From Conexibacter arvalis (GTDB lineage Bacteria; Actinomycetota; Thermoleophilia; Solirubrobacterales; Solirubrobacteraceae), in contig NZ_JACHNU010000004.1 in assembly GCF_014199525.1 (NCBI RefSeq), forward strand, positions 62,001-126,000: DNA of 64,000 bases. The letters run 5' to 3'. This document shows positions 1 through 64,000 of this stretch, piece after piece. Both the position numbers and the translations under genes were made by a program. Positions within the stretch are counted from its first letter, which is position 1. Every line of letters starts with the position of its first letter. The notes under the pieces are model-generated. The model searched no databases. It had not been told where the DNA came from and saw only the letters and a list, made by a program, of their open reading frames with translations.

Positions 1-269
1 CGCTCAACCGAGCGAACGAGATCCGCACCAAGCGGGCGCAGCTCAAGCGGGACCTCAAGGCCGGACGCGCGGCGATCCACGAGCTCCTGATGGAGCCGCC
101 GAGCTACATCGAGACCGCCAAGGTCTTCGACCTGCTCCTCGCCGTCCCGAAGTACGGGCGCGTCAAGGCCAACAAGGTGCTCACGCAGTGCCGCATCTCG
201 CCGAGCAAGACGATCGGCGGGCTCTCCCAGCGTCAGCGCGGAGAGCTCGTCGCGCTGCTGCGCCGCTAG
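1..269 (+). CDS. mihF: Integration host factor, actinobacterial type (mIHF), 5' end outside window
   Basis: A small nucleoid-associated DNA-binding protein that bends DNA. The frame enters from the left edge in phase with base 3 and gives 88 residues before TAG. Visible parts are a basic helix (EIRTKRAQLKRDLKAGRAA) and the C-terminal helix-two-turns-helix region (YGRVKANKVL, SPSKTIGGLS), which in this family contacts the DNA backbone. Only about 15 N-terminal residues are missing, judging by the usual family length. It ends 16 bp before gmk, the usual actinobacterial order (mihF-gmk-rpoZ-coaBC), so co-transcription is likely. Confidence 0.92.
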   Translation, partial: LNRANEIRTKRAQLKRDLKAGRAAIHELLMEPPSYIETAKVFDLLLAVPKYGRVKANKVLTQCRISPSKTIGGLSQRQRGELVALLRR

Positions 270-285
270 ACCCGAGCCACGTCAG

Positions 286-846
286 TTGGCCAGGGTTTTC
301 GTCATCACCGGCCCCTCGGGGGTCGGCAAGGGAACGTTGATCCGGAACCTGCTCTCGCGGGTCCCCGAGCTGGAGCTGTCGGTCTCCGCGACCACGCGGA
401 GACCGCGGCCCGGCGAGGAGGACGGCGTTCATTATCACTTTCTCACCGACGAGCAGTTCGAGCAGCGGGTCGACGAAGGGGCCTTCGTCGAGCACGCCGA
501 CTACTCGGGCCGCCGCTACGGGACGCTCCGCTCCGAGCTGGAGAAGCGCACCGCCGCCGGCGCGCCGGTCGTGCTGGAGATCGAGGTCCAGGGCGCGCGC
601 CAGGTGCGCGAGACGATGCCCGACGCCGTCCAGGTCTTCATCGTGCCGCCGTCGAGGGAGGCGCTGCGCGAGCGGCTCGTGGGGCGGGGGACCGACAGCC
701 CCGAGGACGTCGAGCGGCGCCTCGGCGTCGCCGAGCAGGAGCTGACCGCCTGCGACGAGTTCCAGTACCGGGTCGTCAACGACCGGCTGGAGGACGCGGT
801 CTCCGAGCTCGAGCGGATCGTCGCGCGCGAGCTGCGCGCGGGCTGA
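286..846 (+). CDS. gmk: Guanylate kinase
   Basis: Cytosolic enzyme that phosphorylates GMP to GDP with ATP. The 186 residues have the P-loop GPSGVGKGT at positions 9-17, the GMP-binding segment SATTRRPRPGE followed by GVHYHFL, and the lid region ERLVGRGTDSPEDVERRL. Length and motifs are complete for the family. The start is TTG, the only start placing the P-loop at the expected distance from the N-terminus. It lies directly behind mihF and probably shares its transcript. Confidence 0.97.
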   Translation: MARVFVITGPSGVGKGTLIRNLLSRVPELELSVSATTRRPRPGEEDGVHYHFLTDEQFEQRVDEGAFVEHADYSGRRYGTLRSELEKRTAAGAPVVLEIEVQGARQVRETMPDAVQVFIVPPSREALRERLVGRGTDSPEDVERRLGVAEQELTACDEFQYRVVNDRLEDAVSELERIVARELRAG

Positions 847-869
847 CCGGCGCGCAACCTTGGCGTTTC

Positions 870-900
870 GCTATTCGGCTATCAGGCTATCCTGCTAGCC
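870..900 (+). repeat. Four tandem 8-bp GCTAT-type repeats overlapping a promoter
   Basis: GCTATTCG, GCTATCAG, GCTATCCT and GCTAGCC follow each other without gaps and end at the base before the ATG of the next gene. The third copy contains TATCCT (888-893), which fits a -10 hexamer 7 bp before the start codon. The repeats could be a protein-binding array, possibly for the DNA-binding protein encoded directly behind them. That role is inference. Confidence 0.5.
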
Positions 901-1350
901 ATGACTGCGACGAGACCACGCGGCAGCGAGCGCGAGGCGCTCTACGTCCGCATCCCCACCGACCGCGCGCGCGACCTCGACCGCGCCTCCTTCGAGCTGA
1001 AGCTCTCCAAGCAGGACCTCGTCAGCGCCCTGCTCGAGCGCTACGTCGATCCCTCCTCGGCGGCGAGCCTCGAGTCGCTGCGGGCGCTCCACGGGCCGCT
1101 CGACGCCGACGGCAACCGCATCACGATCGAGCCGGCGCCGCAGGGCCTCACGCTCGGCCGCCACGACTTCCGCCCCGATCCGGTCGCCGACGTGCTGACG
1201 CTCGCCGACGCCGCCGAGCTGCTGCAGGTCGAGGAGACGTCGGTCGCGAGCCTGGCCGAGCGCGGCGAGCTGCCCGGCCGCAAGATCGGCGAGGAGTGGC
1301 GGTTCACGCGCCAGGCGATCCTGGACTGGCTTTCAGCCGGTAATGGCTAG
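901..1350 (+). CDS. DNA-binding protein with C-terminal excisionase-type helix-turn-helix
   Basis: 149 residues. The N-terminal third (REALYVRIPTDRARDLDRAS, then LSKQDLVSALLERYV) looks like a ribbon-helix-helix or short DNA-binding module. The C-terminal 50 residues (LTLADAAELLQVEETSVASLAERGELPGRKIGEEWRF..QAILDWL) match the MerR-like excisionase family fold (HTH_17), where the EWRF wing and DWL helix are typical. No phage genes are nearby, so it is probably a chromosomal regulator. It lies between gmk and rpoZ and appears to have its own leaderless promoter inside a tandem repeat. The target is unknown. Confidence 0.82.
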   Translation: MTATRPRGSEREALYVRIPTDRARDLDRASFELKLSKQDLVSALLERYVDPSSAASLESLRALHGPLDADGNRITIEPAPQGLTLGRHDFRPDPVADVLTLADAAELLQVEETSVASLAERGELPGRKIGEEWRFTRQAILDWLSAGNG

Positions 1351-1383
1351 AATTCGCCCTCAACGACCGCGAAAGGCACGTTC

Positions 1384-1611
1384 TTGATCTCTCCCCGCAT
1401 CGATCGCCTGCTCCAGCACGTCGACTCCGACTACGCGAGCGTCGTCGTCGCCGCCAAGCGCGCGCGGCAGATCAACAGCTACTACCACAACCTCGGCGAG
1501 GGGACCTTCGACGAGTTCCCGCCCCCGATGGTCGAGACGCGCTCGAAGAACTACCTGACGATCGCGCTCGAGGAAGTCGCCGACGGCAAGATCAAGTACC
1601 ACTACCGCTAG
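1384..1611 (+). CDS. rpoZ: RNA polymerase omega subunit
   Basis: 75-residue subunit that helps assemble the beta-prime subunit of RNA polymerase. The signature region SDYASVVVAAKRARQIN is followed by a PPPMVETRSKNYLTIALEEVADGKI segment typical of actinobacterial omega. The start is TTG, 12 bp after a GAAAGG that can serve as ribosome binding site. It lies between gmk and coaBC, the conserved position for rpoZ. Confidence 0.96.
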   Translation: MISPRIDRLLQHVDSDYASVVVAAKRARQINSYYHNLGEGTFDEFPPPMVETRSKNYLTIALEEVADGKIKYHYR

Positions 1612-1639
1612 GTCGCGGCAGGCGGGCTGAGGAGGCGAC

Positions 1640-3001
1640 GTGGCGCGGATCCTGCTCGGCGTCAGCGGCGGGATCGCCGCCTACAAGGCGCTCGAGCTCG
1701 TCCGCCTCGCGACGAAGGCGGGCCACAGCGTCCGCGTCGTCCAGACCCCGACGAGCGAGCGCTTCGTCGGGGTCGCCTCGTTCGAGGCGATCACCGGCGC
1801 GCCGGTGCTGAGGAGCGAGTTCGAGCCCGACCCCGCCCGCGGCGCCTTCCCGGGCGACCCGCAGCCCGAGCACGAGCCGATCAGCCACCTGGCGCTCGTC
1901 CTCAACGCCGACCTCTACCTGATCGCGCCGGCCTCGGCGAACACGATCGCCAAGCTCGCCCACGGGCTCGCCGACAACCTGCTGAGCAGCGCCGCGCTCG
2001 CCGCCCGCTGCCCGCTGCTGGTCGCTCCGGCGATGAACGACGCGATGTACGAGCACGCCGCGACGCAGGCCAACCTCGCGACGCTGCGCGAGCGCGGCGT
2101 GCGCGTGATCGACCCCGGCGTCGGGTCGCTCGCCTCCAAGGGCGAGCACGGCGTCGGCCGCCTCGCCGAGCCGGCCGAGCTGCTCGCCGTCTGCGAGGAG
2201 GTGCTCGCCGGGCGCACCGCGACCGCCGGCGCGCCTGCGGCCGGGACGGATTCGGCCGTGCGAGGCCCGGCGGCCGCCCCGGCGCCCGACCGCGACCTCG
2301 ACGGCCTGCGCGTGCTCGTCACCGCCGGCGGCACGCGCGAGCCGATCGACTCGGTCCGCTACGTCGGCAACCGCTCCTCGGGGCGGATGGGCTTCGCGCT
2401 CGCCGAGCGGGCCGCCCGCCGCGGCGCGGAGGTGACGGTGCTCGCCGCCAACGTCGCGCTCCCGCGCGCCGACGGCGTCGCCTACCGCGACGTCGAGACC
2501 GCCGCCGAGCTGGCCGACGCCTGCGCCGCGGCTTTCCCGGCCTGCGACGTGCTGCTGATGGCCGCCGCGGTCGCCGACTTCCGGCCGGTCGACCCGCCCG
2601 ACGGGAAGATCAAGAAGGACGCGGACGCCCCGGACACGATCAGGCTGGAGCGGACGCCCGACATCCTCGGCGGCCTCGCCGAACGGCGCACCGCCGCGCA
2701 GACGGTCGTCGGCTTCGCCGCCGAGCACGGCGACGGCGCGCTCGCCTACGCGCGCGGCAAGCGCGAGCGCAAGCGGCTCGACGCGATCGTCGTCAACGAC
2801 ATCTCGCGCCCCGACATCGGCTTCGACGCGCGCGAGAACGAGGTGACGGTCGTCACCGCCGAGCGGGAGCTGGCGCTGCCGTTCGCGCCGAAGGAGGAGA
2901 TCGCCGACGCGATCCTCGACGAGGTCGTGCGCCTGCGCGCGAGAGGAGGGAGCGATGGAGCCAGTGGACCAGCTGCCGCCGGTCGCGCCGCACGAGTGTG
3001 A
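1640..3001 (+). CDS. coaBC: Bifunctional phosphopantothenoylcysteine decarboxylase / phosphopantothenate-cysteine ligase
   Basis: Catalyses two consecutive steps of coenzyme A synthesis: ligation of cysteine to phosphopantothenate, then FMN-dependent decarboxylation. The N-terminal flavoprotein domain (about residues 1-190) has the GGIAAYKALE start and the PAMNDAMY substrate-binding motif. An Ala/Gly/Pro-rich linker (about 195-215) leads to the CoaB domain with VTAGGTREPIDSVRYVGN and the GKIKKD motif. GTG start with GGAGG 4-5 bp upstream. The last 47 bp overlap the start of the MoxR gene in another frame, suggesting tight co-expression. Confidence 0.96.
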   Translation: MARILLGVSGGIAAYKALELVRLATKAGHSVRVVQTPTSERFVGVASFEAITGAPVLRSEFEPDPARGAFPGDPQPEHEPISHLALVLNADLYLIAPASANTIAKLAHGLADNLLSSAALAARCPLLVAPAMNDAMYEHAATQANLATLRERGVRVIDPGVGSLASKGEHGVGRLAEPAELLAVCEEVLAGRTATAGAPAAGTDSAVRGPAAAPAPDRDLDGLRVLVTAGGTREPIDSVRYVGNRSSGRMGFALAERAARRGAEVTVLAANVALPRADGVAYRDVETAAELADACAAAFPACDVLLMAAAVADFRPVDPPDGKIKKDADAPDTIRLERTPDILGGLAERRTAAQTVVGFAAEHGDGALAYARGKRERKRLDAIVVNDISRPDIGFDARENEVTVVTAERELALPFAPKEEIADAILDEVVRLRARGGSDGASGPAAAGRAARV

Positions 3002-3923
3002 GGCCGCGGCGGCGACCGCCCGCCGCATCGCCGAGAACGTCCGCTCCGCCGTGCAGGTGCAGGGGCGGACGCTCGAGCACGTGCTGGTCGCGCTGATCGC
3101 CGAGGGCCACGTGCTTATGGAGGACTATCCCGGCGTCGGCAAGACGGCGCTGGCGCGCGCGCTCGCGCGCTCGGTCGACTGCCAGTTCGCGCGGATCCAA
3201 TGCACCGCCGACCTGCTCCCGGCCGACGTCGCCGGCACCAACGTCTACAACCAGCGCGAGGGCCGCTTCGAGTTCCGGCCGGGGCCGGTCTTCGCCAACG
3301 TCGTGATCGTCGACGAGATCAACCGCGCCTCGCCGCGGACCCAGTCTGGCCTGCTCGAGTGCATGCAGGAGCGGCGCGTCACCGTCGACGTCCACACGCA
3401 TGAGCTGGCGCGCCCGTTCCTCGTGCTGGCGACGCAGAACCCGGTCGAGTACGAGGGCACCTACCCGCTGCCCGAGGCGCAGGTCGACCGCTTCATGGTC
3501 CGCGTCTCGCTCGGCTACCCCGACCTCGACCACGAGGTCGCGATGCTCGGCGACCACGGCATGGGCGACAGGGTCGAGCTGCTGGAGCCGGTCGTGACCG
3601 CGGCCGACGTGCTCGCCGCGCAGGAGGTCGCGACGCGCGTCCAGGCCTCCCAGCCGCTGCGCGAGTACCTCGTGCGCCTGCTCGCCCGCACGCGCGAGGA
3701 CGCGCGCGTCGACCTCGGCGCCAGCCCGCGCGCCGGCCTGATGCTGCTGCGGGCCGCGAAGGCGCGCGCGATGCTCTACGGCCGCGGCCACGTCGAGCCC
3801 GACGACGTCCAGGCGCTCGCCCGCCCGGTGCTCGCCCACCGACTCGTGCTCGCGCCCGACGCGGTCGGCGTCGGCGCGGCGGCGGTCGTCGCGGACGCGA
3901 TCGCGGCGGTGCCCGCGCTGTAG
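2955..3923 (+). CDS. MoxR-family AAA+ ATPase
   Basis: 322-residue AAA+ chaperone-like ATPase. Walker A (GVGKTALARAL) near residue 57, Walker B VVIVDEINRA, the sensor LATQNPVEYEGTYPLPEAQ and the C-terminal lid are all present. MoxR proteins are usually encoded with DUF58 and transglutaminase-like proteins, as here, and are thought to help assemble or activate membrane or secreted complexes. It overlaps the end of coaBC by 47 bp and stops 2 bp before the DUF58 gene, so all are likely one transcript. The ATG 4 bp after GGAGGGA fixes the start. Confidence 0.93.
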   Translation: MEPVDQLPPVAPHECEAAAATARRIAENVRSAVQVQGRTLEHVLVALIAEGHVLMEDYPGVGKTALARALARSVDCQFARIQCTADLLPADVAGTNVYNQREGRFEFRPGPVFANVVIVDEINRASPRTQSGLLECMQERRVTVDVHTHELARPFLVLATQNPVEYEGTYPLPEAQVDRFMVRVSLGYPDLDHEVAMLGDHGMGDRVELLEPVVTAADVLAAQEVATRVQASQPLREYLVRLLARTREDARVDLGASPRAGLMLLRAAKARAMLYGRGHVEPDDVQALARPVLAHRLVLAPDAVGVGAAAVVADAIAAVPAL

Positions 3924-3925
3924 CG

Positions 3926-5041
3926 ATGCGCTCGGCCGCCGGCATCGCGCTGCTGGGGCTCGTGCTGGTGGCGTGCGGCGGGCTCTTCGACGCCGCGCCG
4001 CTCTACGTCCCCGGCGTCGGCTTCCTCGCGCTCGGGCTGCTCGCGCCGGCGTGGGTCGCGCTGGCGGCCCGCGGCGCGACCGTCGAGCGCGAGCTCGACG
4101 CGCGCCACGTCGTCGAGGAGCAGCCGGTGCCGATCCGGCTGTCGGTGCGCTCGGCGCGGGTCGCGCCGCCGCTGCCGGTCGCGGTCGTCGAGGATCCGCT
4201 GCTGGAGGCGTCGCTGCGGCTGCCGACGACGGCGCGCTCCCACCGCTTCACCGCCGTCGCGCGCTTCCCGCGGCGGGGGAGGGTGCGCGTCGCGCCGCCG
4301 GCGCTCGCGCTCGGCGACCCGCTCGAGCTGTGCCGGCGGCGGGTGCGGGGGAGGGGCGAGCGGGAGCTGCTCGTGCTGCCGCGCACCAGCCCCGTCTCGT
4401 TCGCGCCGGGGCAGGGCGCCGACGGCCGTCGCGACGGCGGCGCGAGCGCGCTGCTCGGCGCGACGGCGACCGAGGTCGACGGCGTGCGGCCCTACCGCGA
4501 GGGGACGCCGGCCGCCCGGATCCACTGGCCGACGCTGGCGCGCGGCGCCGGCCTGATGGAGCGGCGGCTGCGGATCGAGTCCGACGCCCGGCCGCTGGTC
4601 GTGCTCGACGCCCGCGGCGCCGCCTCGCGCGACGCGCTCGACATGGCCGTGCGGGCCGCCGCGTCGCTGACGCTCGCCTTCGCCCGCTCGGGCGGCAGCG
4701 CGCTGCTGCTCCCGGGCGAGCGGCGCCCGAGCGCGATCGAGGAGGACCTTGGCGGCTGGCCGGCCGCGCACGTCCGGCTCGCGCTCGTCGAGGGCGGCGA
4801 CGACTGCCCGGCTCCGGCGCTCGGCGGCGCCGGTCACCGCACCGGCCCGCTCGTCTACGTCGCCGCGCGCACCGTCGAGCGGCTGCCCGCCGCGGTCCGG
4901 GCCGCGGCGCGGGCGGAGACGCTGCTCGTCGTGCCCGGCCGCCTCGACGCGCGCGAGCCGGTGCTCGCCGTCGCCGGCTGCCGCGGCTACCGCGTCGCGT
5001 CGCGACCGCCGCGCGCCGGCGCGGGGGAGGCGGGCCGATGA
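3926..5041 (+). CDS. DUF58 (vWA-like) membrane protein
   Basis: 371 residues with two N-terminal hydrophobic segments (about 5-20 and 30-48), then a soluble region. The DUF58 signature (DGVRPYREGTPAARIHWPTLAR) lies near residue 190; the vWA-like part follows (RPLVVLDARGAASRDALDMAVRAAASL). DUF58 proteins accompany MoxR ATPases and transglutaminases, but their exact role is unknown. The stop codon overlaps the ATG of a tiny frame (ATGA), and the large transglutaminase gene follows. A shared role in the cell envelope is inferred from this context only. Confidence 0.9.
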   Translation: MRSAAGIALLGLVLVACGGLFDAAPLYVPGVGFLALGLLAPAWVALAARGATVERELDARHVVEEQPVPIRLSVRSARVAPPLPVAVVEDPLLEASLRLPTTARSHRFTAVARFPRRGRVRVAPPALALGDPLELCRRRVRGRGERELLVLPRTSPVSFAPGQGADGRRDGGASALLGATATEVDGVRPYREGTPAARIHWPTLARGAGLMERRLRIESDARPLVVLDARGAASRDALDMAVRAAASLTLAFARSGGSALLLPGERRPSAIEEDLGGWPAAHVRLALVEGGDDCPAPALGGAGHRTGPLVYVAARTVERLPAAVRAAARAETLLVVPGRLDAREPVLAVAGCRGYRVASRPPRAGAGEAGR

Positions 5042-5187
5042 GCCGCGCCGCCGCACGCGCGGTCGCCGCCGCACGCCCGCCCGCCGCCGCACGCCCGCCC
5101 GCCGCCGCACGCGCGGCCGCCGCCGCACGCCCGCTCGCCGCCGCACGCGCGGCCGCCGCCCGCACCGCTCCCCGGAGCGCGCGATGA
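5038..5187 (+). CDS. Possible micro-ORF made of Ala-Arg-Pro repeats between DUF58 and transglutaminase genes
   Basis: A 49-codon frame with ATGA overlaps at both ends: its ATG overlaps the DUF58 stop, and its TGA overlaps the ATG of the transglutaminase gene. It encodes an AAARPP/AAARAA repeat with no recognisable domain. The double overlap suggests translational coupling through an in-frame spacer. It may equally be a former extension of a neighbour, or chance in a GC-rich repeat. No homologue is recognised. Confidence 0.4.
   Translation: MSRAAARAVAAARPPAAARPPAAARAAAAARPLAAARAAAARTAPRSAR
5047..5154 (+). repeat. Six tandem 18-bp GC-rich repeats
   Basis: Consecutive 18-bp units, each starting GCCGCCGCACGC and differing only in the last six bases (GCGGTC, CCGCCC, CCGCCC, GCGGCC, CCGCTC, GCGGCC). 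The unit length is a multiple of three, so copy-number changes would keep the micro-ORF in frame. The array fills almost all the space between the DUF58 and transglutaminase genes. Confidence 0.9.
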
Positions 5188-7508
5188 GCGCGACCGCGCC
5201 TCCCGCGCCGTCACCACCGGCGACACCGCCGACACCGGCCCCCCCGCCGCCGCACGGCGACGGGCGCCGGGCGCTGCCGCTGCTGTCGCCGCCGCTGGCG
5301 CGCGTGCTGACGCTGGCGGCGCTCGGCAGCTGGGCCGCGATCCGCTGGGGGACGCTGGTCGAGCCCGGCGGCGCCGGGCGGATGCTGCTGCTGCTCGTGC
5401 TCGCGCTCGCGACCGGCCTCGCCGTCGCGCAGCTGTCGCTGCTGCCGCCGCTGCTGCAGGCGCCGGCCGCCGTCGCGGTCGTGGTCGGCTGGGCCGCGAC
5501 GAGCGTGCTCGCCGCCGGGGCACCGGCCTCCGGCGTGCTCGACCCGGCCCACTGGGACGACCTGGCCGCCGGGCTCCAGCAGGGGATCGACGCGCTTCCG
5601 CAGGTGCTCGTGCCGTACTCCAGAGCGGCGATCTGGCCGCGGATCGCGATCCTGCTCGGCGGCGCCCTGCTGCTCGCGCTCGGCTGCGTGCTGGCGCTCT
5701 CCCCGGGCCGCCACGGGACGCCCTTCCGCGGCCGCGCGCCGTTCGGCGGCGGGCTGCGCCTGCGGCTCGCCGCGGCGGTCCCGCTGACGACCGCCGCCGT
5801 CCTGCCGACGGCGATCATGGAGCCGGCGGCGCCGGTGGAGGAGGGGCTGCTGCTGTTCGCGCTGCTCGCCGGCTTCCTGTGGCTGGAGCGGCTGCCGCGC
5901 GTGCAGCTGCCGGGCGCGCTGGCGCTGGTCGTCGTCGCCGCGCTCGCCGGCGCGCTCGCGACCGGGCCGCTCGACCGCGACGAGCCGTGGGTCGACGTGC
6001 AGGCGCTCGTCGAGGGCCTCGACAGACCGCAGCCGGCGCGGTTCGACTGGTCGCAGCGGTACGGGCCGCTCGACTGGCCGCGCGACGGGCGCGAGGTGCT
6101 GCGCGTCCGCTCGTCGGAGCGGAGCTACTGGAAGGCGCGCAACCTCGACGGCTTCGACGGGATCCGCTGGACGTCGCTCCCGCTGCCGGCGCCGGCCGAG
6201 CCCGACGCGGAGCTGCCGTCGGAGGTCCTGCGCCAGCGCGATTGGCAGCACTCGATCGCCGTCGAGATCGGCGACTTCGCGACCTCCGAGGTCGTCGCGG
6301 CCGGCACGACGCTCCGCTTCCCGGGCGCCCCGGTCAACTTCCAGGCCGGCTCCAGCCCCGGCACGTGGATCGCGAACGAGCCGCTCGAGCGCGGCGACGC
6401 CTACACCGCCGAGGTCGTCGTGCCGAGACCGAGACGGGGCGAGCTGCGCGCCGCCGGCGCCGACTACCCGCAGGCGATCGCCGACCGCTACCTGACGGTC
6501 GGGCTGCCGCGGCGCGAGCCGAGCGGCGCCAGACGGCTGCGGCCGGGGACCAGCGCGGTGCGGGTCGCGCCGTTCGGCAGCAGCTCGCCGCCCGCGGTCC
6601 GGCAGCAGCTCCGCCTGAGCCCCTACGCCGGGGTCGACGTGCTCGCGCGGCAGCTCGGCGACGGCGCCGCCTCGCCGTACGAGCTGGTCCAGCGGGTGCT
6701 CGCCCACCTGCGCAGCGACGCCTTCACCTACAGCGAGGAGCCGCCGCGGCGCCAGCTGCCGCTGGAGGCCTTCCTGTTCCGCGACAGGCTCGGCTACTGC
6801 CAGCAGTTCGCCGGCGCGGCGGCGCTGCTGCTGCGTCTCGGCGGCGTCCCCGCGCGCGTCGCGGCCGGCTTCACCGGCGGCACGCCGGAGCAGCGCGGCA
6901 GAGCGACCGAATACGTCGTGCGCGACTACGACGCGCACGCCTGGATCGAGGTGTGGTTCCCCCGCGTCGGGTGGATCGAGTTCGACCCGACGCCGACGAC
7001 CGCCCCGGCCCGCTCGCGCAGCACCAGCGTCACCGGCACGGCGCTTCCGCCGCAGAGAGCGCCGGCGCGCAGAGAGCTGCCCGCGCAGCCGGAGGGCGGA
7101 GCGCAGACGCCGGCGGCCGGCGCGGCCGCGGACGACGGCGGCTCCTTCCCGGTCGGGCTGGCGGCCGTGCTCGGCGCGCTCGCGCTCGCGGTCGGCCTCG
7201 CGCTCGCCCGGCTCCTGCGCCCGCTGCACGGCACCGACGCGCTGCTGGCCGAGCTGGAGCGGGCGCTGCGACGGACCGGCAGGCCGCCGGAGCCGCACGT
7301 CACGCTGCTGCAGCTGGAGCGCAGGCTCCACGACGCGCCCGACGCCGCGGCGTACGTGCGCGCGATCCGGCTGGCGCGCTTCGGCGACGGCGAGGCGGTG
7401 GTGACCGCGCGCCAGCGGCGGGCGCTGCGGGCGGAGCTGGCGCGCAACCTCGGCGCCGCCGGCAGGTTGCGCGCGCTGCTCGCGCTGCCGCCGCGGCGCG
7501 GCGGCTGA
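5184..7508 (+). CDS. TgpA-like membrane transglutaminase/protease-like protein (DUF3488 / transglutaminase core / DUF4129)
   Basis: 774 residues. A Pro-rich N-terminus is followed by about six membrane segments (residues 35-260), an extracytoplasmic domain and a transglutaminase core. The catalytic triad is visible: Cys in GYCQQFAGAAALLLRLGGVPARV, His in DAHAWIEVWFPRVGW and Asp in EFDPTPT. A further membrane helix (SFPVGLAAVLGALALAVGLAL) leads to a DUF4129-like cytoplasmic tail. This is the usual third member of MoxR-DUF58-transglutaminase operons. The start is the ATG overlapping the preceding stop. The substrate is unknown. Confidence 0.9.
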   Translation: MSATAPPAPSPPATPPTPAPPPPHGDGRRALPLLSPPLARVLTLAALGSWAAIRWGTLVEPGGAGRMLLLLVLALATGLAVAQLSLLPPLLQAPAAVAVVVGWAATSVLAAGAPASGVLDPAHWDDLAAGLQQGIDALPQVLVPYSRAAIWPRIAILLGGALLLALGCVLALSPGRHGTPFRGRAPFGGGLRLRLAAAVPLTTAAVLPTAIMEPAAPVEEGLLLFALLAGFLWLERLPRVQLPGALALVVVAALAGALATGPLDRDEPWVDVQALVEGLDRPQPARFDWSQRYGPLDWPRDGREVLRVRSSERSYWKARNLDGFDGIRWTSLPLPAPAEPDAELPSEVLRQRDWQHSIAVEIGDFATSEVVAAGTTLRFPGAPVNFQAGSSPGTWIANEPLERGDAYTAEVVVPRPRRGELRAAGADYPQAIADRYLTVGLPRREPSGARRLRPGTSAVRVAPFGSSSPPAVRQQLRLSPYAGVDVLARQLGDGAASPYELVQRVLAHLRSDAFTYSEEPPRRQLPLEAFLFRDRLGYCQQFAGAAALLLRLGGVPARVAAGFTGGTPEQRGRATEYVVRDYDAHAWIEVWFPRVGWIEFDPTPTTAPARSRSTSVTGTALPPQRAPARRELPAQPEGGAQTPAAGAAADDGGSFPVGLAAVLGALALAVGLALARLLRPLHGTDALLAELERALRRTGRPPEPHVTLLQLERRLHDAPDAAAYVRAIRLARFGDGEAVVTARQRRALRAELARNLGAAGRLRALLALPPRRGG

Positions 7509-7526
7509 CCGGCCCGCCGGGGCGCG

Positions 7527-7572
7527 GCGGCTCACCGACTCCGCCGCGGCGCAGCGGCTCACCGACTCCGCC
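7527..7572 (+). repeat. Two direct copies of a 19-bp sequence
   Basis: GCGGCTCACCGACTCCGCC occurs at 7527-7545 and again at 7554-7572, in the gap after the transglutaminase gene. The rest of the 166-bp gap holds only the promoter of the next gene. The meaning is unknown. Confidence 0.6.
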
Positions 7573-7662
7573 CGCGCCCGCGCCGCCGCTGAAGCCGCGG
7601 CGCTCCGCGCTCGTCCCGCCCTCCCGCTGACCGCCCCGCGCGGGTGCCGCTGGGGCGGCGCC

Positions 7663-7668
7663 TACACT
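7663..7668 (+). promoter_or_regulatory. Candidate -10 hexamer (TACACT) of a leaderless promoter
   Basis: TACACT ends 6 bp before the ATG of the TPR gene. That leaves almost no leader and fits leaderless initiation. Confidence 0.45.
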
Positions 7669-7674
7669 GGAGCG

Positions 7675-8070
7675 ATGGCTGCCGACGTGTACCAGCTCTT
7701 CCACCGGGGGATGGCGCTGCTGGACGCGGGCGACTACCACCAGGCGACCGTCCCGCTGCGCAAGGCCCGCGACGCGGCCCCCGACAAGACCTCGGTGCGC
7801 GAGGCGCTCGGACGCGCCCTCTTCCACGTGCAGGAGTACGACGAGGCGGCGGCGGAGTTCGAGGCGGTCGTCGAGCGGGCGCCGACCAACGACTACGCGC
7901 TCTTCTGCCTCGGCCGCGCGCTGCAGCAGCTCGGCCGTCACGCGGAGGCCCGCCGCCCGCTCGCCCAGGCCGCCGGCCTGCGCCCCGACCGCAGGGACTA
8001 CCGCAGATACCGCGACCGCTCCCGCGCCGCCGCCGGGAGAGGGCCCGGACGAGCCGAGCGCAGCCGCTAG
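7675..8070 (+). CDS. Tetratricopeptide repeat protein
   Basis: 131-residue, probably cytosolic protein built from about three TPR helix pairs: MALLDAGDYHQATVPLRKARDAAP, REALGRALFHVQEYDEAAAEFEAVVERAP and ALFCLGRALQQLGRHAEARRPLAQAAGLRP. TPR proteins mediate protein-protein contacts. The C-terminal 25 residues are Arg/Ala-rich. No partner is evident. Its stop codon overlaps that of the convergent gene on the other strand. Confidence 0.85.
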   Translation: MAADVYQLFHRGMALLDAGDYHQATVPLRKARDAAPDKTSVREALGRALFHVQEYDEAAAEFEAVVERAPTNDYALFCLGRALQQLGRHAEARRPLAQAAGLRPDRRDYRRYRDRSRAAAGRGPGRAERSR

Positions 8071-8450
8071 TCCTCCTTGGCGCGGCCGGCGGCCTCGCGC
8101 GCCTGCACGACGCTGAGCACGAGCAGGCCGAGGAACGCGTCGAGCTGCGGCGGGTCGATCGCGGAGAGCGGCAGCTCGCCCTGGATCCAGACCTCGCCGT
8201 CGCGCGTGTGCGCGAAGCAGAGGTAGGGGATCTGGCGGTTCCAGCGCAGCAGGTCGTGGGGGTCGATCCGATCGGGCCCGATCACGTGCGCCTGGGCGCG
8301 GAAGAGGCCGTCGCGGATCGCGAGGCCGACGTCCAGCGGCCAGCCGGCGGCGTCGACGGTGATGCCCCATTCGGCGAAGGCGAGTCTGCGCGTCTCGCCC
8401 TCCAGCTCGGCGACGAATCGCTCGACGGTCGTGCGTGGATCTCTGCTCAT
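8067..8450 (-). CDS. YbjN-like (type III secretion chaperone-like) protein
   Basis: 127 residues. The pattern of an alternating N-terminal helix, WGITVDAAGWPLDVGLAIRDGLF, LCFAHTRDGEVWIQGELPLSAIDPPQLDAFLGLLV resembles the YbjN/T3SS-chaperone-like fold common in actinobacteria, with no link to secretion here. It is convergent with the TPR gene (overlapping stops) and divergent from rimP. Function is unknown. Confidence 0.75.
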   Translation of the reverse strand: MSRDPRTTVERFVAELEGETRRLAFAEWGITVDAAGWPLDVGLAIRDGLFRAQAHVIGPDRIDPHDLLRWNRQIPYLCFAHTRDGEVWIQGELPLSAIDPPQLDAFLGLLVLSVVQAREAAGRAKED

Positions 8451-8529
8451 CTGGCCCGGGAACGATACGGGTCGCGCGCAAAGGGACGTGCATTGCAGCG
8501 GATTCGCGGCGGTCGAGATGCAGCGGTGC

Positions 8530-8535
8530 TAACCT
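8530..8535 (+). promoter_or_regulatory. Possible -10 hexamer (TAACCT) for the rimP-nusA-infB operon
   Basis: TAACCT lies about 45 bp before the leader hairpin in the 177-bp divergent gap. No convincing -35 hexamer is seen, so this is only a candidate. Confidence 0.3.
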
Positions 8536-8580
8536 GGGCGCACAGCTTTCTGCGCCGGGCCCTGCCCGGCGGCCGTTCCG

Positions 8581-8607
8581 AAAGTGGGCGCTCGCCCACT
8601 TTTTTTT
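8581..8607 (+). terminator. Intrinsic terminator/attenuator hairpin in the rimP leader
   Basis: AAAGTGGGC pairs with GCCCACTTT around a small GCTC-containing loop and is followed by eight T residues (8600-8607). It stands directly before the ribosome binding site AAGGAGGTG (8611-8619) of rimP. A hairpin with a T tract inside a leader, not after a gene, suggests transcription attenuation of the rimP-nusA-ylxR-infB operon. NusA, made by the operon, stimulates such terminators in other bacteria, so feedback is plausible. Confidence 0.75.
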
Positions 8608-8627
8608 ATGAAGGAGGTGAACACGCG

Positions 8628-9047
8628 ATGAGCAGAATCCAAGCCGAGATCGAAGCGACGCTGCAGCAGGCCGAGCCCGATGTCGAGGTGGTGCTCGCGG
8701 AGGTGCTCGGCGGCAAGACCGTGCGCCTGTTCATCGACCATCCGGACGGCGTCTCGCTCGACCTCTGCGAGCGGGTCACCCACCACTTGAACAGCGTGCG
8801 CGAGCGCTATGCGCTGGAGGTCTCCTCGCCTGGCGGCGACCGCCCGCTGACGAAGCCCGACCACTTCCGGCGCTTCCTCGGCCGGCGGGCGCGCGTGCGC
8901 ACCCGCGGCTCCCACGGCGGCCAGGGCTCGTTCACCGGCGAGCTCGTCGGCGCCACCGACTCCGAGATCACGATCGCCGCCGAGAGCGGCGTCGTCTCGA
9001 TCCCCTACACCGAAATCAAACGGTCCAACCTCGTCCCAGGAGAGTAA
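8628..9047 (+). CDS. rimP: Ribosome maturation factor RimP
   Basis: 139-residue cytosolic protein needed for 30S subunit maturation. The N-terminal alpha/beta domain has EVVLAEVLGGKTVRLFIDHPDGVSLDLCERVTHHL and the conserved YALEVSSPGGDRPLTKPDHFRRFLG. The C-terminal SH3-like barrel follows (GELVGATDSEITI). The start is the ATG 9 bp after the strong AAGGAGGTG. Only 5 bp separate it from nusA. It is first in the classic rimP-nusA-ylxR-infB operon and lies behind an attenuator-like hairpin. Confidence 0.95.
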   Translation: MSRIQAEIEATLQQAEPDVEVVLAEVLGGKTVRLFIDHPDGVSLDLCERVTHHLNSVRERYALEVSSPGGDRPLTKPDHFRRFLGRRARVRTRGSHGGQGSFTGELVGATDSEITIAAESGVVSIPYTEIKRSNLVPGE

Positions 9048-9052
9048 GCAGC

Positions 9053-10531
9053 ATGTCGAAAGAGATCCTGGATGCCGTCCGTGGACTCGCGGCCGAGAAG
9101 AACATCTCGAGCGAGAAGCTCATGGTCGCGCTCGAGGACGCCCTCCTGTCCGCTTACAAGAAGCAGCCGGGCGCGGCGCCCTACGCGCAGGTCGAGATGG
9201 ACCGCGAGAGCGGCGACTTCACCGTCTGGGAGCTGAAGATCCCCGAGGACCTCGAGGACCAGCTCATCACCGAGCAGGAGGAGCTGATCGCCGCCGAGTT
9301 CTCCGGCGTCGACCCCGAGACCGGCGAGCAGCGCCAGCTGCCCGAGCCCGAGCTCGACTTCGAGAAGCTCGCCGAGTACGAGGATCAGATCGAGCGCGTC
9401 GACGTGACGCCCGAGGACTTCGGCCGGATCGCCGCGCAGACCGCCAAGCAGGTGATCCTGCAGCGGATCCGCGAGGCCGAGCGCGACATGATGTTCGAGG
9501 AGTACCGCGACCGCGTCGGCGAGCTGATCACCGGCATCGTCCAGCAGTCCGACTCCCGCTACACGCTCGTGCAGCTGCGCGAGCGCGTCGAGGCGCTGCT
9601 GCCGAAGTCCGAGCAGGTCGACGGCGAGCGCTACGACCACTCGCAGCGGATCAAGGCCGTGATCAAGGACGTCTCGGCCTCGACGAAGGGCCCGAGCATC
9701 ATCGTCTCGCGCCGCGACCCGGAGCTGATCAAGGCGCTGTTCGAGCTCGAGGTGCCCGAGATCGCCGACGGCCTCGTCGAGATCACCAACGTCGCCCGCG
9801 AGCCCGGCTACCGCTCGAAGATCGCGGTCGTCTCGCATGCCGACGGCGTCGACCCGGTCGGCGCCTGCGTCGGCCCGCGCGGCTCGCGCGTGCGGATGGT
9901 CGTCTCCGAGCTGCGCGGCGAGAAGATCGACATCATCCCCTACAACGACGAGCCGGCCCGCTTCGTCGCGAAGGCGCTGTCGCCGGCGCGCGTGCGCGAG
10001 GTGCTCGTCGACGACGACGGCAAGCAGGCGACGGTGATCGTCCCCGACGACCAGCTGTCGCTCGCGATCGGCCGCGAGGGCCAGAACGCGCGCCTCGCCG
10101 CGCGCCTGACCGGCTGGCGGATCGACATCCGCTCCGAGACCGAGTTCGCCTCCGAGGAGGCCGAGGGCGGCTACGAGGAGGAAGAGGTCCAGGGCGGGCG
10201 CTGCGCCGCGATCCTCGCCAACGGCCGCCGCTGCCCGAACGCGGCGCTGCCCGGCTCGCGCTACTGCGGCCTCGAGACCCACCAGGCGCTGGCCGAGATC
10301 GACGGCGACGAGGTCGCCGCCCTGACCGGCGGCGCGGCCGACGCGGTCGCCGAGGAGGAGGCCGAGCTCGAGCAGGAGGCCGAGCTGGTCGACGAGGGCG
10401 AGTACGCCGAGGAGGAGGCCTACGAGGACGAGGCCGCCGGCGACGCGGAGACCTACGAGCAGGAGGGCTACGACGAGCAGCCCGAGGATGAGGCGGCGGG
10501 CGACGAGCCCGCGGAGGAGACCGCCTCATAA
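9053..10531 (+). CDS. nusA: Transcription termination/antitermination factor NusA with extra zinc-knuckle-like tail
   Basis: 492 residues. The N-terminal RNA polymerase-binding domain (1-130) is followed by an S1-type segment, KH1 ([30 protein letters not shown]) and KH2 ([23 protein letters not shown]). Behind KH2 the protein continues with Cys384, Cys394, Cys405 and His410 in a short [22 protein letters not shown] module, then a roughly 60-residue Glu/Asp/Ala-rich acidic tail. The core function in pausing and termination is secure; the Cys/His module looks metal-binding but is untested. The preceding rimP hairpin may be under NusA feedback. Confidence 0.96.
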
Positions 10532-10854
10532 CGGGCGGGGAGCCAACCCGGCGCTGTGTCGGCTGCGGCCGCACGGCGCCGAGACGCTCCCTGCAGCGCT
10601 ACGTCGTCCGCGACGGAGCGCTCGTCGTCGATCCCGCCGGCCGGCTGTCCGGCCGCGGGGCCTACACCCACCGCGCGCCCGACTGCTACGAGCTGGCGCG
10701 CACGCGCGGAGGCTTCAACCGCGCCTTCCGCCGGGCCGTGAGAGCGCCGGCCGCGCCACCGGCATGGGCCGCGCCAGACGCGCCCCCGCCGAGCCCGCGG
10801 CGACAGGCCGCACAGCTCGATTCTTCAGAGAACGTACACTTGGATACTGCATGA
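10531..10854 (+). CDS. ylxR: YlxR family (DUF448) RNA-binding protein, non-canonical start codon
   Basis: About 107 residues with the YlxR signature RRCVGCGRTAPRRSLQRYVV near the N-terminus and GRGAYTHRAPDCYELARTRGGFNRAFRRAV in the middle. The frame is open only after a stop at 10489, and no ATG, GTG, TTG or CTG gives a full-length product. Translation must begin at a rare codon: ACG at 10531, or ATA at 10528 overlapping the nusA stop. GGAGGA at 10513-10518 is a suitable ribosome binding site for either. The TGA overlaps the infB ATG (ATGA). The nusA-ylxR-infB position is conserved, which supports a real gene. Confidence 0.85.
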   Translation, partial: TGGEPTRRCVGCGRTAPRRSLQRYVVRDGALVVDPAGRLSGRGAYTHRAPDCYELARTRGGFNRAFRRAVRAPAAPPAWAAPDAPPPSPRRQAAQLDSSENVHLDTA

Positions 10855-13271
10855 GCAAGAAGCGCGTCAGCGACATCGCAAAAGAGCACGGGATCTCCGC
10901 GGGCCATCTGATCGCCACGCTGAGAGCTGCCGGCATCAACGCGCCCGTCCCGTCGGCCACCGTCGACGAGGACGCCGCGACCAGAGTGCTCGGCGCCCAG
11001 GGCATCAAGCGCAAGGCGGCCAGACCGACGGCCGGCACCTACCGCGACAGAAACGCGCCCGAGAGACCGAGACCGAGAATCGCCCCGCGCGCCCGCGCGG
11101 CGCAGCGCCCCGCCGGCGGCGGTCCGGCGCGCCCCGGCGCGCCCGGTCAGCGTCAGGGCGGCCCCGGCCAGCGTCAGGGCGGTCCCGGCGGCCGCGGACC
11201 CGGCGGTCCACGCCAGGGCGGCCCCGGCGGTCAGCGTCAGGGCGGCCCCGGCCAGCGCCAGGGCGGTCCCGGCGGCCGCGGCGACCAGCGCGGCAACGGC
11301 CAGCCGCCGGAGCCGCAGAGACGCGCGACGCGCGACTCGATGCCCGGCGCCGGCGCCGGCGGCGGCGGTCGCCGCCGCGTCGTGATCGACTCGCAGGCCT
11401 CGCGCCGCTCGCCCGGCGGCGGCGGCCCCCAGAACCAGCCGCCGCGCCGTCAGCGCCGGGGCCGGCGTCGCCGTGGCACCTACGAAGAGCCGGCGCCGCT
11501 GGAGACGAGAGTCAACACCGGTCCCGCGCACGTCAGAGTGCCGTCGGGCTCGACCGTCAGAGACGTCGCCGAGTACCTCGACATCCCGGTCCCCGAGATC
11601 ATCAAGAAGCTGATGCAGCTCGGCGAGATGGCGACGCTGACGCAGACGCTCTCCGACGACGCCGTCGAGATGCTCGCTGACGAGTTCGGCAAGACGGCCG
11701 AGATCGTCCGCGCCGCCGACGACGTCGACGCCGAGCCGGTCTTCGAGGATGCCGAGGACCAGCTGGTCGAGCGGGCCCCGGTCGTCACGATCATGGGTCA
11801 CGTCGACCACGGCAAGACGTCGCTGCTCGACGCGGTCCGCCAGACCGAGGTCGCGGCCGGCGAGGCCGGCGGCATCACGCAGCACATCGGCGCCTACCAG
11901 GTCCATCACTCCGACAGAACGGTCACCTTCCTCGACACGCCGGGCCACGAGGCGTTCACCGCCATGCGAGCCCGCGGCGCGAAGGTCACCGACATCGCCG
12001 TGATCGTGGTCGCCGCCGACGACGGCGTGAAGCCGCAGACGCAGGAGGCGGTCGACCACGCGAAGGCCGCGAGAGTGCCGATCCTCGTCGCCGTCAACAA
12101 GATCGACAAGGAGGGCGCGCAGCCCGAGCGGGTCCGCACCGAGATGACCTCGCTCGGCCTGCAGCCGGTCGAGTGGGGCGGCGAGACCGAGTTCGTCGAC
12201 GTCTCGGCGAAGACGAAGAGAGGCCTCGAGGACCTGCTCGACACGATCCTCGTCATGTCCGAGGTCGAGGAGCTCAGAGCGAACCCGAACGCCGAGGCGT
12301 CGGGCGTCGTCGTCGAGTCGAAGCTCGACCCGGGCCGCGGCGCGGTCTGCACCGTGCTGATCCAGCGCGGCACGCTGAGAGTCGGCGACGCGCTCGTCGC
12401 GGGCCAGCACTGGGGCAAGGTGCGGGCGATGAACGACTTCAAGGGCGAGCGCGTCAAGAAGGCCGAGCCCGGCGAGCCGGTCGAGATCCTTGGCTTCGAC
12501 TCCGTCCCGGAGGCCGGCGAGTTCGTGCGCGTCGTCGAGAACGACCGCAAGGCACGCCAGCTGGCGGGCGAGCGGGCCAACCGCCTCAAGACCGAGGCGC
12601 TCGCGCGCCGCTCCGGCAAGCGCGTCACGCTCGAGGACATCTTCAAGAGCGAGCTGAAGGAGCTCAACATCGTCCTCAAGTCGGACGTCGCCGGTTCGCT
12701 GGAGGCGATCGACGACGAGATCGCGAAGCTGCCGCAGAGCGAGATCCAGGTCAACGTCGTCCACCGCGGCGTCGGCGGCGTCAACGAGTCGGACGTGATG
12801 CTCGCGGCCGCCTCCGACGGCGTCGTGCTCGGCTTCAACGTCCGCCCGGTCGGCGACGCGGCGAGAGTTGCCGACCGCGAGGGCGTCGAGATCCGCTCCT
12901 ACTCGGTCATCTACCGCGCGATCGAGGACCTGCGGGCGGCGATGGAGGGCATGCTCGAGCCCGAGGAGGTCGAGGACCAGATCGCGACGATCGAGGTCCG
13001 CGCGATCTTCCGCGCCTCGAGAATCGGCACGATCGCCGGCTCCTACGTCACCGACGGCAGAGTCACGCGCGGCGCGAAGGTCCGCCTCGTGCGCGACGGC
13101 ACGGTCGTCTACGACGGCGAGATCGCCTCGCTGAAGCGCTTCAACGAGGACGTCAGAGAGGTCGCCTCGGGCTTCGAGTGCGGCATCGTGCTGAGAGACT
13201 TCGCCGACGTCAAGGAAGGCGACGTGATGGAGGCGTACACCACGCGCAAGGTCGAGCGCGAGCTGGCCTGA
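10851..13271 (+). CDS. infB: Translation initiation factor IF-2
   Basis: 806-residue GTPase that delivers initiator tRNA to the 30S subunit. Order: N-terminal IF2_N helix ([22 protein letters not shown]); a long Gly/Pro/Gln/Arg-rich linker (about residues 60-210) with GQRQGGPG-type repeats; a second IF2_N-like segment ([20 protein letters not shown]); the G domain with [17 protein letters not shown] and NKID; then domains II-IV. The ATG overlapping the ylxR stop is preferred over upstream in-frame starts because IF2_N begins right after it. Many arginines here are AGA codons. Confidence 0.97.
11137..11290 (+). repeat. Degenerate tandem repeats in the IF-2 linker
   Basis: Units built on CAGCGTCAGGGCGG(C/T)CCCGGC recur about six times and encode GQRQGGPG blocks. 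They are in-frame low-complexity coding repeats in the disordered linker, not an independent element. Confidence 0.7.
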
Positions 13272-13585
13272 TGACAGGCGGCTTCGTCGCCGTGCTCGTG
13301 GTCGACGTCCACTTCCCGGAGGCGGGGAGCTTGAAGGGCAAGCGCAAGGAGCTGTCGTCGCTCAAGACGCAGCTCCGCCAGCGCCTCCATTGCGCGGTCT
13401 CCGAGACCGCGCACCAGGATCTGTGGCAGCGAGCCGAGCTGACCGTCGCGCTGACGGGCGGCTCGCTGCCGGCGCTGGAGTCGGCCGCCGACGGCGTCGA
13501 GCGGTGGCTGGAGGAGCGCCTGCCGCAGGGGGTCAGCGTCGAGCGTCACATCCGCTCGGTGGGTGACCTGCGCGGCGGTGAGTGA
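13271..13585 (+). CDS. DUF503 family protein (YlxP-like)
   Basis: 104 residues. It begins with the typical GFVAVLVVDVHFPEAGSLKGKRKELSSLKTQLRQR and continues HCAVSETAHQDLWQRAELTVAL, the DUF503 pattern. Members are small ferredoxin-like proteins, often between infB and rbfA as here, with a presumed but unproven link to ribosome function. The ATG overlaps the infB stop (TGATG), so translation is likely coupled. Confidence 0.9.
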   Translation: MTGGFVAVLVVDVHFPEAGSLKGKRKELSSLKTQLRQRLHCAVSETAHQDLWQRAELTVALTGGSLPALESAADGVERWLEERLPQGVSVERHIRSVGDLRGGE

Positions 13586-13619
13586 ACAGTGAGAACGTGG
13601 ATGCGGAGCGACGGTTAGG

Positions 13620-13967
13620 ATGAGCGGCAGTCGGATTCGTCGTGTCGACGAGGCGGTGCGCGCCGTTCTCAGCGACGCCATCACGCAGGAACTGAAGGAC
13701 CCGCGCGTCGGGTTCGTGACCGTGACCGCCGTGAGAACAAGCTCAGACCTCCGCCACTGCCGCGTCTACGTGAGCATCCTTGGAGACGAGGAGACGCGCA
13801 GCGCCGGCCTGGAGGGGCTGCGCTCGGCCCAGGGCTTCCTGCAGCGCAGAGTCGCGCAGGCGGTGCGGATGAAGTACACGCCGGAGATCACCTTCGCCTA
13901 CGACGACTCGGTCGACAGAGGGATGCGGATCAACGAGCTGCTGAGAGAAGCCGGGGAGGGCGAGTGA
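13620..13967 (+). CDS. rbfA: Ribosome-binding factor A
   Basis: 115-residue KH-like protein that binds the 30S subunit and assists 16S rRNA maturation. Visible signature: RIRRVDEAVRAVLSDAI, ELKDPRVGFVTVTAVRTSSDLRHCRVYVSILG, and LRSAQGFLQRRVAQAVRMKYTPEITFAYDDSVDRGMRINELL. Its end overlaps the start of the next gene by 4 bp (GTGA). Arginine AGA codons are frequent. Confidence 0.95.
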   Translation: MSGSRIRRVDEAVRAVLSDAITQELKDPRVGFVTVTAVRTSSDLRHCRVYVSILGDEETRSAGLEGLRSAQGFLQRRVAQAVRMKYTPEITFAYDDSVDRGMRINELLREAGEGE

Positions 13968-14968
13968 CCGGTCCGGTCGCCAACGGCAAGCGCGCGACGC
14001 GCGCGCAGGTGCTCGACGAGATCCGCGGCGCCGAGAAGTTCCTGCTCGGCACCCACGAGCACCCCGACGGCGACGCGCTCGGCTCGCTCGTCGCGATGCA
14101 CCAGATCCTCGTCGCGCACGGCAAGGACTCGATCATGTTCATGGACGCCGACGAGTTCCCGCTGCCGTACGAGTACCGCTTCTTCTCGCTCGACGGCCTC
14201 GTCAGCGTGCCGCCGCCCGACATCGAGGAGCGCACGATCGTGCTGCTCGACTGCGGCAACATCGACCGCAACCCGGCCGACGCGCTCAAGTTCGAGGGCG
14301 CGCACATCCTCAACGTCGACCACCACCACGACAACACTCACTTCGGGACGGTCAACCACGTCGTGCCGGAGGCGTCGTGCACGGCCGAGATCGTCTGGGA
14401 CCTGATGCGCGGCCTCGGCGTCGAGCCGACGACCTCGATCGCCGAGGCGCTCTACGTCGGCCTCGTCACCGACACCGGCAAGTTCATGTACGAGAACACC
14501 GGCACGCGCGCCCACGTGATGGCGGCGGAGCTGATCGACGCCGGCGTCGACGTCCACGACATCTACCGGCGGATCTACGAGGGGATCCCGTACGGCAAGC
14601 TGGCGCTGCTGGCGCGCGGCCTCTCCAACGTCGAGCGCTACGACGGCGGCCGCCTGACCGCCACGCGGCTGACGCTGGAGGACTTCCGCGAGACCGGCGC
14701 GGAGGAGAACTACTCCGAGGGCGTGATCGACCAGCTCCGCTCGGTCGAGGGGACGGCCGTCGCGGCGATGGTCCGCGACCGCCTCGGCCCCGGCCAGGAG
14801 GGCAAGCGCAAGGTCTCCCTGCGCGCCGCCGACGAGCGGGTCGACGTCTCCGTCATAGCCCGCGCCCAGGGCGGCGGCGGCCACCGCCAGGCGGCCGGCT
14901 TCACGACGACGCTGTCGTGGGAGGAGCTGATCGCCTTCCTGCGCGTCGAAGTCGACGCGCAGCTGTAG
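13964..14968 (+). CDS. nrnA: DHH/DHHA1 phosphoesterase, NrnA-type oligoribonuclease / pAp phosphatase
   Basis: 334 residues. The DHH domain has THEHPDGDALGS (metal-binding), VLLDCGN and the NVDHHHDN motif; the DHHA1 domain ends with the RNA-binding GGGGHRQAAGF. NrnA enzymes degrade nano-RNAs and hydrolyse 3'-phosphoadenosine 5'-phosphate. GTG start overlapping the rbfA stop, and 10 bp before truB, so it is part of the translation/RNA operon. The exact substrate preference cannot be read from sequence. Confidence 0.92.
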   Translation: MTGPVANGKRATRAQVLDEIRGAEKFLLGTHEHPDGDALGSLVAMHQILVAHGKDSIMFMDADEFPLPYEYRFFSLDGLVSVPPPDIEERTIVLLDCGNIDRNPADALKFEGAHILNVDHHHDNTHFGTVNHVVPEASCTAEIVWDLMRGLGVEPTTSIAEALYVGLVTDTGKFMYENTGTRAHVMAAELIDAGVDVHDIYRRIYEGIPYGKLALLARGLSNVERYDGGRLTATRLTLEDFRETGAEENYSEGVIDQLRSVEGTAVAAMVRDRLGPGQEGKRKVSLRAADERVDVSVIARAQGGGGHRQAAGFTTTLSWEELIAFLRVEVDAQL

Positions 14969-14978
14969 GAGCGCCCGC

Positions 14979-15809
14979 GTGAGCGGTGCCACCCCGATCG
15001 ACGGGGTCATCCTCTACGACAAGCCCCGCGACATCTCGTCGCACGACGTCGTCTACCGCGTGCGGCGGGCGCTGCCGCGCAGGACGAGAGTCGGCCACGC
15101 CGGCACGCTCGACCCGTTCGCGACCGGCCTGCTGCTCGTGCTCGTCGGCCGCGGCACGCGCGCGCAGCGCTTCCTGATGGGGCTGGAGAAGACCTACGAG
15201 ACGATCGCCCGCTTCGGCGCCGTCTCGACCACCGGCGACAGCGAGGGCGAGATCGCGGAGACCGGCCGCGTGCCTGCCGGCGACCTCGCATTGCCGACCG
15301 GGCTCGTGCGCCAGCGGCCGCCGGCCTACTCGGCGCTGAGAGTCGACGGCGAGCGCGCGTACGCCCGCGCCCGCCGCGGCGAGCAGGTCGAGCTGCCCGA
15401 GCGCGAGGTGACCGTCCACGCCTTCGACGAGCTGTGGCGCGACGGCGACCGGCGGGCCTTCGCGATCCGCTGCTCGTCGGGCACCTACGTGCGCAGCCTC
15501 GTCGCCGACCTCGGCGACGCCTACTGCGAGGAGCTGCGCCGCACCGCGATCGGCCCGTTCGACGTCGCCGACGCCGACCCCGAGCGGATCGTGCCGCTCG
15601 ACGAGGCGCTGGCGCGGATCATGCCGTCGGTCCGCCTCGAGGGAGATCTCGCGCGCAGAGCCTCCCACGGCGTCGCCGTGCCCGGGAGCGGGGAGGAGGA
15701 GGGGCCGGTCCGCCTGGTCGACGGCGAGGGCCTGATCGCGATCGCCGAGCCGCGCACCGGCCCCGACGGCGAGCCGACGCTCAAGCCGGTCGTCGGCCTG
15801 CGCGGGTGA
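14979..15809 (+). CDS. truB: tRNA pseudouridine-55 synthase
   Basis: 276 residues. It makes pseudouridine 55 in the T-loop of tRNAs. The catalytic Asp lies in [42 protein letters not shown] and [15 protein letters not shown] follow. The segment between the catalytic domain and PPAYSALR is some six residues shorter than in E. coli TruB (by eye). GTG start. The C-terminus carries the PUA-like extension. Confidence 0.94.
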
Positions 15810-15834
15810 AGCGCGCGCCCGGACGCTCGACCAC

Positions 15835-15840
15835 TACTCT
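15835..15840 (+). promoter_or_regulatory. Candidate -10 hexamer (TACTCT) before ribF
   Basis: TACTCT ends 8 bp before the ribF ATG with no Shine-Dalgarno sequence, fitting a leaderless internal promoter. Confidence 0.4.
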
Positions 15841-15848
15841 TCCGCGCC

Positions 15849-16760
15849 ATGCAGATCACCTGGCTGCCCGACGTCGCGCCGCGGCCCCGGCGCGTCGCCG
15901 TCGGCGAGTTCGACGGGGTCCACCTCGGTCACCGCGCCGTCATCGCCGGAAGCGACACGGTCCTCACGTTCGAGCCCCATCCGCTCGCGGTCGTGCGACC
16001 GGAGGCGGCGCCGAAGCTGCTGACCAGCCTCGAGCTGAAGGCCGAGCTGGTCGCCTCGCTCGGCGTCGAGGAGCTGGTCGTGATCCCGTTCGACGACGCC
16101 TTCGCGCGCCAGAGCGCCGCGGCGTTCGTCGACGACGTGCTCGTCGGCAAGCTCGGCGCGACGCACGTCACCGTCGGCGAGAACTTCCGCTTCGGCCACG
16201 GCGCCAAGGGCGACACCGCGCTGCTGGGCGCCGACGAGCGCTTCCAGTCGCGCTTCGTCCCGCTCGTCGAGATCGAGGAGGAGATCGTCTCCTCCTCGCA
16301 CGTGCGCGGCCTGGTGCTCGCCGGCGAGGTCGAGCACGCCAACCGCTTCCTCGGCTCGCCGTTCCGCATACGCGGGGTGGTCCAGCACGGGGAGAAGCGC
16401 GGTCGCCAGCTCGGCTTCCCGACCGCCAACCTCGAGCCCGACCCCGAGCTGGTCTGCCCAGGCAACGGCGTCTACGCGACGCGCGTGACGCTCGCCGACA
16501 CCGGCGAGTCCTGGTGCGCGGCGACCAACGTCGGCGTCCGCCCGACCTTCGACAGCGGCCTCGGCCTGCTGATCGAGCCGTACCTGATCGACTACAGCGG
16601 CGACCTCTACGACCGCACGGTCACGGTCGAGTTCCTCAGCCGCCTGCGCGGCGAGCAGCGGTTCGACTCGGCCGAGGAGCTGATCGCGCAGATGCACCGC
16701 GACGTGGCGACGGCGCGTGCGGTCTGTGCGGGGGATTCTGCTACGCTGCCCGGCCGATGA
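15849..16760 (+). CDS. ribF: Bifunctional riboflavin kinase / FAD synthetase
   Basis: 303 residues. The N-terminal FAD synthetase domain has [17 protein letters not shown] and VLTFEPHP; the region between these motifs is unusually short, lacking most of one helix. The SSSHVRGLV motif follows. The C-terminal riboflavin kinase domain shows [11 protein letters not shown] and NVGVRPTF. It supplies FMN and FAD, the former also needed by CoaBC. Its stop overlaps the rpsO ATG by 3 bp. Confidence 0.94.
16742..16747 (+). promoter_or_regulatory. Candidate -10 hexamer (TACGCT) for rpsO inside ribF
   Basis: TACGCT at the 3' end of ribF lies 9 bp before the rpsO start codon and could give the ribosomal protein gene its own leaderless promoter. 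Confidence 0.4.
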
Positions 16761-17029
16761 CGACCCTTACCAGCGAGCGCAAGCAAGAGCTGATCGCGAA
16801 GTACGGCAGAGACGAGAAGGACTCCGGTGCGACCGAGGTCCAGATCGCGATGCTGACGGAGCGGATCAACGATCTCACCGAGCACCTGCGCACCCACAAG
16901 AAGGACCACCACTCGCGCCGCGGCCTGCTCATGCTCGTCGGCCGGCGTCGCCGCTTCCTGAACTACCTCCAGCGCAGAGACCTCGACGGGTACCGCGCGC
17001 TCGTGAGAGAGCTCGGGCTGCGCAAGTGA
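16757..17029 (+). CDS. rpsO: 30S ribosomal protein S15
   Basis: 90 residues, the family length. The sequence shows [65 protein letters not shown] and the C-terminal [12 protein letters not shown], the 16S rRNA-binding three-helix core. It overlaps ribF and the following peroxiredoxin gene by 3 bp each. In many bacteria pnp follows rpsO directly; here two thiol-protein genes lie between them. Confidence 0.97.
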
Positions 17030-17478
17030 GCGTCCTGCAGCCGGGCACCCCCGCGCCCGAGTTCACGCTCCAGCGCGAGGACGGCGGGAGCTTCACCCGC
17101 GACGACCTCAAGGGCAGAACGACCGTGCTGGTCTTCTACCCGTTCGCGTTCAGCCCGGTCTGCACGGACCAGCTCAACCTCTACGAAGAGGTGCTCGACC
17201 AGTTCGCCGCGCAGGGCGCCACGCTGTACGGCGTCTCCTGCGACTCCTCGTGGACGCAGAGAGCGTTCCGCGAGAAGCTCGGCGTGACGATCGAGCAGCT
17301 CTCCGACTTCGAGCCGAAGGGCGCCGCCTGCCGCGCCTTCGGCGTCCTCCACGAAGGCGGCTTCCCGCAGCGCGCGCTCGTGATCGTCGATCCCGAGGGC
17401 GTCGTCAAGTGGAGCTACCAGGCGCCCTCCCCGGGCGACCTGCCGGGCGCCAACCTCATCTTCGACGGCCTCGCGTAA
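17026..17478 (+). CDS. Peroxiredoxin (AhpE/Bcp type)
   Basis: 150 residues; reduces peroxides through a cysteine thiol. The active site is [12 protein letters not shown], the P-x3-S-x2-C pattern with the peroxidatic Cys near residue 46, preceded by [30 protein letters not shown]. No second conserved Cys stands four residues further, so it looks one-cysteine AhpE-like. GTG start overlapping the rpsO stop. Confidence 0.93.
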
Positions 17479-17507
17479 AGCGGCGGCCTGCGGCCTTGCA
17501 TTCCGCC

Positions 17508-17538
17508 GGAAGAACTCGCCCCGGGGGCTCGTTCTTCC
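17508..17538 (+). terminator. GC-rich hairpin after the peroxiredoxin gene
   Basis: GGAAGAAC (17508-17515) pairs with GTTCTTCC (17531-17538), with further inner pairing of GCCCC and GGGGC. There is no T tract. It could be an actinobacterial U-less terminator or a processing site at the end of the rimP-to-peroxiredoxin operon. Confidence 0.55.
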
Positions 17539-17553
17539 AGACGCGGTGACCAC

Positions 17554-18057
17554 GTGATGAGCGGCTTGCGCAGCGCGCCGCTTCCGCCGCCGCGCGGCGA
17601 CGACCATCGCACCGGTCCCGCCGACCGGCCGCTGGCGATCGTCTATGCCGACTACGAGTGCCCCTACTGCGCGGTGCTCGAGCTGAGGCTGCGCGCGATC
17701 GGCGCGCAGCGGGTCTTCCGCCACTTCCCGGTCAGATCGAAGCACCCGCGCGCCTGGGCGGCCGCCGCGGCCGCCGAGGCGGCTGGGCTGCAGGGCCGCT
17801 TCTGGGAGATGCACGCGGCGCTGTTCGACGACCAGGGCCGGCTCGAGGACCCGCACCTGTGGGCGCGCGCCGAGCGGCTCGGCCTCGACGTCGACCGCTT
17901 CGACGCCGACCGCCGCTCCGACGCGGTCGCGGCGCGGGTCAGACGCGACTTCACCGACGGCGTCCGCGCCGGCGTCGTGACGACGCCGACGCTCTTCCTC
18001 GACGGCATCGCCCACCCCGGGCTGCCCGACGACGCGCTGCTCGACCGGCTCGCCTGA
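17554..18057 (+). CDS. DsbA-family thioredoxin-fold protein
   Basis: 167 residues with the active site DYECPYCAVLELRLR (CPYC near residue 39), FRHFPVRSKHPRAWAAAAAAEAAG, FWEMHAALFDDQ and the cis-Pro loop GVVTTPTLFLDG. This is the DSBA/FrnE-type fold with its helical insertion. No signal peptide is visible, so it is probably cytosolic, as for many actinobacterial members. GTG 17554 or ATG 17557 may be the start. It lies behind a peroxiredoxin gene, perhaps as a redox partner (inference). Confidence 0.88.
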   Translation: MMSGLRSAPLPPPRGDDHRTGPADRPLAIVYADYECPYCAVLELRLRAIGAQRVFRHFPVRSKHPRAWAAAAAAEAAGLQGRFWEMHAALFDDQGRLEDPHLWARAERLGLDVDRFDADRRSDAVAARVRRDFTDGVRAGVVTTPTLFLDGIAHPGLPDDALLDRLA

Positions 18058-18183
18058 GCGGCGCCCCGCGCGGGGAACGGCCGCGCTCGCGTCAGGACGT
18101 CGACGGGCATCGAGGGATACGTCTGCGCTTTGCAGCGAGATCGCTACGATGACGGGGTTCGGATACAGAAAAGACGCAAAGCA

Positions 18184-18205
18184 CTCCGCCGACCGACGGG
18201 CGGAG
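18184..18205 (+). promoter_or_regulatory. Hairpin in the pnp leader
   Basis: CTCCGCC (18184-18190) pairs with GGCGGAG (18199-18205), just before the ribosome binding site AGAAGGG. In E. coli a leader stem-loop mediates PNPase autoregulation; a similar role here is a guess from position. The rest of the 166-bp gap shows no gene. Confidence 0.45.
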
Positions 18206-18223
18206 CAGAAGGGAACTACCCAC

Positions 18224-20506
18224 ATGTCTGACGCCGTTACGCGGCTTGCCGTGGAGATCGCCGGCAAGGAGATCTCGTTCGAGACCGGCCGCATGGCCAA
18301 GCAGGCCTCTGGCGCAGTCGTCGTCCGCTCGGGCGACACCATGGTGCTGTCGACCGCCACCGCGGGCAACCTCCGCGACGTCGACTTCCTGCCCCTCACG
18401 GTCGACGTCGAGGAGCGCATGTACGCCGCGGGCAAGATCCCCGGCTCGTTCTTCAAGCGCGAGGGCCGCGCCGGCGAGAAGGCGACGCTCGTCGCCCGCA
18501 TGGTCGACCGCCCGATCCGCCCGCTGTTCCCGAAGGGCTGGCGCCGCGAGACCCAGCTCGTCACGCTGACGCTCTCGGTCGACCACGAGCACCCGTACGA
18601 CATCCTCGCGATGAACGGCGCCTCGGCGGCGCTGATGGTCTCCGACATCCCGTTCCCGACGCCCGTCGGCGCGGTCCGCATCGGCAAGGTCGACGGCAAC
18701 TTCGTCGTCAACCCCAACGAGGAGGACCTGCTCGAGAACACCGACCTCGACCTGATCGTCGCGGGCACCGAGGAGGCCATCCTGATGGTCGAGGCGGGCG
18801 CCAACGAGATCCCCGAGGCCGAGATCCTCGACGCGCTCGACATCGCCCACGACGCGATCAAGAAGCTCTGCGCGCTCCAGTGGGAGCTGGCCAAGCAGGC
18901 CGGCAAGGAGAAGGCCGAGGTCGAGGTCCCGCAGGTCGGCGCGAGACTGCTCAGACAGATCACGAGATCGTTCGGCAGAAAGCTCGACAGAGCGACCGCC
19001 GTCGTCGACAAGCTCGAGCGCCAGGAGGCGACGAAGGCCGTCGAGGAGGAGGTCTTCGCGAAGTTCGCCGCCGACGAGGAGGACGTCGAGCAGCGCCAGG
19101 CCGTCCAGCTCGCCTTCGACAAGCTCGAGAAGTCGATCATCCGCGAGCGGATCGCCGTCAAGAAGAAGCGCCCGGACGGCCGCAAGGCCGACGAGATCCG
19201 GCCGATCACGATCGAGGTCGGCGTCACGCCGCGCACGCACGGCTCCGCGCTCTTCACGCGCGGCCAGACGCAGGCGCTGTCGACCGCGGCCCTCGGCACG
19301 ACGCGCGAGGAGATGCGCCTCGACACGCTCGGGCTCGAGACCAGAAAGTACTACTTCCACCACTACAACTTCCCGCCGTTCTCGGTCGGCGAGGCCGGCT
19401 TCATGCGCGGCCCCAAGCGCCGCGACATCGGCCACGGCGCGCTCGCCGAGCGGGCGCTCGTGCCGATGGTGCCGACGATCGAGGAGTTCCCGTACACGAT
19501 CCGCGTCGTGTCCGACATCCTCGAGTCCAACGGCTCCTCCTCGATGGCGTCGGTCTGCGGCTCGTCGCTGTCGCTGATGGACGCCGGCGTCCCGCTCAAG
19601 CGCCCGGTCGCCGGCATCGCGATGGGCCTGATCAAGGAGGGCGACGACTACATCGTCCTCTCCGACATCGCCGGCATCGAGGACCACCTCGGCGACATGG
19701 ACTTCAAGGTCGCCGGCACCTCGGAGGGCATCACCGCCCTCCAGATGGACATCAAGATCACCGGCGTCACCTTCGAGATCCTGCGCGACGCGCTCGCGCA
19801 GGCGAAGAAGGGCCGCGAGTTCATCCTCGGCAAGATGGCCGACGCGCTCGCCGCGCCGCGCGAGGAGCTGTCGAAGTGGGCGCCGCGAATCGCGACCGTC
19901 CAGATCGACCCCGAGAAGATCGGCCTGCTGATCGGCAAGGGCGGCGAGACGATCCGCGGCCTCTCGGAGGAGTTCGAGGCGCAGATCGACGTCAACGACG
20001 AGGGCCAGGTCCTCATCTACGCCCAGAACGGCGAGCTCGGCGACGCCCTCGCCGACCGCATCCGGTCGATGACCAAGGAGGTCGAGGTCGGCGACGAGTT
20101 CAACGGCAGAGTCGTCAAGACGACGACCTTCGGCGCCTTCGTCGAGCTGGCGAAGGGCACCGACGGCCTGCTGCACATCTCGAACATCTCCCCGGGCCAG
20201 CGCGTCGCGACGGTCGAGGAGGTCCTCAACAAGGGCGACGAGATCAAGGTCCGCGTCTTCGAGGTCGACCGCGAGCGCGGCCGCATCGGCCTGCGCCTCG
20301 CCGACGACCCGTCGGTCGCCGACAAGTCGGCCGACGAGCTGAAGGCGGCGGCAGCCGCCGGCGGCAACGGCGGCGGCGACCGCGGCGAGCGGGGCGAGCG
20401 GGGCGACCGCCCGCCGCGGGGCGAGCGCGGCGCCCGCCGCAGCCGTGACCGCGACGGCGGCGGCCGCGGCCGTCGCAGCCGCGACAGCGATCCCGACCGC
20501 GGCTGA
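18224..20506 (+). CDS. pnp: Polynucleotide phosphorylase
   Basis: 760-residue 3'-5' exoribonuclease that releases nucleoside diphosphates with phosphate. Two RNase PH domains (1-220 and about 310-545) flank a helical linker; KH (IGLLIGKGGETIRGLSEEF) and S1 (GRVVKTTTFGAFVELAKGTDGLLHIS) domains follow. The C-terminus is an Arg/Gly/Asp-rich tail. The start MSDAVTRLAVEIAGKEI sits behind AGAAGGG; upstream in-frame starts precede the leader hairpin and were not used. Near 18950-18990 five AGA codons occur within 17 codons. Confidence 0.97.
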   Translation: MSDAVTRLAVEIAGKEISFETGRMAKQASGAVVVRSGDTMVLSTATAGNLRDVDFLPLTVDVEERMYAAGKIPGSFFKREGRAGEKATLVARMVDRPIRPLFPKGWRRETQLVTLTLSVDHEHPYDILAMNGASAALMVSDIPFPTPVGAVRIGKVDGNFVVNPNEEDLLENTDLDLIVAGTEEAILMVEAGANEIPEAEILDALDIAHDAIKKLCALQWELAKQAGKEKAEVEVPQVGARLLRQITRSFGRKLDRATAVVDKLERQEATKAVEEEVFAKFAADEEDVEQRQAVQLAFDKLEKSIIRERIAVKKKRPDGRKADEIRPITIEVGVTPRTHGSALFTRGQTQALSTAALGTTREEMRLDTLGLETRKYYFHHYNFPPFSVGEAGFMRGPKRRDIGHGALAERALVPMVPTIEEFPYTIRVVSDILESNGSSSMASVCGSSLSLMDAGVPLKRPVAGIAMGLIKEGDDYIVLSDIAGIEDHLGDMDFKVAGTSEGITALQMDIKITGVTFEILRDALAQAKKGREFILGKMADALAAPREELSKWAPRIATVQIDPEKIGLLIGKGGETIRGLSEEFEAQIDVNDEGQVLIYAQNGELGDALADRIRSMTKEVEVGDEFNGRVVKTTTFGAFVELAKGTDGLLHISNISPGQRVATVEEVLNKGDEIKVRVFEVDRERGRIGLRLADDPSVADKSADELKAAAAAGGNGGGDRGERGERGDRPPRGERGARRSRDRDGGGRGRRSRDSDPDRG

Positions 20507-20511
20507 TCGTG

Positions 20512-20576
20512 CGTCGCATCGCGAGCTCCGCGGCTGCGCGCGCCGACCGCCGCTTCGGCGGAGCTGCGATGCGACG
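20512..20576 (+). terminator. Long stem-loop between pnp and the M16 peptidase gene
   Basis: CGTCGCATCGC (20512-20522) pairs with GCGATGCGACG (20566-20576), and after a one-base bulge AGCTCCGC (20524-20531) pairs with GCGGAGCT (20558-20565): 19 base pairs in all. There is no T tract. It overlaps the possible GTG start of the next gene at 20576, favouring the ATG at 20582. Confidence 0.7.
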
Positions 20577-20581
20577 TGGAC

Positions 20582-21862
20582 ATGAGTGACCACCGGATCA
20601 CCGAGCTGAGCTCGGGCGTGCGGATCGTGACGGAGGCGGTGCCCTCCGTCCGGTCCGTCTCGCTCGGCTACTGGATCGGGACCGGCTCGCGCGGCGAGAG
20701 CGACGCGCAGGCGGGGCTCTCGCACCTGATCGAGCACCTGCTCTTCAAGGGCACCGCGAAGTACAGATCGCTGGAGATCGACCAGATCTTCGACGGCATG
20801 GGCGCCGAGCTGAACGCCGGCACCGGCAAGGAGACGACCTCGGTCTACTCGCGCGTGATCGACGAGCACCTCGACCTCGCCTTCGACGTGATGAGCGACA
20901 TGGTCTTCAGACCGGCGCTCGACGACGTCGACAGCGAGCGGGAGGTGATCCTCGAGGAGATCGCGATGTACGAGGACGACCCGCAGGACAAGGTCTTCGA
21001 CGTGCTCGGCACCGCCGTCTTCGGCGACCACCCGCTCGGCCGCTCGATCATCGGCTCCGCCGACGTCGTCGCGGGCGCGCCGATCGACGCGATCCGCGCC
21101 TTCCACGACTCGCGCTACGTCGCCTCCAACGTCGTGATCGCGGCGGCGGGCGCGGTCGACCACGACCAGCTCGTCGAGTGGGCCTCCGGGCGCGTGCCGA
21201 ACGGCGGTCGCAGCGCCGACGCGCCGCGGCCGAGCGCCGCGCCGGCGGCGCATGCCCCGCGCGCGCTGTTCGAGCGCAAGGAGACCGAGCAGTACCACGT
21301 CTGCCTCGGCGGCACCGGGATCGCGCGCGACGACGAGCGGCGATTCGCGCTGCGCGTGCTCGACACGATCTTCGGCGGGACCTCCTCGTCGCGCCTCTTC
21401 CAGGAGGTGCGCGAGCGGCGCGGGCTCGCCTACTCGGTCTACTCGTTCACCGCGCAGTTCTCCGACACCGGCCAGGTCGGCCTCTACGTCGGCACGCGCG
21501 GCGACAACCTCGCGCCGGCGATGGAGGTCGTCGCCAGAGAGCTGGAGCGGCTGCGCCGCGAACCGGCCTCGGCCGACGAGCTGGCGCGCGCGAAGGAGAA
21601 CCTGAAGGGCCGCGTCGTGCTGTCGATGGAGTCGACCGGCGCGCGCATGAACAAGCTCGGCTCGGCGCTGCTGAACGACACGCCGCTGCTGTCGGTCGAC
21701 GAGGTCGTCGAGCGGATCGACGCCGTCGCGCTCGACACGGTCGCCGAGCTGGCCGAGGAGCTGTTCGCGGTCGAGCGCCTGTCGACCGCCGGCATCGGCC
21801 CCGACGAGGACGTCTTCAGAGCGGCGCTGGGGCCGCTCTCACCACAACCAGCGAGGGCCTGA
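20582..21862 (+). CDS. M16 family zinc metallopeptidase (PqqL/YmxG-like)
   Basis: 426 residues. The inverted zinc motif HLIEH (HxxEH) lies in AGLSHLIEHLLFKGT near residue 46, with the third ligand in the downstream VDSEREVILEEIAMYEDDP region. The C-terminal M16 domain has the ERRGLAYSVYSF substrate-binding RxxxxYS motif. In actinobacteria such a gene commonly lies between pnp and dapB, as here. It is separated from pnp by a strong hairpin and ends 2 bp before dapB. Confidence 0.93.
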   Translation: MSDHRITELSSGVRIVTEAVPSVRSVSLGYWIGTGSRGESDAQAGLSHLIEHLLFKGTAKYRSLEIDQIFDGMGAELNAGTGKETTSVYSRVIDEHLDLAFDVMSDMVFRPALDDVDSEREVILEEIAMYEDDPQDKVFDVLGTAVFGDHPLGRSIIGSADVVAGAPIDAIRAFHDSRYVASNVVIAAAGAVDHDQLVEWASGRVPNGGRSADAPRPSAAPAAHAPRALFERKETEQYHVCLGGTGIARDDERRFALRVLDTIFGGTSSSRLFQEVRERRGLAYSVYSFTAQFSDTGQVGLYVGTRGDNLAPAMEVVARELERLRREPASADELARAKENLKGRVVLSMESTGARMNKLGSALLNDTPLLSVDEVVERIDAVALDTVAELAEELFAVERLSTAGIGPDEDVFRAALGPLSPQPARA

Positions 21863-21864
21863 CC

Positions 21865-22530
21865 TTGATCCGAGTCGCTGTCGCCGGCGCCGCCGGCCGC
21901 ATGGGATCGACCGTCTGCGACGCCGTGAACGGCGCCGAGGACATGGAGCTGACCGGCCGCGCCGACCCGGCGCTCGGCACGACGCTCGCCGAGGTGCTGG
22001 GAGACGCCGAGGTCGTCGTCGACTTCACGCGGCCCGACACGGCGCTGCCGAACGCGCTCCAGTGCCTGGAGGCCGGCGTCCACGTCGTGATCGGCACGAC
22101 CGGCTTCGACATCGAGCCGCTGCGCGAGGCGAGCGCCGCCTCCACTGCCAACGCCTTCTACGCTCCGAACTTCGCGATCGGCGCGGTGCTGATGATGAGA
22201 TTCGCCGCCGAGGCCGCCAAGCACATGGCGAAGGCCGAGATCATCGAGCTGCACCACGACAGAAAGCTCGACAAGCCGTCCGGCACCGCCGCGCGCACCG
22301 CCGAGCTGATGGCCGCCGCGAGCGGGGGAGAGCAGCCGCCGATCCACTCGGTCCGCCTGCCGGGCATGGTCGCCAACCAGGAGGTCATCCTTGGCGACCT
22401 CGGCCAGACGCTGACGATCCGCCACGACACGATCGACCGCGTCTCGTTCATGCCCGGCGTGCTGCTGGCGGTCCGCAGGGTCGCCGCGATCGACTCCTCG
22501 CCGCTCGTCGGCCTCGAGCACTTCCTGTAG
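21865..22530 (+). CDS. dapB: 4-hydroxy-tetrahydrodipicolinate reductase
   Basis: 221 residues; the NAD(P)H-dependent step of lysine and diaminopimelate synthesis after DapA. The nucleotide-binding start is IRVAVAGAAGRMGSTV; DFTRPDTALPN, GTTGFD, YAPNFAIGAVLMM, the active-site HHDRKLDKPSGTA and RHDTIDRVSFMPGVLLAVR follow. It is on the short side for the family. TTG start, because the Rossmann strand begins at once and no ATG is available. dapA lies 0.9 kb downstream. Confidence 0.95.
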   Translation: MIRVAVAGAAGRMGSTVCDAVNGAEDMELTGRADPALGTTLAEVLGDAEVVVDFTRPDTALPNALQCLEAGVHVVIGTTGFDIEPLREASAASTANAFYAPNFAIGAVLMMRFAAEAAKHMAKAEIIELHHDRKLDKPSGTAARTAELMAAASGGEQPPIHSVRLPGMVANQEVILGDLGQTLTIRHDTIDRVSFMPGVLLAVRRVAAIDSSPLVGLEHFL

Positions 22531-22655
22531 AGGCGCGCGCGGCCGGCGCGGCCGGCGAGTCGAGGGCCGCCGCGCGCCGCGGGGCGGTTGCCGCGGCACG
22601 GCCGACCCGGCTATCGTCCGCTTCTCTGTTCAGCGTGAGTCGGGGAAGGAGCGCA

Positions 22656-23042
22656 ATGGCGGAGGTCACCCGCCACGTTCTCGTCGTCGCCGGTCGCACC
22701 GCCCTCTCGGATGCGCTGCGCGGCGCGCTGCTCGCGCGCGCCGCCGCGGGGCCGGCCGAGTTCACGCTGCTGCTGCCCGGCGACGGCGACGCCTGCGAGC
22801 GGGCGCGGCGGCTGGTCGACGCGGTCGAGCGGCTGAGGGGCGCCGGCCTCGACGTCGCCGGCCAGCTCGGCGACGCCGACCCGCTCGTCGCGGTGACGCA
22901 GGCGTGGGATCCCGGCGAGTTCGACGAGATCGTGCTCGCGACCCACCCGCCCGGCCGCTCGCGCTGGCTGGCGCGCGACCTCCCCGGCCGCATCGAGCGC
23001 GCGACCGGGGTCGCGGTGCGGCGGGTCGTCGCGGAGGGGTGA
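22656..23042 (+). CDS. Hypothetical protein with universal-stress-like fold
   Basis: 128 residues. HVLVVAGRTALSDALRGAL, an alternating middle and FDEIVLATHPPGRSRWLARDLPGRIERATGVAVRRV resemble the small USP/Rossmann-like proteins common in actinobacteria. No catalytic motif is seen. ATG 5 bp after GGAAGGAG. It sits between dapB and dapA, where thyX is often found in other actinobacteria. Confidence 0.7.
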   Translation: MAEVTRHVLVVAGRTALSDALRGALLARAAAGPAEFTLLLPGDGDACERARRLVDAVERLRGAGLDVAGQLGDADPLVAVTQAWDPGEFDEIVLATHPPGRSRWLARDLPGRIERATGVAVRRVVAEG

Positions 23043-23072
23043 GGCGGCCGCTCGACGCGCCGCGCGCCCCGC

Positions 23073-23078
23073 TACGTT
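23073..23078 (+). promoter_or_regulatory. Candidate -10 hexamer (TACGTT)
   Basis: TACGTT ends 8 bp before the ATG of the following small gene; GGAG in the spacer could alternatively serve as a weak ribosome binding site. Confidence 0.35.
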
Positions 23079-23086
23079 GGAGCGCG

Positions 23087-23413
23087 ATGCTGATCGCCAT
23101 CACCGACCACGCCGTCGAGCGCTTCCGCCAGCGCGTCGGCAGCCGCACCGGCGCGCTCGACCCCAGACCGGAGATCGCCGGCCGCGTGCGCCGGGCGTGG
23201 GAGGCCGGCCGCGTCAGCGAGCAGCCGCCGCCCGGCGCCAACGCCGCGCGCGGCTCCGTCTACGTCCGCGACCTGGTCGACCGCGACCTGCTGTTCGTCT
23301 GCCGCCGCGACCGCGCCGGCGGCGAGCTGGTCGTGATCTCGCTGTGGGAGGAGGGCCGCGTCGGCACCCCGCGCGTGCCGCGGCGCTTCACCGATGCGCT
23401 GCGCTTGCGATAA
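23087..23413 (+). CDS. Small unknown protein with HAVERFRQR motif
   Basis: 108 residues starting MLIAITDHAVERFRQRVGSRTG and ending in a beta-rich part (GSVYVRDLVDRDLLFVCRRDRAGGELVVISLWEEG). The His-x-x-Glu-Arg-x-x-x-Arg start is reminiscent of DUF4258/RelE-like small proteins, but the match is weak. Its stop overlaps the dapA start (TAATG), so it is likely translated with dapA. Function unknown. Confidence 0.7.
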   Translation: MLIAITDHAVERFRQRVGSRTGALDPRPEIAGRVRRAWEAGRVSEQPPPGANAARGSVYVRDLVDRDLLFVCRRDRAGGELVVISLWEEGRVGTPRVPRRFTDALRLR

Positions 23414-24288
23414 TGCGAAGTCGCATGTCAGGGCTGGGATCGATCCTCACCGCGATGGTCACCCCGTTCGACGCGCAGCTGCGCGTCGACGAGGAGCAGA
23501 CCGTCCGCCTCGCCGAACACCTCGTCTCGCACGGCTCCGACGGGCTCGTCGTCTGCGGGACCACCGGCGAGGCCACAACGCTCACCGACGATGAGCACCT
23601 CCGCGTCATCGAGCTGGTCATCGGCGCGATGAAGGGCAAGCCGGCGACCGTGATCGCCGGCGTCGGCTCCAACGACACGCGCCACGCGGTCCACCTGACC
23701 GAGCGCGCGACCGAGCTCGGCGCCGACGCGCTGCTGCACGTCACGCCCTACTACAACCGCCCGAACCGGCGCGGGATCGTCCGCCACTTCGAGGAGTGCG
23801 CGAAGGCGACCGACAAGCCGATCGTGCTCTACAACATCCCGGCGCGCACCGGCACCGACATGCCGAACGACCTGCTCGCCGAGCTGGCGCAGATCGACAA
23901 CGTCGTCGCGGTCAAGCAGGCCAACCCCGACAACCTCGCGCCGGTCGACGGCCTCGAGATCTACGCCGGCAACGACGACATGCTCGCCGACGTGCTCGAC
24001 ATGGGCGGCGCCGGCGGCATCCTCGTCGCCAGCCACGTCGTCGGCGAGCAGATGCGGCGGATGGTCGACGAGCCCGACAGACGGCGCGAGATCGACGCGC
24101 GGCTCCACGAGGTCTACGCCGCGATGGGCGTCACGACCAACCCGATCCCGGTCAAGGCCGCGCTCAACCTGCTCGGCCACGACGTCGGCGGCCTGCGACT
24201 CCCGCTCGTCGAGGCCGACGAGCGCGAGACGGCCGTCGTCCGCACTGCCCTCGAACGGCTCGGTCTGCTCGCGACCGCCTCCGCGTGA
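23413..24288 (+). CDS. dapA: 4-hydroxy-tetrahydrodipicolinate synthase
   Basis: 291 residues; condenses pyruvate with aspartate semialdehyde in lysine/diaminopimelate synthesis. The TIM-barrel motifs are LTAMVTPFD, VVCGTTGEATTLTDDEH, HVTPYYNRPNRRGIVRHFE, LYNIPARTGTDM, the Schiff-base Lys in VVAVKQAN and GNDDMLADVLDMGGAGGI. The start may be the ATG overlapping the preceding stop or the ATG four codons later (23425). Confidence 0.95.
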   Translation: MRSRMSGLGSILTAMVTPFDAQLRVDEEQTVRLAEHLVSHGSDGLVVCGTTGEATTLTDDEHLRVIELVIGAMKGKPATVIAGVGSNDTRHAVHLTERATELGADALLHVTPYYNRPNRRGIVRHFEECAKATDKPIVLYNIPARTGTDMPNDLLAELAQIDNVVAVKQANPDNLAPVDGLEIYAGNDDMLADVLDMGGAGGILVASHVVGEQMRRMVDEPDRRREIDARLHEVYAAMGVTTNPIPVKAALNLLGHDVGGLRLPLVEADERETAVVRTALERLGLLATASA

Positions 24289-24292
24289 GTGC

Positions 24293-24337
24293 GGAAGGCC
24301 GCGCCTTGACGGCTTGCCTTCCGGGCGAGCGCTCGCC
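24293..24337 (+). promoter_or_regulatory. Hairpin plus perfect 14-bp palindrome between dapA and RNase J gene
   Basis: GGAAGGC (24293-24299) pairs with GCCTTCC (24316-24322), followed by the perfect palindrome GGCGAGCGCTCGCC (24324-24337). No T tract. It may act as a terminator or processing site, or in the leader of the RNase J gene. Confidence 0.5.
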
Positions 24338-24370
24338 AGGGGCTCCCGCCCGCGACCGCGAGGAGAATCG

Positions 24371-26041
24371 ATGACGAACGGAACGCTCCGCGTCCTGCCG
24401 CTCGGCGGCCTGGGCGAGATCGGCAAGAACATGACGGTCGTCGAGTACGACGAGCGGATCGTCGTGGTCGACACCGGCCTGCGCTTCCCGACCGCCGAGC
24501 AGATGGGCATCGACCTCGTCCTGCCCGACTTCACCTACCTGCGCGGCCGCGTCTCCGACGTCGAGGCGATCGTCATCACGCACGGCCACGAGGACCATCT
24601 CGGCGCGCTGCCGTGGGTCCTGCGCGAGCTCGGCCTGGAGGACGCGCCGCCGGTCTACGGCGGCCCGCTCGCGATGGCGATGGCCCGCTCCAAGCTCGAC
24701 GAGCACCGCATCAGAGACGTCGTCCTGGAGGACGTCCACGACGGCGAGACGATCGAGGCCGGACCGTTCGACATCGAGCTGATCCACATGACGCACTCGA
24801 TCCCCGACTCGAACGCGGTCGCGATCACGACCGACCTGGGGACGGTGCTGCTGACCGGCGACTACAAGTTCGACCAGACGCCGGTCGACGGCCGGCCGGC
24901 CGACATGCAGCGGCTGGCCGAGCTCGGCAGAGAGGGCGTCCTGCTGCTGTGCGGCGACTCGACCAACGCCGACCGCGACGGCTACTCGCCGTCGGAGGCC
25001 GGCGTCGGCCCGCACCTGGAGGAGGTCTTCGGCCGCTGCGAGGGCCGGATCGTCGTGACGAGCTTCGCGTCGAACATCCATCGCGTCCAGCAGGTCGTCG
25101 ACGCCGCCGCCGCGCTCAACCGCAAGGTCGCGCTGGTCGGCCGCTCGATGCGCAAGAACGTCAACATCGGCCGCTCGCTCGGGCACATCGACGTGCCGGA
25201 GGGGATGCTGATCCAGCCGCGCGAGATCGACGACTTCCCCGACCATCGGATCGTGATCATCTCGACCGGCTCCCAGGGCGAGCCGCTGTCGGCGCTGCGG
25301 CGGATGGCCCACAACGACCACCGCCAGGTGAAGCTGCACGAGGGCGACACGGTCGTCTTCTCCGCGACGCCGATCCCCGGCAACGAGCGGGCCGTCAACG
25401 AGACGATCGACCGGCTCTACCACATCGGCTGCGACGTCATCACGACCGCCGACGCGCCGGTCCACGCCTCCGGCCACGGCTATCGGGAGGAGCTGAAGCT
25501 GATGCTCAACCTGACGCGGCCGAGATACGTGCTGCCGGTCCACGGCGACTTCAAGCGCATCCACCTCCACGCGCAGCTGGCCGAGGCGGTCGGGATCGAC
25601 CCGGACGCGATCTTCCAGGGCGAGAACGGCCTCCCGCTCGACATCGACGAGAGCGGCGCGCGCTGGGGCGACAAGGTCCAGTCGGGCATGATCTTCGTCG
25701 ACGGCGTCGACATCGGCGACCCGGCCGACGTCGCGCTGCGCGACCGCAGGATGCTGTCGGCCGACGGCATCTTCATCGTCGTCGCGACGATCTCCGAGCA
25801 GGACGGCCAGTCGGTCGCCCCGCCCGAGGTGATCTTCCGCGGCGTCCCGTTCCTGGCGGAGGCAGACGACCTCGTCGAGGAGATCCGCGGCGCCGTCGAG
25901 GAGTCGCTCGACCAGGCGGCTCGCGACAGCGTCCGCGAGGTCGACCTGCTCCAGCAGCAGCTGCACGACGACCTCGCCGCCTTCGTCTACGACCGCCTCA
26001 AGCGCCGCCCGATGGTGCTGCCGGTCGTCGTCGAGGTCTGA
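24371..26041 (+). CDS. rnj: Ribonuclease J
   Basis: 556-residue metallo-beta-lactamase RNase with 5'-3' exo- and endonuclease activity. Zinc motif HGHEDH at residues 71-76, then VLLTGDYKFD, GDSTNADRDGYSPSE, beta-CASP motifs (TSFASNIHRVQQ, STGSQGEPLSALRRMA), the late HASGHG and PVHGDFKRIHLHAQLAE. The C-terminal domain is complete. ATG 4 bp after GAGGAGAA. The dapA-rnj order is widespread in actinobacteria. PNPase and RNase Y are also in this window. Confidence 0.96.
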   Translation: MTNGTLRVLPLGGLGEIGKNMTVVEYDERIVVVDTGLRFPTAEQMGIDLVLPDFTYLRGRVSDVEAIVITHGHEDHLGALPWVLRELGLEDAPPVYGGPLAMAMARSKLDEHRIRDVVLEDVHDGETIEAGPFDIELIHMTHSIPDSNAVAITTDLGTVLLTGDYKFDQTPVDGRPADMQRLAELGREGVLLLCGDSTNADRDGYSPSEAGVGPHLEEVFGRCEGRIVVTSFASNIHRVQQVVDAAAALNRKVALVGRSMRKNVNIGRSLGHIDVPEGMLIQPREIDDFPDHRIVIISTGSQGEPLSALRRMAHNDHRQVKLHEGDTVVFSATPIPGNERAVNETIDRLYHIGCDVITTADAPVHASGHGYREELKLMLNLTRPRYVLPVHGDFKRIHLHAQLAEAVGIDPDAIFQGENGLPLDIDESGARWGDKVQSGMIFVDGVDIGDPADVALRDRRMLSADGIFIVVATISEQDGQSVAPPEVIFRGVPFLAEADDLVEEIRGAVEESLDQAARDSVREVDLLQQQLHDDLAAFVYDRLKRRPMVLPVVVEV

Positions 26042-26082
26042 GCCGCCGCCTCAGCGAACCGCCCTCGCGCCGCCGGCCGCGC

Positions 26083-27546
26083 TCAGGCGACCGGCGCGTG
26101 CTGGGGCATCGGCAGCGCCGGCAGGCGGACGGTGAAGCGGGCGCCGCCGCCGGGGGCGTCGTCGACGGCGACGTCGCCGCCGTGCGAGACCGCCACCGCG
26201 CGGACGATCGAGAGGCCGAGGCCCGAGCCGCCGCCCTTGCCGCCGCCGTCGCCCGCCCCGCGCACGAACCGCTCGAACAGCCGGGCGCGCAGCTCCGGCG
26301 GGATGCCGGGGCCATCGTCCTGGACCGTCAGCACGACGTGGCCCTCGTCGTCGGCGCCGAGCGCCGCGTGGACGTGCGTCCCGGGCGGGGTGTGGCGCAG
26401 CGCGTTCTCGATCAGGTTGAGCGCGAGCCGGTGAAGCTCGTCGCGGGCGCCGGAGACGACCGCGGCCGCGCCGGGCGGGCCGACGTCGACCGACAGCTCG
26501 TGCCCGTCGCGCGCCGCCAGCGGCTCCAGCTCGGCCGCGACGTCGAAGAGGATCTGCGCGAGGTCGGTCGGATGGTGGGGGACGACGCGGCCGGCGTCGG
26601 CGCGCGCCAGCAGCAGCAGGTCGGCGACCAGTCTGCGCATCCGGCGGGAGGAGCGCAGCGCGGAGGCGGCGGCGTCGCGCTCGTCGCCCTCCAGCGTCTC
26701 CTCGAGCAGCTCGAGGTTGGCGAGCACGCTCGTCAGCGGCGTGCGCAGCTCGTGCGAGGCGTCGGCGACGAACTCGCGCTGGCGCTCGAGCATCGCCTCG
26801 GTCTCGCTCTGCGCCGCGTCGAGCGCCTCCAGCATCCCGTCGAGCGTCCGCGCCAGCTCGGCGACCTCGTCGTCGGCCTCCGGCATCGGCAGGTGGCGGC
26901 TCGGGTCGCGCGTGCGGGCGATCTCACGCGCGGTCGCGGTCAGCTCCTGCACCGGCGCCATCGCGCGCCGCGCGACCAGCAGGCCGGCGGCGAGCGCCAG
27001 CGCCGTGCCGCCGAGCACGCCGAGCGCGAGGAAGACGCGCACCTTCGCGGCGGTCGCCTTCGTCGCCGACAGCGGCCGCGCGTACAGCAGGATCCCCGTG
27101 CCGATCGGGTGGATCTGGACCTGGCGCGCCTCGACGCGATAGCCGCCCTCGTCGCGCGGATAGGAGCCCTCGTGCGGGACCAGCGCTCTCTCCAGCGAGC
27201 TGCCGAAGACGCACATCTGCTGGCGGTTGGTGAGGTCGTAGACGGCGACCTTGGCGCCCTCGCCGCTGGAGAGGTCGCCGAGCTTGCCGCAGGAGGCCGA
27301 GAAGCCGTCGTCGCTGTAGCGGACGTCGGCGCGTTCGGCGAGGTACTGGGCCGTTCTGCGGACCGAGTCGTTGAACTGGATCTCGATCTGGCGCGTCGTC
27401 AGGAAGCCGACGATGATCGCGAAGCCGCAGAGGATCACGAACGTGAGCGCCGCCGACCCGCCGGCGAGGCGCCAGCGGGTCGGGACCCTACGGTACGCGG
27501 AGGACGTAGCCTGCGCCGCGGATCGTATGGAGGAGTCGAGGCTCAC
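26083..27546 (-). CDS. Sensor histidine kinase (HAMP, HisKA, HATPase)
   Basis: 487 residues. First membrane helix about 28-52, an extracytoplasmic sensor of about 110 residues with Cys pairs (SCGKLG, MCVFG), second helix about 168-190, a HAMP linker, the phospho-acceptor His in FVADASHELRTPLTSV, and the ATP-binding N box NLIENALRH, DDGPGIP and GSGLGLSIVRAV. It overlaps the response regulator gene by 59 bp and starts with GTG. The signal sensed is unknown. Confidence 0.93.
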   Translation of the reverse strand: MSLDSSIRSAAQATSSAYRRVPTRWRLAGGSAALTFVILCGFAIIVGFLTTRQIEIQFNDSVRRTAQYLAERADVRYSDDGFSASCGKLGDLSSGEGAKVAVYDLTNRQQMCVFGSSLERALVPHEGSYPRDEGGYRVEARQVQIHPIGTGILLYARPLSATKATAAKVRVFLALGVLGGTALALAAGLLVARRAMAPVQELTATAREIARTRDPSRHLPMPEADDEVAELARTLDGMLEALDAAQSETEAMLERQREFVADASHELRTPLTSVLANLELLEETLEGDERDAAASALRSSRRMRRLVADLLLLARADAGRVVPHHPTDLAQILFDVAAELEPLAARDGHELSVDVGPPGAAAVVSGARDELHRLALNLIENALRHTPPGTHVHAALGADDEGHVVLTVQDDGPGIPPELRARLFERFVRGAGDGGGKGGGSGLGLSIVRAVAVSHGGDVAVDDAPGGGARFTVRLPALPMPQHAPVA

Positions 27547-28177
27547 CGTCCGCTTCCAGCTTCCGTCGCAGGTTGGAGACGAACACCTCGATCGTGTTCG
27601 TCGTCGAGAAGGGGTCGTAGCCCCACACCTCGTCCAGCAGCCGCTGGCGCGAGATCACGATCCGCTCGTTGCGCATCAGGTACTCGAGCAGCTCGAACTC
27701 GCGCTGCGTCAGCTCGATCGAGCGCTCGCCGCGGTGGACCTCGTGCGTGTCGGGGTTGAGGCGCAGGTCCCCGACGGTCAGCGGCGCCGAGCCGCGCGGC
27801 GGGCGGCGGCGCAGCAGCGCGCGCAGCCGCGCCAGCAGCTCCTGGCGCTCGAACGGCTTGACGAGGTAGTCGTCGGCGCCGGCGTCGAGCCCCTCGACGC
27901 GCGATTCCAGCGCGTCGCGCGCGGTCAGCATCAGGATCGGCACGTCGTCGCCTCTGCGCAGCGTCTTCGCCACGTCGATCCCGTCGAGCTTCGGCAGGCC
28001 GAGGTCGAGGATCACGAGGTCCGGCAGGAAGGAGTGCGCCTCGTCGAGCGCGCTGACGCCGTCCCCGGCGGTGCGCACGTCATAGCCCTCCATCCGCAGC
28101 GAGCGCTGGAGGACCTGGGCGATCTCGTCGTCGTCCTCGACGACGAGCACGCGGGCAGGGCGGGCGTAGTCGCTCAT
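27488..28177 (-). CDS. OmpR/PhoB-family response regulator
   Basis: 229 residues. Receiver domain with the acidic pocket EDDDE (14-18), phospho-acceptor Asp58 in VILDLGLP, Thr in LMLTARD and Lys in LVKPFERQEL. The C-terminal winged helix shows LTQREFELLEYLMRN, SRQRLLDEVWGYDP and NTIEVFVSNLRRKLE. It is the first gene of the operon and partner of the overlapping sensor kinase. It resembles the MprA/TcrX group; the target genes are unknown. Confidence 0.95.
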   Translation of the reverse strand: MSDYARPARVLVVEDDDEIAQVLQRSLRMEGYDVRTAGDGVSALDEAHSFLPDLVILDLGLPKLDGIDVAKTLRRGDDVPILMLTARDALESRVEGLDAGADDYLVKPFERQELLARLRALLRRRPPRGSAPLTVGDLRLNPDTHEVHRGERSIELTQREFELLEYLMRNERIVISRQRLLDEVWGYDPFSTTNTIEVFVSNLRRKLEADGEPRLLHTIRGAGYVLRVP

Positions 28178-28202
28178 GAGGTTCGATGGTAGTGGGGAAA
28201 GG

Positions 28203-28222
28203 CCCGCTCCGTGCGGGTTTTT
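28203..28222 (+). terminator. Intrinsic terminator reading toward ftsK
   Basis: CCCGC (28203-28207) and GCGGG (28213-28217) enclose a TCCGT loop and are followed by TTTTT. On the plus strand no gene ends nearby: the last plus gene stops 2.1 kb upstream. It would stop antisense readthrough or act as an attenuator in the ftsK leader. Confidence 0.6.
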
Positions 28223-28290
28223 AGCGATTCGTTACCGGTGCGCCAGCTGCGGGAGGTCTGCGCGCGCGCGTGTCGAACGGAGACCGGAAG

Positions 28291-31050
28291 ATGGCCAGAA
28301 CCAGCCGCCGTAGACCTGCGAGATCGAGATCTCGCGCGAGATCGCGCGCGCGCCGCTCCTCGGCGCCGGGCCTCGGTCTCCCTCAGCTCGCACCGCATCA
28401 GATCGACCTCGTCGGGCTCGCGATCGGCGCGCTCGGCGTCTTCCTCGCCTTCGTGATGTACGCCGGCTCGGCCGGCGGGCAGCTGGGGGAGGGGCTCCAG
28501 GACGGACTCATGCTGCTGTTCGGACGGGTCGCCTACGCCGCGCCGGTCGTGCTCGTGCTCGGCGGCGTGCTCGTGATCGCGCGCTCGCTGATCCCCAGCA
28601 TCAGGCCGCTGCGCGCCGGCGCCTGGTGCCTCTTCGGGGCGATCGAGCTGTCGCTGGCGGCCGGCACGCTCGGCCTCGGCGGCGGCGGACGCCCCGGAAG
28701 CGACCTGTGGGAGTCCGAGGTGCTGAAGGAGCGCGGCGGCGCGATCGGCGAATCGCTCTACTGGGTCGCCTCGACGCTCTTCTCCGACGTCGGCGCGCAC
28801 ATCATCGCCATCTTCCTCTTCCTCGCCGCGCTCGTGCTGCTGAGCGGCGTGACGATCGCGAGCGTGCTGCGCTCGGCCGGCCAGGGCGTCGCCGAGACCG
28901 GCCGCCGCGCCGCCACGCTGGCGCCGTCGCGCTACGTCGAGGAGCCCGCGCCCGCGCCGGCCGGCGCGCCGCGCAGACGCCGCACGATCGTGGCGGCGCC
29001 CGACGACGAGGCGGCCGGCGGCGAGGCCGCCGACGACGGCACGCTCGCCGGCGTCCCCGAGCCGCTCACGCCGCCCGAGCTCGAGCCGTCGAGACTGGTC
29101 GTCCGCGCGACCCACGTCGAGGCGCCGTCGCTCGACGGAGCCGAGCGCTACCCGGACCTCTACGGCGACGACGAGGCCGCGGCGGTCGCGCCGCCGGCGC
29201 CGCTCGCCTGGGACGACGACGAAGGCGACGACTCCCCGCTCGAGCCGCCGGCGCTCGCCGACGAGGCCGAGACCGACGACTTCCCTACGCTGACGCCGGC
29301 GCCGGTCGTCGACGCGAGCGACGACGACGGGCCGGCCGACGACGACGACGCCGACATACCGGAGCTGGAGCTGGAGGAGCCCGACGAGCCCGGCGTCACG
29401 ACCGGGGCTGGCGGGGACGATCGCCCGGCGGTCGACCCCGCCGACCTCACCCCGCAGGGCCGCTACCGCGCCTCGGTCACCGACTCGCCCGACTTCGTCT
29501 GGCGCGTCCCGACCAGCCGCTTCCTGAAGCGCTCGACGCCGGAGCAGACCCGTCCCGACACCGCCGGCCAGGAGAGAACGGCCGCGCAGCTGGTCGAGGC
29601 GCTCGAGCACTTCAAGATCGACTCGAGAGTCGTCGGGATGGTCGCCGGCCCGCACATCACCCGCTACGAGCTGCGCCTCGCGCCGGGCACGAGAGTCGGC
29701 AGGGTCGCCAACCTCAAGGACGATCTCGCCTACGCGCTCGCAGCGACCGACGTGCGCATCCTCGCGCCGATCCCCGGCAAGCAGGCGGTCGGCGTCGAGG
29801 TGCCGAACGCCCGCCGCAGGGTCGTCCACCTCGGCGACGTCTTCCAGGAGCCGCCGTCGGACTGGAGCCCCCTGACCGTCTGGCTCGGCAAGGACGTCGC
29901 CGGGCGCGCGATCGGCGTCGACCTCGCGAAGATGCCCCATCTGCTCGTCGCCGGCACCACCGGCGCCGGCAAGTCGGGCTGCGTCAACGCGATGCTGTCG
30001 AGCATCCTGCTGCACGCCGATCCGCACGAGGTCAAGCTCGTGCTGGTCGACCCCAAGCAGGTCGAGCTCAACCACTACGAGTCGATCCCGCACCTGCTGA
30101 CGCCGGTCATCACCAGCCCGCGCAAGGCCGCCAACGCGCTCCAGAACCTCGTCAAGGAGATGGAGGAGCGCTACGGGATCATGTCGCTGGCCCGCACCCG
30201 CTCGCTGCCGGAGCTCAACAGACGGCGCGAGGAGCGCGGCGAGTCCCGCCTGCCGTACATCCTCTGCGTGATCGACGAGCTCGCCGACCTGATGATGGTC
30301 GCGCCGGCCGACGTCGAGGACTCGATCATCCGCCTCGCGCAGAAGGCGCGCGCCGTCGGCATCCACCTGGTGCTCGCGACGCAGTCGCCGCGCGTCGACG
30401 TCATCACCGGCATGATCAAGGCGAACGTCCCGTCGCGGATCGCCTTCGCCGTCTCCTCCCAGACCGACTCGCGCGTGATCCTCGACCAGAACGGCGCCGA
30501 GTCGCTGCTGGGCCAGGGCGACATGCTGTTCTCGCCGGTCGGCTCCTCCAAGCTCCAGCGGATCCAGGGCGCCTACATCGACGAGGACCAGATCGCCGAG
30601 CTGACCGAGCAGTGGCGCACGCAGGGCGAGCCCGAGTTCCAGGAGGAGCTGTTGGAGGAGGTGATCGACGAGGACGCCGAGGAGGAGGCCGCCGCCGACG
30701 ACGGCTTCGACCCCGACGAGGACCCGCTGCTGGAGGACGCGATCGGCCTCGTCGCGCAGATGGGGACGGCGTCGACGTCGATGCTCCAGCGGCGCCTGCG
30801 ACTCGGCTACACGCGCGCCGGCCGCCTGATCGACATGCTGGAGCGGCGCGGGATCATCTCCGGCTACGAGGGCTCCAAGCCGCGCCAGGTGCTGATCACC
30901 GAGGCCGACGTGCCGCGGATCCTCGTCGCGCTCGCCGAGAGAGCCGGCCCGCCGCCCGGCGAGCGGCCCGGCGACCAGATGCCGCTGCCGACGCCGAGCG
31001 CCGGCGGCGACTCCGGTCGCACCGGCGATGAGGACGATGACGGGCACTAG
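28291..31050 (+). CDS. ftsK: DNA translocase FtsK/SpoIIIE
   Basis: 919 residues. Arg/Ser-rich N-terminus, four membrane helices (about 38-170), a long acidic/Pro-rich cytoplasmic linker (about 205-390), then the motor: alpha domain (FKIDSRVVGMVAGPHITRYELRLAPGTRV), Walker A GTTGAGKS at 555-562, Walker B CVIDELADLMM near 660, and the gamma winged helix (MLQRRLRLGYTRAGRLIDMLERRGI) that reads polar DNA motifs. It moves chromosomal DNA through the division septum. GTG at 28270 is an alternative start. Confidence 0.95.
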   Translation: MARTSRRRPARSRSRARSRARRSSAPGLGLPQLAPHQIDLVGLAIGALGVFLAFVMYAGSAGGQLGEGLQDGLMLLFGRVAYAAPVVLVLGGVLVIARSLIPSIRPLRAGAWCLFGAIELSLAAGTLGLGGGGRPGSDLWESEVLKERGGAIGESLYWVASTLFSDVGAHIIAIFLFLAALVLLSGVTIASVLRSAGQGVAETGRRAATLAPSRYVEEPAPAPAGAPRRRRTIVAAPDDEAAGGEAADDGTLAGVPEPLTPPELEPSRLVVRATHVEAPSLDGAERYPDLYGDDEAAAVAPPAPLAWDDDEGDDSPLEPPALADEAETDDFPTLTPAPVVDASDDDGPADDDDADIPELELEEPDEPGVTTGAGGDDRPAVDPADLTPQGRYRASVTDSPDFVWRVPTSRFLKRSTPEQTRPDTAGQERTAAQLVEALEHFKIDSRVVGMVAGPHITRYELRLAPGTRVGRVANLKDDLAYALAATDVRILAPIPGKQAVGVEVPNARRRVVHLGDVFQEPPSDWSPLTVWLGKDVAGRAIGVDLAKMPHLLVAGTTGAGKSGCVNAMLSSILLHADPHEVKLVLVDPKQVELNHYESIPHLLTPVITSPRKAANALQNLVKEMEERYGIMSLARTRSLPELNRRREERGESRLPYILCVIDELADLMMVAPADVEDSIIRLAQKARAVGIHLVLATQSPRVDVITGMIKANVPSRIAFAVSSQTDSRVILDQNGAESLLGQGDMLFSPVGSSKLQRIQGAYIDEDQIAELTEQWRTQGEPEFQEELLEEVIDEDAEEEAAADDGFDPDEDPLLEDAIGLVAQMGTASTSMLQRRLRLGYTRAGRLIDMLERRGIISGYEGSKPRQVLITEADVPRILVALAERAGPPPGERPGDQMPLPTPSAGGDSGRTGDEDDDGH

Positions 31051-31085
31051 CGGACGGGCCCCGGCTCGATAGCCTTCGCCGCTCC

Positions 31086-31898
31086 ATGCCCGAGATCGGC
31101 TCCACTCTGCGCGAGGCGCGCATGCGCGCCCGCATCGACATCACCGAGGTCGAGCAGGCGACGAAGATCCGCGCCAAGTACCTGCGCGCGATCGAGAACG
31201 AGGAATGGCAGCTGCTGCCCGGCTCCACCTTCGTCAAGAGCTTCATCCGCGAGTACGCCGACTACCTCGGGATCGACTCCCGCTCGCTGGTCGAGGAGTA
31301 CAAGCTCCGCTACGAGCGCCCGAGCGAGAGCGAGCTGCGCGCGGTCAGCCCGGGGCTGAGCCGCGACCGCCGCGGCGGGTCGCGCGGCGGGGGGCGCGGA
31401 TTGGGCGGCGGAGGCGGCAGCGCTCCGCGCTGGCTGATCACGCTCGGCCTGCTGGCGATCATCGCCGCCGCGCTGTACCTCGTCGGCTCGCTCGGCGGCG
31501 ACGACGACGGCGACGGCGGCAGCGCGACGACGCCGGCCCAGACGCAGCCCGCGCAGCCGAGAAGACAGGGGAGACAGAGAAGAGCGCAGCGCAGACGGCA
31601 GAGAAGAGCGCCGGCGCCGACGCAGGCGGGCCTGCGCCTGACCGCGACGGACACCGTCTACGTCTGCCTGTTCGACCAGGACGGCAACAGACTGATCCCG
31701 GGCACGATCTACACCGCCGGCGAGCCGATCCCGCTGCAGCGTGCGAGATCGATGCGGCTGACGCTCGGCAACGGCAACGTGCAGATGAGAGTCAACGGCA
31801 GAGCGGTCGCCGTCGAGCCGTCCTCGGACCCGATCGGGTTCGCGATCACCCCGCAGGGCGCGACGCCGCTCGGAGAGAACGAGCGGCCGGTCTGCTGA
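31086..31898 (+). CDS. RodZ-like membrane protein with cytoplasmic helix-turn-helix
   Basis: 270 residues. The N-terminal Xre-type HTH_25 domain ([37 protein letters not shown], then [12 protein letters not shown]) is followed by a Gly-rich linker, one membrane helix ([21 protein letters not shown]), a Gln/Arg-rich spacer and a C-terminal DUF4115-like beta domain. RodZ proteins link the cytoskeleton and envelope during cell shape control; in actinobacteria lacking MreB the role may differ. A TAGCCT -10-like element lies 10 bp before the ATG. Confidence 0.87.
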
Positions 31899-33265
31899 TG
31901 GCCGCCCGGGCCGGGATCGTCGTCACCGGGACCGAGGTCCTCAGCGGGATCATCAGCGATCGCAACGGCCCGTGGCTGTCGGAGCGGCTGCGCGAGATCG
32001 GCGTCGACGCCGCCCACATCGTCGTCGTCGGCGACCGTCCCGAGGACCTGCTGGCGGCGCTGCGCTTCCTCGCCGGCGAGGGCGTCGACCTGATCGTCAC
32101 CAGCGGCGGCCTGGGACCGACCGCCGACGATCTCACGGCCGAGATCGTGGCGCGCTTCCAGGGCCGCGAGCTGGAGCTCGACGGGCCGCTGTTCGACCGC
32201 ATCGCCGCGATCCTCAGGCCGCTGATGACGCGCTGGCCCGACCTCGACCCCAAGGCGGTCCTGCGCTCCAACCGCAAGCAGGCGCTCGTGCCGCGCGGCG
32301 CGACGGTGCTGGAGCCGGTCGGGACGGCGCCGGGCCTCGTCGTGCCGCCGTCGCCGGAGGGGGCCACCGGCGCGGAGGGGCCGACCGTGCTCGTGCTCCC
32401 CGGCCCGCCGCGCGAGCTGCAGCCGATGTGGCGCGCCGCGCAGGAGACCGACGCCTTCCGCGCCGCGATCGCCGGCGCGACCCGCTTCGAGTGGCGGATC
32501 ATGCGGCTGTTCGGCATCCCCGAGTCGGAGATCGCCGAGTCGCTGCTCGCCGCCGAGCGCGACGGCCTCGACCTCGCGCCGCTGGAGATCACGACCTGCC
32601 TGCGCAGAGGCGAGATCGAGATCGCCACCCGCTACGAGGCGGCCGCCGAGCCGTTCTACTCCCGCTTCGCCGCCTTCGTGCGCGAGCGCCACGGCGACCT
32701 GCTCTTCTCCGAGGACGGCTCGACGATCGACGCCCAGGTCGCGACGCTGCTCGACGGCCCGCAGACGCGCACGATCGCGACGGCCGAGTCGTGCACCGGC
32801 GGCCTCCTCGCCGCGCGGCTGACCGACCGCGCCGGCTCCTCCGCCTACGTGCGCGGCGGGCTGGTCGTCTACTCGAACGCCGCCAAGGTCGCGCTCGCCG
32901 GGGTCTCCGAGGAGACGCTGGAGCGGGTCGGCGCCGTCTCGCGCGAGGTCGCCGAGCAGCTCGCCGACGGCGCGATCGCGCGCCTGGGCAGCGACGTCGG
33001 CGTCGGGATCACCGGGGTCGCCGGACCCGGCGGCGGGACGCCCGAGAAGCCGGTCGGCCTCGTCTGGGTCTCGGTCGCGCTCGCCGACGGCCGGCGGATG
33101 ACGCGCAGGCTGAACCTGCCCGGCGACCGCGCCGACGTGCGCGACCGCACGACGACCGTCGCGATGCACATGATCCGCCGCGTGCTGCTCGGGCAGCTCG
33201 ACGACCCGGCCGAGGGCGGGGGCGGGACGCCGGACGAGCCCGCCGCGGGCGGCGCCGTCGGCTGA
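31898..33265 (+). CDS. cinA: CinA family protein (nicotinamide-nucleotide amidohydrolase-like)
   Basis: 455 residues. The N-terminal molybdopterin-binding-like/COG1058 domain ([44 protein letters not shown]) is fused to the CinA-C amidase domain ([54 protein letters not shown]). The family recycles NMN or ADP-ribose products of pyridine nucleotides and is often co-encoded with recA, as here. The ATG overlaps the preceding stop. Confidence 0.95.
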
Positions 33266-33270
33266 GCGCG

Positions 33271-33855
33271 ATGGAGGGCCAGCGGGCACGTCTCTTCGTC
33301 GCGCTCGACCTGCCCGCCGAGGTGCGCGCCGAGCTGATCGCGTGGCGCGCCCCGTTGCTCGTCGCCTCCGACGCGGCGCTGCGGCCGGTCGCCGACGAGG
33401 CGCTCCACGTCACGCTCTGCTTCCTCGGCCAGCAGCCGCTGGCCGCCGTGGAGCCGCTGGCGGCGGCGATCGCGGAAGTGACGGCCGGCGGGTCCGTCGC
33501 CGTCGGCGGCCTCGCGCTCGGCGCGCCCCTGTGGCTGCCGCGCCGGCGGCCGCACGCGCTGACGGTCGCGCTCAGGGACCGTGACGGGGCGCTCGGCGCG
33601 CTGCAGGGCGCGCTCGCGGCGGCGCTCGCGGCCGGCGGCTGGTTCGCGCCGGAGGAGCGGCCCTACCTGCCGCACGTGACGGTCGCGCGCGTGCGCCGCG
33701 GCGGCGACCCCCGAGCGCTCGCGCGCCGCGAGCTGCCGGCGCCGCCGACGCATGCCTTCGCGGGGGAGGCGGTGACGCTCTACCGCTCCCATCTCGGAGG
33801 CGGCGGCGCGCGCTACGAGGCGCTCGCGCGCGAGCGCCTGCGCAGAGCCGCGTAG
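33271..33855 (+). CDS. thpR: RNA 2',3'-cyclic phosphodiesterase (2'-5' RNA ligase family)
   Basis: 194 residues with the two HxT motifs of the 2H phosphoesterase superfamily: HVTLCFLG near residue 49 and HVTVARVRR near 136. The start [16 protein letters not shown] is typical of ThpR. It opens 2',3'-cyclic phosphates at RNA ends. It follows cinA by 5 bp; this cinA-thpR-recA arrangement is common in actinobacteria. Confidence 0.93.
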
Positions 33856-33892
33856 CGCCTGCGCACGACGGTCGCCTAGCGTGGGGGCGACA

Positions 33893-33906
33893 CGATCATG
33901 TGTTCG
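33893..33906 (+). promoter_or_regulatory. LexA (SOS) box upstream of recA
   Basis: CGATCATGTGTTCG differs by one base from the mycobacterial/actinobacterial SOS box CGAACNNNNGTTCG. It lies 62 bp before the recA ATG and predicts DNA-damage induction of recA-recX. Confidence 0.8.
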
Positions 33907-33968
33907 TATTCCGTCCGACCGGATGCGTACCTTCCAGTTCTCACGACGTGACCAAGGAGCTTCGAGGA

Positions 33969-35039
<1,071 letters not shown>

Positions 35040-35060
35040 CTTCGGGCACCGGACGACGAC

Positions 35061-35609
35061 GTGGCGCCGCGCGCTCGCGTGCTGGCCGACGAGGACCTCG
35101 GAGCGGCCGAGGAGGCGCCGAGACGCGCGCTCGACCCGGCGCAGCGGCTCCAGCACGCGCTCGACCTGTCGTTCAGATACCTTGGTCCGCGGGCGCGGAC
35201 CGAGGTCGAGCTGCGGCGGTACCTGGAGGGCAAGCGCGTCAAGCCCGAGACGATCGAGCAGGCGCTCGCGAGCCTGCGCGAGCAGGGATACGTCGACGAC
35301 GCCCGCTTCGCCCGCGAGTTCGCCGAGGACAAGCGCCTGCTCGACGAGTGGGGCTCCGACCGGATCGCGCGCAAGCTGCTGTCGCTCGGCGTCCCCGACG
35401 AGCTCGTGCGCGCCGCGGTCGGCGCGCGCGACCGCGACGACGAGGCCGAGGCGGCGATGGCGCTGCTGCGCCGCCGCTTCCCGCAGCTCGGCGACGACCC
35501 GCGCGAGCAGCGCCGCGCGATCGGCGTGCTCGTGCGCAAGGGCTACGACTCCGAGCTGGCGTGGGATCTCGTCCGCGCCCACGCGCGCGGCGGCGGGCTC
35601 GACGACTGA
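35061..35609 (+). CDS. recX: Regulatory protein RecX
   Basis: 182 residues, three-helix-repeat protein that modulates RecA filaments. Seen: LDLSFRYLGPRARTEVELRRYLEGKRVKPETIEQALASLREQGYVDDARFAREF and two further related helical repeats to the end. GTG start 21 bp after recA; almost certainly co-transcribed and SOS-induced with it. Confidence 0.93.
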   Translation: MAPRARVLADEDLGAAEEAPRRALDPAQRLQHALDLSFRYLGPRARTEVELRRYLEGKRVKPETIEQALASLREQGYVDDARFAREFAEDKRLLDEWGSDRIARKLLSLGVPDELVRAAVGARDRDDEAEAAMALLRRRFPQLGDDPREQRRAIGVLVRKGYDSELAWDLVRAHARGGGLDD

Positions 35610-35953
35610 CGGCGCGCCGGCGCGCAATCCGTTGCGCGATTGCGTCAACTGTTGCGCGGTATTACGATCCCGACCAGCGAACGACTGGCCCGCAAGGGCG
35701 TGAAACACCAGCAAATCACCTAGATCCTGGAACCAGAACCTTCAACCGTGACTGTCCGATCCCGCATGTCAGCAGGCCGTCCGCGCTTGCAGCAGGCGAC
35801 ACGAACACCGGCCTAGCCGGCACATGAAGGGCGGCGTCTCCGCGTCGCACCTGGCATTCCGTTCCGTGCCCCGCACGGCCCGTCGGCCGCTACCCAAAGC
35901 GACAGTGACCAGCAGCCTGATCTCGCGATCGGGCTGCGAGGAGAGGAACGGCA
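35610..35953 (+). other. 344-bp non-coding region before rny
   Basis: No frame here looks coding. It holds TTGCGCG twice within 25 bp (35631-35655), a TATTAC that might serve as a -10 (about 35659), a small CCGGCCTAGCCGG hairpin (35810-35822) and a regular stem-loop just before rny. The base composition is less GC-rich than the genes around it. It is probably a promoter plus a long leader for rny. Confidence 0.5.
35913..35936 (+). promoter_or_regulatory. 10-bp stem-loop directly before the rny ribosome binding site
   Basis: CAGCCTGATC pairs with GATCGGGCTG around a TCGC loop (one T-G wobble). GAGGAGAGG and the rny ATG follow at once. The position suggests translational control or RNase processing; this is inference. 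Confidence 0.5.
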
Positions 35954-37396
35954 ATGGAAATCGTGATCGCGGCGGCGGTGCTGGCAGTGGGCCTCATGGT
36001 CGCCGCCGCGCTCTACGCGAGACGGGGGAGCGGCCAGGCGGCCGCGGCGAACGAGCGCGCCGCGGCCGACGTGGACGCCGCGCTGCGCGAGCGGCGCGCC
36101 GAGATCGTGAGGATCGAGGAGCGGATCCTTGGGAAGGAGGAGGCGCTCGACGCCCAGCGCGCCGACCTCGCCCGCCGCGAGCGCTCGCTCGACGACCGCA
36201 CCGAGGCGCTCGAGCGCGAGGTCGCCGCCGTCGCCGAGCGCCGCCGCGAGTACGAGCAGTCGCTCGAGCGCCTCGCCGGCGTCACCGCCTCGCAGGCGAA
36301 GCAGATGCTGCTCAAGGACCTGGAGGACGAGGTCCGCCACGAGTCGGCGAAGCTGATCCGCCAGGTCGAGGAGGAGACCAAGCGGGAGGCCGACCGCCGC
36401 GTCCGCAACATCCTCTCGGTCGTGATGCAGCGGATCGCCGCCGGCCACGCGACCGAGACGACCGTCTCGGTCGTCCAGCTCGCCTCCGACGACATGAAGG
36501 GCCGGATCATCGGCCGCGAGGGGCGCAACATCCGCGCGCTGGAGAACCTCACCGGCGTCGACTTCATCATCGACGACACGCCCAACGCCGTCGTCCTCTC
36601 CGGCTTCGACGGCGTCCGCCGCGAGACCGCCCGCCTCACGCTCGAGAAGCTGCTGCAGGACGGCCGCATCCACCCGGCGCGGATCGAGGAGATGTACTAC
36701 CAGGCGAAGTCGGAGCTGGAGGAGCACGTCCAGGAGCTGGGGGAGGAGGCCGTCTTCGAGGCGAAGGTCCAGGGGCTCGACCCGGAGCTGATCAAGCTGC
36801 TCGGCCGGCTCAAGTTCCGCACCAGCTACGGCCAGAACGTCCTCGCGCACTCGGTCGAATGCGCCAACCTCGCCGCGATGATGGCCCACGAGCTCGGCGC
36901 CTCGCCGAAGACGGCGCGCCGCGCGGCGCTGCTGCACGACATCGGCAAGGCCGTCTCGCACGAGATCGAGGGGCCGCACGCGCTCGTCGGCGGCGACCTC
37001 GCGCGCAAGTACGGCGAGCCGGAGGCGGTCGTCCACGCGATGGAGGCCCACCACAACGAGGTCGAGCCGCAGACGGTCGAGGCGGTCATCGTGCAGGCCG
37101 CCGACGCGCTCTCCGGCGCCCGGCCCGGCGCCCGCGGCGAGTCGCTGGAGCAGTACGTCAGACGGCTGCGCGAGCTGGAGCAGATCGCCACCCGCCACGA
37201 CGGCGTCGACAAGGTCTACGCGATGCAGGCCGGCCGCGAGATCCGCGTGATGGTCTCGCCGACCGCCCTCGACGACGACGGCGCGACGCTGCTCTCGCAC
37301 GCGATCGCCCGCGAGATCGAGAGAGAGCTGGAATACCCGGGCCAGATCAAGGTCACGGTCATCCGCGAGTCGCGCGCCGTCGAGTACGCCAGATGA
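35954..37396 (+). CDS. rny: Ribonuclease Y
   Basis: 480 residues. N-terminal membrane helix (residues 2-20), a long coiled coil (25-150) rich in Glu/Arg, KH domain (MKGRIIGREGRNIRALENLTGVDFIIDD) and HD domain (AALLHDIGKAVSHEIEGPHALVG, EAHHNEVEP). It is a membrane-bound endonuclease that initiates mRNA decay. RNase Y together with RNase J fits Thermoleophilia better than the common RNase E-based actinobacterial set. It ends in a terminator hairpin. Confidence 0.97.
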   Translation: MEIVIAAAVLAVGLMVAAALYARRGSGQAAAANERAAADVDAALRERRAEIVRIEERILGKEEALDAQRADLARRERSLDDRTEALEREVAAVAERRREYEQSLERLAGVTASQAKQMLLKDLEDEVRHESAKLIRQVEEETKREADRRVRNILSVVMQRIAAGHATETTVSVVQLASDDMKGRIIGREGRNIRALENLTGVDFIIDDTPNAVVLSGFDGVRRETARLTLEKLLQDGRIHPARIEEMYYQAKSELEEHVQELGEEAVFEAKVQGLDPELIKLLGRLKFRTSYGQNVLAHSVECANLAAMMAHELGASPKTARRAALLHDIGKAVSHEIEGPHALVGGDLARKYGEPEAVVHAMEAHHNEVEPQTVEAVIVQAADALSGARPGARGESLEQYVRRLRELEQIATRHDGVDKVYAMQAGREIRVMVSPTALDDDGATLLSHAIAREIERELEYPGQIKVTVIRESRAVEYAR

Positions 37397-37421
37397 CCGG
37401 CCAGAGGCCGTCCATCTGGTC

Positions 37422-37448
37422 GGGAGATCGGCCAGAGGCCGATCTCCC
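37422..37448 (+). terminator. Perfect 12-bp hairpin after rny
   Basis: GGGAGATCGGCC and GGCCGATCTCCC enclose an AGA loop. No T tract follows. Part of it (CGGCCAGAGGCCG) is echoed 30 bp upstream at 37399-37410. Likely terminator between rny and miaB. Confidence 0.75.
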
Positions 37449-37480
37449 AGGGTGAGCGGCTGCCGCGGTCGGCGGCGAGG

Positions 37481-37486
37481 TACCCT
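37481..37486 (+). promoter_or_regulatory. Candidate -10 hexamer (TACCCT) before miaB
   Basis: TACCCT ends 9 bp before the miaB ATG, behind the rny hairpin; compatible with a leaderless or near-leaderless transcript. Confidence 0.4.
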
Positions 37487-37495
37487 CTCCTGGCG

Positions 37496-38824
37496 ATGAA
37501 GCGGTATCACGTCACGACGTTCGGCTGCCAGATGAACGAGCACGACTCCGAGCGGATGAAGGGCATGCTCGAGTCGATCGGCTACGCGGAGGCGCCCGAC
37601 GCCGACGGCGCCGACCTGATCCTCTTCAACACCTGCTCGATCCGCGAGGCGGCCGACAGCAAGTTCCTTGCCCACCTCGGCCACGCCAAGCGGCGCAAGC
37701 GCGAGCGCCCGGACGTCGTGATCGGCGTCGGCGGCTGCTGGGCGCAGTCGGTCAAGGACGAGGTCTTCCGCAAGTTCCCGTTCGTCGACGTCGCCTTCGG
37801 TCCCGGACAGGTCCACAAGCTGGCCGAGTTCCTCACGAGCGACTCGCTCAGCGCGCAGGGCTTCTTCGAGTTCGAGGGCTTCACCGGCGACCTGCCCGAG
37901 AAGCGCGCCCGCGAGTTCCAGGGCTGGGTGCAGATCTCGGTCGGCTGCAACATGGCCTGCTCGTACTGCATCGTCCCCTCGACGCGCGGCCGCGACGTCG
38001 GCCGACCGCTGGAGACGCTCGTCGCCGACGTCGAGCGGATGGCCGCCGAGGGCGTCAGCGAGGTGACGCTGCTGGGCCAGAACGTCAACGCCTACGGCCG
38101 CGACCTCGCCAGACGCGGCTTCCCGCGCGCGAACTTCGCCGACCTGCTGCACGCGATCGACGCGATCGAGGGGATCAGGCGGATCCGCTACACCTCGCCG
38201 CACCCGCAGGACATGAAGGAGGACGTGATCCGCGCGCACGCCGAGCTGCCCGCGCTGTGCGAGCACGTCCACCTGCCGCTGCAGTCGGGCTCCTCCGCGG
38301 TGCTGAAGCGGATGCGCCGCACCTACTCGCGCGAACGCTACCTCGACCGCGTCGCGCTGCTGCGCGAGCACGTCCCCGACGTCGCGCTGACGACCGACAT
38401 CATCGTCGGCTTCCCCGGCGAGACCGACGACGACTTCGAGCAGACGCTGTCGCTGTGCGAGGAGGTCGCCTACGACGGCGCCTTCACCTTCGTCTACTCG
38501 CCGCGCCGTCACACCGAGGCGGCCGAGTTCGAGGATCAGGTCCCGCACGAGGTCAAGGTCGAGCGGATGGAGCGGCTCGTCGAGGTGATCCAGCGCAACG
38601 CCCGCGAGCGCGCCCAGCGGTTCGTCGGCCGCACGCTCGAGGTGCTGGTCGAGGGCCCGTCGCGGACCGACCCGACCCGCCTGCGCGGGAGATCGCGCCA
38701 CAACAAGGTCGTCAACTTCACCGGGCTGGCGCAGCCGGGCGAGTACGTCCAGGTCGAGATCGAGAGCGCGACCAGCCAGACGCTGATGGGCGAGGAGTCG
38801 CTGCTCTCGCGCGTCGGCGCCTGA
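37496..38824 (+). CDS. miaB: tRNA-2-methylthio-N6-dimethylallyladenosine synthase
   Basis: 442 residues. Radical SAM methylthiotransferase acting on A37 of tRNAs. Three cysteines of the N-terminal cluster are visible in FGCQMNEHDSERM, FNTCSIREAAD and VGGCWAQS; the radical SAM triad is in VGCNMACSYCIVPSTRGRD. The C-terminal TRAM domain includes VLVEGPSRTDPTRLRGRSRHNKVVNF. A TACCCT hexamer 9 bp before the ATG suggests its own promoter. Confidence 0.97.
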   Translation: MKRYHVTTFGCQMNEHDSERMKGMLESIGYAEAPDADGADLILFNTCSIREAADSKFLAHLGHAKRRKRERPDVVIGVGGCWAQSVKDEVFRKFPFVDVAFGPGQVHKLAEFLTSDSLSAQGFFEFEGFTGDLPEKRAREFQGWVQISVGCNMACSYCIVPSTRGRDVGRPLETLVADVERMAAEGVSEVTLLGQNVNAYGRDLARRGFPRANFADLLHAIDAIEGIRRIRYTSPHPQDMKEDVIRAHAELPALCEHVHLPLQSGSSAVLKRMRRTYSRERYLDRVALLREHVPDVALTTDIIVGFPGETDDDFEQTLSLCEEVAYDGAFTFVYSPRRHTEAAEFEDQVPHEVKVERMERLVEVIQRNARERAQRFVGRTLEVLVEGPSRTDPTRLRGRSRHNKVVNFTGLAQPGEYVQVEIESATSQTLMGEESLLSRVGA

Positions 38825-38845
38825 CCCGCGCCGCGCGCGGTGTCG

Positions 38846-38851
38846 TAGGCT
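38846..38851 (+). promoter_or_regulatory. Candidate -10 hexamer (TAGGCT)
   Basis: TAGGCT ends 7 bp before the ATG of the HAD gene with no Shine-Dalgarno sequence between. Confidence 0.4.
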
Positions 38852-38858
38852 CTGGCGC

Positions 38859-39521
38859 ATGCGCGCTCCCGGCCTCGTGATCTTCGACTGCGACGGCGTG
38901 CTCGTCGACAGCGAGCCGATCTCGATGCGCGTCCTCACCGACGCGATCGGCGCGGTCGGCGTGCCGATGCCGCTCGAGGAGGTCCACGCGACCTTCGTCG
39001 GCACCGACTTCGCGACGATCGAGCGCGAGGTGTCCCGCCGCCGCGGCGCGCCAGTGCCGGACGGCTGGATGGACGAGTTCTACGCTGTTCGGGCCGAGGT
39101 CTTCGAACGCGAGCTGAGGCCGATAGCCGGCGCCCGCGCGGCGGTCGAGGGGGTGCGAGCCGACGGGTGGGAGACCTGCGTCGCGTCGCAGGGGAGGCCG
39201 GCGAAGATGGAGCAGACGCTCGGCCTGACGGGCCTGTCGGATCTCTTCGCGGCCCAGCGGATCTTCTCGGCGACGATGGTCGAGCGGCCGAAGCCGGCGC
39301 CCGACCTCTTCCTCTACGCCGCGCGCAGCTGCGGCTGGGAGCCCGGCGAGTGCGTCGTCGTCGAGGACTCGCTGCTCGGCATCCGCGGCGCCCGCGCCGC
39401 CGGCATGCGCGTGCTCGGCTACCTGCCCGCCGGCGCGCCCGAGGACGCCGCGCTGCCGTTGCTGGCGGCCGGCGCCGAGGTCGTGCGGTCGCTCGACGAG
39501 GTGCCGGGGCGTGTCGCGTAG
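38859..39521 (+). CDS. HAD-family hydrolase (beta-phosphoglucomutase-like)
   Basis: 220 residues. Motif I FDCDGVLVDSEPI with nucleophile Asp and acid/base Asp, motif II ASQG, motif III Lys in ERPKPAPDLFLYAA, motif IV VVEDSLLGIRGARAAGM. The cap domain insertion (about 18-85) matches the PGMB/GPH-like subfamily. The phosphorylated substrate is unknown. Its end overlaps the next small gene by 11 bp. Confidence 0.93.
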   Translation: MRAPGLVIFDCDGVLVDSEPISMRVLTDAIGAVGVPMPLEEVHATFVGTDFATIEREVSRRRGAPVPDGWMDEFYAVRAEVFERELRPIAGARAAVEGVRADGWETCVASQGRPAKMEQTLGLTGLSDLFAAQRIFSATMVERPKPAPDLFLYAARSCGWEPGECVVVEDSLLGIRGARAAGMRVLGYLPAGAPEDAALPLLAAGAEVVRSLDEVPGRVA

Positions 39522-39960
39522 AGGGCGCGGGCACCGGTACGCGAGCGTGACGCATCCGCCCGCGCCCGGCTGGATCGAGCCGAGCGAGGATGAGCGCTAC
39601 CGCCCTTTCGAGGACGACGATCTCGAGGAGTGGTGGCGAGGCACCGGCTACGACGAGCTGCGCGAGCTGCTGCTGTGGCGCTGGGACCCGATCGGCGTCG
39701 CGGAGTGGTTCCCTGACGCCGCGAACGAGTACCACGACTTCGGCCGCCCGATCGTCCGGCTGCTCGCCAGTCGCGCCCGTGCCGACCGGCTCGCCGAGCA
39801 TCTGCACGAGGTCGCGCGCGACCACATCGGGACCGGCGACCCCAGCGTCGTGCATCCGAGCGCCGAGACGCGCCGGGCGGCCGAGGAGATCGTCGCCTGG
39901 TTCCCTCGCTCGCGCCACCGCTGGCGCGAGTTCGGCACGCCGGCGCGGCCGCCGGCCTGA
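39511..39960 (+). CDS. Small unknown protein, DUF1871-like
   Basis: 149 residues. The part LRELLLWRWDPIGVAEWFPDAANEYHDFGRPIVRLLASRARADRLAEHLHEVARDHIG resembles the DUF1871 pattern (WDPIG, then DEY..., then helices). GTG start overlapping the end of the HAD gene. No function is known. Confidence 0.7.
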   Translation: MSRRGRGHRYASVTHPPAPGWIEPSEDERYRPFEDDDLEEWWRGTGYDELRELLLWRWDPIGVAEWFPDAANEYHDFGRPIVRLLASRARADRLAEHLHEVARDHIGTGDPSVVHPSAETRRAAEEIVAWFPRSRHRWREFGTPARPPA

Positions 39961-40001
39961 CGCCCTCGGCGCGGCTGGCGCGCCTCCGTCCGCCGCGCAT
40001 G

Positions 40002-40015
40002 CGAACATGTGTTCG
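40002..40015 (+). promoter_or_regulatory. Consensus LexA (SOS) box abutting the radical SAM start codon
   Basis: CGAACATGTGTTCG matches the actinobacterial SOS box exactly, and its last base is followed by the ATG at 40016. Bound LexA would cover the start region, so damage-inducible expression is predicted. Confidence 0.9.
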
Positions 40016-42259
40016 ATGCGTTGGGACAACCTCACCCTGACGGCCGAGGAGGCGGCCCGGCTCCCGGGCTACAGAGACGACGCGGTCGTGCGGCGGTTCG
40101 ATGCCCCCGAGGCGCTCGACATCCGCTTCTACGAGGTCCATGCCAGATCGGCGCTCAATCGCGTACCGCCGCAGTCACGCATGCCATTCAGATGGACCAT
40201 CAACCCATATCGGGGTTGCACGCATGCGTGCGTCTACTGCCTCGACGGCGAAACGCCGATCCTGATGGGCGACGGCTCGACGCGCCGGCTCGCCGAGCTG
40301 CGCGTCGGCGATCAGATCTACGGGACCCGACTGGAGGGGCGGCACCGGCGGTACGTCAGAACCGAGGTGCTCGCTCACTGGTCGACGATCAAGCCCGCCT
40401 ATCGCGTGACGCTCGCCGACGGGACGACGCTGGTCGCCAGCGGCGACCACCGCTTCCTCACGAATCGGGGATGGAAGCACGTCACGCCGACAGGCCGCGG
40501 CGAGGGCCAGCGGCCGCATCTGACCCGCAATGACCGGCTGCTCGGCATCGGACAGTTCGCGACCGGCCCCGTCGAGGACGATGACTACCGCCGCGGGTAC
40601 GTCTGCGGAATCGTGCGCGGCGACGGCTCCCTCGGCGTCTGCGAGTACGAGCGGCCCGGGCGGTCGCACGGCCGCGTCCACCGTTTCCGGCTCGCGCTGA
40701 AGGACCCCGAGGCGCTGGCCCGGGCGCAGCGATTCATCTCCGCCGCCGGGATAGCGACCGACGAGTTCCTGTTCGCCGCGGCGGCCGGCGCGCGGGCCGA
40801 GATCCGGGCCGTGCGGACGCAGCGGCGGGCCGGCGTGGAAGAGATCGCGGCACTGATCGCCTGGCCGCTCGACGCCTCGGAATCATGGGCGAAGGGGTTC
40901 CTGGCGGGGATCTTCGACGCGGAGGGATCGTGCAGCGGCGGCGCGCTGCGGATCTCGAACGGCGACCCCGCGATCATCGCCTGGACGGAGGCCTGCCTGC
41001 GCCGGCTCGGCTTCCCGTTCGTGACCGAGCCGGCGCAGGCCAACGGCGTGCGGGCGATACGCGTGACCGGAGGGCTCGTGCAGCGGCTCCGTTTCTTCCA
41101 CACATGCGAGCCGGCGATCGTGCGCAAGCGCGAGCTCGACGGCGTTGCGCTGAAGAGCGCCGGGGGCCGCTGCGTCGTCTCCGTCGAGCCGCTGGGACTG
41201 GCGATGCGGCTCTACGACATCACGACGGGAACCGAGGACTTCATCGCCAACGGTGTCGTCAGCCACAACTGCTTCGCCCGTCCCACGCACAGATACCTCG
41301 ACTTCGGGCCGGGGCGGGACTTCGAGCGGGAGATCGTGGTGAAGGTCAACGCGCCGGAGGTGGTGCGGATCGAGCTGGCGCGGCCGTCGTGGAGAGGGGA
41401 GCACGTCGCGCTGGGGACGAACACCGATCCCTACCAGTGGGTCGAGGGGCGCTACAAGCTGATGCCCGGGATCTGGGAGGCGATGCGGGACGCGCGCAAT
41501 CCCTGCTCGGTGCTGACGAAGTCGCCGCTGCTGCTGCGGGACCTGCCGCTCATGCGCGAGCTCGCGGCGGTCACCGACTTCACCGCGAGCCTCTCGATCC
41601 CGACGCTCGACGAGAAGGCGTGGCGGGCGACCGAGCCGCACACGCCGCATCCGCGGGCGCGGCTGGAGGCAGTCGCCGAGCTGAACCGCAACGGCATCCC
41701 GACCGGCGTCCTGATCGCGCCGCTGATGCCCGGGATCAATGACGCGCCCGAGCAGGTGGAGTCGCTGCTCGCCGCCGCCGAGGAGGCCGGCGCCGTCTCG
41801 ATCGGCGGGATCGCGCTGCATCTGCGCGGCGACGTGCGCGGCGTCTTCATGGACTGGCTGCGCGGGGCGCGGCCCGACCTCGTCCCGCGCTACGAGCGGC
41901 TCTATGCACGTGGCGCGTACGCGCCGAGAGCGGAGCGGGCGCGGCTGAGCGCGCTCGTGCGCGGCCGCGGCCGGCGGCCGTCGCGGTGGCGGCTGCGCCC
42001 GCCCGACCCGCGGCCGGTCGACGCGGCGCCCGCGAGATCGACCGGCTCCCGCCAAGAAGCGCTGCCGCGGCTGGCGCCCGGCGCGGAGGGTGCGCGGCAG
42101 GAGCCGTTGCCGCGGCTGGCGGGCGGAGCGGCGGGTGCTCGGCAGGAGCCGCTGCCGCGACAGTCGGCCGCTTCGGCGGGTGCGCGGCGTGGCGCGCCGG
42201 CGGCAGCGCGGCCGGTTCGGCGGCTGGCGAGAAACGGGGTGCAGCAGGCGCTGTTCTGA
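40016..42259 (+). CDS. Rv2578c-like radical SAM protein interrupted by an intein
   Basis: 747 codons, of which 344 are intein; the spliced protein would have 403 residues. The extein shows the family start MRWDNL, FYEVHARSALNRVP, NPYRGCTHACVY + CFARPTHRYLDFGPG, WRGEHVALGTNTDPYQWVEGRYKLMPGIWEAM, LTKSPLLLRD and LHLRGDVRGVFMDW. The radical SAM Cys68-x3-Cys72-x2-Cys motif is only completed by splicing. The family is distantly related to spore photoproduct lyase; the reaction is unknown. The C-terminus has three 15-residue repeats and ends QQALF. A consensus SOS box touches the start codon. An in-frame ATG at 40007 inside that box is a less likely start. Confidence 0.93.
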   Translation: MRWDNLTLTAEEAARLPGYRDDAVVRRFDAPEALDIRFYEVHARSALNRVPPQSRMPFRWTINPYRGCTHACVYCLDGETPILMGDGSTRRLAELRVGDQIYGTRLEGRHRRYVRTEVLAHWSTIKPAYRVTLADGTTLVASGDHRFLTNRGWKHVTPTGRGEGQRPHLTRNDRLLGIGQFATGPVEDDDYRRGYVCGIVRGDGSLGVCEYERPGRSHGRVHRFRLALKDPEALARAQRFISAAGIATDEFLFAAAAGARAEIRAVRTQRRAGVEEIAALIAWPLDASESWAKGFLAGIFDAEGSCSGGALRISNGDPAIIAWTEACLRRLGFPFVTEPAQANGVRAIRVTGGLVQRLRFFHTCEPAIVRKRELDGVALKSAGGRCVVSVEPLGLAMRLYDITTGTEDFIANGVVSHNCFARPTHRYLDFGPGRDFEREIVVKVNAPEVVRIELARPSWRGEHVALGTNTDPYQWVEGRYKLMPGIWEAMRDARNPCSVLTKSPLLLRDLPLMRELAAVTDFTASLSIPTLDEKAWRATEPHTPHPRARLEAVAELNRNGIPTGVLIAPLMPGINDAPEQVESLLAAAEEAGAVSIGGIALHLRGDVRGVFMDWLRGARPDLVPRYERLYARGAYAPRAERARLSALVRGRGRRPSRWRLRPPDPRPVDAAPARSTGSRQEALPRLAPGAEGARQEPLPRLAGGAAGARQEPLPRQSAASAGARRGAPAAARPVRRLARNGVQQALF
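40238..41269 (+). mobile_element. Intein with LAGLIDADG homing endonuclease
   Basis: 344 residues, host residues 75-418. Block A is Cys1-LDGETPILMGDG; block B is ASGDHRFLTNRGW; the C-terminal blocks are RLYDITTGTEDFIANGVVSHN followed by Cys+1. The two dodecapeptide motifs GYVCGIVRGDG (194-204) and GFLAGIFDAEG (294-304) keep their acidic residues, so the endonuclease may be active. Cys1, the block-B His, the His-Asn end and Cys+1 are all present, so splicing should work. The insertion point is between Cys72-Val-Tyr and the third radical SAM Cys. Confidence 0.95.
42047..42181 (+). repeat. Three 45-bp in-frame repeats
   Basis: Three 15-residue units (SRQEALPRLAPGAEG, ARQEPLPRLAGGAAG, ARQEPLPRQSAASAG) lie near the C-terminus of the radical SAM protein, followed by a degenerate fourth. 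They probably form a flexible linker to the terminal QQALF. Confidence 0.8.
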
Positions 42260-42376
42260 GCGGAGCGGGATCTGCGCTGTGGGCCGGCCGCGTGGGGCGC
42301 CCCGAGCGAAGCGGAGCTGCGAGGAGGGGTGCAGCCTGCATCGGCGCGCGGCGCATGTTCAGGCGCGTAGGGGGTA

Positions 42377-42393
42377 GGTCGGTGTGACCGACC
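42377..42393 (+). promoter_or_regulatory. Inverted repeat upstream of mscS
   Basis: GGTCGGT-GTG-ACCGACC is a perfect 7-bp inverted repeat with a 3-bp centre, 50 bp before the mscS ATG. Possible operator; the rest of the 184-bp gap shows nothing recognisable. Confidence 0.4.
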
Positions 42394-42443
42394 GCACGCC
42401 GGCATCCCGCAACCGTCCGCCACCGTGCTGGTTGGTTCTTGCG

Positions 42444-43397
42444 ATGGCGTCGAGAAAGATCAAGCGCGTCAAGGGCAGCCGCGAACGGGCGCTCGAGAAG
42501 ATGCTCCAGACCCGCACCCACGCGTGGGAGGAGGTCGGCCTCGCGCGGCAGCTCGGGCAGAAGGCGGCACGGAGAGCGCGACGCGAAGCGCTCGTGATGC
42601 TGCCGCTGCTCGCCGGCGTGATGGTCTTCTACAGCTATCGCGTCGACCTCTTCGGCGCGGCGTGGGACACGCCGATCAGGGCCTTCACCGTCGTCGCGCT
42701 GGTCGTGCTCGGCTGGGCGTTCGCGCGCAACGTCGCGACCGCGATCGCGCCCGACCTCTTCCGGCGGCTCGATCCCGGCACCGCCGGCACCGTCGGCTTC
42801 CTGCTGCGGCTGCTGACGATCGTCGTCTTCACGATCGTCGCGCTGCGGATCGCCGGCATCCGGCCCCAGACGCTGCTCGTCGCCGGCTCCTTCACCGCCG
42901 TCGTCGTCGGCCTCGCAGCCCAGCAGACGCTCGGCAACCTGATCGCCGGCACCGTGCTGCTGAGCGCGCGGCCGTTCCGAGTCGGCGAACGGGTCCGCCT
43001 CCAGGCCGGCGGCATCGCCGGGCAGGTCGAGGGCGTCGTCAGCTCGCTCGGCCTGCTCTACACGACGCTCGCGCGCGGCGAGGACCGCATCATGGTCCCC
43101 AACAGCGTCGTCCTCAGCGCCGCCGTCGTCCCGCTGAGGGAGCCGGCGTCGGTCGACCTGCGCGCTCGGCTCAGCAAGGAGATGAAGCCGACCGCCGTCC
43201 AGAACGTCCTGCAGGACGCGATCACCGTCCCGCTCCGCGCCCAGCCCGACATCGGCCTCGAGGAGCTCGTCGGCGACGAGATCGTGATGCGGATCCAGGC
43301 GACGCCCGAGTACGCCGGCGACGGCGCGAGGCTCGCCGACCAGATCCTGACCGCGATGGCGTCGATCGCCGACGAGCCCGCGCTGGCGGGCGGGTAG
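42444..43397 (+). CDS. Small-conductance mechanosensitive channel (MscS family)
   Basis: 317 residues. Basic N-terminus, then membrane helices (about 50-68, 78-97, 118-138) and the pore-lining TM3/beta-domain signature TLLVAGSFTAVVVGLAAQQTLGNLIAGTVLLSARPFRVGERVRL. The cytoplasmic part includes GLLYTTLARGEDRIMVPNSVVLSAAV. It releases solutes during hypo-osmotic shock. The start MASRKIKRVKG is preferred over an in-frame GTG 60 bp upstream inside the inverted repeat. Confidence 0.92.
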   Translation: MASRKIKRVKGSRERALEKMLQTRTHAWEEVGLARQLGQKAARRARREALVMLPLLAGVMVFYSYRVDLFGAAWDTPIRAFTVVALVVLGWAFARNVATAIAPDLFRRLDPGTAGTVGFLLRLLTIVVFTIVALRIAGIRPQTLLVAGSFTAVVVGLAAQQTLGNLIAGTVLLSARPFRVGERVRLQAGGIAGQVEGVVSSLGLLYTTLARGEDRIMVPNSVVLSAAVVPLREPASVDLRARLSKEMKPTAVQNVLQDAITVPLRAQPDIGLEELVGDEIVMRIQATPEYAGDGARLADQILTAMASIADEPALAGG

Positions 43398-43409
43398 GGC
43401 GCGCCGGCC

Positions 43410-43589
43410 GCCAGTCGCGAAGCCGGCCGCGCTCCGGGCGCCAGTTGCGACGTCGGCCAGCCGCGCGCCAGTCGCGAAGCCGGCCGCGCGCCGGGCGCCA
43501 GTCGCGACGCTGGCCGCGCGCCGGCCGCAAGTCGCGACGCCGGCCAGCCGCGCGCCCGCGCGCTAGTCGGGACGCTGGCCGCGCTCGTA
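43410..43589 (-). repeat. Five to six degenerate ~30-bp tandem repeats at the 3' end of the helicase gene
   Basis: Units starting GCCAGTCGCGA (43410, 43440, 43467, 43497, 43527) are 27-35 bp long. The last unit (from 43562, GCTAGTCGGGACGCTGGCC) is the end of the helicase gene itself, including its stop codon. The units therefore look like duplicated copies of the GQRPD-stop end. They fill the gap between the convergent mscS and helicase genes. Confidence 0.8.
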
Positions 43590-45374
43590 GCGCTCGCGCC
43601 GCACGTTCGCGCGCTTGCCCTTGATCGTGCTGCCGCGCAGCGCGGTCACCACGCCGTCGGCCGCCTCGATCGGCACCTCGACGAGCGAGAAGCGGTCCTG
43701 GATCTCGATCGCGCCGATCTCGCGGCCGGCGAGGCCGCTCTCCCCGGTGATCGCGCCGACGAGGTCCTGCGGCCGGATCCCGGCGCGCCGGCCGAGCGCG
43801 ACGTACAGCCGCGTCGTCGGCCCGCTCGGCCCGCGGCCGCGGGGCCCGCGACCGCCGCCCGGATGGTCGCCGCCGCGTCCCTGCGCTCCGCCCGCGCCGC
43901 GTCCGCGCTCCCACGGCGCGCCGCGGTCGCCGCGCGCTCCGCGCACCCCGCCCTCGCCGCGCTCGCGCTGCGGGCGCGGGGTCACGTCAGGGATCTCCTG
44001 CTCGTCCTGCTCGCCGCCGAGCGCGTCGTGGGCGAGCTTGACCGCGGCGAGCGCGACCTCGACGACGTCGTGCTCGTCGGCGAGCGTCTCGACGACGACG
44101 CGGAAGCGGTCGAGCCGCTCGCCGTCGCCCTCCTCGGCCAGCGCCTCCTCCAGCGCGGCGCGCGTCAGCTCCAGCCGGCGGGCATGCAGGTCGGCGACCG
44201 TCGGCAGCTTCTCGATCTCGATCTTCTGTCTGGCGATCCGCTCGACGACCTTCAGGTAGCGGTGCTCGCGCGGCTCGGCGAGCGTGATCGCGGTGCCCTC
44301 GCGCCCCGCCCGGCCGACGCGGCCGATGCGGTGGACGTACGCCTCCGGCGAGTTCGGCACGTCGTAGTTGACGACATGGGTCAGCTGCTCGACGTCGAGG
44401 CCGCGCGCGGCGACGTCGGTCGCGACGAGCAGGTCGGCGGTGCCGCCGCGCACCCGGCCCATCACGCGATCGCGCTGCTCCTGCGTCATCCCGCCGTGGA
44501 GCGCCTCGGCCCGGTAGCCGCGCCCGTTGAGCGTCTCGGTCAGCTGGTCGACCTCGTCGCGGGTGCGGCAGAAGACGATCGCCGCCGTCGGCGCCTCGAC
44601 GTCGAGCACCCGTCCCAGCGCCGCCGGCTTGTGCGCCCGCGCGACCACGTAGGCGCGCTGACGGATGCGGCCCGACTCGGCGGCGGTCGTCTCACGCGCG
44701 ATCTCGATCCGCACCGGCTCGTTCAGGTGCGCTCTGGCGATGTGGTCGATCCGCGGCGGCATCGTCGCCGAGAAGAGGACCGTCTGGCAGCCGGCCGGCG
44801 CCTGCTCGAGGATCGCCTCGATGTCCTCGGCGAAGCCCATGTCGAGCATCTCGTCGGCCTCGTCGAGGACCGTCATCTCCAGCGCCTCCAGCCGCAGCGT
44901 GCCGCGGCCGATGTGGTCGAGCACGCGGCCGGGCGTGCCGACGATCACGTCGACGCCGCGCTTCAGGGCGCCGAGCTGGCGGCCGATCGGCTGGCCGCCG
45001 TAGATCGGCAGCACACGCGCGCCGAGCGCGCGACCGTAGCGGTGGAGCGCCTCCGACACCTGCACGGCCAGCTCGCGCGTCGGCACGAGCACGAGCGCGA
45101 GCGGCGCGGCGGCCGTCCGGCCGGGCTCCAGCAGCTCGAGGATCGGCAGCGCGAACGCGGCCGTCTTGCCGGTGCCGGTCGCGGCCTGGCCGAGCAGGTC
45201 CTGACCGACCAGCAGCGGCGGGATCGCCTCCCGCTGGATCGGCGTCGGCTCCTCGTAGCCGAGCCCGGCGAGCGCGTCGAGCAGCTCGCTGCGAAGCCCG
45301 AGATCGGCGAAGGTGGAAGCGGCGGCCGAGTCGGAGTCGTCTGCGGGCACGGCGTCGGAGGGGTTGAGGCTCAT
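43563..45374 (-). CDS. deaD: DEAD-box RNA helicase with DbpA-type RNA-binding domain (CsdA/DeaD-like)
   Basis: 603 residues. Q motif GYEEPTPIQREAIP, Walker A ATGTGKT (65-71), PTRELAVQ, TPGRVLDH, VLDEADEML, SATM, and the second RecA-like domain with ATDVAARGLDV and HRIGRVGRAG. After an RG-rich linker (GRGGDHPGGGRGPRGRG) a DbpA-like RNA-binding domain ends the protein (LVGAITGESGLAGREIGAIEIQDRFSLVEVP). It likely unwinds rRNA or mRNA, often in the cold. A GACAAT hexamer 6 bp before the ATG suggests a leaderless transcript. Confidence 0.95.
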   Translation of the reverse strand: MSLNPSDAVPADDSDSAAASTFADLGLRSELLDALAGLGYEEPTPIQREAIPPLLVGQDLLGQAATGTGKTAAFALPILELLEPGRTAAAPLALVLVPTRELAVQVSEALHRYGRALGARVLPIYGGQPIGRQLGALKRGVDVIVGTPGRVLDHIGRGTLRLEALEMTVLDEADEMLDMGFAEDIEAILEQAPAGCQTVLFSATMPPRIDHIARAHLNEPVRIEIARETTAAESGRIRQRAYVVARAHKPAALGRVLDVEAPTAAIVFCRTRDEVDQLTETLNGRGYRAEALHGGMTQEQRDRVMGRVRGGTADLLVATDVAARGLDVEQLTHVVNYDVPNSPEAYVHRIGRVGRAGREGTAITLAEPREHRYLKVVERIARQKIEIEKLPTVADLHARRLELTRAALEEALAEEGDGERLDRFRVVVETLADEHDVVEVALAAVKLAHDALGGEQDEQEIPDVTPRPQRERGEGGVRGARGDRGAPWERGRGAGGAQGRGGDHPGGGRGPRGRGPSGPTTRLYVALGRRAGIRPQDLVGAITGESGLAGREIGAIEIQDRFSLVEVPIEAADGVVTALRGSTIKGKRANVRRERYERGQRPD

Positions 45375-45507
45375 ACGTCGATTGTCCCCGCCGCCGCTCC
45401 GACGTGCGGCGCGGGTCGCGCACGCGGCGCGCGGGGGAGGGGAGGCGTCGGCTCGCGTCGGCCCGAGCCGAGCGGCCCGGCCATGCCCACGGCGCGACGC
45501 GCGTCGC

Positions 45508-45789
45508 TCAACGCGGGGCCGGCTCGGGGCAGAGCGCGGCGGCGACGATCTCGTCGAGCGGCACGCCGAGGCCATCGGCGAGCCTGCGCTGCGTCAACAG
45601 CGTCGGGTTGACCTCGCCGCGCTCGATGTTGCCGAGGTAGACGGCGCTGAGGCCGGAGCGGGTCGCGACCATGTCGCGGGTCAGGCCGCGCTGCTCGCGC
45701 AATCTGCGGACCGCGAGCCCGAACTGCTCGAGCAGCGGGTCGCGATGGGGGCTGTCGAGTCGCCGACGATCAAGCGTCCGGGTGCCCAT
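45508..45789 (-). CDS. XRE-family transcriptional regulator
   Basis: 93 residues; nearly the whole protein is one HTH_3 domain (FGLAVRRLREQRGLTRDMVATRSGLSAVYLGNIERGEVNPTLLTQRRLADGLGVPLDEIV). The NPTLxT recognition end is typical of such regulators. It is divergent from the small membrane protein and mbnPH genes, with an AT-richer inverted-repeat region between, so it may regulate that side (inference). Confidence 0.88.
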   Translation of the reverse strand: MGTRTLDRRRLDSPHRDPLLEQFGLAVRRLREQRGLTRDMVATRSGLSAVYLGNIERGEVNPTLLTQRRLADGLGVPLDEIVAAALCPEPAPR

Positions 45790-45852
45790 GAGCCCACCGT
45801 ATACCCACCGGCCGAGCGCGTCAGCGCGCCGACCGCAGTTATGGAGAATCGC

Positions 45853-45900
45853 ACGTCAGAATCACAACCAATTTATGGTGTGTCATCTCACATCTGACGT
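45853..45900. promoter_or_regulatory. AT-rich divergent regulatory region with 8-bp inverted repeat
   Basis: ACGTCAGA (45853-45860) and TCTGACGT (45893-45900) are perfect inverted copies 32 bp apart, enclosing ACCAATTTATGG. The stretch from about 45838 to 45910 is much poorer in GC than anything nearby. It lies between the XRE gene and the plus-strand genes and likely holds promoters and an operator. Confidence 0.5.
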
Positions 45901-45928
45901 TGTGCTGTTCTGCCGGTCGGCGCATGGT

Positions 45929-46282
45929 ATGAATCGCCGTCGCATGAGCCGAGGCCGCGTGACACGACCGTTGAGATCGCGGCCGCTGCCGTTGGCGCTG
46001 CTGCTGCTCCTCGTCGCCGTCGCCGCCGTCACCTCCGCGGCCACGCTGGCGATGCTCGCGCCGGCGGCGATCCTGCTCGTGCTGCTGCTCGCCGGTCGCG
46101 CGCCCGGCGAGGACCTGCTGCTGCGCTGGCGCGGCGTCCTGCCGCGGCGTCGGCGCCATGCCACGGCGGTCGTCGCCCGCGGCCACCGCGCCGTGTTCGT
46201 GCGCGCCCGCACCCGCATGAGCGCCTCGGCGCTCGCGATGCGCCCGCCCCCGGCGGTCGCCGCGCTCAGCCAGCTTCCCTGA
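45929..46282 (+). CDS. Small membrane protein of unknown function
   Basis: 117 residues. Arg-rich N-terminus (MNRRRMSRGRVTRPLRSR), one or two membrane helices (PLALLLLLVAVAAVTSAATLAMLAPAAILLVLLLAG, about 21-56), then an Arg/Ala-rich cytoplasmic or external tail. No family recognised. It precedes mbnPH by 192 bp; an ATG at 45944 is an alternative start. Confidence 0.5.
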   Translation: MNRRRMSRGRVTRPLRSRPLPLALLLLLVAVAAVTSAATLAMLAPAAILLVLLLAGRAPGEDLLLRWRGVLPRRRRHATAVVARGHRAVFVRARTRMSASALAMRPPPAVAALSQLP

Positions 46283-46427
46283 CGACCTCCCGGCCGCGCG
46301 GATGCGCACGGCCGGCCGACGGCGCGTGAGCGCCGTCTCGATCGCGTGTCCGGTCGCGTTTCGCGCGGCCGCTGCCGCGCGGTCGGCGATGCCGGGGAAC
46401 CGCTGAGCGGCTGACGACCGACCCAGG

Positions 46428-46447
46428 GGCGGCGCACGCGCGCCGCC
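46428..46447 (+). promoter_or_regulatory. Stem-loop before mbnP
   Basis: GGCGGCGC pairs with GCGCCGCC around ACGC, 15 bp before AGGAG, the mbnP ribosome binding site. It may be a leader structure or a U-less terminator of the preceding small gene. Confidence 0.4.
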
Positions 46448-46474
46448 GAACGACGAGCAGTTCAGGAGCAGACC

Positions 46475-47467
46475 ATGGGAACGACGGTTCGCACCGCTAC
46501 GGCGGCGCTGTGCGCGGCGCTCGGCGTCGCGGTGATCGCCGCGCCGGCCGACGCGGCAGGCAGACAGAAGCAGCAGCCCAGACGCCAGGCGGTCGCGATC
46601 GACTTCGCGGCCGTCGCCGGCAGCTCGCCGGTGAGCTGCGGCAAGCCGATCGCCGGGTTGGGGACGACCGCGGCGACGGCGCGGCTGACCGACCTGCGCT
46701 TCTTCGTCTCCGACGTCCGGCTGCTGCGCAGAGACGGCCGCGCCGTCGCGCTGAAACTCCGCGCCGACTCGCCCTATCGCGTCACGCGCGGGAAGGCAGC
46801 GGTGACGCTGATCGACCTCGAGAACGGGCGCGGCGGCTGCGCCGGCGGCACGCGTGGCACCAACGCGTCGGTGCGCGGGACGGTCCGGCGCGGCGACTAC
46901 GTCGGCGTGCGCTGGACAGTCGGCGTGCCGTTCGCGCTCAACCACACCGACGCGACGACCGCCCCGGCGCCGCTGAACAGCGCCGCGATGGCGTGGTCGT
47001 GGCAGGTCGGCCGCAAGTTCACCAAGATCGAGGTCAGCGATCCCGGCGACGGTGCCGCGCCGTGGGCGGCGAGAACGTTCTTCGTCCACCTCGGCAGCAC
47101 CGGCTGCGCCGGCAATCCCGCCACCGGCGCGACGGTCCGCTGCGCCGCCGCGAACCGCGCCGGCGTCACGCTGCGCCGGTTCGACCCGAAGCGACAGCGG
47201 ATCGCGGTCGACCTGAAGGCGCTGCTCGCCGGCGTCGACGTCACGCGCAACGGCGGCGGCGCGCCCGGCTGCATGGCGAACCCGAGCGACCCCGAGTGCG
47301 GCCCCGTCTTCAGAGCGTTCGGCCTCCGCCTCCCCGCCGCCGCCGGCGACGGAGCCGGCGGGCACGGCGACCACGCGGGCGGCGGCGACCCGGGCGCCGA
47401 CGGCGACGGCGGCCACGCGATGGCCGCGGCCGGGGGCCAGACGGTCTTCCGGGCGATCAAGCGATGA
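46475..47467 (+). CDS. mbnP: MbnP-family copper-binding protein
   Basis: 330 residues. Signal peptide 1-25 (ALCAALGVAVIAAPADA), then the four-Cys 'metallo-mystery pair' pattern: VSCGKPIAGLG, LTDLRFFVSDVRLL, FALNHTDATTAPAPLN, MAWSWQVGRKFTKIEV, FFVHLGSTGCAGNPATGATVRC, NRAGVTLRRFD, GCMANPSDPECGPVFRAFGL. In characterised MbnP a Trp is oxidised to kynurenine by MbnH and the site binds copper; the WSW here is a plausible target. An extra His/Gly/Asp-rich stretch (GGHGDHAGGG, GGHAMA) could also bind metal. Its stop overlaps mbnH. Confidence 0.88.
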   Translation: MGTTVRTATAALCAALGVAVIAAPADAAGRQKQQPRRQAVAIDFAAVAGSSPVSCGKPIAGLGTTAATARLTDLRFFVSDVRLLRRDGRAVALKLRADSPYRVTRGKAAVTLIDLENGRGGCAGGTRGTNASVRGTVRRGDYVGVRWTVGVPFALNHTDATTAPAPLNSAAMAWSWQVGRKFTKIEVSDPGDGAAPWAARTFFVHLGSTGCAGNPATGATVRCAAANRAGVTLRRFDPKRQRIAVDLKALLAGVDVTRNGGGAPGCMANPSDPECGPVFRAFGLRLPAAAGDGAGGHGDHAGGGDPGADGDGGHAMAAAGGQTVFRAIKR

Positions 47468-48678
47468 GCCGAGCGCGGGACCGCGGCAGGGACCGCCGTG
47501 CGGCGGTCCCGCGCCGTCTTGCGGTGCGCGCGCTCGCGCTCGCAGCCGTCCTCGCCGGCAGCGCGCTGCTGCACGGGCTGGCGTCGGCAGGCGCCGACAA
47601 ACCGGTGCGCCGAGCAGCGTGGAGCTGGCAACTGCCGGACGGCTTCCCGCAGCCGCGTGTCCCGAAGGCCAACCAAATGAGCAGAGAGAAGGTCGCGGTC
47701 GGCCGGCGGCTGTTCTACGACGCCCGCCTGTCGGGCAATGGGACGCAGTCGTGCGCGAGCTGCCACCGGCCGGAGCTGGCGTTCACCGACGGGAGGGCGC
47801 AGGCCGTCGGGTCGACCGGCGAGGTCCATCCGCGCAACGCGCAATCGCTCGTCAACGTCGCCTACAACGCGACGCTGACGTGGGCGAACCCGGCGCTCGT
47901 GACGCTGGAGCGACAGATGGAGGTGCCGCTGTTCGGCACCGACCCGGTCGAGATGGGGGTCACCGACGCGAACAGAGACCGCGTCCTGCGGCGCATCAGA
48001 CGCGACCGCTGGTACGCGAGACGCCTCCCGCGCGCCTTCCCGGGCGCGCGCAGGGCGATCTCGTGGGCGACGGTGATCCGCTCGATCGCCGCCTTCCAGC
48101 GCAGCATCGTCTCCGCCGGATCCCGCTACGACCGCCACCTCGCCGGCAGAGCGCGGCTCAACGCCTCCGAGCGGCGCGGCATGAACCTGTTCATGGGCGA
48201 GCAGGCCGAGTGCCACCACTGCCACGGCACGTTCATCTTCAGCGACCAGGCGACCTTCGTCGGCGCCTCCGGCGAGCCGCCGCTGTTCCACAACACCGGG
48301 CTCTACAACCTCGGCGGAACGGGCGCCTTCCCCGAGCCCAACCGCGGCGTGTTCGAGCTGACCGGGAGAATGGAGGACATGGGCGCTTTCCGCGCGCCGT
48401 CGCTGCGCAACGTGGCGAAGACCGCGCCGTACATGCACGACGGCTCGATCGCGACGCTCGAGGAGGCGGTCGACCACTACGCCGCGGGGGGTCGCGTGAT
48501 CGCCGACGGGCCGCACGCCGGCGACGGCCGCGCGAACCCGTACAAGGACCCGCTGATCGCAGCGATCAGGTTGAGCCGCCGCGACCGCGACGACCTCGTC
48601 GCCTTCCTGCGGACGCTGAACGGCCCCGACCTGTCGCGCGACCCGCGCTTCTCGGATCCGTTCAGGAGGGGGCGGTAG
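47464..48678 (+). CDS. mbnH: MbnH-family di-heme peroxidase
   Basis: 404 residues. An N-terminal Arg-rich segment and hydrophobic stretch (LAVRALALAAVLAGSALLHGLASA) export it. Two c-type heme sites: CASCH in LSGNGTQSCASCHRPELAFTDGRA and CHHCH in EQAECHHCHGTFIFSD. HPRNAQSLVNVAYNATLTWANP and FRAPSLRNVAKTAPYMHDGSIATLEEAVDHYAAGG are family hallmarks. MbnH is MauG-like and oxidises a Trp of its partner MbnP. ATGA overlap with mbnP shows coupled expression. Confidence 0.92.
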   Translation: MSRARDRGRDRRAAVPRRLAVRALALAAVLAGSALLHGLASAGADKPVRRAAWSWQLPDGFPQPRVPKANQMSREKVAVGRRLFYDARLSGNGTQSCASCHRPELAFTDGRAQAVGSTGEVHPRNAQSLVNVAYNATLTWANPALVTLERQMEVPLFGTDPVEMGVTDANRDRVLRRIRRDRWYARRLPRAFPGARRAISWATVIRSIAAFQRSIVSAGSRYDRHLAGRARLNASERRGMNLFMGEQAECHHCHGTFIFSDQATFVGASGEPPLFHNTGLYNLGGTGAFPEPNRGVFELTGRMEDMGAFRAPSLRNVAKTAPYMHDGSIATLEEAVDHYAAGGRVIADGPHAGDGRANPYKDPLIAAIRLSRRDRDDLVAFLRTLNGPDLSRDPRFSDPFRRGR

Positions 48679-48712
48679 CGGCAGGGCGGCAGGACCGCGC
48701 ACGACGGGGCGC

Positions 48713-49021
48713 TCACGGCCCGCCGTCTCGCTCGACGTAGACGAGGCGCCCGTCGGAGAGGCGGTAGACCTCGCCGACCGCTCTGCCGCGGCCGCTGGCC
48801 GGCGGCGCCGACGCCGGGGAGGGGAGGTCTCGCTGCCGCTCGTGCCCGGTCTGCGGCCTGCCGGTCGCGGCGCTTCTCTGGTCGGCGGTGAGGCCGAGAC
48901 CGGCGATCAGGAAGGCGACGGCGAGCACGATGCCGACGTCGAAGAGGTTGACGAGGCCGTCGAGCGGGTCGCCGGCTGCGTCGTCGAGGTTGCCGTGGCG
49001 GCCGAGCCCGATGCGGCTCAC
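48713..49021 (-). CDS. DUF2149 membrane protein (possible ExbD-like partner)
   Basis: 102 residues. NLDDAAGDPLDGLVNLFDVGIVLAVAFLIAGLGL contains the DUF2149 signature and a single membrane helix (about 28-45); the remainder is polar and ends in YRLSDGRLVYVERDGG. Single helix plus outside domain is the ExbD/TolR topology, but homology is not established. GTG start overlaps the ExbB-like gene (GTGA). Last gene of the leftward cobalamin-riboswitch operon. Confidence 0.85.
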   Translation of the reverse strand: MSRIGLGRHGNLDDAAGDPLDGLVNLFDVGIVLAVAFLIAGLGLTADQRSAATGRPQTGHERQRDLPSPASAPPASGRGRAVGEVYRLSDGRLVYVERDGGP

Positions 49022-49644
49022 CCGGTCACCGCCGCGGCCGCCCGCTCGAGTGCGGTCAGGTCTTCCGTGTACATGCGGGTCCGCGTCAGCGTCAGCGCGA
49101 AGGCGACGGTGCCAACGAGCAGGCCGATCACCGTTGCGGCGAAGGCGATTCGCAGGTCGGAGGCGAGCTGGGAGATGTCGCCGTCGGAGAGCGCCTGAAG
49201 GCCCGGTGCGAGCGGGATCAGCGTCCCCATCAGGCCGATCGCCGGCCCCGCGCGGACGAGCATGCGCGTGCGGTCGAGGCGCTTCTGCGCCGCCAGCTCG
49301 AAGTCGGCGAGCGCGTGCTCGGCCGACTCCGGCCGTCTCGCCGAGACGGCGGCGGCGAGCTGGCGGACCGCGGCCGCCGCGAACGCCGTCGGCGCGACGA
49401 GCGCGAGCTGGGGCGCCTCGCCGGGGGCCGCGACGGCGCGCGCCGCGAGCTGGCGCAGCGGCTGCCTGCGCATGCGGGCGCGACGCTGCCAGGACTCGGT
49501 CGCGAAGCGGCCGCACTCCAGCGCGGATGCGAGCAGCGCGACGATCGCCAGCAGCAGCACCGGGATCGCGAGCACCGACACCAGCTGCGCGAGCGCGTCG
49601 CCGATGCGGTCGTGGAGCGGGATCGCGAGGGGAGGAGGGCTCAT
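49018..49644 (-). CDS. MotA/TolQ/ExbB proton channel family protein
   Basis: 208 residues. First membrane helix about 18-43 (LVSVLAIPVLLLAIVALLASALECG), a cytoplasmic helical stretch, then the family core RMLVRAGPAIGLMGTLIPLAPGLQALSDGDISQLASDLRIAFAATVIGLLVGTVAFALTLTR with two more helices. Such channels use the proton gradient to move an attached partner. It is coupled by ATGA to the toroid gene upstream and by GTGA to DUF2149 downstream, all behind a cobalamin riboswitch. No TonB protein is visible. Confidence 0.9.
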   Translation of the reverse strand: MSPPPLAIPLHDRIGDALAQLVSVLAIPVLLLAIVALLASALECGRFATESWQRRARMRRQPLRQLAARAVAAPGEAPQLALVAPTAFAAAAVRQLAAAVSARRPESAEHALADFELAAQKRLDRTRMLVRAGPAIGLMGTLIPLAPGLQALSDGDISQLASDLRIAFAATVIGLLVGTVAFALTLTRTRMYTEDLTALERAAAAVTG

Positions 49645-51506
49645 CGGGTCCTCTCGGGGTCGAGGTCGGGGTCGGGGTCGGGGCGACGGCGCTCGAGCAG
49701 GCCGCCGAGGCCGCCGGCCAGCAGCAGCGAGCCGGCGATCGCGACGGCGGGCCACGGGCCGGCGTCGCCGCCGGTCGACGCGCCGCGCAGGCCGAAGGCG
49801 GCGCCGACGTCGGTCGTGCGGTCGTCGCCGCCGACGCCGCCGACGACGACGCCGCTGATCTGCTCGTCGTCTGCGCCGGAGCCGGAAGCGCCGCCGATCA
49901 CGGTGTCGCCGCCCGCGCCGAGAACACGCCGGTCGGCGGCGGCGTCGCCGTCGCGGGCACGCCGGTCGGCGGCGTCGGCGACTGCGCCCTGATCGGCACC
50001 GCCGCTCGCGGCCGGGCCGGACGCGGCATCGGCCGGCTCCGCGTCCGGCCCGGAGACAGCCCGATCGGAGGCGGCCGGCGGCGCCCCGCCGTCGTCGTCG
50101 GTCCCATCGCCGGCCGCGGACCGCAGCGGATCTTCGTCCTGCTCCCGCTGCGTCCGCTCTCGGCGCCGCTCGGGCCGACCGCGCTCGGCCTCGACGCTCG
50201 TGACGCCGCCGACCGTGCTGCCCTTGCTGCCCTGGCGCGGGCGGCTGAAGAGCGGCGCGCCCTCGCCGCCGCCGCCGATCAGCACGCCGCCGCCGTCGCC
50301 GCCCGAGCCGCCGCTGCCTCCGCCGGCGCCGTCGCCGCCCTCGCCGCGGGTCGGCCGGTTGCGCGGGTCGGGAACGCTGCCGGCGAACGGCACCCGCGCG
50401 AGCGGGAGATAGCGGCCCGAGTAGGCGGGCGCCGTGTAGGCGGTCATCCACACCTCGTTGGAGGAGTCCGCGGCGGTCCACGCGATCGAGCCGTCGGGGC
50501 GCTGGAGGGAGGCGAGGAAGTCGAGCATGCTCGCGCCGCCGCGACGCCAACGCCCCGGATGCTTCCCGACCGCCCACAGCCCCTGCGCGACCCACGCCGT
50601 CGACGCCGAGTTGCCGATCGTCTTGCCCTCCAGGTCCGGGAAGCCGCCGCCCGGCAGCTGCACGCGCCGCAGCCAGGCGAGCGCACGGTCGCGCGCCCGC
50701 GCCGCCGCACGATCCTCCCGCGCGCCGCCGAGCCGGCCCGCGGCGCGCAGCGCCTGCAGCGCGGCGCCGGTCATGTCGGTGCTGCTCGCCATCCCCGCGG
50801 CGACGGCCGGCCAGCCGCCGTCTTCGGCCTGGACCGAGAGGATCCAGCGGGCCGCCCTGGCGATCGCGCGATCGACGACCGGCCCGCGCGCCCCCGCCAG
50901 CGACAGCACCGCCCAGATCGTCGTGTTGACCCCGGGCGCCGGCTTCGCCGGGTCGTGCGTGAAGGAGCCGTCGGGCCGCTGCCGATCGAGGATCCGCCGG
51001 ACGAGGTCGACGCCGCCGAAGCTGCGCGGATCGGCGCCGCCGGCCGCGTTGACGACCAGCAGCACGCGCTCGTAGTCGGTCGTGACGCGCAGGTCCCTCA
51101 CCGCGCCGCGGATGCACTGGAGCACCGACCGGTGGCCGTCGGGCCGGAATTGCTCGCGCGGGTTCACGCCCGCCGCGGCGAGCGCGATCGCCGCCCACGA
51201 GCTCGCGTAGGCCGGATCCGGCGGGCCGCCCCTTCTCATCGGGAAGCAGCCGTCCCTGCGCTGGACCTGCTGGAGGTAGCGGACCATCCGGTCGAGCGAG
51301 CCGTCGTCCGCGGACGGCGCCGCCGCGCTCGACAGCGTCAGGCCGAGCGCCGCAGCCGAGAGCAGCGTGAGGCCGGCCGCGACAGCGGCCAGCGAGACGC
51401 GCCGGCGAATGCGCCGGCGCGGGGAGCCGCGGCGCCACGAGCCGACGCCGCGCCGGCCGGGCCGCACGCGCCGGCTCTGCCGGCGATCAGGGCCGGACGC
51501 CGGCAC
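49641..51506 (-). CDS. Membrane-tethered alpha/alpha-toroid protein (prenyltransferase/squalene-cyclase-like repeats), putative corrinoid binder
   Basis: 621 residues. Arg-rich start and signal/anchor helix (about 38-62), then an alpha/alpha-toroid (about 68-345) with recurring QxxDG turns: QRRDGCFPM, QRPDGSF, QAEDGGW, QLPGGGF, QRPDGSI. A long Gly/Asp/Ala-rich linker (about 360-575) leads to a C-terminal membrane helix (WPAVAIAGSLLLAGGLGGLL) and short charged tail. The toroid fold is shared by terpene cyclases and the alpha domain of transcobalamin; no cyclase DxDD acid motif is seen. Riboswitch control favours B12 binding. GTG start overlaps the upstream DUF4430 gene by 20 bp. Confidence 0.82.
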   Translation of the reverse strand: MPASGPDRRQSRRVRPGRRGVGSWRRGSPRRRIRRRVSLAAVAAGLTLLSAAALGLTLSSAAAPSADDGSLDRMVRYLQQVQRRDGCFPMRRGGPPDPAYASSWAAIALAAAGVNPREQFRPDGHRSVLQCIRGAVRDLRVTTDYERVLLVVNAAGGADPRSFGGVDLVRRILDRQRPDGSFTHDPAKPAPGVNTTIWAVLSLAGARGPVVDRAIARAARWILSVQAEDGGWPAVAAGMASSTDMTGAALQALRAAGRLGGAREDRAAARARDRALAWLRRVQLPGGGFPDLEGKTIGNSASTAWVAQGLWAVGKHPGRWRRGGASMLDFLASLQRPDGSIAWTAADSSNEVWMTAYTAPAYSGRYLPLARVPFAGSVPDPRNRPTRGEGGDGAGGGSGGSGGDGGGVLIGGGGEGAPLFSRPRQGSKGSTVGGVTSVEAERGRPERRRERTQREQDEDPLRSAAGDGTDDDGGAPPAASDRAVSGPDAEPADAASGPAASGGADQGAVADAADRRARDGDAAADRRVLGAGGDTVIGGASGSGADDEQISGVVVGGVGGDDRTTDVGAAFGLRGASTGGDAGPWPAVAIAGSLLLAGGLGGLLERRRPDPDPDLDPERTR

Positions 51507-53052
51507 CGTCGACGCTCACCGAGCCCCGCAGGACGCGCAGCTCGACGACGCTCGCCCGCTTGCGCGCCGGACCGGCTACCGTGCGGGTCCGACCGGCGCG
51601 CGCGGCGCCGAGCGAGACGACGCGGCTGCGGCCGCCGGCGCTCACGCGCACCCGCGCAGCCGGCCCGCCGCGCAGCAGCACGATCGGCCTCCCGGCGGCG
51701 AGCCGGACCCGCAGCACCGCCCCGCGGCCGCCGCGCGAGACCGTCCGGCGCCAGGCGCCGGCGTCGGCGGCCTTCCGCCACGGCCCGCTCAGCCGCAGCG
51801 CCTTCGCGCGGTCGTCGAGCGGGACGAGCAACTGCCCGAGGCCGGCGGTGCCGGCCCGGCCGACCCTGTCCGTGACGGTGAAGCGGAGCGCGTAGGCGCG
51901 TCCAGCGCGCAGCCGCAGTGTCGCGGAGGTCGCACTCGTGCCGGAGGCGGCGCGAGAGAAGCGGGCACGCGGCACGCCGAGCGGCTTCGCGTCGATCCGC
52001 CACGAGGCGACGCCGACGCCCGCTCTGCGAACCGTCCAGCGGACGCGCACGCTGCCGTCGCGCGTCCCGCCCGCGACGACGCGCGGTCTCGACAGCTCGA
52101 CCCGCGGCCGGTCGGAGGTCCCGCCGCCGCCGGCGCCGTTGCCACCAGCGCCGCCGTCGCCGCCGCTTCCACCGCCGCCGTCGACGAAGCGGGCCGGGAT
52201 GACCGGCTGGCGGCTCGGCGGGACACCCTCGCAACCGGCGCCGGGCGCCGCCTCGACGCAGACGTCGACGCTGTTGGAGGCGATCGCAGCGGGATGACCA
52301 GATTCCGGCACGACGCCGCCGGCCCGCGCCTTCAGCCGCTGCCAGCCGGGCACGGCGAAGGTGACGGCCGCTCGGCCGTCGGCGCCGCTCGTCGCCGGGA
52401 CGGCGACATCCGCCGGCGCGGTCTGCCCGTCGGCGTCGACCGCAGCGACGACCGCGCCGGCGTACGGCGGGCCCGTCGTCTGGTTGACCTCGGTGCTGGA
52501 GTCGGTCGACGTGACGGTGACGGTGAGCGGCTGGCCGACGATCGCCGTCGCGATCCCGTCCGCGCCGTTCGGTCCGTCGAGCCACAGGAACGGGCGCGAG
52601 CTGAAGGCGTCGTTGACCCACAGCACCTCGTCGCCCGCTCTCACCTGGAACTGGCAGCCGCCGACCGGGGTGAAGACGCGGTTGACGAGGATTCCCCACC
52701 AATGCGTGGCGCCGTCGCTCTCCGCGCCGAAGCGGGTGATGAAGTAGTCGTCGAAGCCGGGCGTCCAGTTGCCGTCGAAGTCGCTCCGGAGGGTCTCCAT
52801 CGCGTCGACCGTCGCGGCCGTCGCGGTCGGGCCGGGCGCCGGGTTGGCGCCGAGGTTGGTGCCGTCGCAGCGGCGCGCGACGGTGTCGGAGCTGGCCTTC
52901 AGCGAGCGGCCGTCGGTGCGGATCACGCGGTCGAACAGCGTCCGCTGCACGCCCTCGACGCGGACGTGCACGTCTGCCGGCGCGGGCCGCGCGGCGGCGA
53001 GCAGGAGGAGGATGATCGGCGCGACGACCCGCGCCCCATGGCGAAAACGCAT
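51487..53052 (-). CDS. Secreted DUF4430-domain protein, first gene of leftward B12-riboswitch operon
   Basis: 521 residues. Signal peptide 1-26 (VVAPIILLLLAAARPAPA), then a DUF4430 domain (VHVRVEGVQRTLFDRVIRTDG ... HWWGILVNRVFTPVGGCQFQVRAGDEVLWV, to about 155). DUF4430 corresponds to the C-terminal beta domain of transcobalamin. Ig-like/beta modules follow (GQPLTVTVTSTDSS, DGRAAVTFAVPGWQRLKARAGG), a Gly-rich linker near 285-305 and beta-rich C-terminal modules with no membrane helix. ATG after GAAAGGGG. Cobalamin is predicted to switch the operon off. Confidence 0.87.
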   Translation of the reverse strand: MRFRHGARVVAPIILLLLAAARPAPADVHVRVEGVQRTLFDRVIRTDGRSLKASSDTVARRCDGTNLGANPAPGPTATAATVDAMETLRSDFDGNWTPGFDDYFITRFGAESDGATHWWGILVNRVFTPVGGCQFQVRAGDEVLWVNDAFSSRPFLWLDGPNGADGIATAIVGQPLTVTVTSTDSSTEVNQTTGPPYAGAVVAAVDADGQTAPADVAVPATSGADGRAAVTFAVPGWQRLKARAGGVVPESGHPAAIASNSVDVCVEAAPGAGCEGVPPSRQPVIPARFVDGGGGSGGDGGAGGNGAGGGGTSDRPRVELSRPRVVAGGTRDGSVRVRWTVRRAGVGVASWRIDAKPLGVPRARFSRAASGTSATSATLRLRAGRAYALRFTVTDRVGRAGTAGLGQLLVPLDDRAKALRLSGPWRKAADAGAWRRTVSRGGRGAVLRVRLAAGRPIVLLRGGPAARVRVSAGGRSRVVSLGAARAGRTRTVAGPARKRASVVELRVLRGSVSVDGAGVRP

Positions 53053-53084
53053 CTCGGCCCCTTTCCACGAGGGCTCTCGACTGG

Positions 53085-53238
53085 TCGGATCGGCGGCAGG
53101 TCTCCTGGCTTCCGAGCGGTTCCGTCGCGCCTTCCCAGGCTCGTCGCCCAGTGGCTGCGTCGTCGCGTGCGACGGTCGTTCCTCGGTCACAGTGGCGGGC
53201 CCGCGCCGGTCTCTCACCGGCTTCCCGGACCGCCCATC
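53085..53238 (-). promoter_or_regulatory. Cobalamin riboswitch (leftward operon)
   Basis: Read on the minus strand: GGGAAGCCGGTGAGAGACC, then GCCCGCCACTGTGACC (core at 53189-53200), GCCACTGGGC, and the B12 box AGCCAGGAGACCTGCC (53095-53110). These are the conserved blocks of the cobalamin (B12-element) riboswitch in the right order. The DUF4430 start codon follows about 35 bases later. No terminator is seen, so translational control of the start site is likelier. Confidence 0.96.
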
Positions 53239-53335
53239 CCGAATATGTGGCGCGGCAGCGTAGCGCAGCGGCAGGCGGCGCGTGCCCGCTCGCGGCGCGT
53301 CTGACGCGACCGGCGGCATCTGCTTGACGGGCGCG

Positions 53336-53540
53336 CTAGCGTTCTCTTCGCTCACGAAAGCGGGGAACTCCGGTGAGAATCCGGGGCTGTCGCGCAGCGG
53401 TGTGGGTGACGAACGGATCGCAGTGCCACTGAGCCGGACGACGGCTCGGGAAGGAGATCCGGGAGGTCGAGCCCGAGCCCGAAGACCCGGTGAGCGAAAA
53501 CCGCCTCGCGATCAAGGCGGCTGCTCTCACCGACCCGGTT
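53336..53540 (+). promoter_or_regulatory. Cobalamin riboswitch (rightward operon)
   Basis: Blocks in order: GGGGAACTCCGGTGAGAATCC (53362-53382), GCTGTCGCGCAGCGGTGTG, GTGCCACTGAGCC, GGGAAGGAGATCC and the B12 box AGCCCGAAGACCCGG (53476-53490). CGGTGAG (53488-53494) can pair with CTCACCG (53526-53532) around a CCGCCT/AGGCGG hairpin (53501-53520). It is more divergent than the leftward copy. TTGACG at 53324-53329 is a candidate -35. No terminator; AGGAG and ATG follow within 50 bases. Confidence 0.92.
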
Positions 53541-53585
53541 TGCCGGATCCGTGCGCGTCGCCGCCCCTGAAACAGGAGCACCGAC

Positions 53586-55739
53586 ATGCATCCAAGGGCT
53601 CTGCGCCCCTTCGTCGCGGCGTGCCTCGCGCTCGCCGCCCTGACGCTCCCGCTCTTCGCCGGGAGCGCCCCGCCGGCCCGCGCCGCGACCGACGCGGAGG
53701 TCCGCGACGCGCTCGACCGCGCGATCGACTGGTACGCCCAGCGCCAGCTTCCCGACGGCTCGTTCGGGACCAACAGCGGCCTCGACCCGGCGTGGGGCCT
53801 GCTCGGACTCGCCGGCGCCGGCGCCCATGCCGCCGACCTGCGTCCGGGCGGCGACGCCGCCGCCCCGACCGCACAGGAGGGCCAGCTGAAGATCTGGACC
53901 GTCAACGAGCCGAGCGACTGGTGGGCCTTCTCGCATGAGCAGGCGACCGACTGGCAGCGGGCGATCCTGCAGGCGCATGCGATCGGCCTCCAGCCGACGC
54001 GGCTGTCGGCCGGGCGCAACCTGCTGGCCGGCATGGCGTCGTTCTATCGCGACGGCTGGTTCACGTCGCAGAGTTCGCTCTTCAACCACACCCTCTTCGG
54101 CCTGCTCGCGCTGTCGGCGCTTCCGGTCCCCGACACGCTGCTGGCGCGCACCGCGGCGATCGTCGCGAGCAACCAGCACGACGACGGCGGCTACACCAGC
54201 TACCCCGCGACCGACCCCGCCACGAGAGCGCGACCGAGCGACATCGACTCGACCGGCGCCGCGATCGGCGCGCTCTGCGCCGCCGGGCGCACCGCGGACG
54301 ACCCGGCGGTCGCCGGCGGGATCGCCTTCCTGCGCTCCAGACAGGCCGCCAACGGCGCGATCGGCAACGTCAACTCGACCAGCTGGGCGCTCGACGGCCT
54401 CGGCGAATGCGGCCTGCGGCGCGGTGCGCCCGACTGGACGGCCGACGACGAGTCGACGATCGACTGGCTGCTCTCCCAGCAGGCGACGAGCGGCCCGCAC
54501 GCCGGCGCCTGGCTGGTCAACGGCAACCCGAACGAGTACATGACCTCCGACGCGATGCGCGCGATCGGCGCCGCCGCCTTCGTCGTCGACCCGCCGGCCC
54601 GCGCCAACCCGGCCGACCCGGTCGTGCGGCAGCCGCCGGCCGTCGCGGACGGCACCGTCGTGCCGGTCGCGCTGGTCGTCGACGCCGGTCGCGGCACGCC
54701 GCGGCTGTGCGCGACCGACGCGCCGGTCGGAGCGACCGTCGCGGCCGTCCTGGAGGCGGCGCGAAGCACCTCGCGGCCGGCCGGCTGCGTGAACGCGCTG
54801 ACCGTCGGCGACGACGGGATCGTCACGGCGATCGACCACGCGACGGGCGGCGGCTGGCTCGCCTCGCTGCACGGCGGCGCCGAGCAGCCGGCCGGGCCGC
54901 AGGCGGTCGGCTTCGGGGAGATCGTCTCGCTGCGGCTCGTCGATCCCGACCCGGTCTACTTCGAAGTCGACCGGCTCGACTTCGGAGTGCAGCCGATCGG
55001 CCTGCTCTCCGGCGCCCGGCGGGTGTCGCTGCGCAACGCTTCGGCGGAGCCCGTGAGCATCCGCGCGGTGCGGCTCGCGGGCGAGGACGGCGGCGACTTC
55101 GCGCTCGTCGGCGACGACTGCCGCGGCGAGACGCTCGCCCCTGACGAGAGCTGCTCGGTCGGCGTGCGCTACGCGCCGTCGCGCGCCGGCTTCGGCAGCG
55201 CGCTGCTGACCGTCGCCGTCACCGGCGCGGACGCGTCGCCAGCGATCGCGCTCGTGGGCGAGGGAACGTCGCTTCCGGCCGGCCCGCCCGGCTGGCCGGG
55301 GCCGGCCGGCGCCGAGGGCCCGGCCGGCGCGGCCGGGGAACCCGGCGCCGCGGGGTCGCCCGGCGCGCCCGGCGCGGCCGGCGCACAGGGCCCGCGCGGC
55401 GCCAGGGGGAGACAGGGCGCCCGCGGGCCCGCCGGCCGCTCCGTCCGCGTCAGCTGCCGGCTCGCCGGCGCCAAGCGGCTGCGCTGCCGCGCGGTCGCGA
55501 CCGGCACGGCGAAGAGATCGCGGCGCGTCGCGGCCCGCTCCTCGACGCGGCTGCGCAGAGCCGGGCGCGTCTGGGCGCGCGGGCCGCTGCGCGACGTCCG
55601 CGCGACGCGCACCCTGCCCGCCGGCAGCTACCGGCTCGAGGTCAAGCACCGCGGCCGATGGCTGCGCGGCGAGCTGCGCCTCGTGCGCCGATCGCCCGCC
55701 GCCGCCCGTCCGGCCGCGACGATCGGGGTGCTCCGATGA
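53586..55739 (+). CDS. Secreted toroid-DUF4430 protein with transcobalamin-like architecture
   Basis: 717 residues. Signal peptide 1-34; alpha/alpha toroid about 37-335 ([68 protein letters not shown]); DUF4430-like beta domain about 357-457 ([56 protein letters not shown]); a choice-of-anchor-D/ASH-like domain about 458-560; collagen-like Gly-x-y repeats about 565-615; an Arg-rich beta C-terminus. Toroid plus beta domain equals the layout of transcobalamin and intrinsic factor. B12 binding is predicted, not shown. First gene behind a cobalamin riboswitch. Confidence 0.87.
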
Positions 55740-57829
55740 GCGTCCGCACGATCGAAACGCAGAAGCAGGCGAGCGGCGCCGGCCGGTCGCCCCGCGGCCG
55801 GGCGGGCCGCCGCCTCGTCGGGTTGGCGGCGCTGGCCGCCGTCGCCGTGCCGCTCGCGGGTGGGGCGGGCGCCGCGGCCGCCGCGGCCGCCCCGCCCGGG
55901 CTCGTCGAGTCGTGGGGCCGCAACGGCGACGGCCAGCTCGGCAACGGGAGGGGAGCTGACGCGAACCGCCCCGAGCTGGTGAGAGGCACGGGGTCGGTGA
56001 CCGCGCTCGCGGTCGGCGACTCGCACACGCTCGCCGTCCACGGCGACGGCACCGTCAGCGCCTGGGGCGGGAACGCCTCCGGCCAGCTCGGCGACGGCAC
56101 GACGACCGGGCGCGCGGCCCCGGCGCCCGTCGCCGGCGTGACCGGCGCGACGGCCGTCGCGTCGAGCACGTCGACCAGCTTCGCGCTGCGCGGCGACGGG
56201 ACGATCTGGAGCTGGGGCGCGAGCGACGGCGGCCTGCTCGGCCGCGGCGGCGACACGAGCCCGGCGCCGTCCGCCGTCTCGACGAGCGGCGCGACCGCGG
56301 TCGCCGCCGGCTTCGACTTCGCGCTCGCGCTGCGCGACGACGGGACCGTCATCGCGTGGGGCGACAACACCTATGGCCAGCTCGGCGTCGACCCCGCCGC
56401 GACGGCGAACAGCGCCGTGCCGGCCGCCGTGCCCGGGATCTCCGGCGCGGTCGCCGTCGCCGCAGCAGGGTGGACGTCCTACGCGCTGCTCGCCGACGGC
56501 ACCGTTCGGGCGTGGGGCTACGGCGGCTACGGCGAGCTCGGCGACGGGCTCGTCCACGACGGCGCCGACGCGCCCGAGCAGGTCCACCAGCCGGTGGCCG
56601 TGCGGTCCCCCGGCGGCGCGGGCGCGCTGACCGGGGTCAGACAGCTCGCGGCCGGGTCGACCCATGCGCTCGCGCTGCACGGAGACGGATCGGTCGTCGC
56701 GTGGGGCCTCAGCGGCGGTGACGGCGTCACCCGCTGGGCGCCGGTGGCGATCCCCGGCCTGCCGGCGGTCGCCGAGGTCGGCGCGACCGGCGCCGAGTTC
56801 GCCCGCGGCGCCGACGGCTCGCTGTGGGCGTGGGGGAGCAACTGGCGCGGGCTGCTCGGCCTCGGCCCCGACGCCGGCCCCGGCAGCGACATGCCGCGGC
56901 AGGTGCCCGGCATCGCCGCCACCGGCCTCGCAGGCGGCGTCGCGGGCGGCCACATGGCGGTCGTCCGCGCCGCGCCCGCTCCGTTCGCGACGGCGTCGCT
57001 GAGCTTCGGCGAGCAGCCGCTCGGCGCGCTCGGCGCGGCGCAGCGGGTGACGTTCACCAACCCCCGCGGCCCGCTGACGGTCAAGCGGATCGTCGCGACC
57101 GGCGCCGACCGCGACGACTTCCTCGCCGTCGACGACGGCTGCAGCGGCGAGACGCTCACGGCGACCGAGACGTGCGCCGTCGCCGTCCGCTTCGCGCCAT
57201 CGGCTGCCGGCGAGCGCACCGCGACGCTGACGGTCCTCCCGACCGGCGGCGGCGAGTCGCTGGAGCTGCCGCTGAGCGGGACCGGCGGCGCGCTGCCGCA
57301 GGGCCCGCAGGGGGCGACCGGTCCGAGCGGCCCGGAGGGCGGGCCCGGCCCGCAGGGGCCCGCCGGCGCGACCGGCCCGTCCGGTCCGACCGGCCCCGCC
57401 GGCGCGGCCGGGCCGAAGGGCGCGACGGGGCCGCGCGGCGCGCGCGGGCCGCGGGGTCGTGACGCGCGCGTGACCTGCAAGCTCGCCTCCGCGCGCCGCG
57501 CGCGCTGCACGGTGACGTACGTGTCGGGCAGGCCCGGCGCGACGCGGGTCCGCGCGAAGGCGTCGACGAGCGCGCGGCTCGTCCGCGGCGGCCGCACGAT
57601 CGCGCGCGGCACGCTCGGACGGCTGATGGCCGTGAGGAGCGCCGGCACGACGGAGCGACGGCGCGCGAGCCGCGCGGCGGACGCGACCGGCCGCGCCAGC
57701 GCCGACGTGACCGCGGGACGCCGGGCGAAGCGCGCGGCGAAGGCGACCGCCGCGATCGGTCGCGGACGCGCCGTGCTCGTCGTCGGCGGCGGTCGCGAGC
57801 GGCTGCGGATCGTCGTGCGCGTCCGCTGA
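55736..57829 (+). CDS. Secreted RCC1 beta-propeller protein with collagen-like stalk
   Basis: 697 residues. Signal region about 25-55 ([24 protein letters not shown]). RCC1-type blades repeat about seven times ([90 protein letters not shown]). A choice-of-anchor-D domain (about 415-515), Gly-x-y repeats (about 520-578) and a basic C-terminus repeat the ending of the upstream protein. The propeller may bind protein or ligand; its role in B12 capture is unknown. ATGA overlap with the upstream gene. Confidence 0.87.
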
Positions 57830-57863
57830 CGAGCAAGCCTTGCCAACCAACGAAGGGGGACGA

Positions 57864-58676
57864 ATGTCCACGAGAAGGACCGGTGCGCACGGGATGCGCG
57901 CCCTGCTGGCCGCCGCGCTCGCCGCCGCGGCATGCGCGGCGGCCCCGGCCGCGGTGCACGCGGCCGACGTGACGGTGCGGGTCGAGGGCAGAAGCGGCAC
58001 GCTGCTCGCGCAGACGACCGTCACGATCGGCGACGGGACGAGAACGGCGAGCACGTGGAACGGCGTCGGCGCGATGCCGCACACCTGCGCCGACGACACG
58101 GTCTACCAGGCGACCGAGCTGGCGCTGAGAGGGAACTGGGACCGCTCGACCTACGTCGAGACGATCGCGGGCGAGTCGCACAGCTGGTCGCCGAACGAGG
58201 AGTACTGGATCCTCTACCACGAGAACGACTACGCCGACTGGGGCGCTTGCGAGCTGCACCTCGAAGACGGCGACACGGTCCTCTGGCAGGCCGGCAAGTC
58301 CGGCCCGTCGCCGGACTTCATACCCGACTCGATCCCGATCTTCCTCGAGCGGGTCTCGCCGGCGAGCGGCCCCGTCAGACTCGGCAGAACGCTGACGGTG
58401 AAGCTGACCGCCTACCGGCCGACCGACATCTTCGGCACGCCCGACCCGAACGACCCGGGCCACTGGATCATCCCGCCGAGCCCGCCGACCAACCCGGCCG
58501 GCTACACCGTCTCCGTCGGCGGCACGACCGCCGTCACCGACGCCAACGGCGAGGCGACGCTGAGAATGCCGTCGTCGACCGGCGTCTACGACGTCCAGGC
58601 GAGCATGCCGGGCAGCTCCTCCAACTGGAGCCGCTCGATCCCGCTCGCCGTCTGCGTCAGCAACACCTCCTGCTGA
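57864..58676 (+). CDS. Secreted small DUF4430 protein
   Basis: 270 residues. Signal peptide about 1-33 (ALLAAALAAAACAAAPAAVHA), then DUF4430 beginning DVTVRVEGRSGTLLAQTTVTIGDG and ending YADWGACELHLEDGDTVLWQAG, then a bacterial Ig-like tail (TVSVGGTTAVTDANGEATLRMPSSTGVYDVQASM). It resembles the DUF4430 start of the leftward operon's first gene, so the two are probably paralogues. ATG 4 bp after AAGGGGGA. Last gene of the rightward riboswitch operon. Confidence 0.88.
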   Translation: MSTRRTGAHGMRALLAAALAAAACAAAPAAVHAADVTVRVEGRSGTLLAQTTVTIGDGTRTASTWNGVGAMPHTCADDTVYQATELALRGNWDRSTYVETIAGESHSWSPNEEYWILYHENDYADWGACELHLEDGDTVLWQAGKSGPSPDFIPDSIPIFLERVSPASGPVRLGRTLTVKLTAYRPTDIFGTPDPNDPGHWIIPPSPPTNPAGYTVSVGGTTAVTDANGEATLRMPSSTGVYDVQASMPGSSSNWSRSIPLAVCVSNTSC

Positions 58677-58765
58677 GCGCCTGATCGACGCGCACGTCCG
58701 GCCGGGCGGTCTACTCCGGCCGGACGGCGCGGGCGGGCGAGAGCGGCGACGCCCGCGCGCGGCGG

Positions 58766-58801
58766 GCCGCCGGCGGAGCGGACGTCCGCTCCGCCGGCGG
58801 C
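58766..58801. terminator. Perfect 36-bp palindrome between convergent genes
   Basis: The two 18-base halves are exact reverse complements, centred on GAC|GTC at 58783/58784. It lies between the DUF4430 and phosphoesterase genes, which converge. A bidirectional U-less terminator is the simplest reading. A second, imperfect CCGGCC hairpin lies at about 58701-58727. Confidence 0.75.
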
Positions 58802-58818
58802 ACAGCAGCGCCCGGCAG

Positions 58819-61293
58819 CTACCTGGTCCGCGCGGCGCGCTTCACACGCACGGTCGCGGTGCGGCGCGTCGTGCCGCCGCTCGATCTCGCGGTCACGGCG
58901 ACGCGGTAGCGGCCGGCCGGCAGTCTGCGCGGAAGGCGGACCGTCACGGTCCCGGCACGGCGGGCGGTCGCGGTGAGCGTCCGCGTCGGCCGTCTGGCGC
59001 ACCGTCTGCCGCTGCAGCGCCGGAGCGCGACGCGCAGCCGCGCACGGCCGCTCACGCGCACGCGCAGCTGGCGGCCCTGGAGCCGCAGCGCGCGCACCCG
59101 CGTCGCCGACGGCTTCGGCTTGCCGGCGGGCTGTCTCGGGACGGCGCCGGGGCCGGGCGCCTCCGTCGTCGGCGGCGTGCCGCCGGGCCCGGGCTGCTGC
59201 GGACCGGGCTGCTGCGGACCCGGCTGCTCAGGCCCGGGCTGCTGCGGGCCGGGCTGCTCGGGCCCGGGCCCCGGCTCCTCCGGCTCGGGCGCGACGTGGG
59301 TGCGGGTCGTCAGCCACTGGTCGCGCGGCAGCGGGCGATCGACGATGCGCGTCTCGCCGATGCAGCCGGACCAGCCGTTGACCGTTCTTCTCGCCGTCAT
59401 GCCGGAGCCGATCCGCCACGGGAGGTCGGCCGTCGAGAGGCCGACGGTGTCGACGGCGTTGCGCAGCACCGGCGCGCCGTCGACGTACATCGTGGTCGTG
59501 CGCGCGATCGGGTCGTTGACCGTCGCGACGTGCATCCATCTGTCGGCCATGATCTCGCCCGACCAGTTCGGGCGCTCGGCGATCGGGTCGGCGCCGGCGG
59601 CGTTCCACTGCACCTCGCGCAGGTTCGAGATCGCCAGCGTGAAGACCGGCTCGTCCCAGCTCCAGCCGGGGTAGACCATCCCCGGCACGTCGCGGCGGCT
59701 GCCCTCGCGCGTCAGCGCGCCCATCCACGCGTTGTCGGTCGAGCTCCAGTCGGCGTCGAGCTTGATGAACGTCTCGATCGTGTAGCCGTGTCTGAACCAC
59801 GCGCGGTTGACCGCCGCGTCGGCGGCGGTGTTCATGTAGCTGATCCGTCTGCCGACGTTGGCGAAGCAGGCGCTGGCGCCGTTGGAGGAGAGGGCGTGGT
59901 GGTCGCGCGTGATCGTCAGGTCGCCGAGCTCGGCGCCGACGACGTCCTCGGCGTCGAGCGGGGCGCGCCGCATGTCGGCGCCGCCCTCGACGTCCTTCGC
60001 GCCGACCGCGCCCGGCTGCAGCGCGCCCGCGGCGGAGGCGTCGAAGCGCCAGTGGGCGAGCGTGCCGTCGACCTTCGGGTAGTCGCGCTCGTCGTGGGGG
60101 AGGCTCGGCTGTCTGACCTCCGGCTCGTCGTAGCCGTCGAGCACGCTGGCCTTCGCCGCGTCGAGCAGCGAGCCGTGGGAGGGCGCCGGCGCCGCGACCG
60201 GGTCGGCGAAGCGGGAGAAGCGCTCGTCCCAGTCGATCGCGAGTCTGAGGTTCTCGTTCGGCCCCGTCTTGACCGCCTGGTCGTACTCGGGGATCAGCGT
60301 GTCGGTCGGCTTCAGTCGCACCCACGGCGAGACGACGGCCGTGTCGATGCGGTCGTTGGTGAAGTCGAACTCCATCAGCCCGAGGTAGGCGTTGCCGCCC
60401 ATGTAGGCCATCTGGTAGTCCCAGACGATCTGGTCGACGCTGTGGCCGAAGTCGTTGGTCTTGCGCAGGTGCGCCGAACCGTGGTTGTGGCCGTTGATCG
60501 TCAGGAAGATCTGGTCGTTGTCTCTGATCAGCTCGTTCCAGAGGCGCAGCCCCGGACCGGTCTCGACGGCCGTCACCGCGTCGCTGTCGATCGCGAGGAT
60601 GTTGTGGGTCGTGAGGATCACCGGCAGTCTCGGATGCGCGGCGATCACGTCGCGGGCCCACTGGATCGCCCTGTCGGAGGCCTCCCACGACAGCGCCAGC
60701 GCGAGGAACGTGCGGCCCTCGGCGGTGAAGGTGTGCCACTCGTGGAAGCCGCTCTCGTCGCGGCCGCCGAAGCTCGCCTGCTCGGCGGCGCGCGAGGCGG
60801 GGAAGTATCTGAGGAAGTTCTCGTTCGCGAGGTTGCGCGAGTCGTCGCGGCAGCCGACGCCCGAGCAGCCGTTGACGACGTCGTGGTTGCCGGCCAGGAT
60901 CGAGTACGGCAGACCGGCCTGCTCGAGCGTTCTCATCGCCTCGTCGGCGACCTCCCACTCCTGGGTCTGCCCGTGGCGGTCGACGACGTCGCCGAGATGG
61001 GTGACGAACGGGATCCGCAGCTCGTCCCGGTTGTCGGCGAGCCATCTCGTCTGGACGGCGTACGGCTCGGTGCCGTAGCGGTCCATGAACAGCTCGCCCG
61101 AGCCGGCGGTCGAGTAGCGGGAATAGAACTGGGTGTCGGGCAGCACGCCCAGCAGGAAGCTCGACCGGTCGCCTTCGGCGGCGGCGGCGTCGCCGACGAG
61201 CGGCGGCGAGAGGAGGGGCGTCAGCGCGCACGCGGCGGCCGCGGTCAGCAGCGCGAACCGCCCGCGCACGCGACGGGGAAGTGGTGATCTCAT
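58819..61293 (-). CDS. Secreted calcineurin-like metallophosphoesterase with LamG domain
   Basis: 824 residues. Signal peptide about 1-38. Phosphoesterase domain 45-310 with metal motifs LPDTQFYS, HLGDVVDRHG, LAGNHDVV, TTHN and NGHNHGS. A LamG/concanavalin-like domain (about 410-640) includes FIKLDADWSSTDNAWMG, MHVATVNDP and TTTMYVDGAPVL. Then a Pro-rich linker with GPQQPGPEQP repeats and a basic beta C-terminus. Likely hydrolyses an extracellular phosphoester; the substrate is unknown. Not linked to the cobalamin riboswitches. Confidence 0.9.
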   Translation of the reverse strand: MRSPLPRRVRGRFALLTAAAACALTPLLSPPLVGDAAAAEGDRSSFLLGVLPDTQFYSRYSTAGSGELFMDRYGTEPYAVQTRWLADNRDELRIPFVTHLGDVVDRHGQTQEWEVADEAMRTLEQAGLPYSILAGNHDVVNGCSGVGCRDDSRNLANENFLRYFPASRAAEQASFGGRDESGFHEWHTFTAEGRTFLALALSWEASDRAIQWARDVIAAHPRLPVILTTHNILAIDSDAVTAVETGPGLRLWNELIRDNDQIFLTINGHNHGSAHLRKTNDFGHSVDQIVWDYQMAYMGGNAYLGLMEFDFTNDRIDTAVVSPWVRLKPTDTLIPEYDQAVKTGPNENLRLAIDWDERFSRFADPVAAPAPSHGSLLDAAKASVLDGYDEPEVRQPSLPHDERDYPKVDGTLAHWRFDASAAGALQPGAVGAKDVEGGADMRRAPLDAEDVVGAELGDLTITRDHHALSSNGASACFANVGRRISYMNTAADAAVNRAWFRHGYTIETFIKLDADWSSTDNAWMGALTREGSRRDVPGMVYPGWSWDEPVFTLAISNLREVQWNAAGADPIAERPNWSGEIMADRWMHVATVNDPIARTTTMYVDGAPVLRNAVDTVGLSTADLPWRIGSGMTARRTVNGWSGCIGETRIVDRPLPRDQWLTTRTHVAPEPEEPGPGPEQPGPQQPGPEQPGPQQPGPQQPGPGGTPPTTEAPGPGAVPRQPAGKPKPSATRVRALRLQGRQLRVRVSGRARLRVALRRCSGRRCARRPTRTLTATARRAGTVTVRLPRRLPAGRYRVAVTARSSGGTTRRTATVRVKRAARTR
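59187..59274 (-). repeat. Short in-frame Pro-rich repeats
   Basis: Imperfect 15-18 bp units encode repeated EQPGP/QQPGP in the linker between the LamG and C-terminal domains of the phosphoesterase. Confidence 0.7.
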
Positions 61294-61329
61294 CGCGCGG
61301 CGACGCTATGAACCCCCGCCGCCGATCCG

Positions 61330-61347
61330 GTGATCGATTCGTGATCG
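61330..61347 (-). promoter_or_regulatory. 11-bp-spaced direct repeats upstream of the phosphoesterase gene
   Basis: GTGATCG occurs at 61330-61336 and 61341-61347, one helical turn apart (CGATCAC on the coding strand), 37-54 bp upstream of the start codon. Eleven-base direct repeats are the form of actinobacterial Pho boxes, but the bases differ from the Streptomyces consensus. Confidence 0.35.
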
Positions 61348-61454
61348 TGTCGTCACCAGTCCGTTGCGCGAACGGTGTCGTTTTGATCGCTCGTGGTCGC
61401 AACGCGCGTCGGCGTGGTGGTGCTCGCCGTACCTGCCGCCCCGCTCGCACGCCG

Positions 61455-61460
61455 TAGGAT
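61455..61460 (+). promoter_or_regulatory. Candidate -10 hexamer (TAGGAT)
   Basis: TAGGAT ends 6 bp before the ATG of the TIM-barrel gene with no ribosome binding site between, fitting leaderless initiation. Confidence 0.45.
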
Positions 61461-61466
61461 CGGGCG

Positions 61467-62489
61467 ATGCGGGTTGGCGGGATCTCCTACGCGGTCGACG
61501 ACGACCACCACGACCTCGCATGGGCGCCCGCGACCGTGCGGCGCGACCTGCTCGCGATCCGCGACGAGCTGCGCTGCAACGCCGTGATGGTCTACGGCCG
61601 CGACGTCGAGCGATTGGAGGCGGCCGGGGCGATCGCGCTCGAGCTGGGACTCGACGTGTGGGTGCAGCCGCGGCTGGCGGAGCGGCGGCGGCGCGAGACG
61701 GTGGCGCATCTCGCCCGGGGCGCGGAAGCCGCCGAGCGGTTGCGCGTCGCCCATCCCGGGCGGGTGACGTTCGTCGCCGGCTGCGAGCACTCGCTGTTCG
61801 CGCGCGGGCTGATCCCCGGCCCGCACCTGCTCGTCCGCCTGCGGATGCTGCGGTTCGCCCGCCGCTTTCGCCTGCGCGCCCGCATCCGCCGCCGACTCGA
61901 CGCGCTGCTGGGCGAGGCGGTCGAGGTCGCGCGCGCCCGCTTCGGCGGACCGGTCACCTACGGCGCCGGCTACTGGGAGGAGGTCGACTGGTCGCGCTTC
62001 GACCTCGTGGGGGTGAACCTCTACCGGATGGGCGCCGACGACGCCGGCTACGCGGAGCGCGTGCGCGCGCTCGTGCGCGACGCCGGCAAGCCGGTCGCGA
62101 TCACCGAGTTCGGCTGCTGCCCGCACCGCGGCGCCGAGCGCTCCGGCCCGGCCGGCTTCACGATCGTCAACTGGCTCGCGAGCCCGCCGCGCGTCAAGGA
62201 CGGCGCGGTGCGCGACGAGGCGACGCAGGCGGCGTACCTCGACGAGCTGATCGCGCTGTACGAGGAGGCCGGCGTCGACGGCGCCTTCGTCTTCACCTTC
62301 GCGATGCCGGCCTTCCCGCACCGTCCCGACGACCCGCGCCACGACCTCGACATGGCGAGCTTCGGCGTCGTGAAGGTCTCGCCCGACGACCCGCACGCGT
62401 GGGAGCGCAAGGCGGCGTTCGACGCGGTCGCGGCGCGGTACGGGGCGCTCGCGACGCGGCGCCGCTCCGGGGCCGACACGCCGGCGTAG
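61467..62489 (+). CDS. TIM-barrel glycoside-hydrolase-like protein
   Basis: 340 residues, no signal peptide. GISYAVDDDHHDLAWAPATVRRDLLAIRDELRCNAVMVYG, LDVWVQPRLAE, FVAGCEHSLFARG, VTYGAGYWEEVDWSRFDLVGVNLYRM and PVAITEFGCCPHRG follow the barrel strands; the Glu in ITEFG sits where glycosidases carry the nucleophile. Similar proteins have been labelled 'abortive infection protein' without evidence. Activity and substrate are unknown. Confidence 0.8.
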   Translation: MRVGGISYAVDDDHHDLAWAPATVRRDLLAIRDELRCNAVMVYGRDVERLEAAGAIALELGLDVWVQPRLAERRRRETVAHLARGAEAAERLRVAHPGRVTFVAGCEHSLFARGLIPGPHLLVRLRMLRFARRFRLRARIRRRLDALLGEAVEVARARFGGPVTYGAGYWEEVDWSRFDLVGVNLYRMGADDAGYAERVRALVRDAGKPVAITEFGCCPHRGAERSGPAGFTIVNWLASPPRVKDGAVRDEATQAAYLDELIALYEEAGVDGAFVFTFAMPAFPHRPDDPRHDLDMASFGVVKVSPDDPHAWERKAAFDAVAARYGALATRRRSGADTPA

Positions 62490-62600
62490 GGGCGGGCATG
62501 CGCGGCGGCCGCCGGCGGGAGCGCGGTCGGGGCGGTGATCTCGCCTGGGGCAGCGCCGCTCCTACCGTCTCCATACTCCAGTTTCGGGTATGAATCGGCG

Positions 62601-63083
62601 ATGCACCTTCCTCGCATGCGACTGCTCGCGGTGGCCGGGGCCTGCGGCGCGGTGCTGGCGCTCGCCGCCTGCGGCGACGACGGCGGCGGCGAGACCACGA
62701 GTGGGGGCGGCGCCGCCAGCTCGATCCGCACCGCGCTGGAGACCACGACGCGGCCGCTGACCACGACGCTGCCCGAGACCACCACCACGGGACCGGCCGG
62801 GAGCGCGGTGCTCGCCACGGGCAGAGAGGCGTTCGACTCCAACGGCTGCGGCAGCTGCCACACGCTCGCGGCCGCCGACGCGACCGGAAGCGTCGGACCG
62901 GATCTCGACGAGGTCCTGCCGGGCAGAAGCGCCGCGTTCATCCACCAGTCGATCGTCGACCCCGACGCCGTGATCGCCCCGGGCTTCGCGGCGGGGACGA
63001 TGCCGACCGACTTCGGCCAGAGAATCCCGAGAGCCCAGCTCGCCGCGCTCGTCACCTTCCTCCGCACCCAGGCCGGCAGATAA
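62601..63083 (+). CDS. Lipoprotein cytochrome c
   Basis: 160 residues. Lipobox LALAACGDD after a hydrophobic signal, so membrane-anchored outside the cell. A Thr-rich spacer (TTTRPLTTTLPETTTTGP) leads to one c-type heme site CGSCH in FDSNGCGSCHTLAAADATGSVGPDLDE; the distal Met is probably in AGTMPTDFGQRI. It fits small class I cytochromes of aerobic respiration. An in-frame ATG at 62616 is an alternative start. Confidence 0.9.
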   Translation: MHLPRMRLLAVAGACGAVLALAACGDDGGGETTSGGGAASSIRTALETTTRPLTTTLPETTTTGPAGSAVLATGREAFDSNGCGSCHTLAAADATGSVGPDLDEVLPGRSAAFIHQSIVDPDAVIAPGFAAGTMPTDFGQRIPRAQLAALVTFLRTQAGR

Positions 63084-63146
63084 GGCGCGGGGCGGCGCGC
63101 ACCGCCGACGACGCGAGGTGGGGGACGGCGTGACCGAGCGAGGCCG

Positions 63147-64000
63147 TCACCGGCGGCGCGCCGCCCAGGCGACGCCGACGATCGCGAGCGCGAGACCGAC
63201 GAGCGCCAGCTGGAAGGCGGTGCGGAACTCGCCGACGTCGGCGCCGCCCGCGGCCGCGGCGGTCGAGGTCGTCACGGCCGTGCCGACGATCACCGTCAGC
63301 CCGAGCGCGCCGCCGAGCTGGTCGACCGAGCGCTGCACGCCCGACGCGGTGCCCGCGTCGTCGTCGGTCACGTCGGACAGCGCCGCGTTCTGGAGCGCGA
63401 TCAGCCCCACGGCCATCCCGACCGCGACCACGACCATGCCGGGGATCAGGTCGACCCACAGCCGGCCGTCGTCGGGCAGTCGCGCCAGCCAGGCGACCCC
63501 GGCGGCCGTGCACGCGAGGCCGGCGACGGCCGTCGGCAGCATGCCGAACCGCCCGATCAGCCGCGCGACCTGCGTGACCGCCAGCAGCAGCGCGGCGCAG
63601 AACGGCAGGAACGCGAGGCCGGTCTCCAGCGGGCCGAGCCCGAACGACTGCTGCATCGCGAAGGTCGAGAGGTAGAAGGTCGTCGACAGCGCGGCGCTGA
63701 GCAGGACGGTGGCGGCGTTGGCGACCAGGCGCGTGCTGTGCCGGAAGAAGGCGAGCGGCACCAGCGGGTGGCGCGACCGGGCCTCGACGATCGCGAACGC
63801 CGCCGCGCACCCGACCGCCGCCGCGGCGGGGAGGAGGACCGTCGGATCGGCCCACGAGACCTCCGCCGCCCGCACGATCGCGAAGATCAGCGCGAGCGGC
63901 GCGACGGTCAGCAGCGCCGCGCCGGGAAGGTCGAGCGGCATGCGCCGCGGCGGGCCATCGGCGGGGAGGAGGCGCGGCGTCGCGAGCAGCACGAGCGCGA
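63147..64000 (-). CDS. MFS transporter, DHA2-like, N-terminal part outside window
   Basis: The C-terminal ~284 residues of a 14-helix drug/H+ antiporter-type permease; the frame runs off the right edge. About eight hydrophobic helices are visible, with DLPGAALLTVAPLALIFAIV, HPLVPLAFFRHSTRLVANAATVLLSAAL, QQSFGLGPLETGLAFLPFCAALLLA and TASGVQRSVDQLGGALGLTV typical of DHA2 members. The substrate cannot be told. Confidence 0.88.
   Translation of the reverse strand, partial: ALVLLATPRLLPADGPPRRMPLDLPGAALLTVAPLALIFAIVRAAEVSWADPTVLLPAAAAVGCAAAFAIVEARSRHPLVPLAFFRHSTRLVANAATVLLSAALSTTFYLSTFAMQQSFGLGPLETGLAFLPFCAALLLAVTQVARLIGRFGMLPTAVAGLACTAAGVAWLARLPDDGRLWVDLIPGMVVVAVGMAVGLIALQNAALSDVTDDDAGTASGVQRSVDQLGGALGLTVIVGTAVTTSTAAAAGGADVGEFRTAFQLALVGLALAIVGVAWAARRR

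What the first reader, a model, noticed from the sequence alone, without database searches (positions are those of the whole stretch)
48713..58676. Two back-to-back cobalamin riboswitches control divergent operons of transcobalamin-like secreted proteins
Seen: B12-element blocks on both strands at 53085-53238 (minus) and 53336-53540 (plus), sharing a ~95-bp promoter region. Behind them lie seven genes: three with DUF4430 domains, two with alpha/alpha toroids, an RCC1 propeller, an ExbB-family channel and DUF2149; signal peptides or anchors on all five large proteins. Known: DUF4430 corresponds to the beta domain of animal transcobalamin/intrinsic factor, whose alpha domain is an alpha/alpha toroid; cobalamin riboswitches turn off B12 uptake and synthesis genes. 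Inference: an extracellular corrinoid-capture system of a Gram-positive-type bacterium, to my knowledge not characterised.
Basis: partly seen in the sequence, partly recalled or inferred. Interest (0 to 1): 0.93.

Follow-up and report, generated by a model that had tools for sequence, protein, structure and literature searches.

The report
Bacterial transcobalamin-like vitamin B12 capture system
A bacterium carries two vitamin-B12-sensing RNA switches back to back, controlling surface proteins of which one is predicted to be built like the B12 carriers in human blood, and related bacteria keep these genes beside a B12-type importer and a likely proton-driven motor, which suggests an undescribed way of taking up B12.

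Summary
Confirmed: two full-length cobalamin riboswitch aptamers (RF00174, 76.3 and 74.8 bits) lie back to back, 67 nt apart, each heading an operon of secreted or membrane proteins. One protein is predicted to be a toroid followed by a beta domain; its 14 best PDB matches are all haptocorrin, transcobalamin or intrinsic factor. The host, near Conexibacter, shows no TonB-plug or Omp85 proteins. Its other riboswitches precede BtuFCD-type, corrin-synthesis and cobalt-uptake genes and an ECF importer with DUF4430 proteins and a toroid. In the order, a riboswitch precedes the best DUF4430 hit in 84 of 96 genomes, and a CbiQ-like ECF gene follows in 83 of 96 loci. In two relatives the window's minus-strand module and a complete ECF importer form one operon behind back-to-back riboswitches. 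DUF2149 looks like a short ExbD (weak scores). Best reading: a split transcobalamin-like corrinoid capture device on a one-membrane cell, feeding an ECF importer, with a proton-driven ExbB-DUF2149 unit. Binding, transport and the motor's task are inferred.

The parts
53317..53508 (+). cobalamin riboswitch aptamer heading the plus-strand operon
   Evidence: RF00174 76.3 bits, model 1-189
53078..53249 (-). cobalamin riboswitch aptamer heading the minus-strand operon
   Evidence: RF00174 74.8 bits, model 1-189
51487..53052 (-). secreted DUF4430-type protein (521 aa), N-terminal signal-like segment
   Evidence: PF14478 sub-threshold 15.5 bits; hhalign 98.8% to the 57894 gene's family and 77% to the ECF-locus DUF4430 family, reversed and RCC1 controls under 1%; hydropathy; blastp relatives in L016, L017, L089, L091, L092, L096, L101
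49641..51467 (-). membrane-anchored alpha/alpha toroid protein: N-terminal and C-terminal hydrophobic segments; start uncertain (51467 or 51506)
   Evidence: PF00432 35.7 bits, PF13249 34.3 bits; hydropathy; 38.6% identical over 337 aa to the S-toroid protein of the ECF locus in L020
49018..49644 (-). ExbB-family proton-channel protein (208 aa)
   Evidence: PF01618 38.9 bits; profile ranks E. coli ExbB first and TolQ second of 380 ORFs, with weak scores close to the third
48713..49021 (-). DUF2149 protein (102 aa), single membrane segment with an invariant Asp: possible ExbD-like partner of ExbB
   Evidence: PF09919 40.6 bits; profile ranks ExbD first, TolR second of 380 E. coli ORFs; Asp invariant in 17 of 17 aligned
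53586..55739 (+). secreted protein (717 aa): signal-like segment, toroid (about 34-335), DUF4430-like beta domain (about 350-455), choice-of-anchor D domain, collagen-like repeat
   Evidence: Pfam and NCBIfam; AlphaFold2 model of residues 1-458, pLDDT 81.2; Foldseek top 14 all haptocorrin, transcobalamin or intrinsic factor
55736..57829 (+). secreted RCC1-type beta-propeller with choice-of-anchor D and collagen-like repeat (697 aa)
   Evidence: PF25390 263 bits, PF00415 140.4 bits, PF01391 29.9 bits; NF012200 49.6 bits
57894..58676 (+). secreted DUF4430 protein (260 aa; the longer ORF from TTG 57840 is an alternative)
   Evidence: PF14478 27.6 bits, over cut-off 23.8; relative in L016, 68% over 236 aa

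Best explanation
The locus encodes a B12-repressed surface system for capturing corrinoids in a one-membrane actinobacterium. When B12 is scarce both riboswitches allow expression. Toroid and DUF4430 proteins, which resemble the alpha and beta halves of a transcobalamin clamp (in one chain in one protein, separate in others), plus an RCC1 propeller with collagen-like stalks, bind corrinoid at the cell surface. The membrane-anchored toroid passes it to the S-component of a CbiQ-type ECF importer, which in this genome lies in another riboswitch-controlled operon. ExbB and DUF2149 form a proton-driven stator pair (DUF2149 in the role of ExbD) that works on the capture or release step at the cytoplasmic membrane, not on an outer-membrane receptor. 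Shown by computation: riboswitches, gene content, transcobalamin-like predicted fold of one protein, conserved linkage to ECF genes and riboswitches. Inferred: corrinoid binding, hand-over, the direction and use of the motor.
For: Both aptamers are full length. The genome's four other riboswitches stand before a BtuFCD-type set (L019), a cluster with CbiB-CobQ-CobN (L021), CbtB-CbtA and a cob-type cluster (L022), and an ECF locus with two DUF4430 proteins and a toroid fused to the S-component (L020). Fold: the 14 best PDB matches are haptocorrin, transcobalamin or intrinsic factor, E 9e-9 to 1.6e-6, 460-496 alignment columns (gaps included) for a 458-residue model. ECF linkage in the order: a riboswitch 339-3647 nt upstream of the best DUF4430 hit, same strand, in 84 of 96 genomes; downstream of DUF4430 a CbiQ-like T in 83, ATPase in 76, S in 72 (74 if toroid-only hits count), all three in 72 of 96 loci. 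Hits to both S part and toroid lie together in 62 of 72 loci; in L091 and L092, two of these, gene calls show S and toroid as separate genes of one operon: DUF4430, toroid, second DUF4430, CbiQ-like T, ATPase, S, ExbB, DUF2149, with back-to-back riboswitches and a divergent toroid-DUF4430 gene. L094 has DUF4430 (cut), CbiQ, ATPase, S, ExbB, DUF2149. No TonB plug and no Omp85 hit in the genome.
Against: No binding or expression data. The toroid alone matches squalene-hopene cyclases best (VIA Z 21.7), terpene cyclases follow from Foldseek rank 15 with lower rmsd (6.1 A), and rigid superposition on the transcobalamin group is poor (rmsd about 20 A, TM 0.33-0.46), so the relative domain orientation is unsupported. 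The other structure job (57894 gene) gave a poor model (pLDDT 47.5). The beta domain of the fusion has no HMM or hhalign support (2.9, 0.1 and 0.3% against the three DUF4430 families). Of 12 DUF2149 loci of the window's type examined, one uncut locus (L099) has no toroid, DUF4430 or ECF neighbour and no riboswitch, L098 has only a weak toroid-like neighbour and no riboswitch, and L018 has tRNA genes upstream of ExbB. Twelve of 96 order loci show no ECF hit by the rule used, in part because of short contigs. The genome also holds B12-synthesis genes and a BtuFCD-type set, so the need for a further importer is not obvious.
Confidence: 0.72

Rival explanations
1. The proteins bind corrinoids but for storage, scavenging from rivals or corrinoid handling at the surface (for example remodelling, or a hemophore-like public good), and the ExbB-DUF2149 pair serves a chelatase- or tetrapyrrole-processing step rather than import.
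For: ExbB-DUF2149 elsewhere sits with CobN-like proteins: CobN-DUF2162-ExbB-DUF2149 in L026, the same order in L027; CobN beside ExbB-DUF2149 in 3 of the 4 plasmid records opened (of 10 hit; the fourth is unannotated); and the hmu heme operon (PMC10434189, passages). One of those plasmids also holds bzaF, annotated 5-hydroxybenzimidazole synthase, a B12 lower-ligand gene.
Against: No CobN-like gene among the seven genes of the locus; relatives place the module in one operon with a complete ECF importer (L091, L092; L094 in part).
Confidence: 0.15
2. The toroid proteins are secreted enzymes of the terpene-cyclase or prenyltransferase kind and the B12 control is incidental.
For: Sequence and fold of the toroid part match squalene-hopene cyclases best.
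Against: A DXDD string (motif recalled as catalytic in class II cyclases) is absent from the first 360 residues of three of four toroids tested, both window toroids included; L017 has one. In the D-x-D-x-T segment that resembles the motif by eye (no cyclase was in the alignment) the fourth residue is Ser or Met in 6 of 6. The proteins carry signal or anchor segments; relatives are fused to an ECF S-component; cobalamin riboswitches recur.
Confidence: 0.05
3. The ECF importer and this locus take up cobalt ions, not corrinoids.
For: The T component is CbiQ-like (PF02361 46.9 bits), a family named for cobalt transport, and cobalamin riboswitches also control cobalt transporters (PMC3766115, passages).
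Against: The S-component matches vitamin-type ECF S families (weakly, below cut-off) and CbiM is not in its Pfam and NCBIfam lists; a large two-domain transcobalamin-like protein suits a corrinoid better than a metal ion; CbtAB lies under another riboswitch.
Confidence: 0.06

Closest known systems
Transcobalamin, intrinsic factor, haptocorrin (animals)
   Same: Order of domains: toroid then beta domain; best 14 Foldseek matches of the model, spanning both domains; secreted
   Different: 13-16% identity; bacterial; extra anchor-D and collagen-like parts; in other genes the two halves are separate; domain orientation unproven; no binding data
ECF-CbrT vitamin B12 importer of Lactobacillus delbrueckii (PMC5997447, passages)
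   Same: ECF ATPases, T, and a small membrane S-component, linked to B12
   Different: Here a dedicated CbiQ-like T and a double ATPase, extracellular DUF4430 proteins, a toroid fused or adjacent to S, and ExbB-DUF2149 in some operons; CbrT itself was not compared with the S-component here
BtuG/BtuH surface capture in Bacteroides (PMC6143338 and PMC8941943, passages)
   Same: Surface proteins that grasp B12 before import, riboswitch-bearing loci, a beta-propeller among them
   Different: Bacteroides has an outer membrane and BtuB; the propeller here is RCC1-type; no sequence or fold comparison with BtuG or BtuH was made
HmuU-HmuV of the hmu heme operon (PMC10434189, PMC12583661, PMC13227078; passages)
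   Same: ExbB homologue followed by DUF2149; tetrapyrrole acquisition
   Different: Here in a genome without TonB-plug or Omp85 hits, with toroid and DUF4430 proteins and, in relatives, an ECF importer; no HmuS-type chelatase in the locus
SCO2321 family membrane protein (NCBIfam NF053823)
   Same: The ECF S-toroid fusion of L020 scores 125.6 bits and the window's minus-strand toroid 59.5 bits
   Different: Both below the family cut-off of 300

Membership tests
Cobalamin riboswitch (RF00174) | covariance-model score over the gathering threshold, complete aptamer | tested here: met
   76.3 and 74.8 bits against 31.5, model 1-189 for both
Cobalamin riboswitch (RF00174) | response of expression to B12 | not testable with these tools
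   needs RNA or reporter data
Transcobalamin/intrinsic factor/haptocorrin | toroid followed by beta domain in one secreted chain | tested here: met
   53586 gene, by predicted fold: model pLDDT 81.2; 14 best Foldseek matches are this family, 460-496 alignment columns
Transcobalamin/intrinsic factor/haptocorrin | same relative placement of the two domains | tested here: inconclusive
   rmsd about 20 A, TM 0.33-0.46
Transcobalamin/intrinsic factor/haptocorrin | match to the family's sequence profile (Pfam PF01122, number and name recalled) | tested here: not met
   not among families with E up to 1 for any of the nine proteins scanned
Transcobalamin/intrinsic factor/haptocorrin | binds cobalamin | not testable with these tools
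   no binding data
DUF4430 (PF14478) | score over the curated cut-off | tested here: met
   for the 57894 gene only: 27.6 bits against 23.8; the 51487 gene falls short (15.5); the 53586 gene has no hit up to E 1
ECF transporter (own genome, L020) | two ATPase domains, T component and S component | tested here: met
   ABC_tran 156.2 bits, two stretches; cbiO TIGR01166 216.4 over 211.8, ECF_ATPase_1 253.9 under its 315; CbiQ 46.9 over 25; S-component families below cut-off (25.6 against 26.7; 23.4 against 30.7)
ExbB-ExbD-TonB energiser | ExbB-family channel | tested here: met
   PF01618 38.9 bits over 22.9
ExbB-ExbD-TonB energiser | ExbD-like partner with a membrane Asp | tested here: inconclusive
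   no ExbD family in the Pfam list; DUF2149 profile ranks ExbD (E 0.0052) and TolR (0.12) first and second of 380 ORFs, next 0.64; Asp invariant in 17 of 17; hhalign against ExbD alone 18.7%; PDB profile search gives no ExbD
ExbB-ExbD-TonB energiser | TonB-dependent outer-membrane receptor | tested here: not met
   no Plug (PF07715) and no Omp85 (PF01103) hit in the genome, 99% complete
Class II terpene cyclase | DXDD motif (recalled) | tested here: not met
   no DXDD string in the first 360 residues of either window toroid or of L016; L017 has one at residue 301

The most novel reading that the evidence does not exclude
A proton-driven motor (ExbB plus the ExbD-like DUF2149) in a one-membrane cell opens a transcobalamin-type clamp so that very tightly held corrinoid is released into an ECF importer: the bacterial answer to the problem that animals solve by digesting transcobalamin in lysosomes (recalled). 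HmuU-HmuV of gut bacteria would then be a sister of this motor and act at the inner membrane too, not on a TonB-dependent receptor.
Probability: 0.25. Interest if true: 0.93.

Novelty: new variant of a known kind. Interest (0 to 1): 0.8.

Why it matters
In ECF importers the membrane S-component is described as the substrate-binding protein (PMC5997447, passages). Here an ECF importer is tied to extracellular proteins of which one is predicted to be built like the animal B12 carriers and, in some relatives, to a likely proton-driven stator pair. It offers a bacterial parallel to, or source of, the transcobalamin architecture. It gives DUF4430 and DUF2149 a testable role. And it questions the reading of HmuU-HmuV as energisers of an outer-membrane receptor (PMC12583661, passages), since the same pair occurs in a genome with no hit for the two kinds of outer-membrane protein tested.

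Tried and rejected
Structure of the DUF4430-only protein (57894 gene): pLDDT 47.5, not searched. VIA-align second look: the 50 rows shown cover the toroid and list no transcobalamin; this says nothing against the two-domain match. PDB sequence searches with one protein or with profiles showed no transcobalamin among the rows listed, but cyclases, prenyltransferases, complement and collagen (one search lists 60 of 75), and nothing useful for DUF2149 or the ECF-locus DUF4430. Plasmids: no relative of the S-toroid fusion. Expression platforms: predicted folds of both leaders were computed, but without shuffled control or pseudoknot, so no claim is made. S-component without fused toroid and presence of DUF2149 in the genome: 8 of 8 against 21 of 60 with the fusion (Fisher P 0.0006). 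This is a hint only: the 8 come from two genera; L091 and L092 were moved by hand from 'fused' to 'separate' and G368 added after gene calls; five further loci without a toroid hit (L107, L146, L172, L198, L221) were dropped as cut by contig ends, and L222 was kept although its contig ends within 0.9 kb; one reading frame for S plus toroid was verified by gene calls in L020, L101, L105 and L108 only. Not found in print: ten library searches gave no listed title or start of abstract describing bacterial transcobalamin-like proteins with ECF genes; one search listed 20 of 27 papers; the library lacks most subscription journals, and Rodionov 2009 (PMC2612444) is not held. No paper was read whole; passages only.


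Full report
Observation. At Rfam's gathering thresholds the window holds two hits, both cobalamin riboswitch aptamers, complete, on opposite strands and back to back: + 53317-53508 and - 53249-53078, 67 nt apart. Seven genes lie behind them. Minus strand: DUF4430-type protein 51487-53052; toroid protein 49641-51467; ExbB 49018-49644; DUF2149 48713-49021; the last three overlap by 4 bases each. Plus strand: toroid protein with choice-of-anchor D and collagen-like parts 53586-55739; RCC1 propeller with the same two kinds of tail part 55736-57829; DUF4430 protein 57894-58676. DUF4430 passes its cut-off in the last gene only; the 51487 gene is joined to it by profile-profile comparison (98.8%); the third case rests on predicted fold. 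Hydrophobic N-terminal segments are seen in all five large proteins, and a C-terminal one in the minus-strand toroid and in five of five relatives tested.

Host. The nearest named relative of the ExbB gene is in Conexibacter sp. CPCC 206217 (83% identity); others are in Candidatus Solirubrobacter pratensis (64%) and a Patulibacter MAG (55%). Conexibacter and Solirubrobacter belong to the Solirubrobacterales; the genome tool gives the window's order no name, and I take it to be this one. The genome (5.2 Mb, 99% complete) has no hit for the TonB plug domain or Omp85, found in 3 and 7 of the 14 control genomes, E. coli among them, so a one-membrane cell is the simplest reading. It encodes corrin-synthesis genes (CbiC; CbiB, CobQ, CobN) and has five B12-binding-domain matches.

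Regulon. The genome has six RF00174 matches. Besides the two here: one before a Peripla_BP_2-methyltransferase-FecCD-ABC_tran set, that is a BtuFCD-type transporter (L019); one before an untested gene and CbiB-CobQ-CobN (L021); one before CbtB-CbtA and a sulfite-reductase-like gene in a cob-type cluster (L022); and one before an ECF transporter (L020). The ECF locus reads riboswitch, DUF4430 (473 aa), DUF4430 (329 aa), CbiQ-like T, double ATPase, and a 583-aa protein with an S-component-like N-terminal part and a toroid. So the four other riboswitch operons all hold B12- or cobalt-type genes.

Conserved linkage. In 121 genomes of the order (the own one included), DUF4430 is found in 96, RF00174 in 108 and DUF2149 in 41. 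Taking the best DUF4430 hit of each of the 96 genomes, a riboswitch lies on the same strand 339-3647 nt upstream in 84; this is a lower bound, since the list was cut and contigs are short. Around one DUF4430 locus per genome (96 loci), tblastn finds a CbiQ-like T downstream on the same strand in 83, the ATPase in 76, the S-component in 72 (74 with two toroid-only hits) and all three in 72; 12 have none. Of the 44 genomes outside the order with DUF4430 I fetched 13 loci; 8 of 13 show T, ATPase and S.

The window's own arrangement. In Candidatus Solirubrobacter pratensis (L017) two riboswitches 2 nt apart separate a toroid-collagen gene from DUF4430-toroid-ExbB-DUF2149. In Conexibacter (L016) the seven genes stand behind three riboswitches. 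Nine back-to-back riboswitch pairs occur in 7 of the 121 genomes (lower bound). In two relatives of one genus, L091 and L092, one operon joins DUF4430, membrane toroid, a second DUF4430 protein, CbiQ-like T, ATPase, S-component without toroid, ExbB and DUF2149, with a divergent toroid-DUF4430 gene behind the second riboswitch (in L091 the two aptamer matches overlap by 35 bases). L094, from the same genus, shows DUF4430 (cut)-CbiQ-ATPase-S-ExbB-DUF2149. Hits to S part and toroid lie together in 62 of 72 loci with an S part; gene calls confirm one frame in L020, L101, L105 and L108 and separate genes in L091 and L092. So the same toroid is fused to the S-component in many ECF loci and is a separate membrane-anchored neighbour in others, which suggests that the toroid works at the S-component. 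Of 12 DUF2149 loci of the window's type that I looked at (55% identity or more), 7 have toroid, DUF4430 or ECF partners beside them (window, L016, L017, L089, L091, L092, L094). Of the other five, L093 and L095 are cut by contig ends at ExbB; L018 is a 3.4-kb contig with tRNA genes upstream of ExbB; L098 has only a weak toroid-like neighbour; L099 has none; one search finds no riboswitch in L093, L095, L098 or L099.

Fold. The first 458 residues of the 53586 protein were predicted with six sequences: pLDDT 81.2, pTM 0.81, mostly helices to residue 340 and mostly strands after it. Foldseek against the PDB puts haptocorrin first (E 9e-9) and then only transcobalamin or intrinsic factor entries to rank 14, with 460-496 alignment columns and 13-16% identity. 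Superposition as one rigid body is poor (rmsd about 20 A), so the orientation of the two domains is not supported; terpene cyclases follow from rank 15, some with lower rmsd. VIA-align shows only the toroid, best with squalene-hopene cyclase (Z 21.7, 268 residues, 3.3 A). The cyclase DXDD motif (recalled) is not present in either window toroid.

The motor pair. A DUF2149 profile (17 sequences) run against 380 ORFs from two 50-kb stretches of E. coli K-12, chosen to hold exbBD and tolQR, ranks ExbD first (E 0.0052) and TolR second (0.12), next 0.64; the ExbB profile ranks ExbB first (0.11) and TolQ second (0.20), next 0.38. The scores are weak, but the ranking is what is expected if DUF2149 is a shortened ExbD. 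The aligned Asp is invariant in 17 of 17 and falls on the membrane Asp of ExbD (its role in proton passage is recalled). Two other tests do not support or refute it: hhalign against ExbD alone 18.7%, and no ExbD in a PDB profile search. In print the DUF2149 protein of the hmu operon, HmuV, is said to have no homology to any known family (PMC13227078, passages), and HmuU-HmuV are presumed to energise the TonB-dependent receptor (PMC12583661, passages). Elsewhere the pair accompanies CobN-like proteins: L026 and L027 and 3 of the 4 plasmid records opened, one of which also carries bzaF. Other loci of the order place ExbB-DUF2149 behind another protein, with PKD domains in the two cases tested and no riboswitch or toroid seen there (L023, L024).

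Mechanism. B12 shortage lets both operons and the ECF operon be expressed; toroid and DUF4430 proteins clamp corrinoid outside; the membrane toroid hands it to the S-component; ExbB-DUF2149 uses the proton gradient at that step, perhaps to open the clamp. The regulatory RNA and the anatomy are supported; response to B12, binding, hand-over and motor action are inference.

Verdict.

Noticed in passing
46475-48678 (+): MbnP-family copper-binding protein (NCBIfam TIGR04052, 271.9 bits against cut-off 140) followed by a protein with two CxxCH haem motifs (47677-48678), resembling an MbnP-MbnH pair (partner name recalled), directly beside the DUF2149 gene.
   Followed up: no
   Followed up: partly
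   Followed up: no
L023 7831-13786 (own genome, contig C7): A second ExbB-DUF2149 pair, behind a PKD-domain protein and before a 1166-aa protein with a signal-like start and no Pfam match; no riboswitch match on this contig. Loci with the same ExbB-DUF2149 subtype recur in relatives.
   Followed up: partly
L026, L027 (low-GC members of the phylum): Large CobN-like proteins (975.6 and 997.4 bits, long N-terminal extension) beside DUF2162, ExbB and DUF2149 (L027's small genes by order and blastp only), an hmu-like chelatase module outside Bacteroidota.
   Followed up: partly
L252, L253, L254 (three genomes of one genus of the same order): A toroid-like gene, then ExbB and DUF2149 (with a 450-aa protein between in L252 and L254), while the ECF S-component of these genomes lacks a fused toroid; no riboswitch in the cut list for these stretches.
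   Followed up: partly
58819-61269 (-): Metallophosphatase-like protein with a laminin-G-like domain, convergent with the plus-strand operon and ending about 140 bases from it; no link seen.
   Followed up: no
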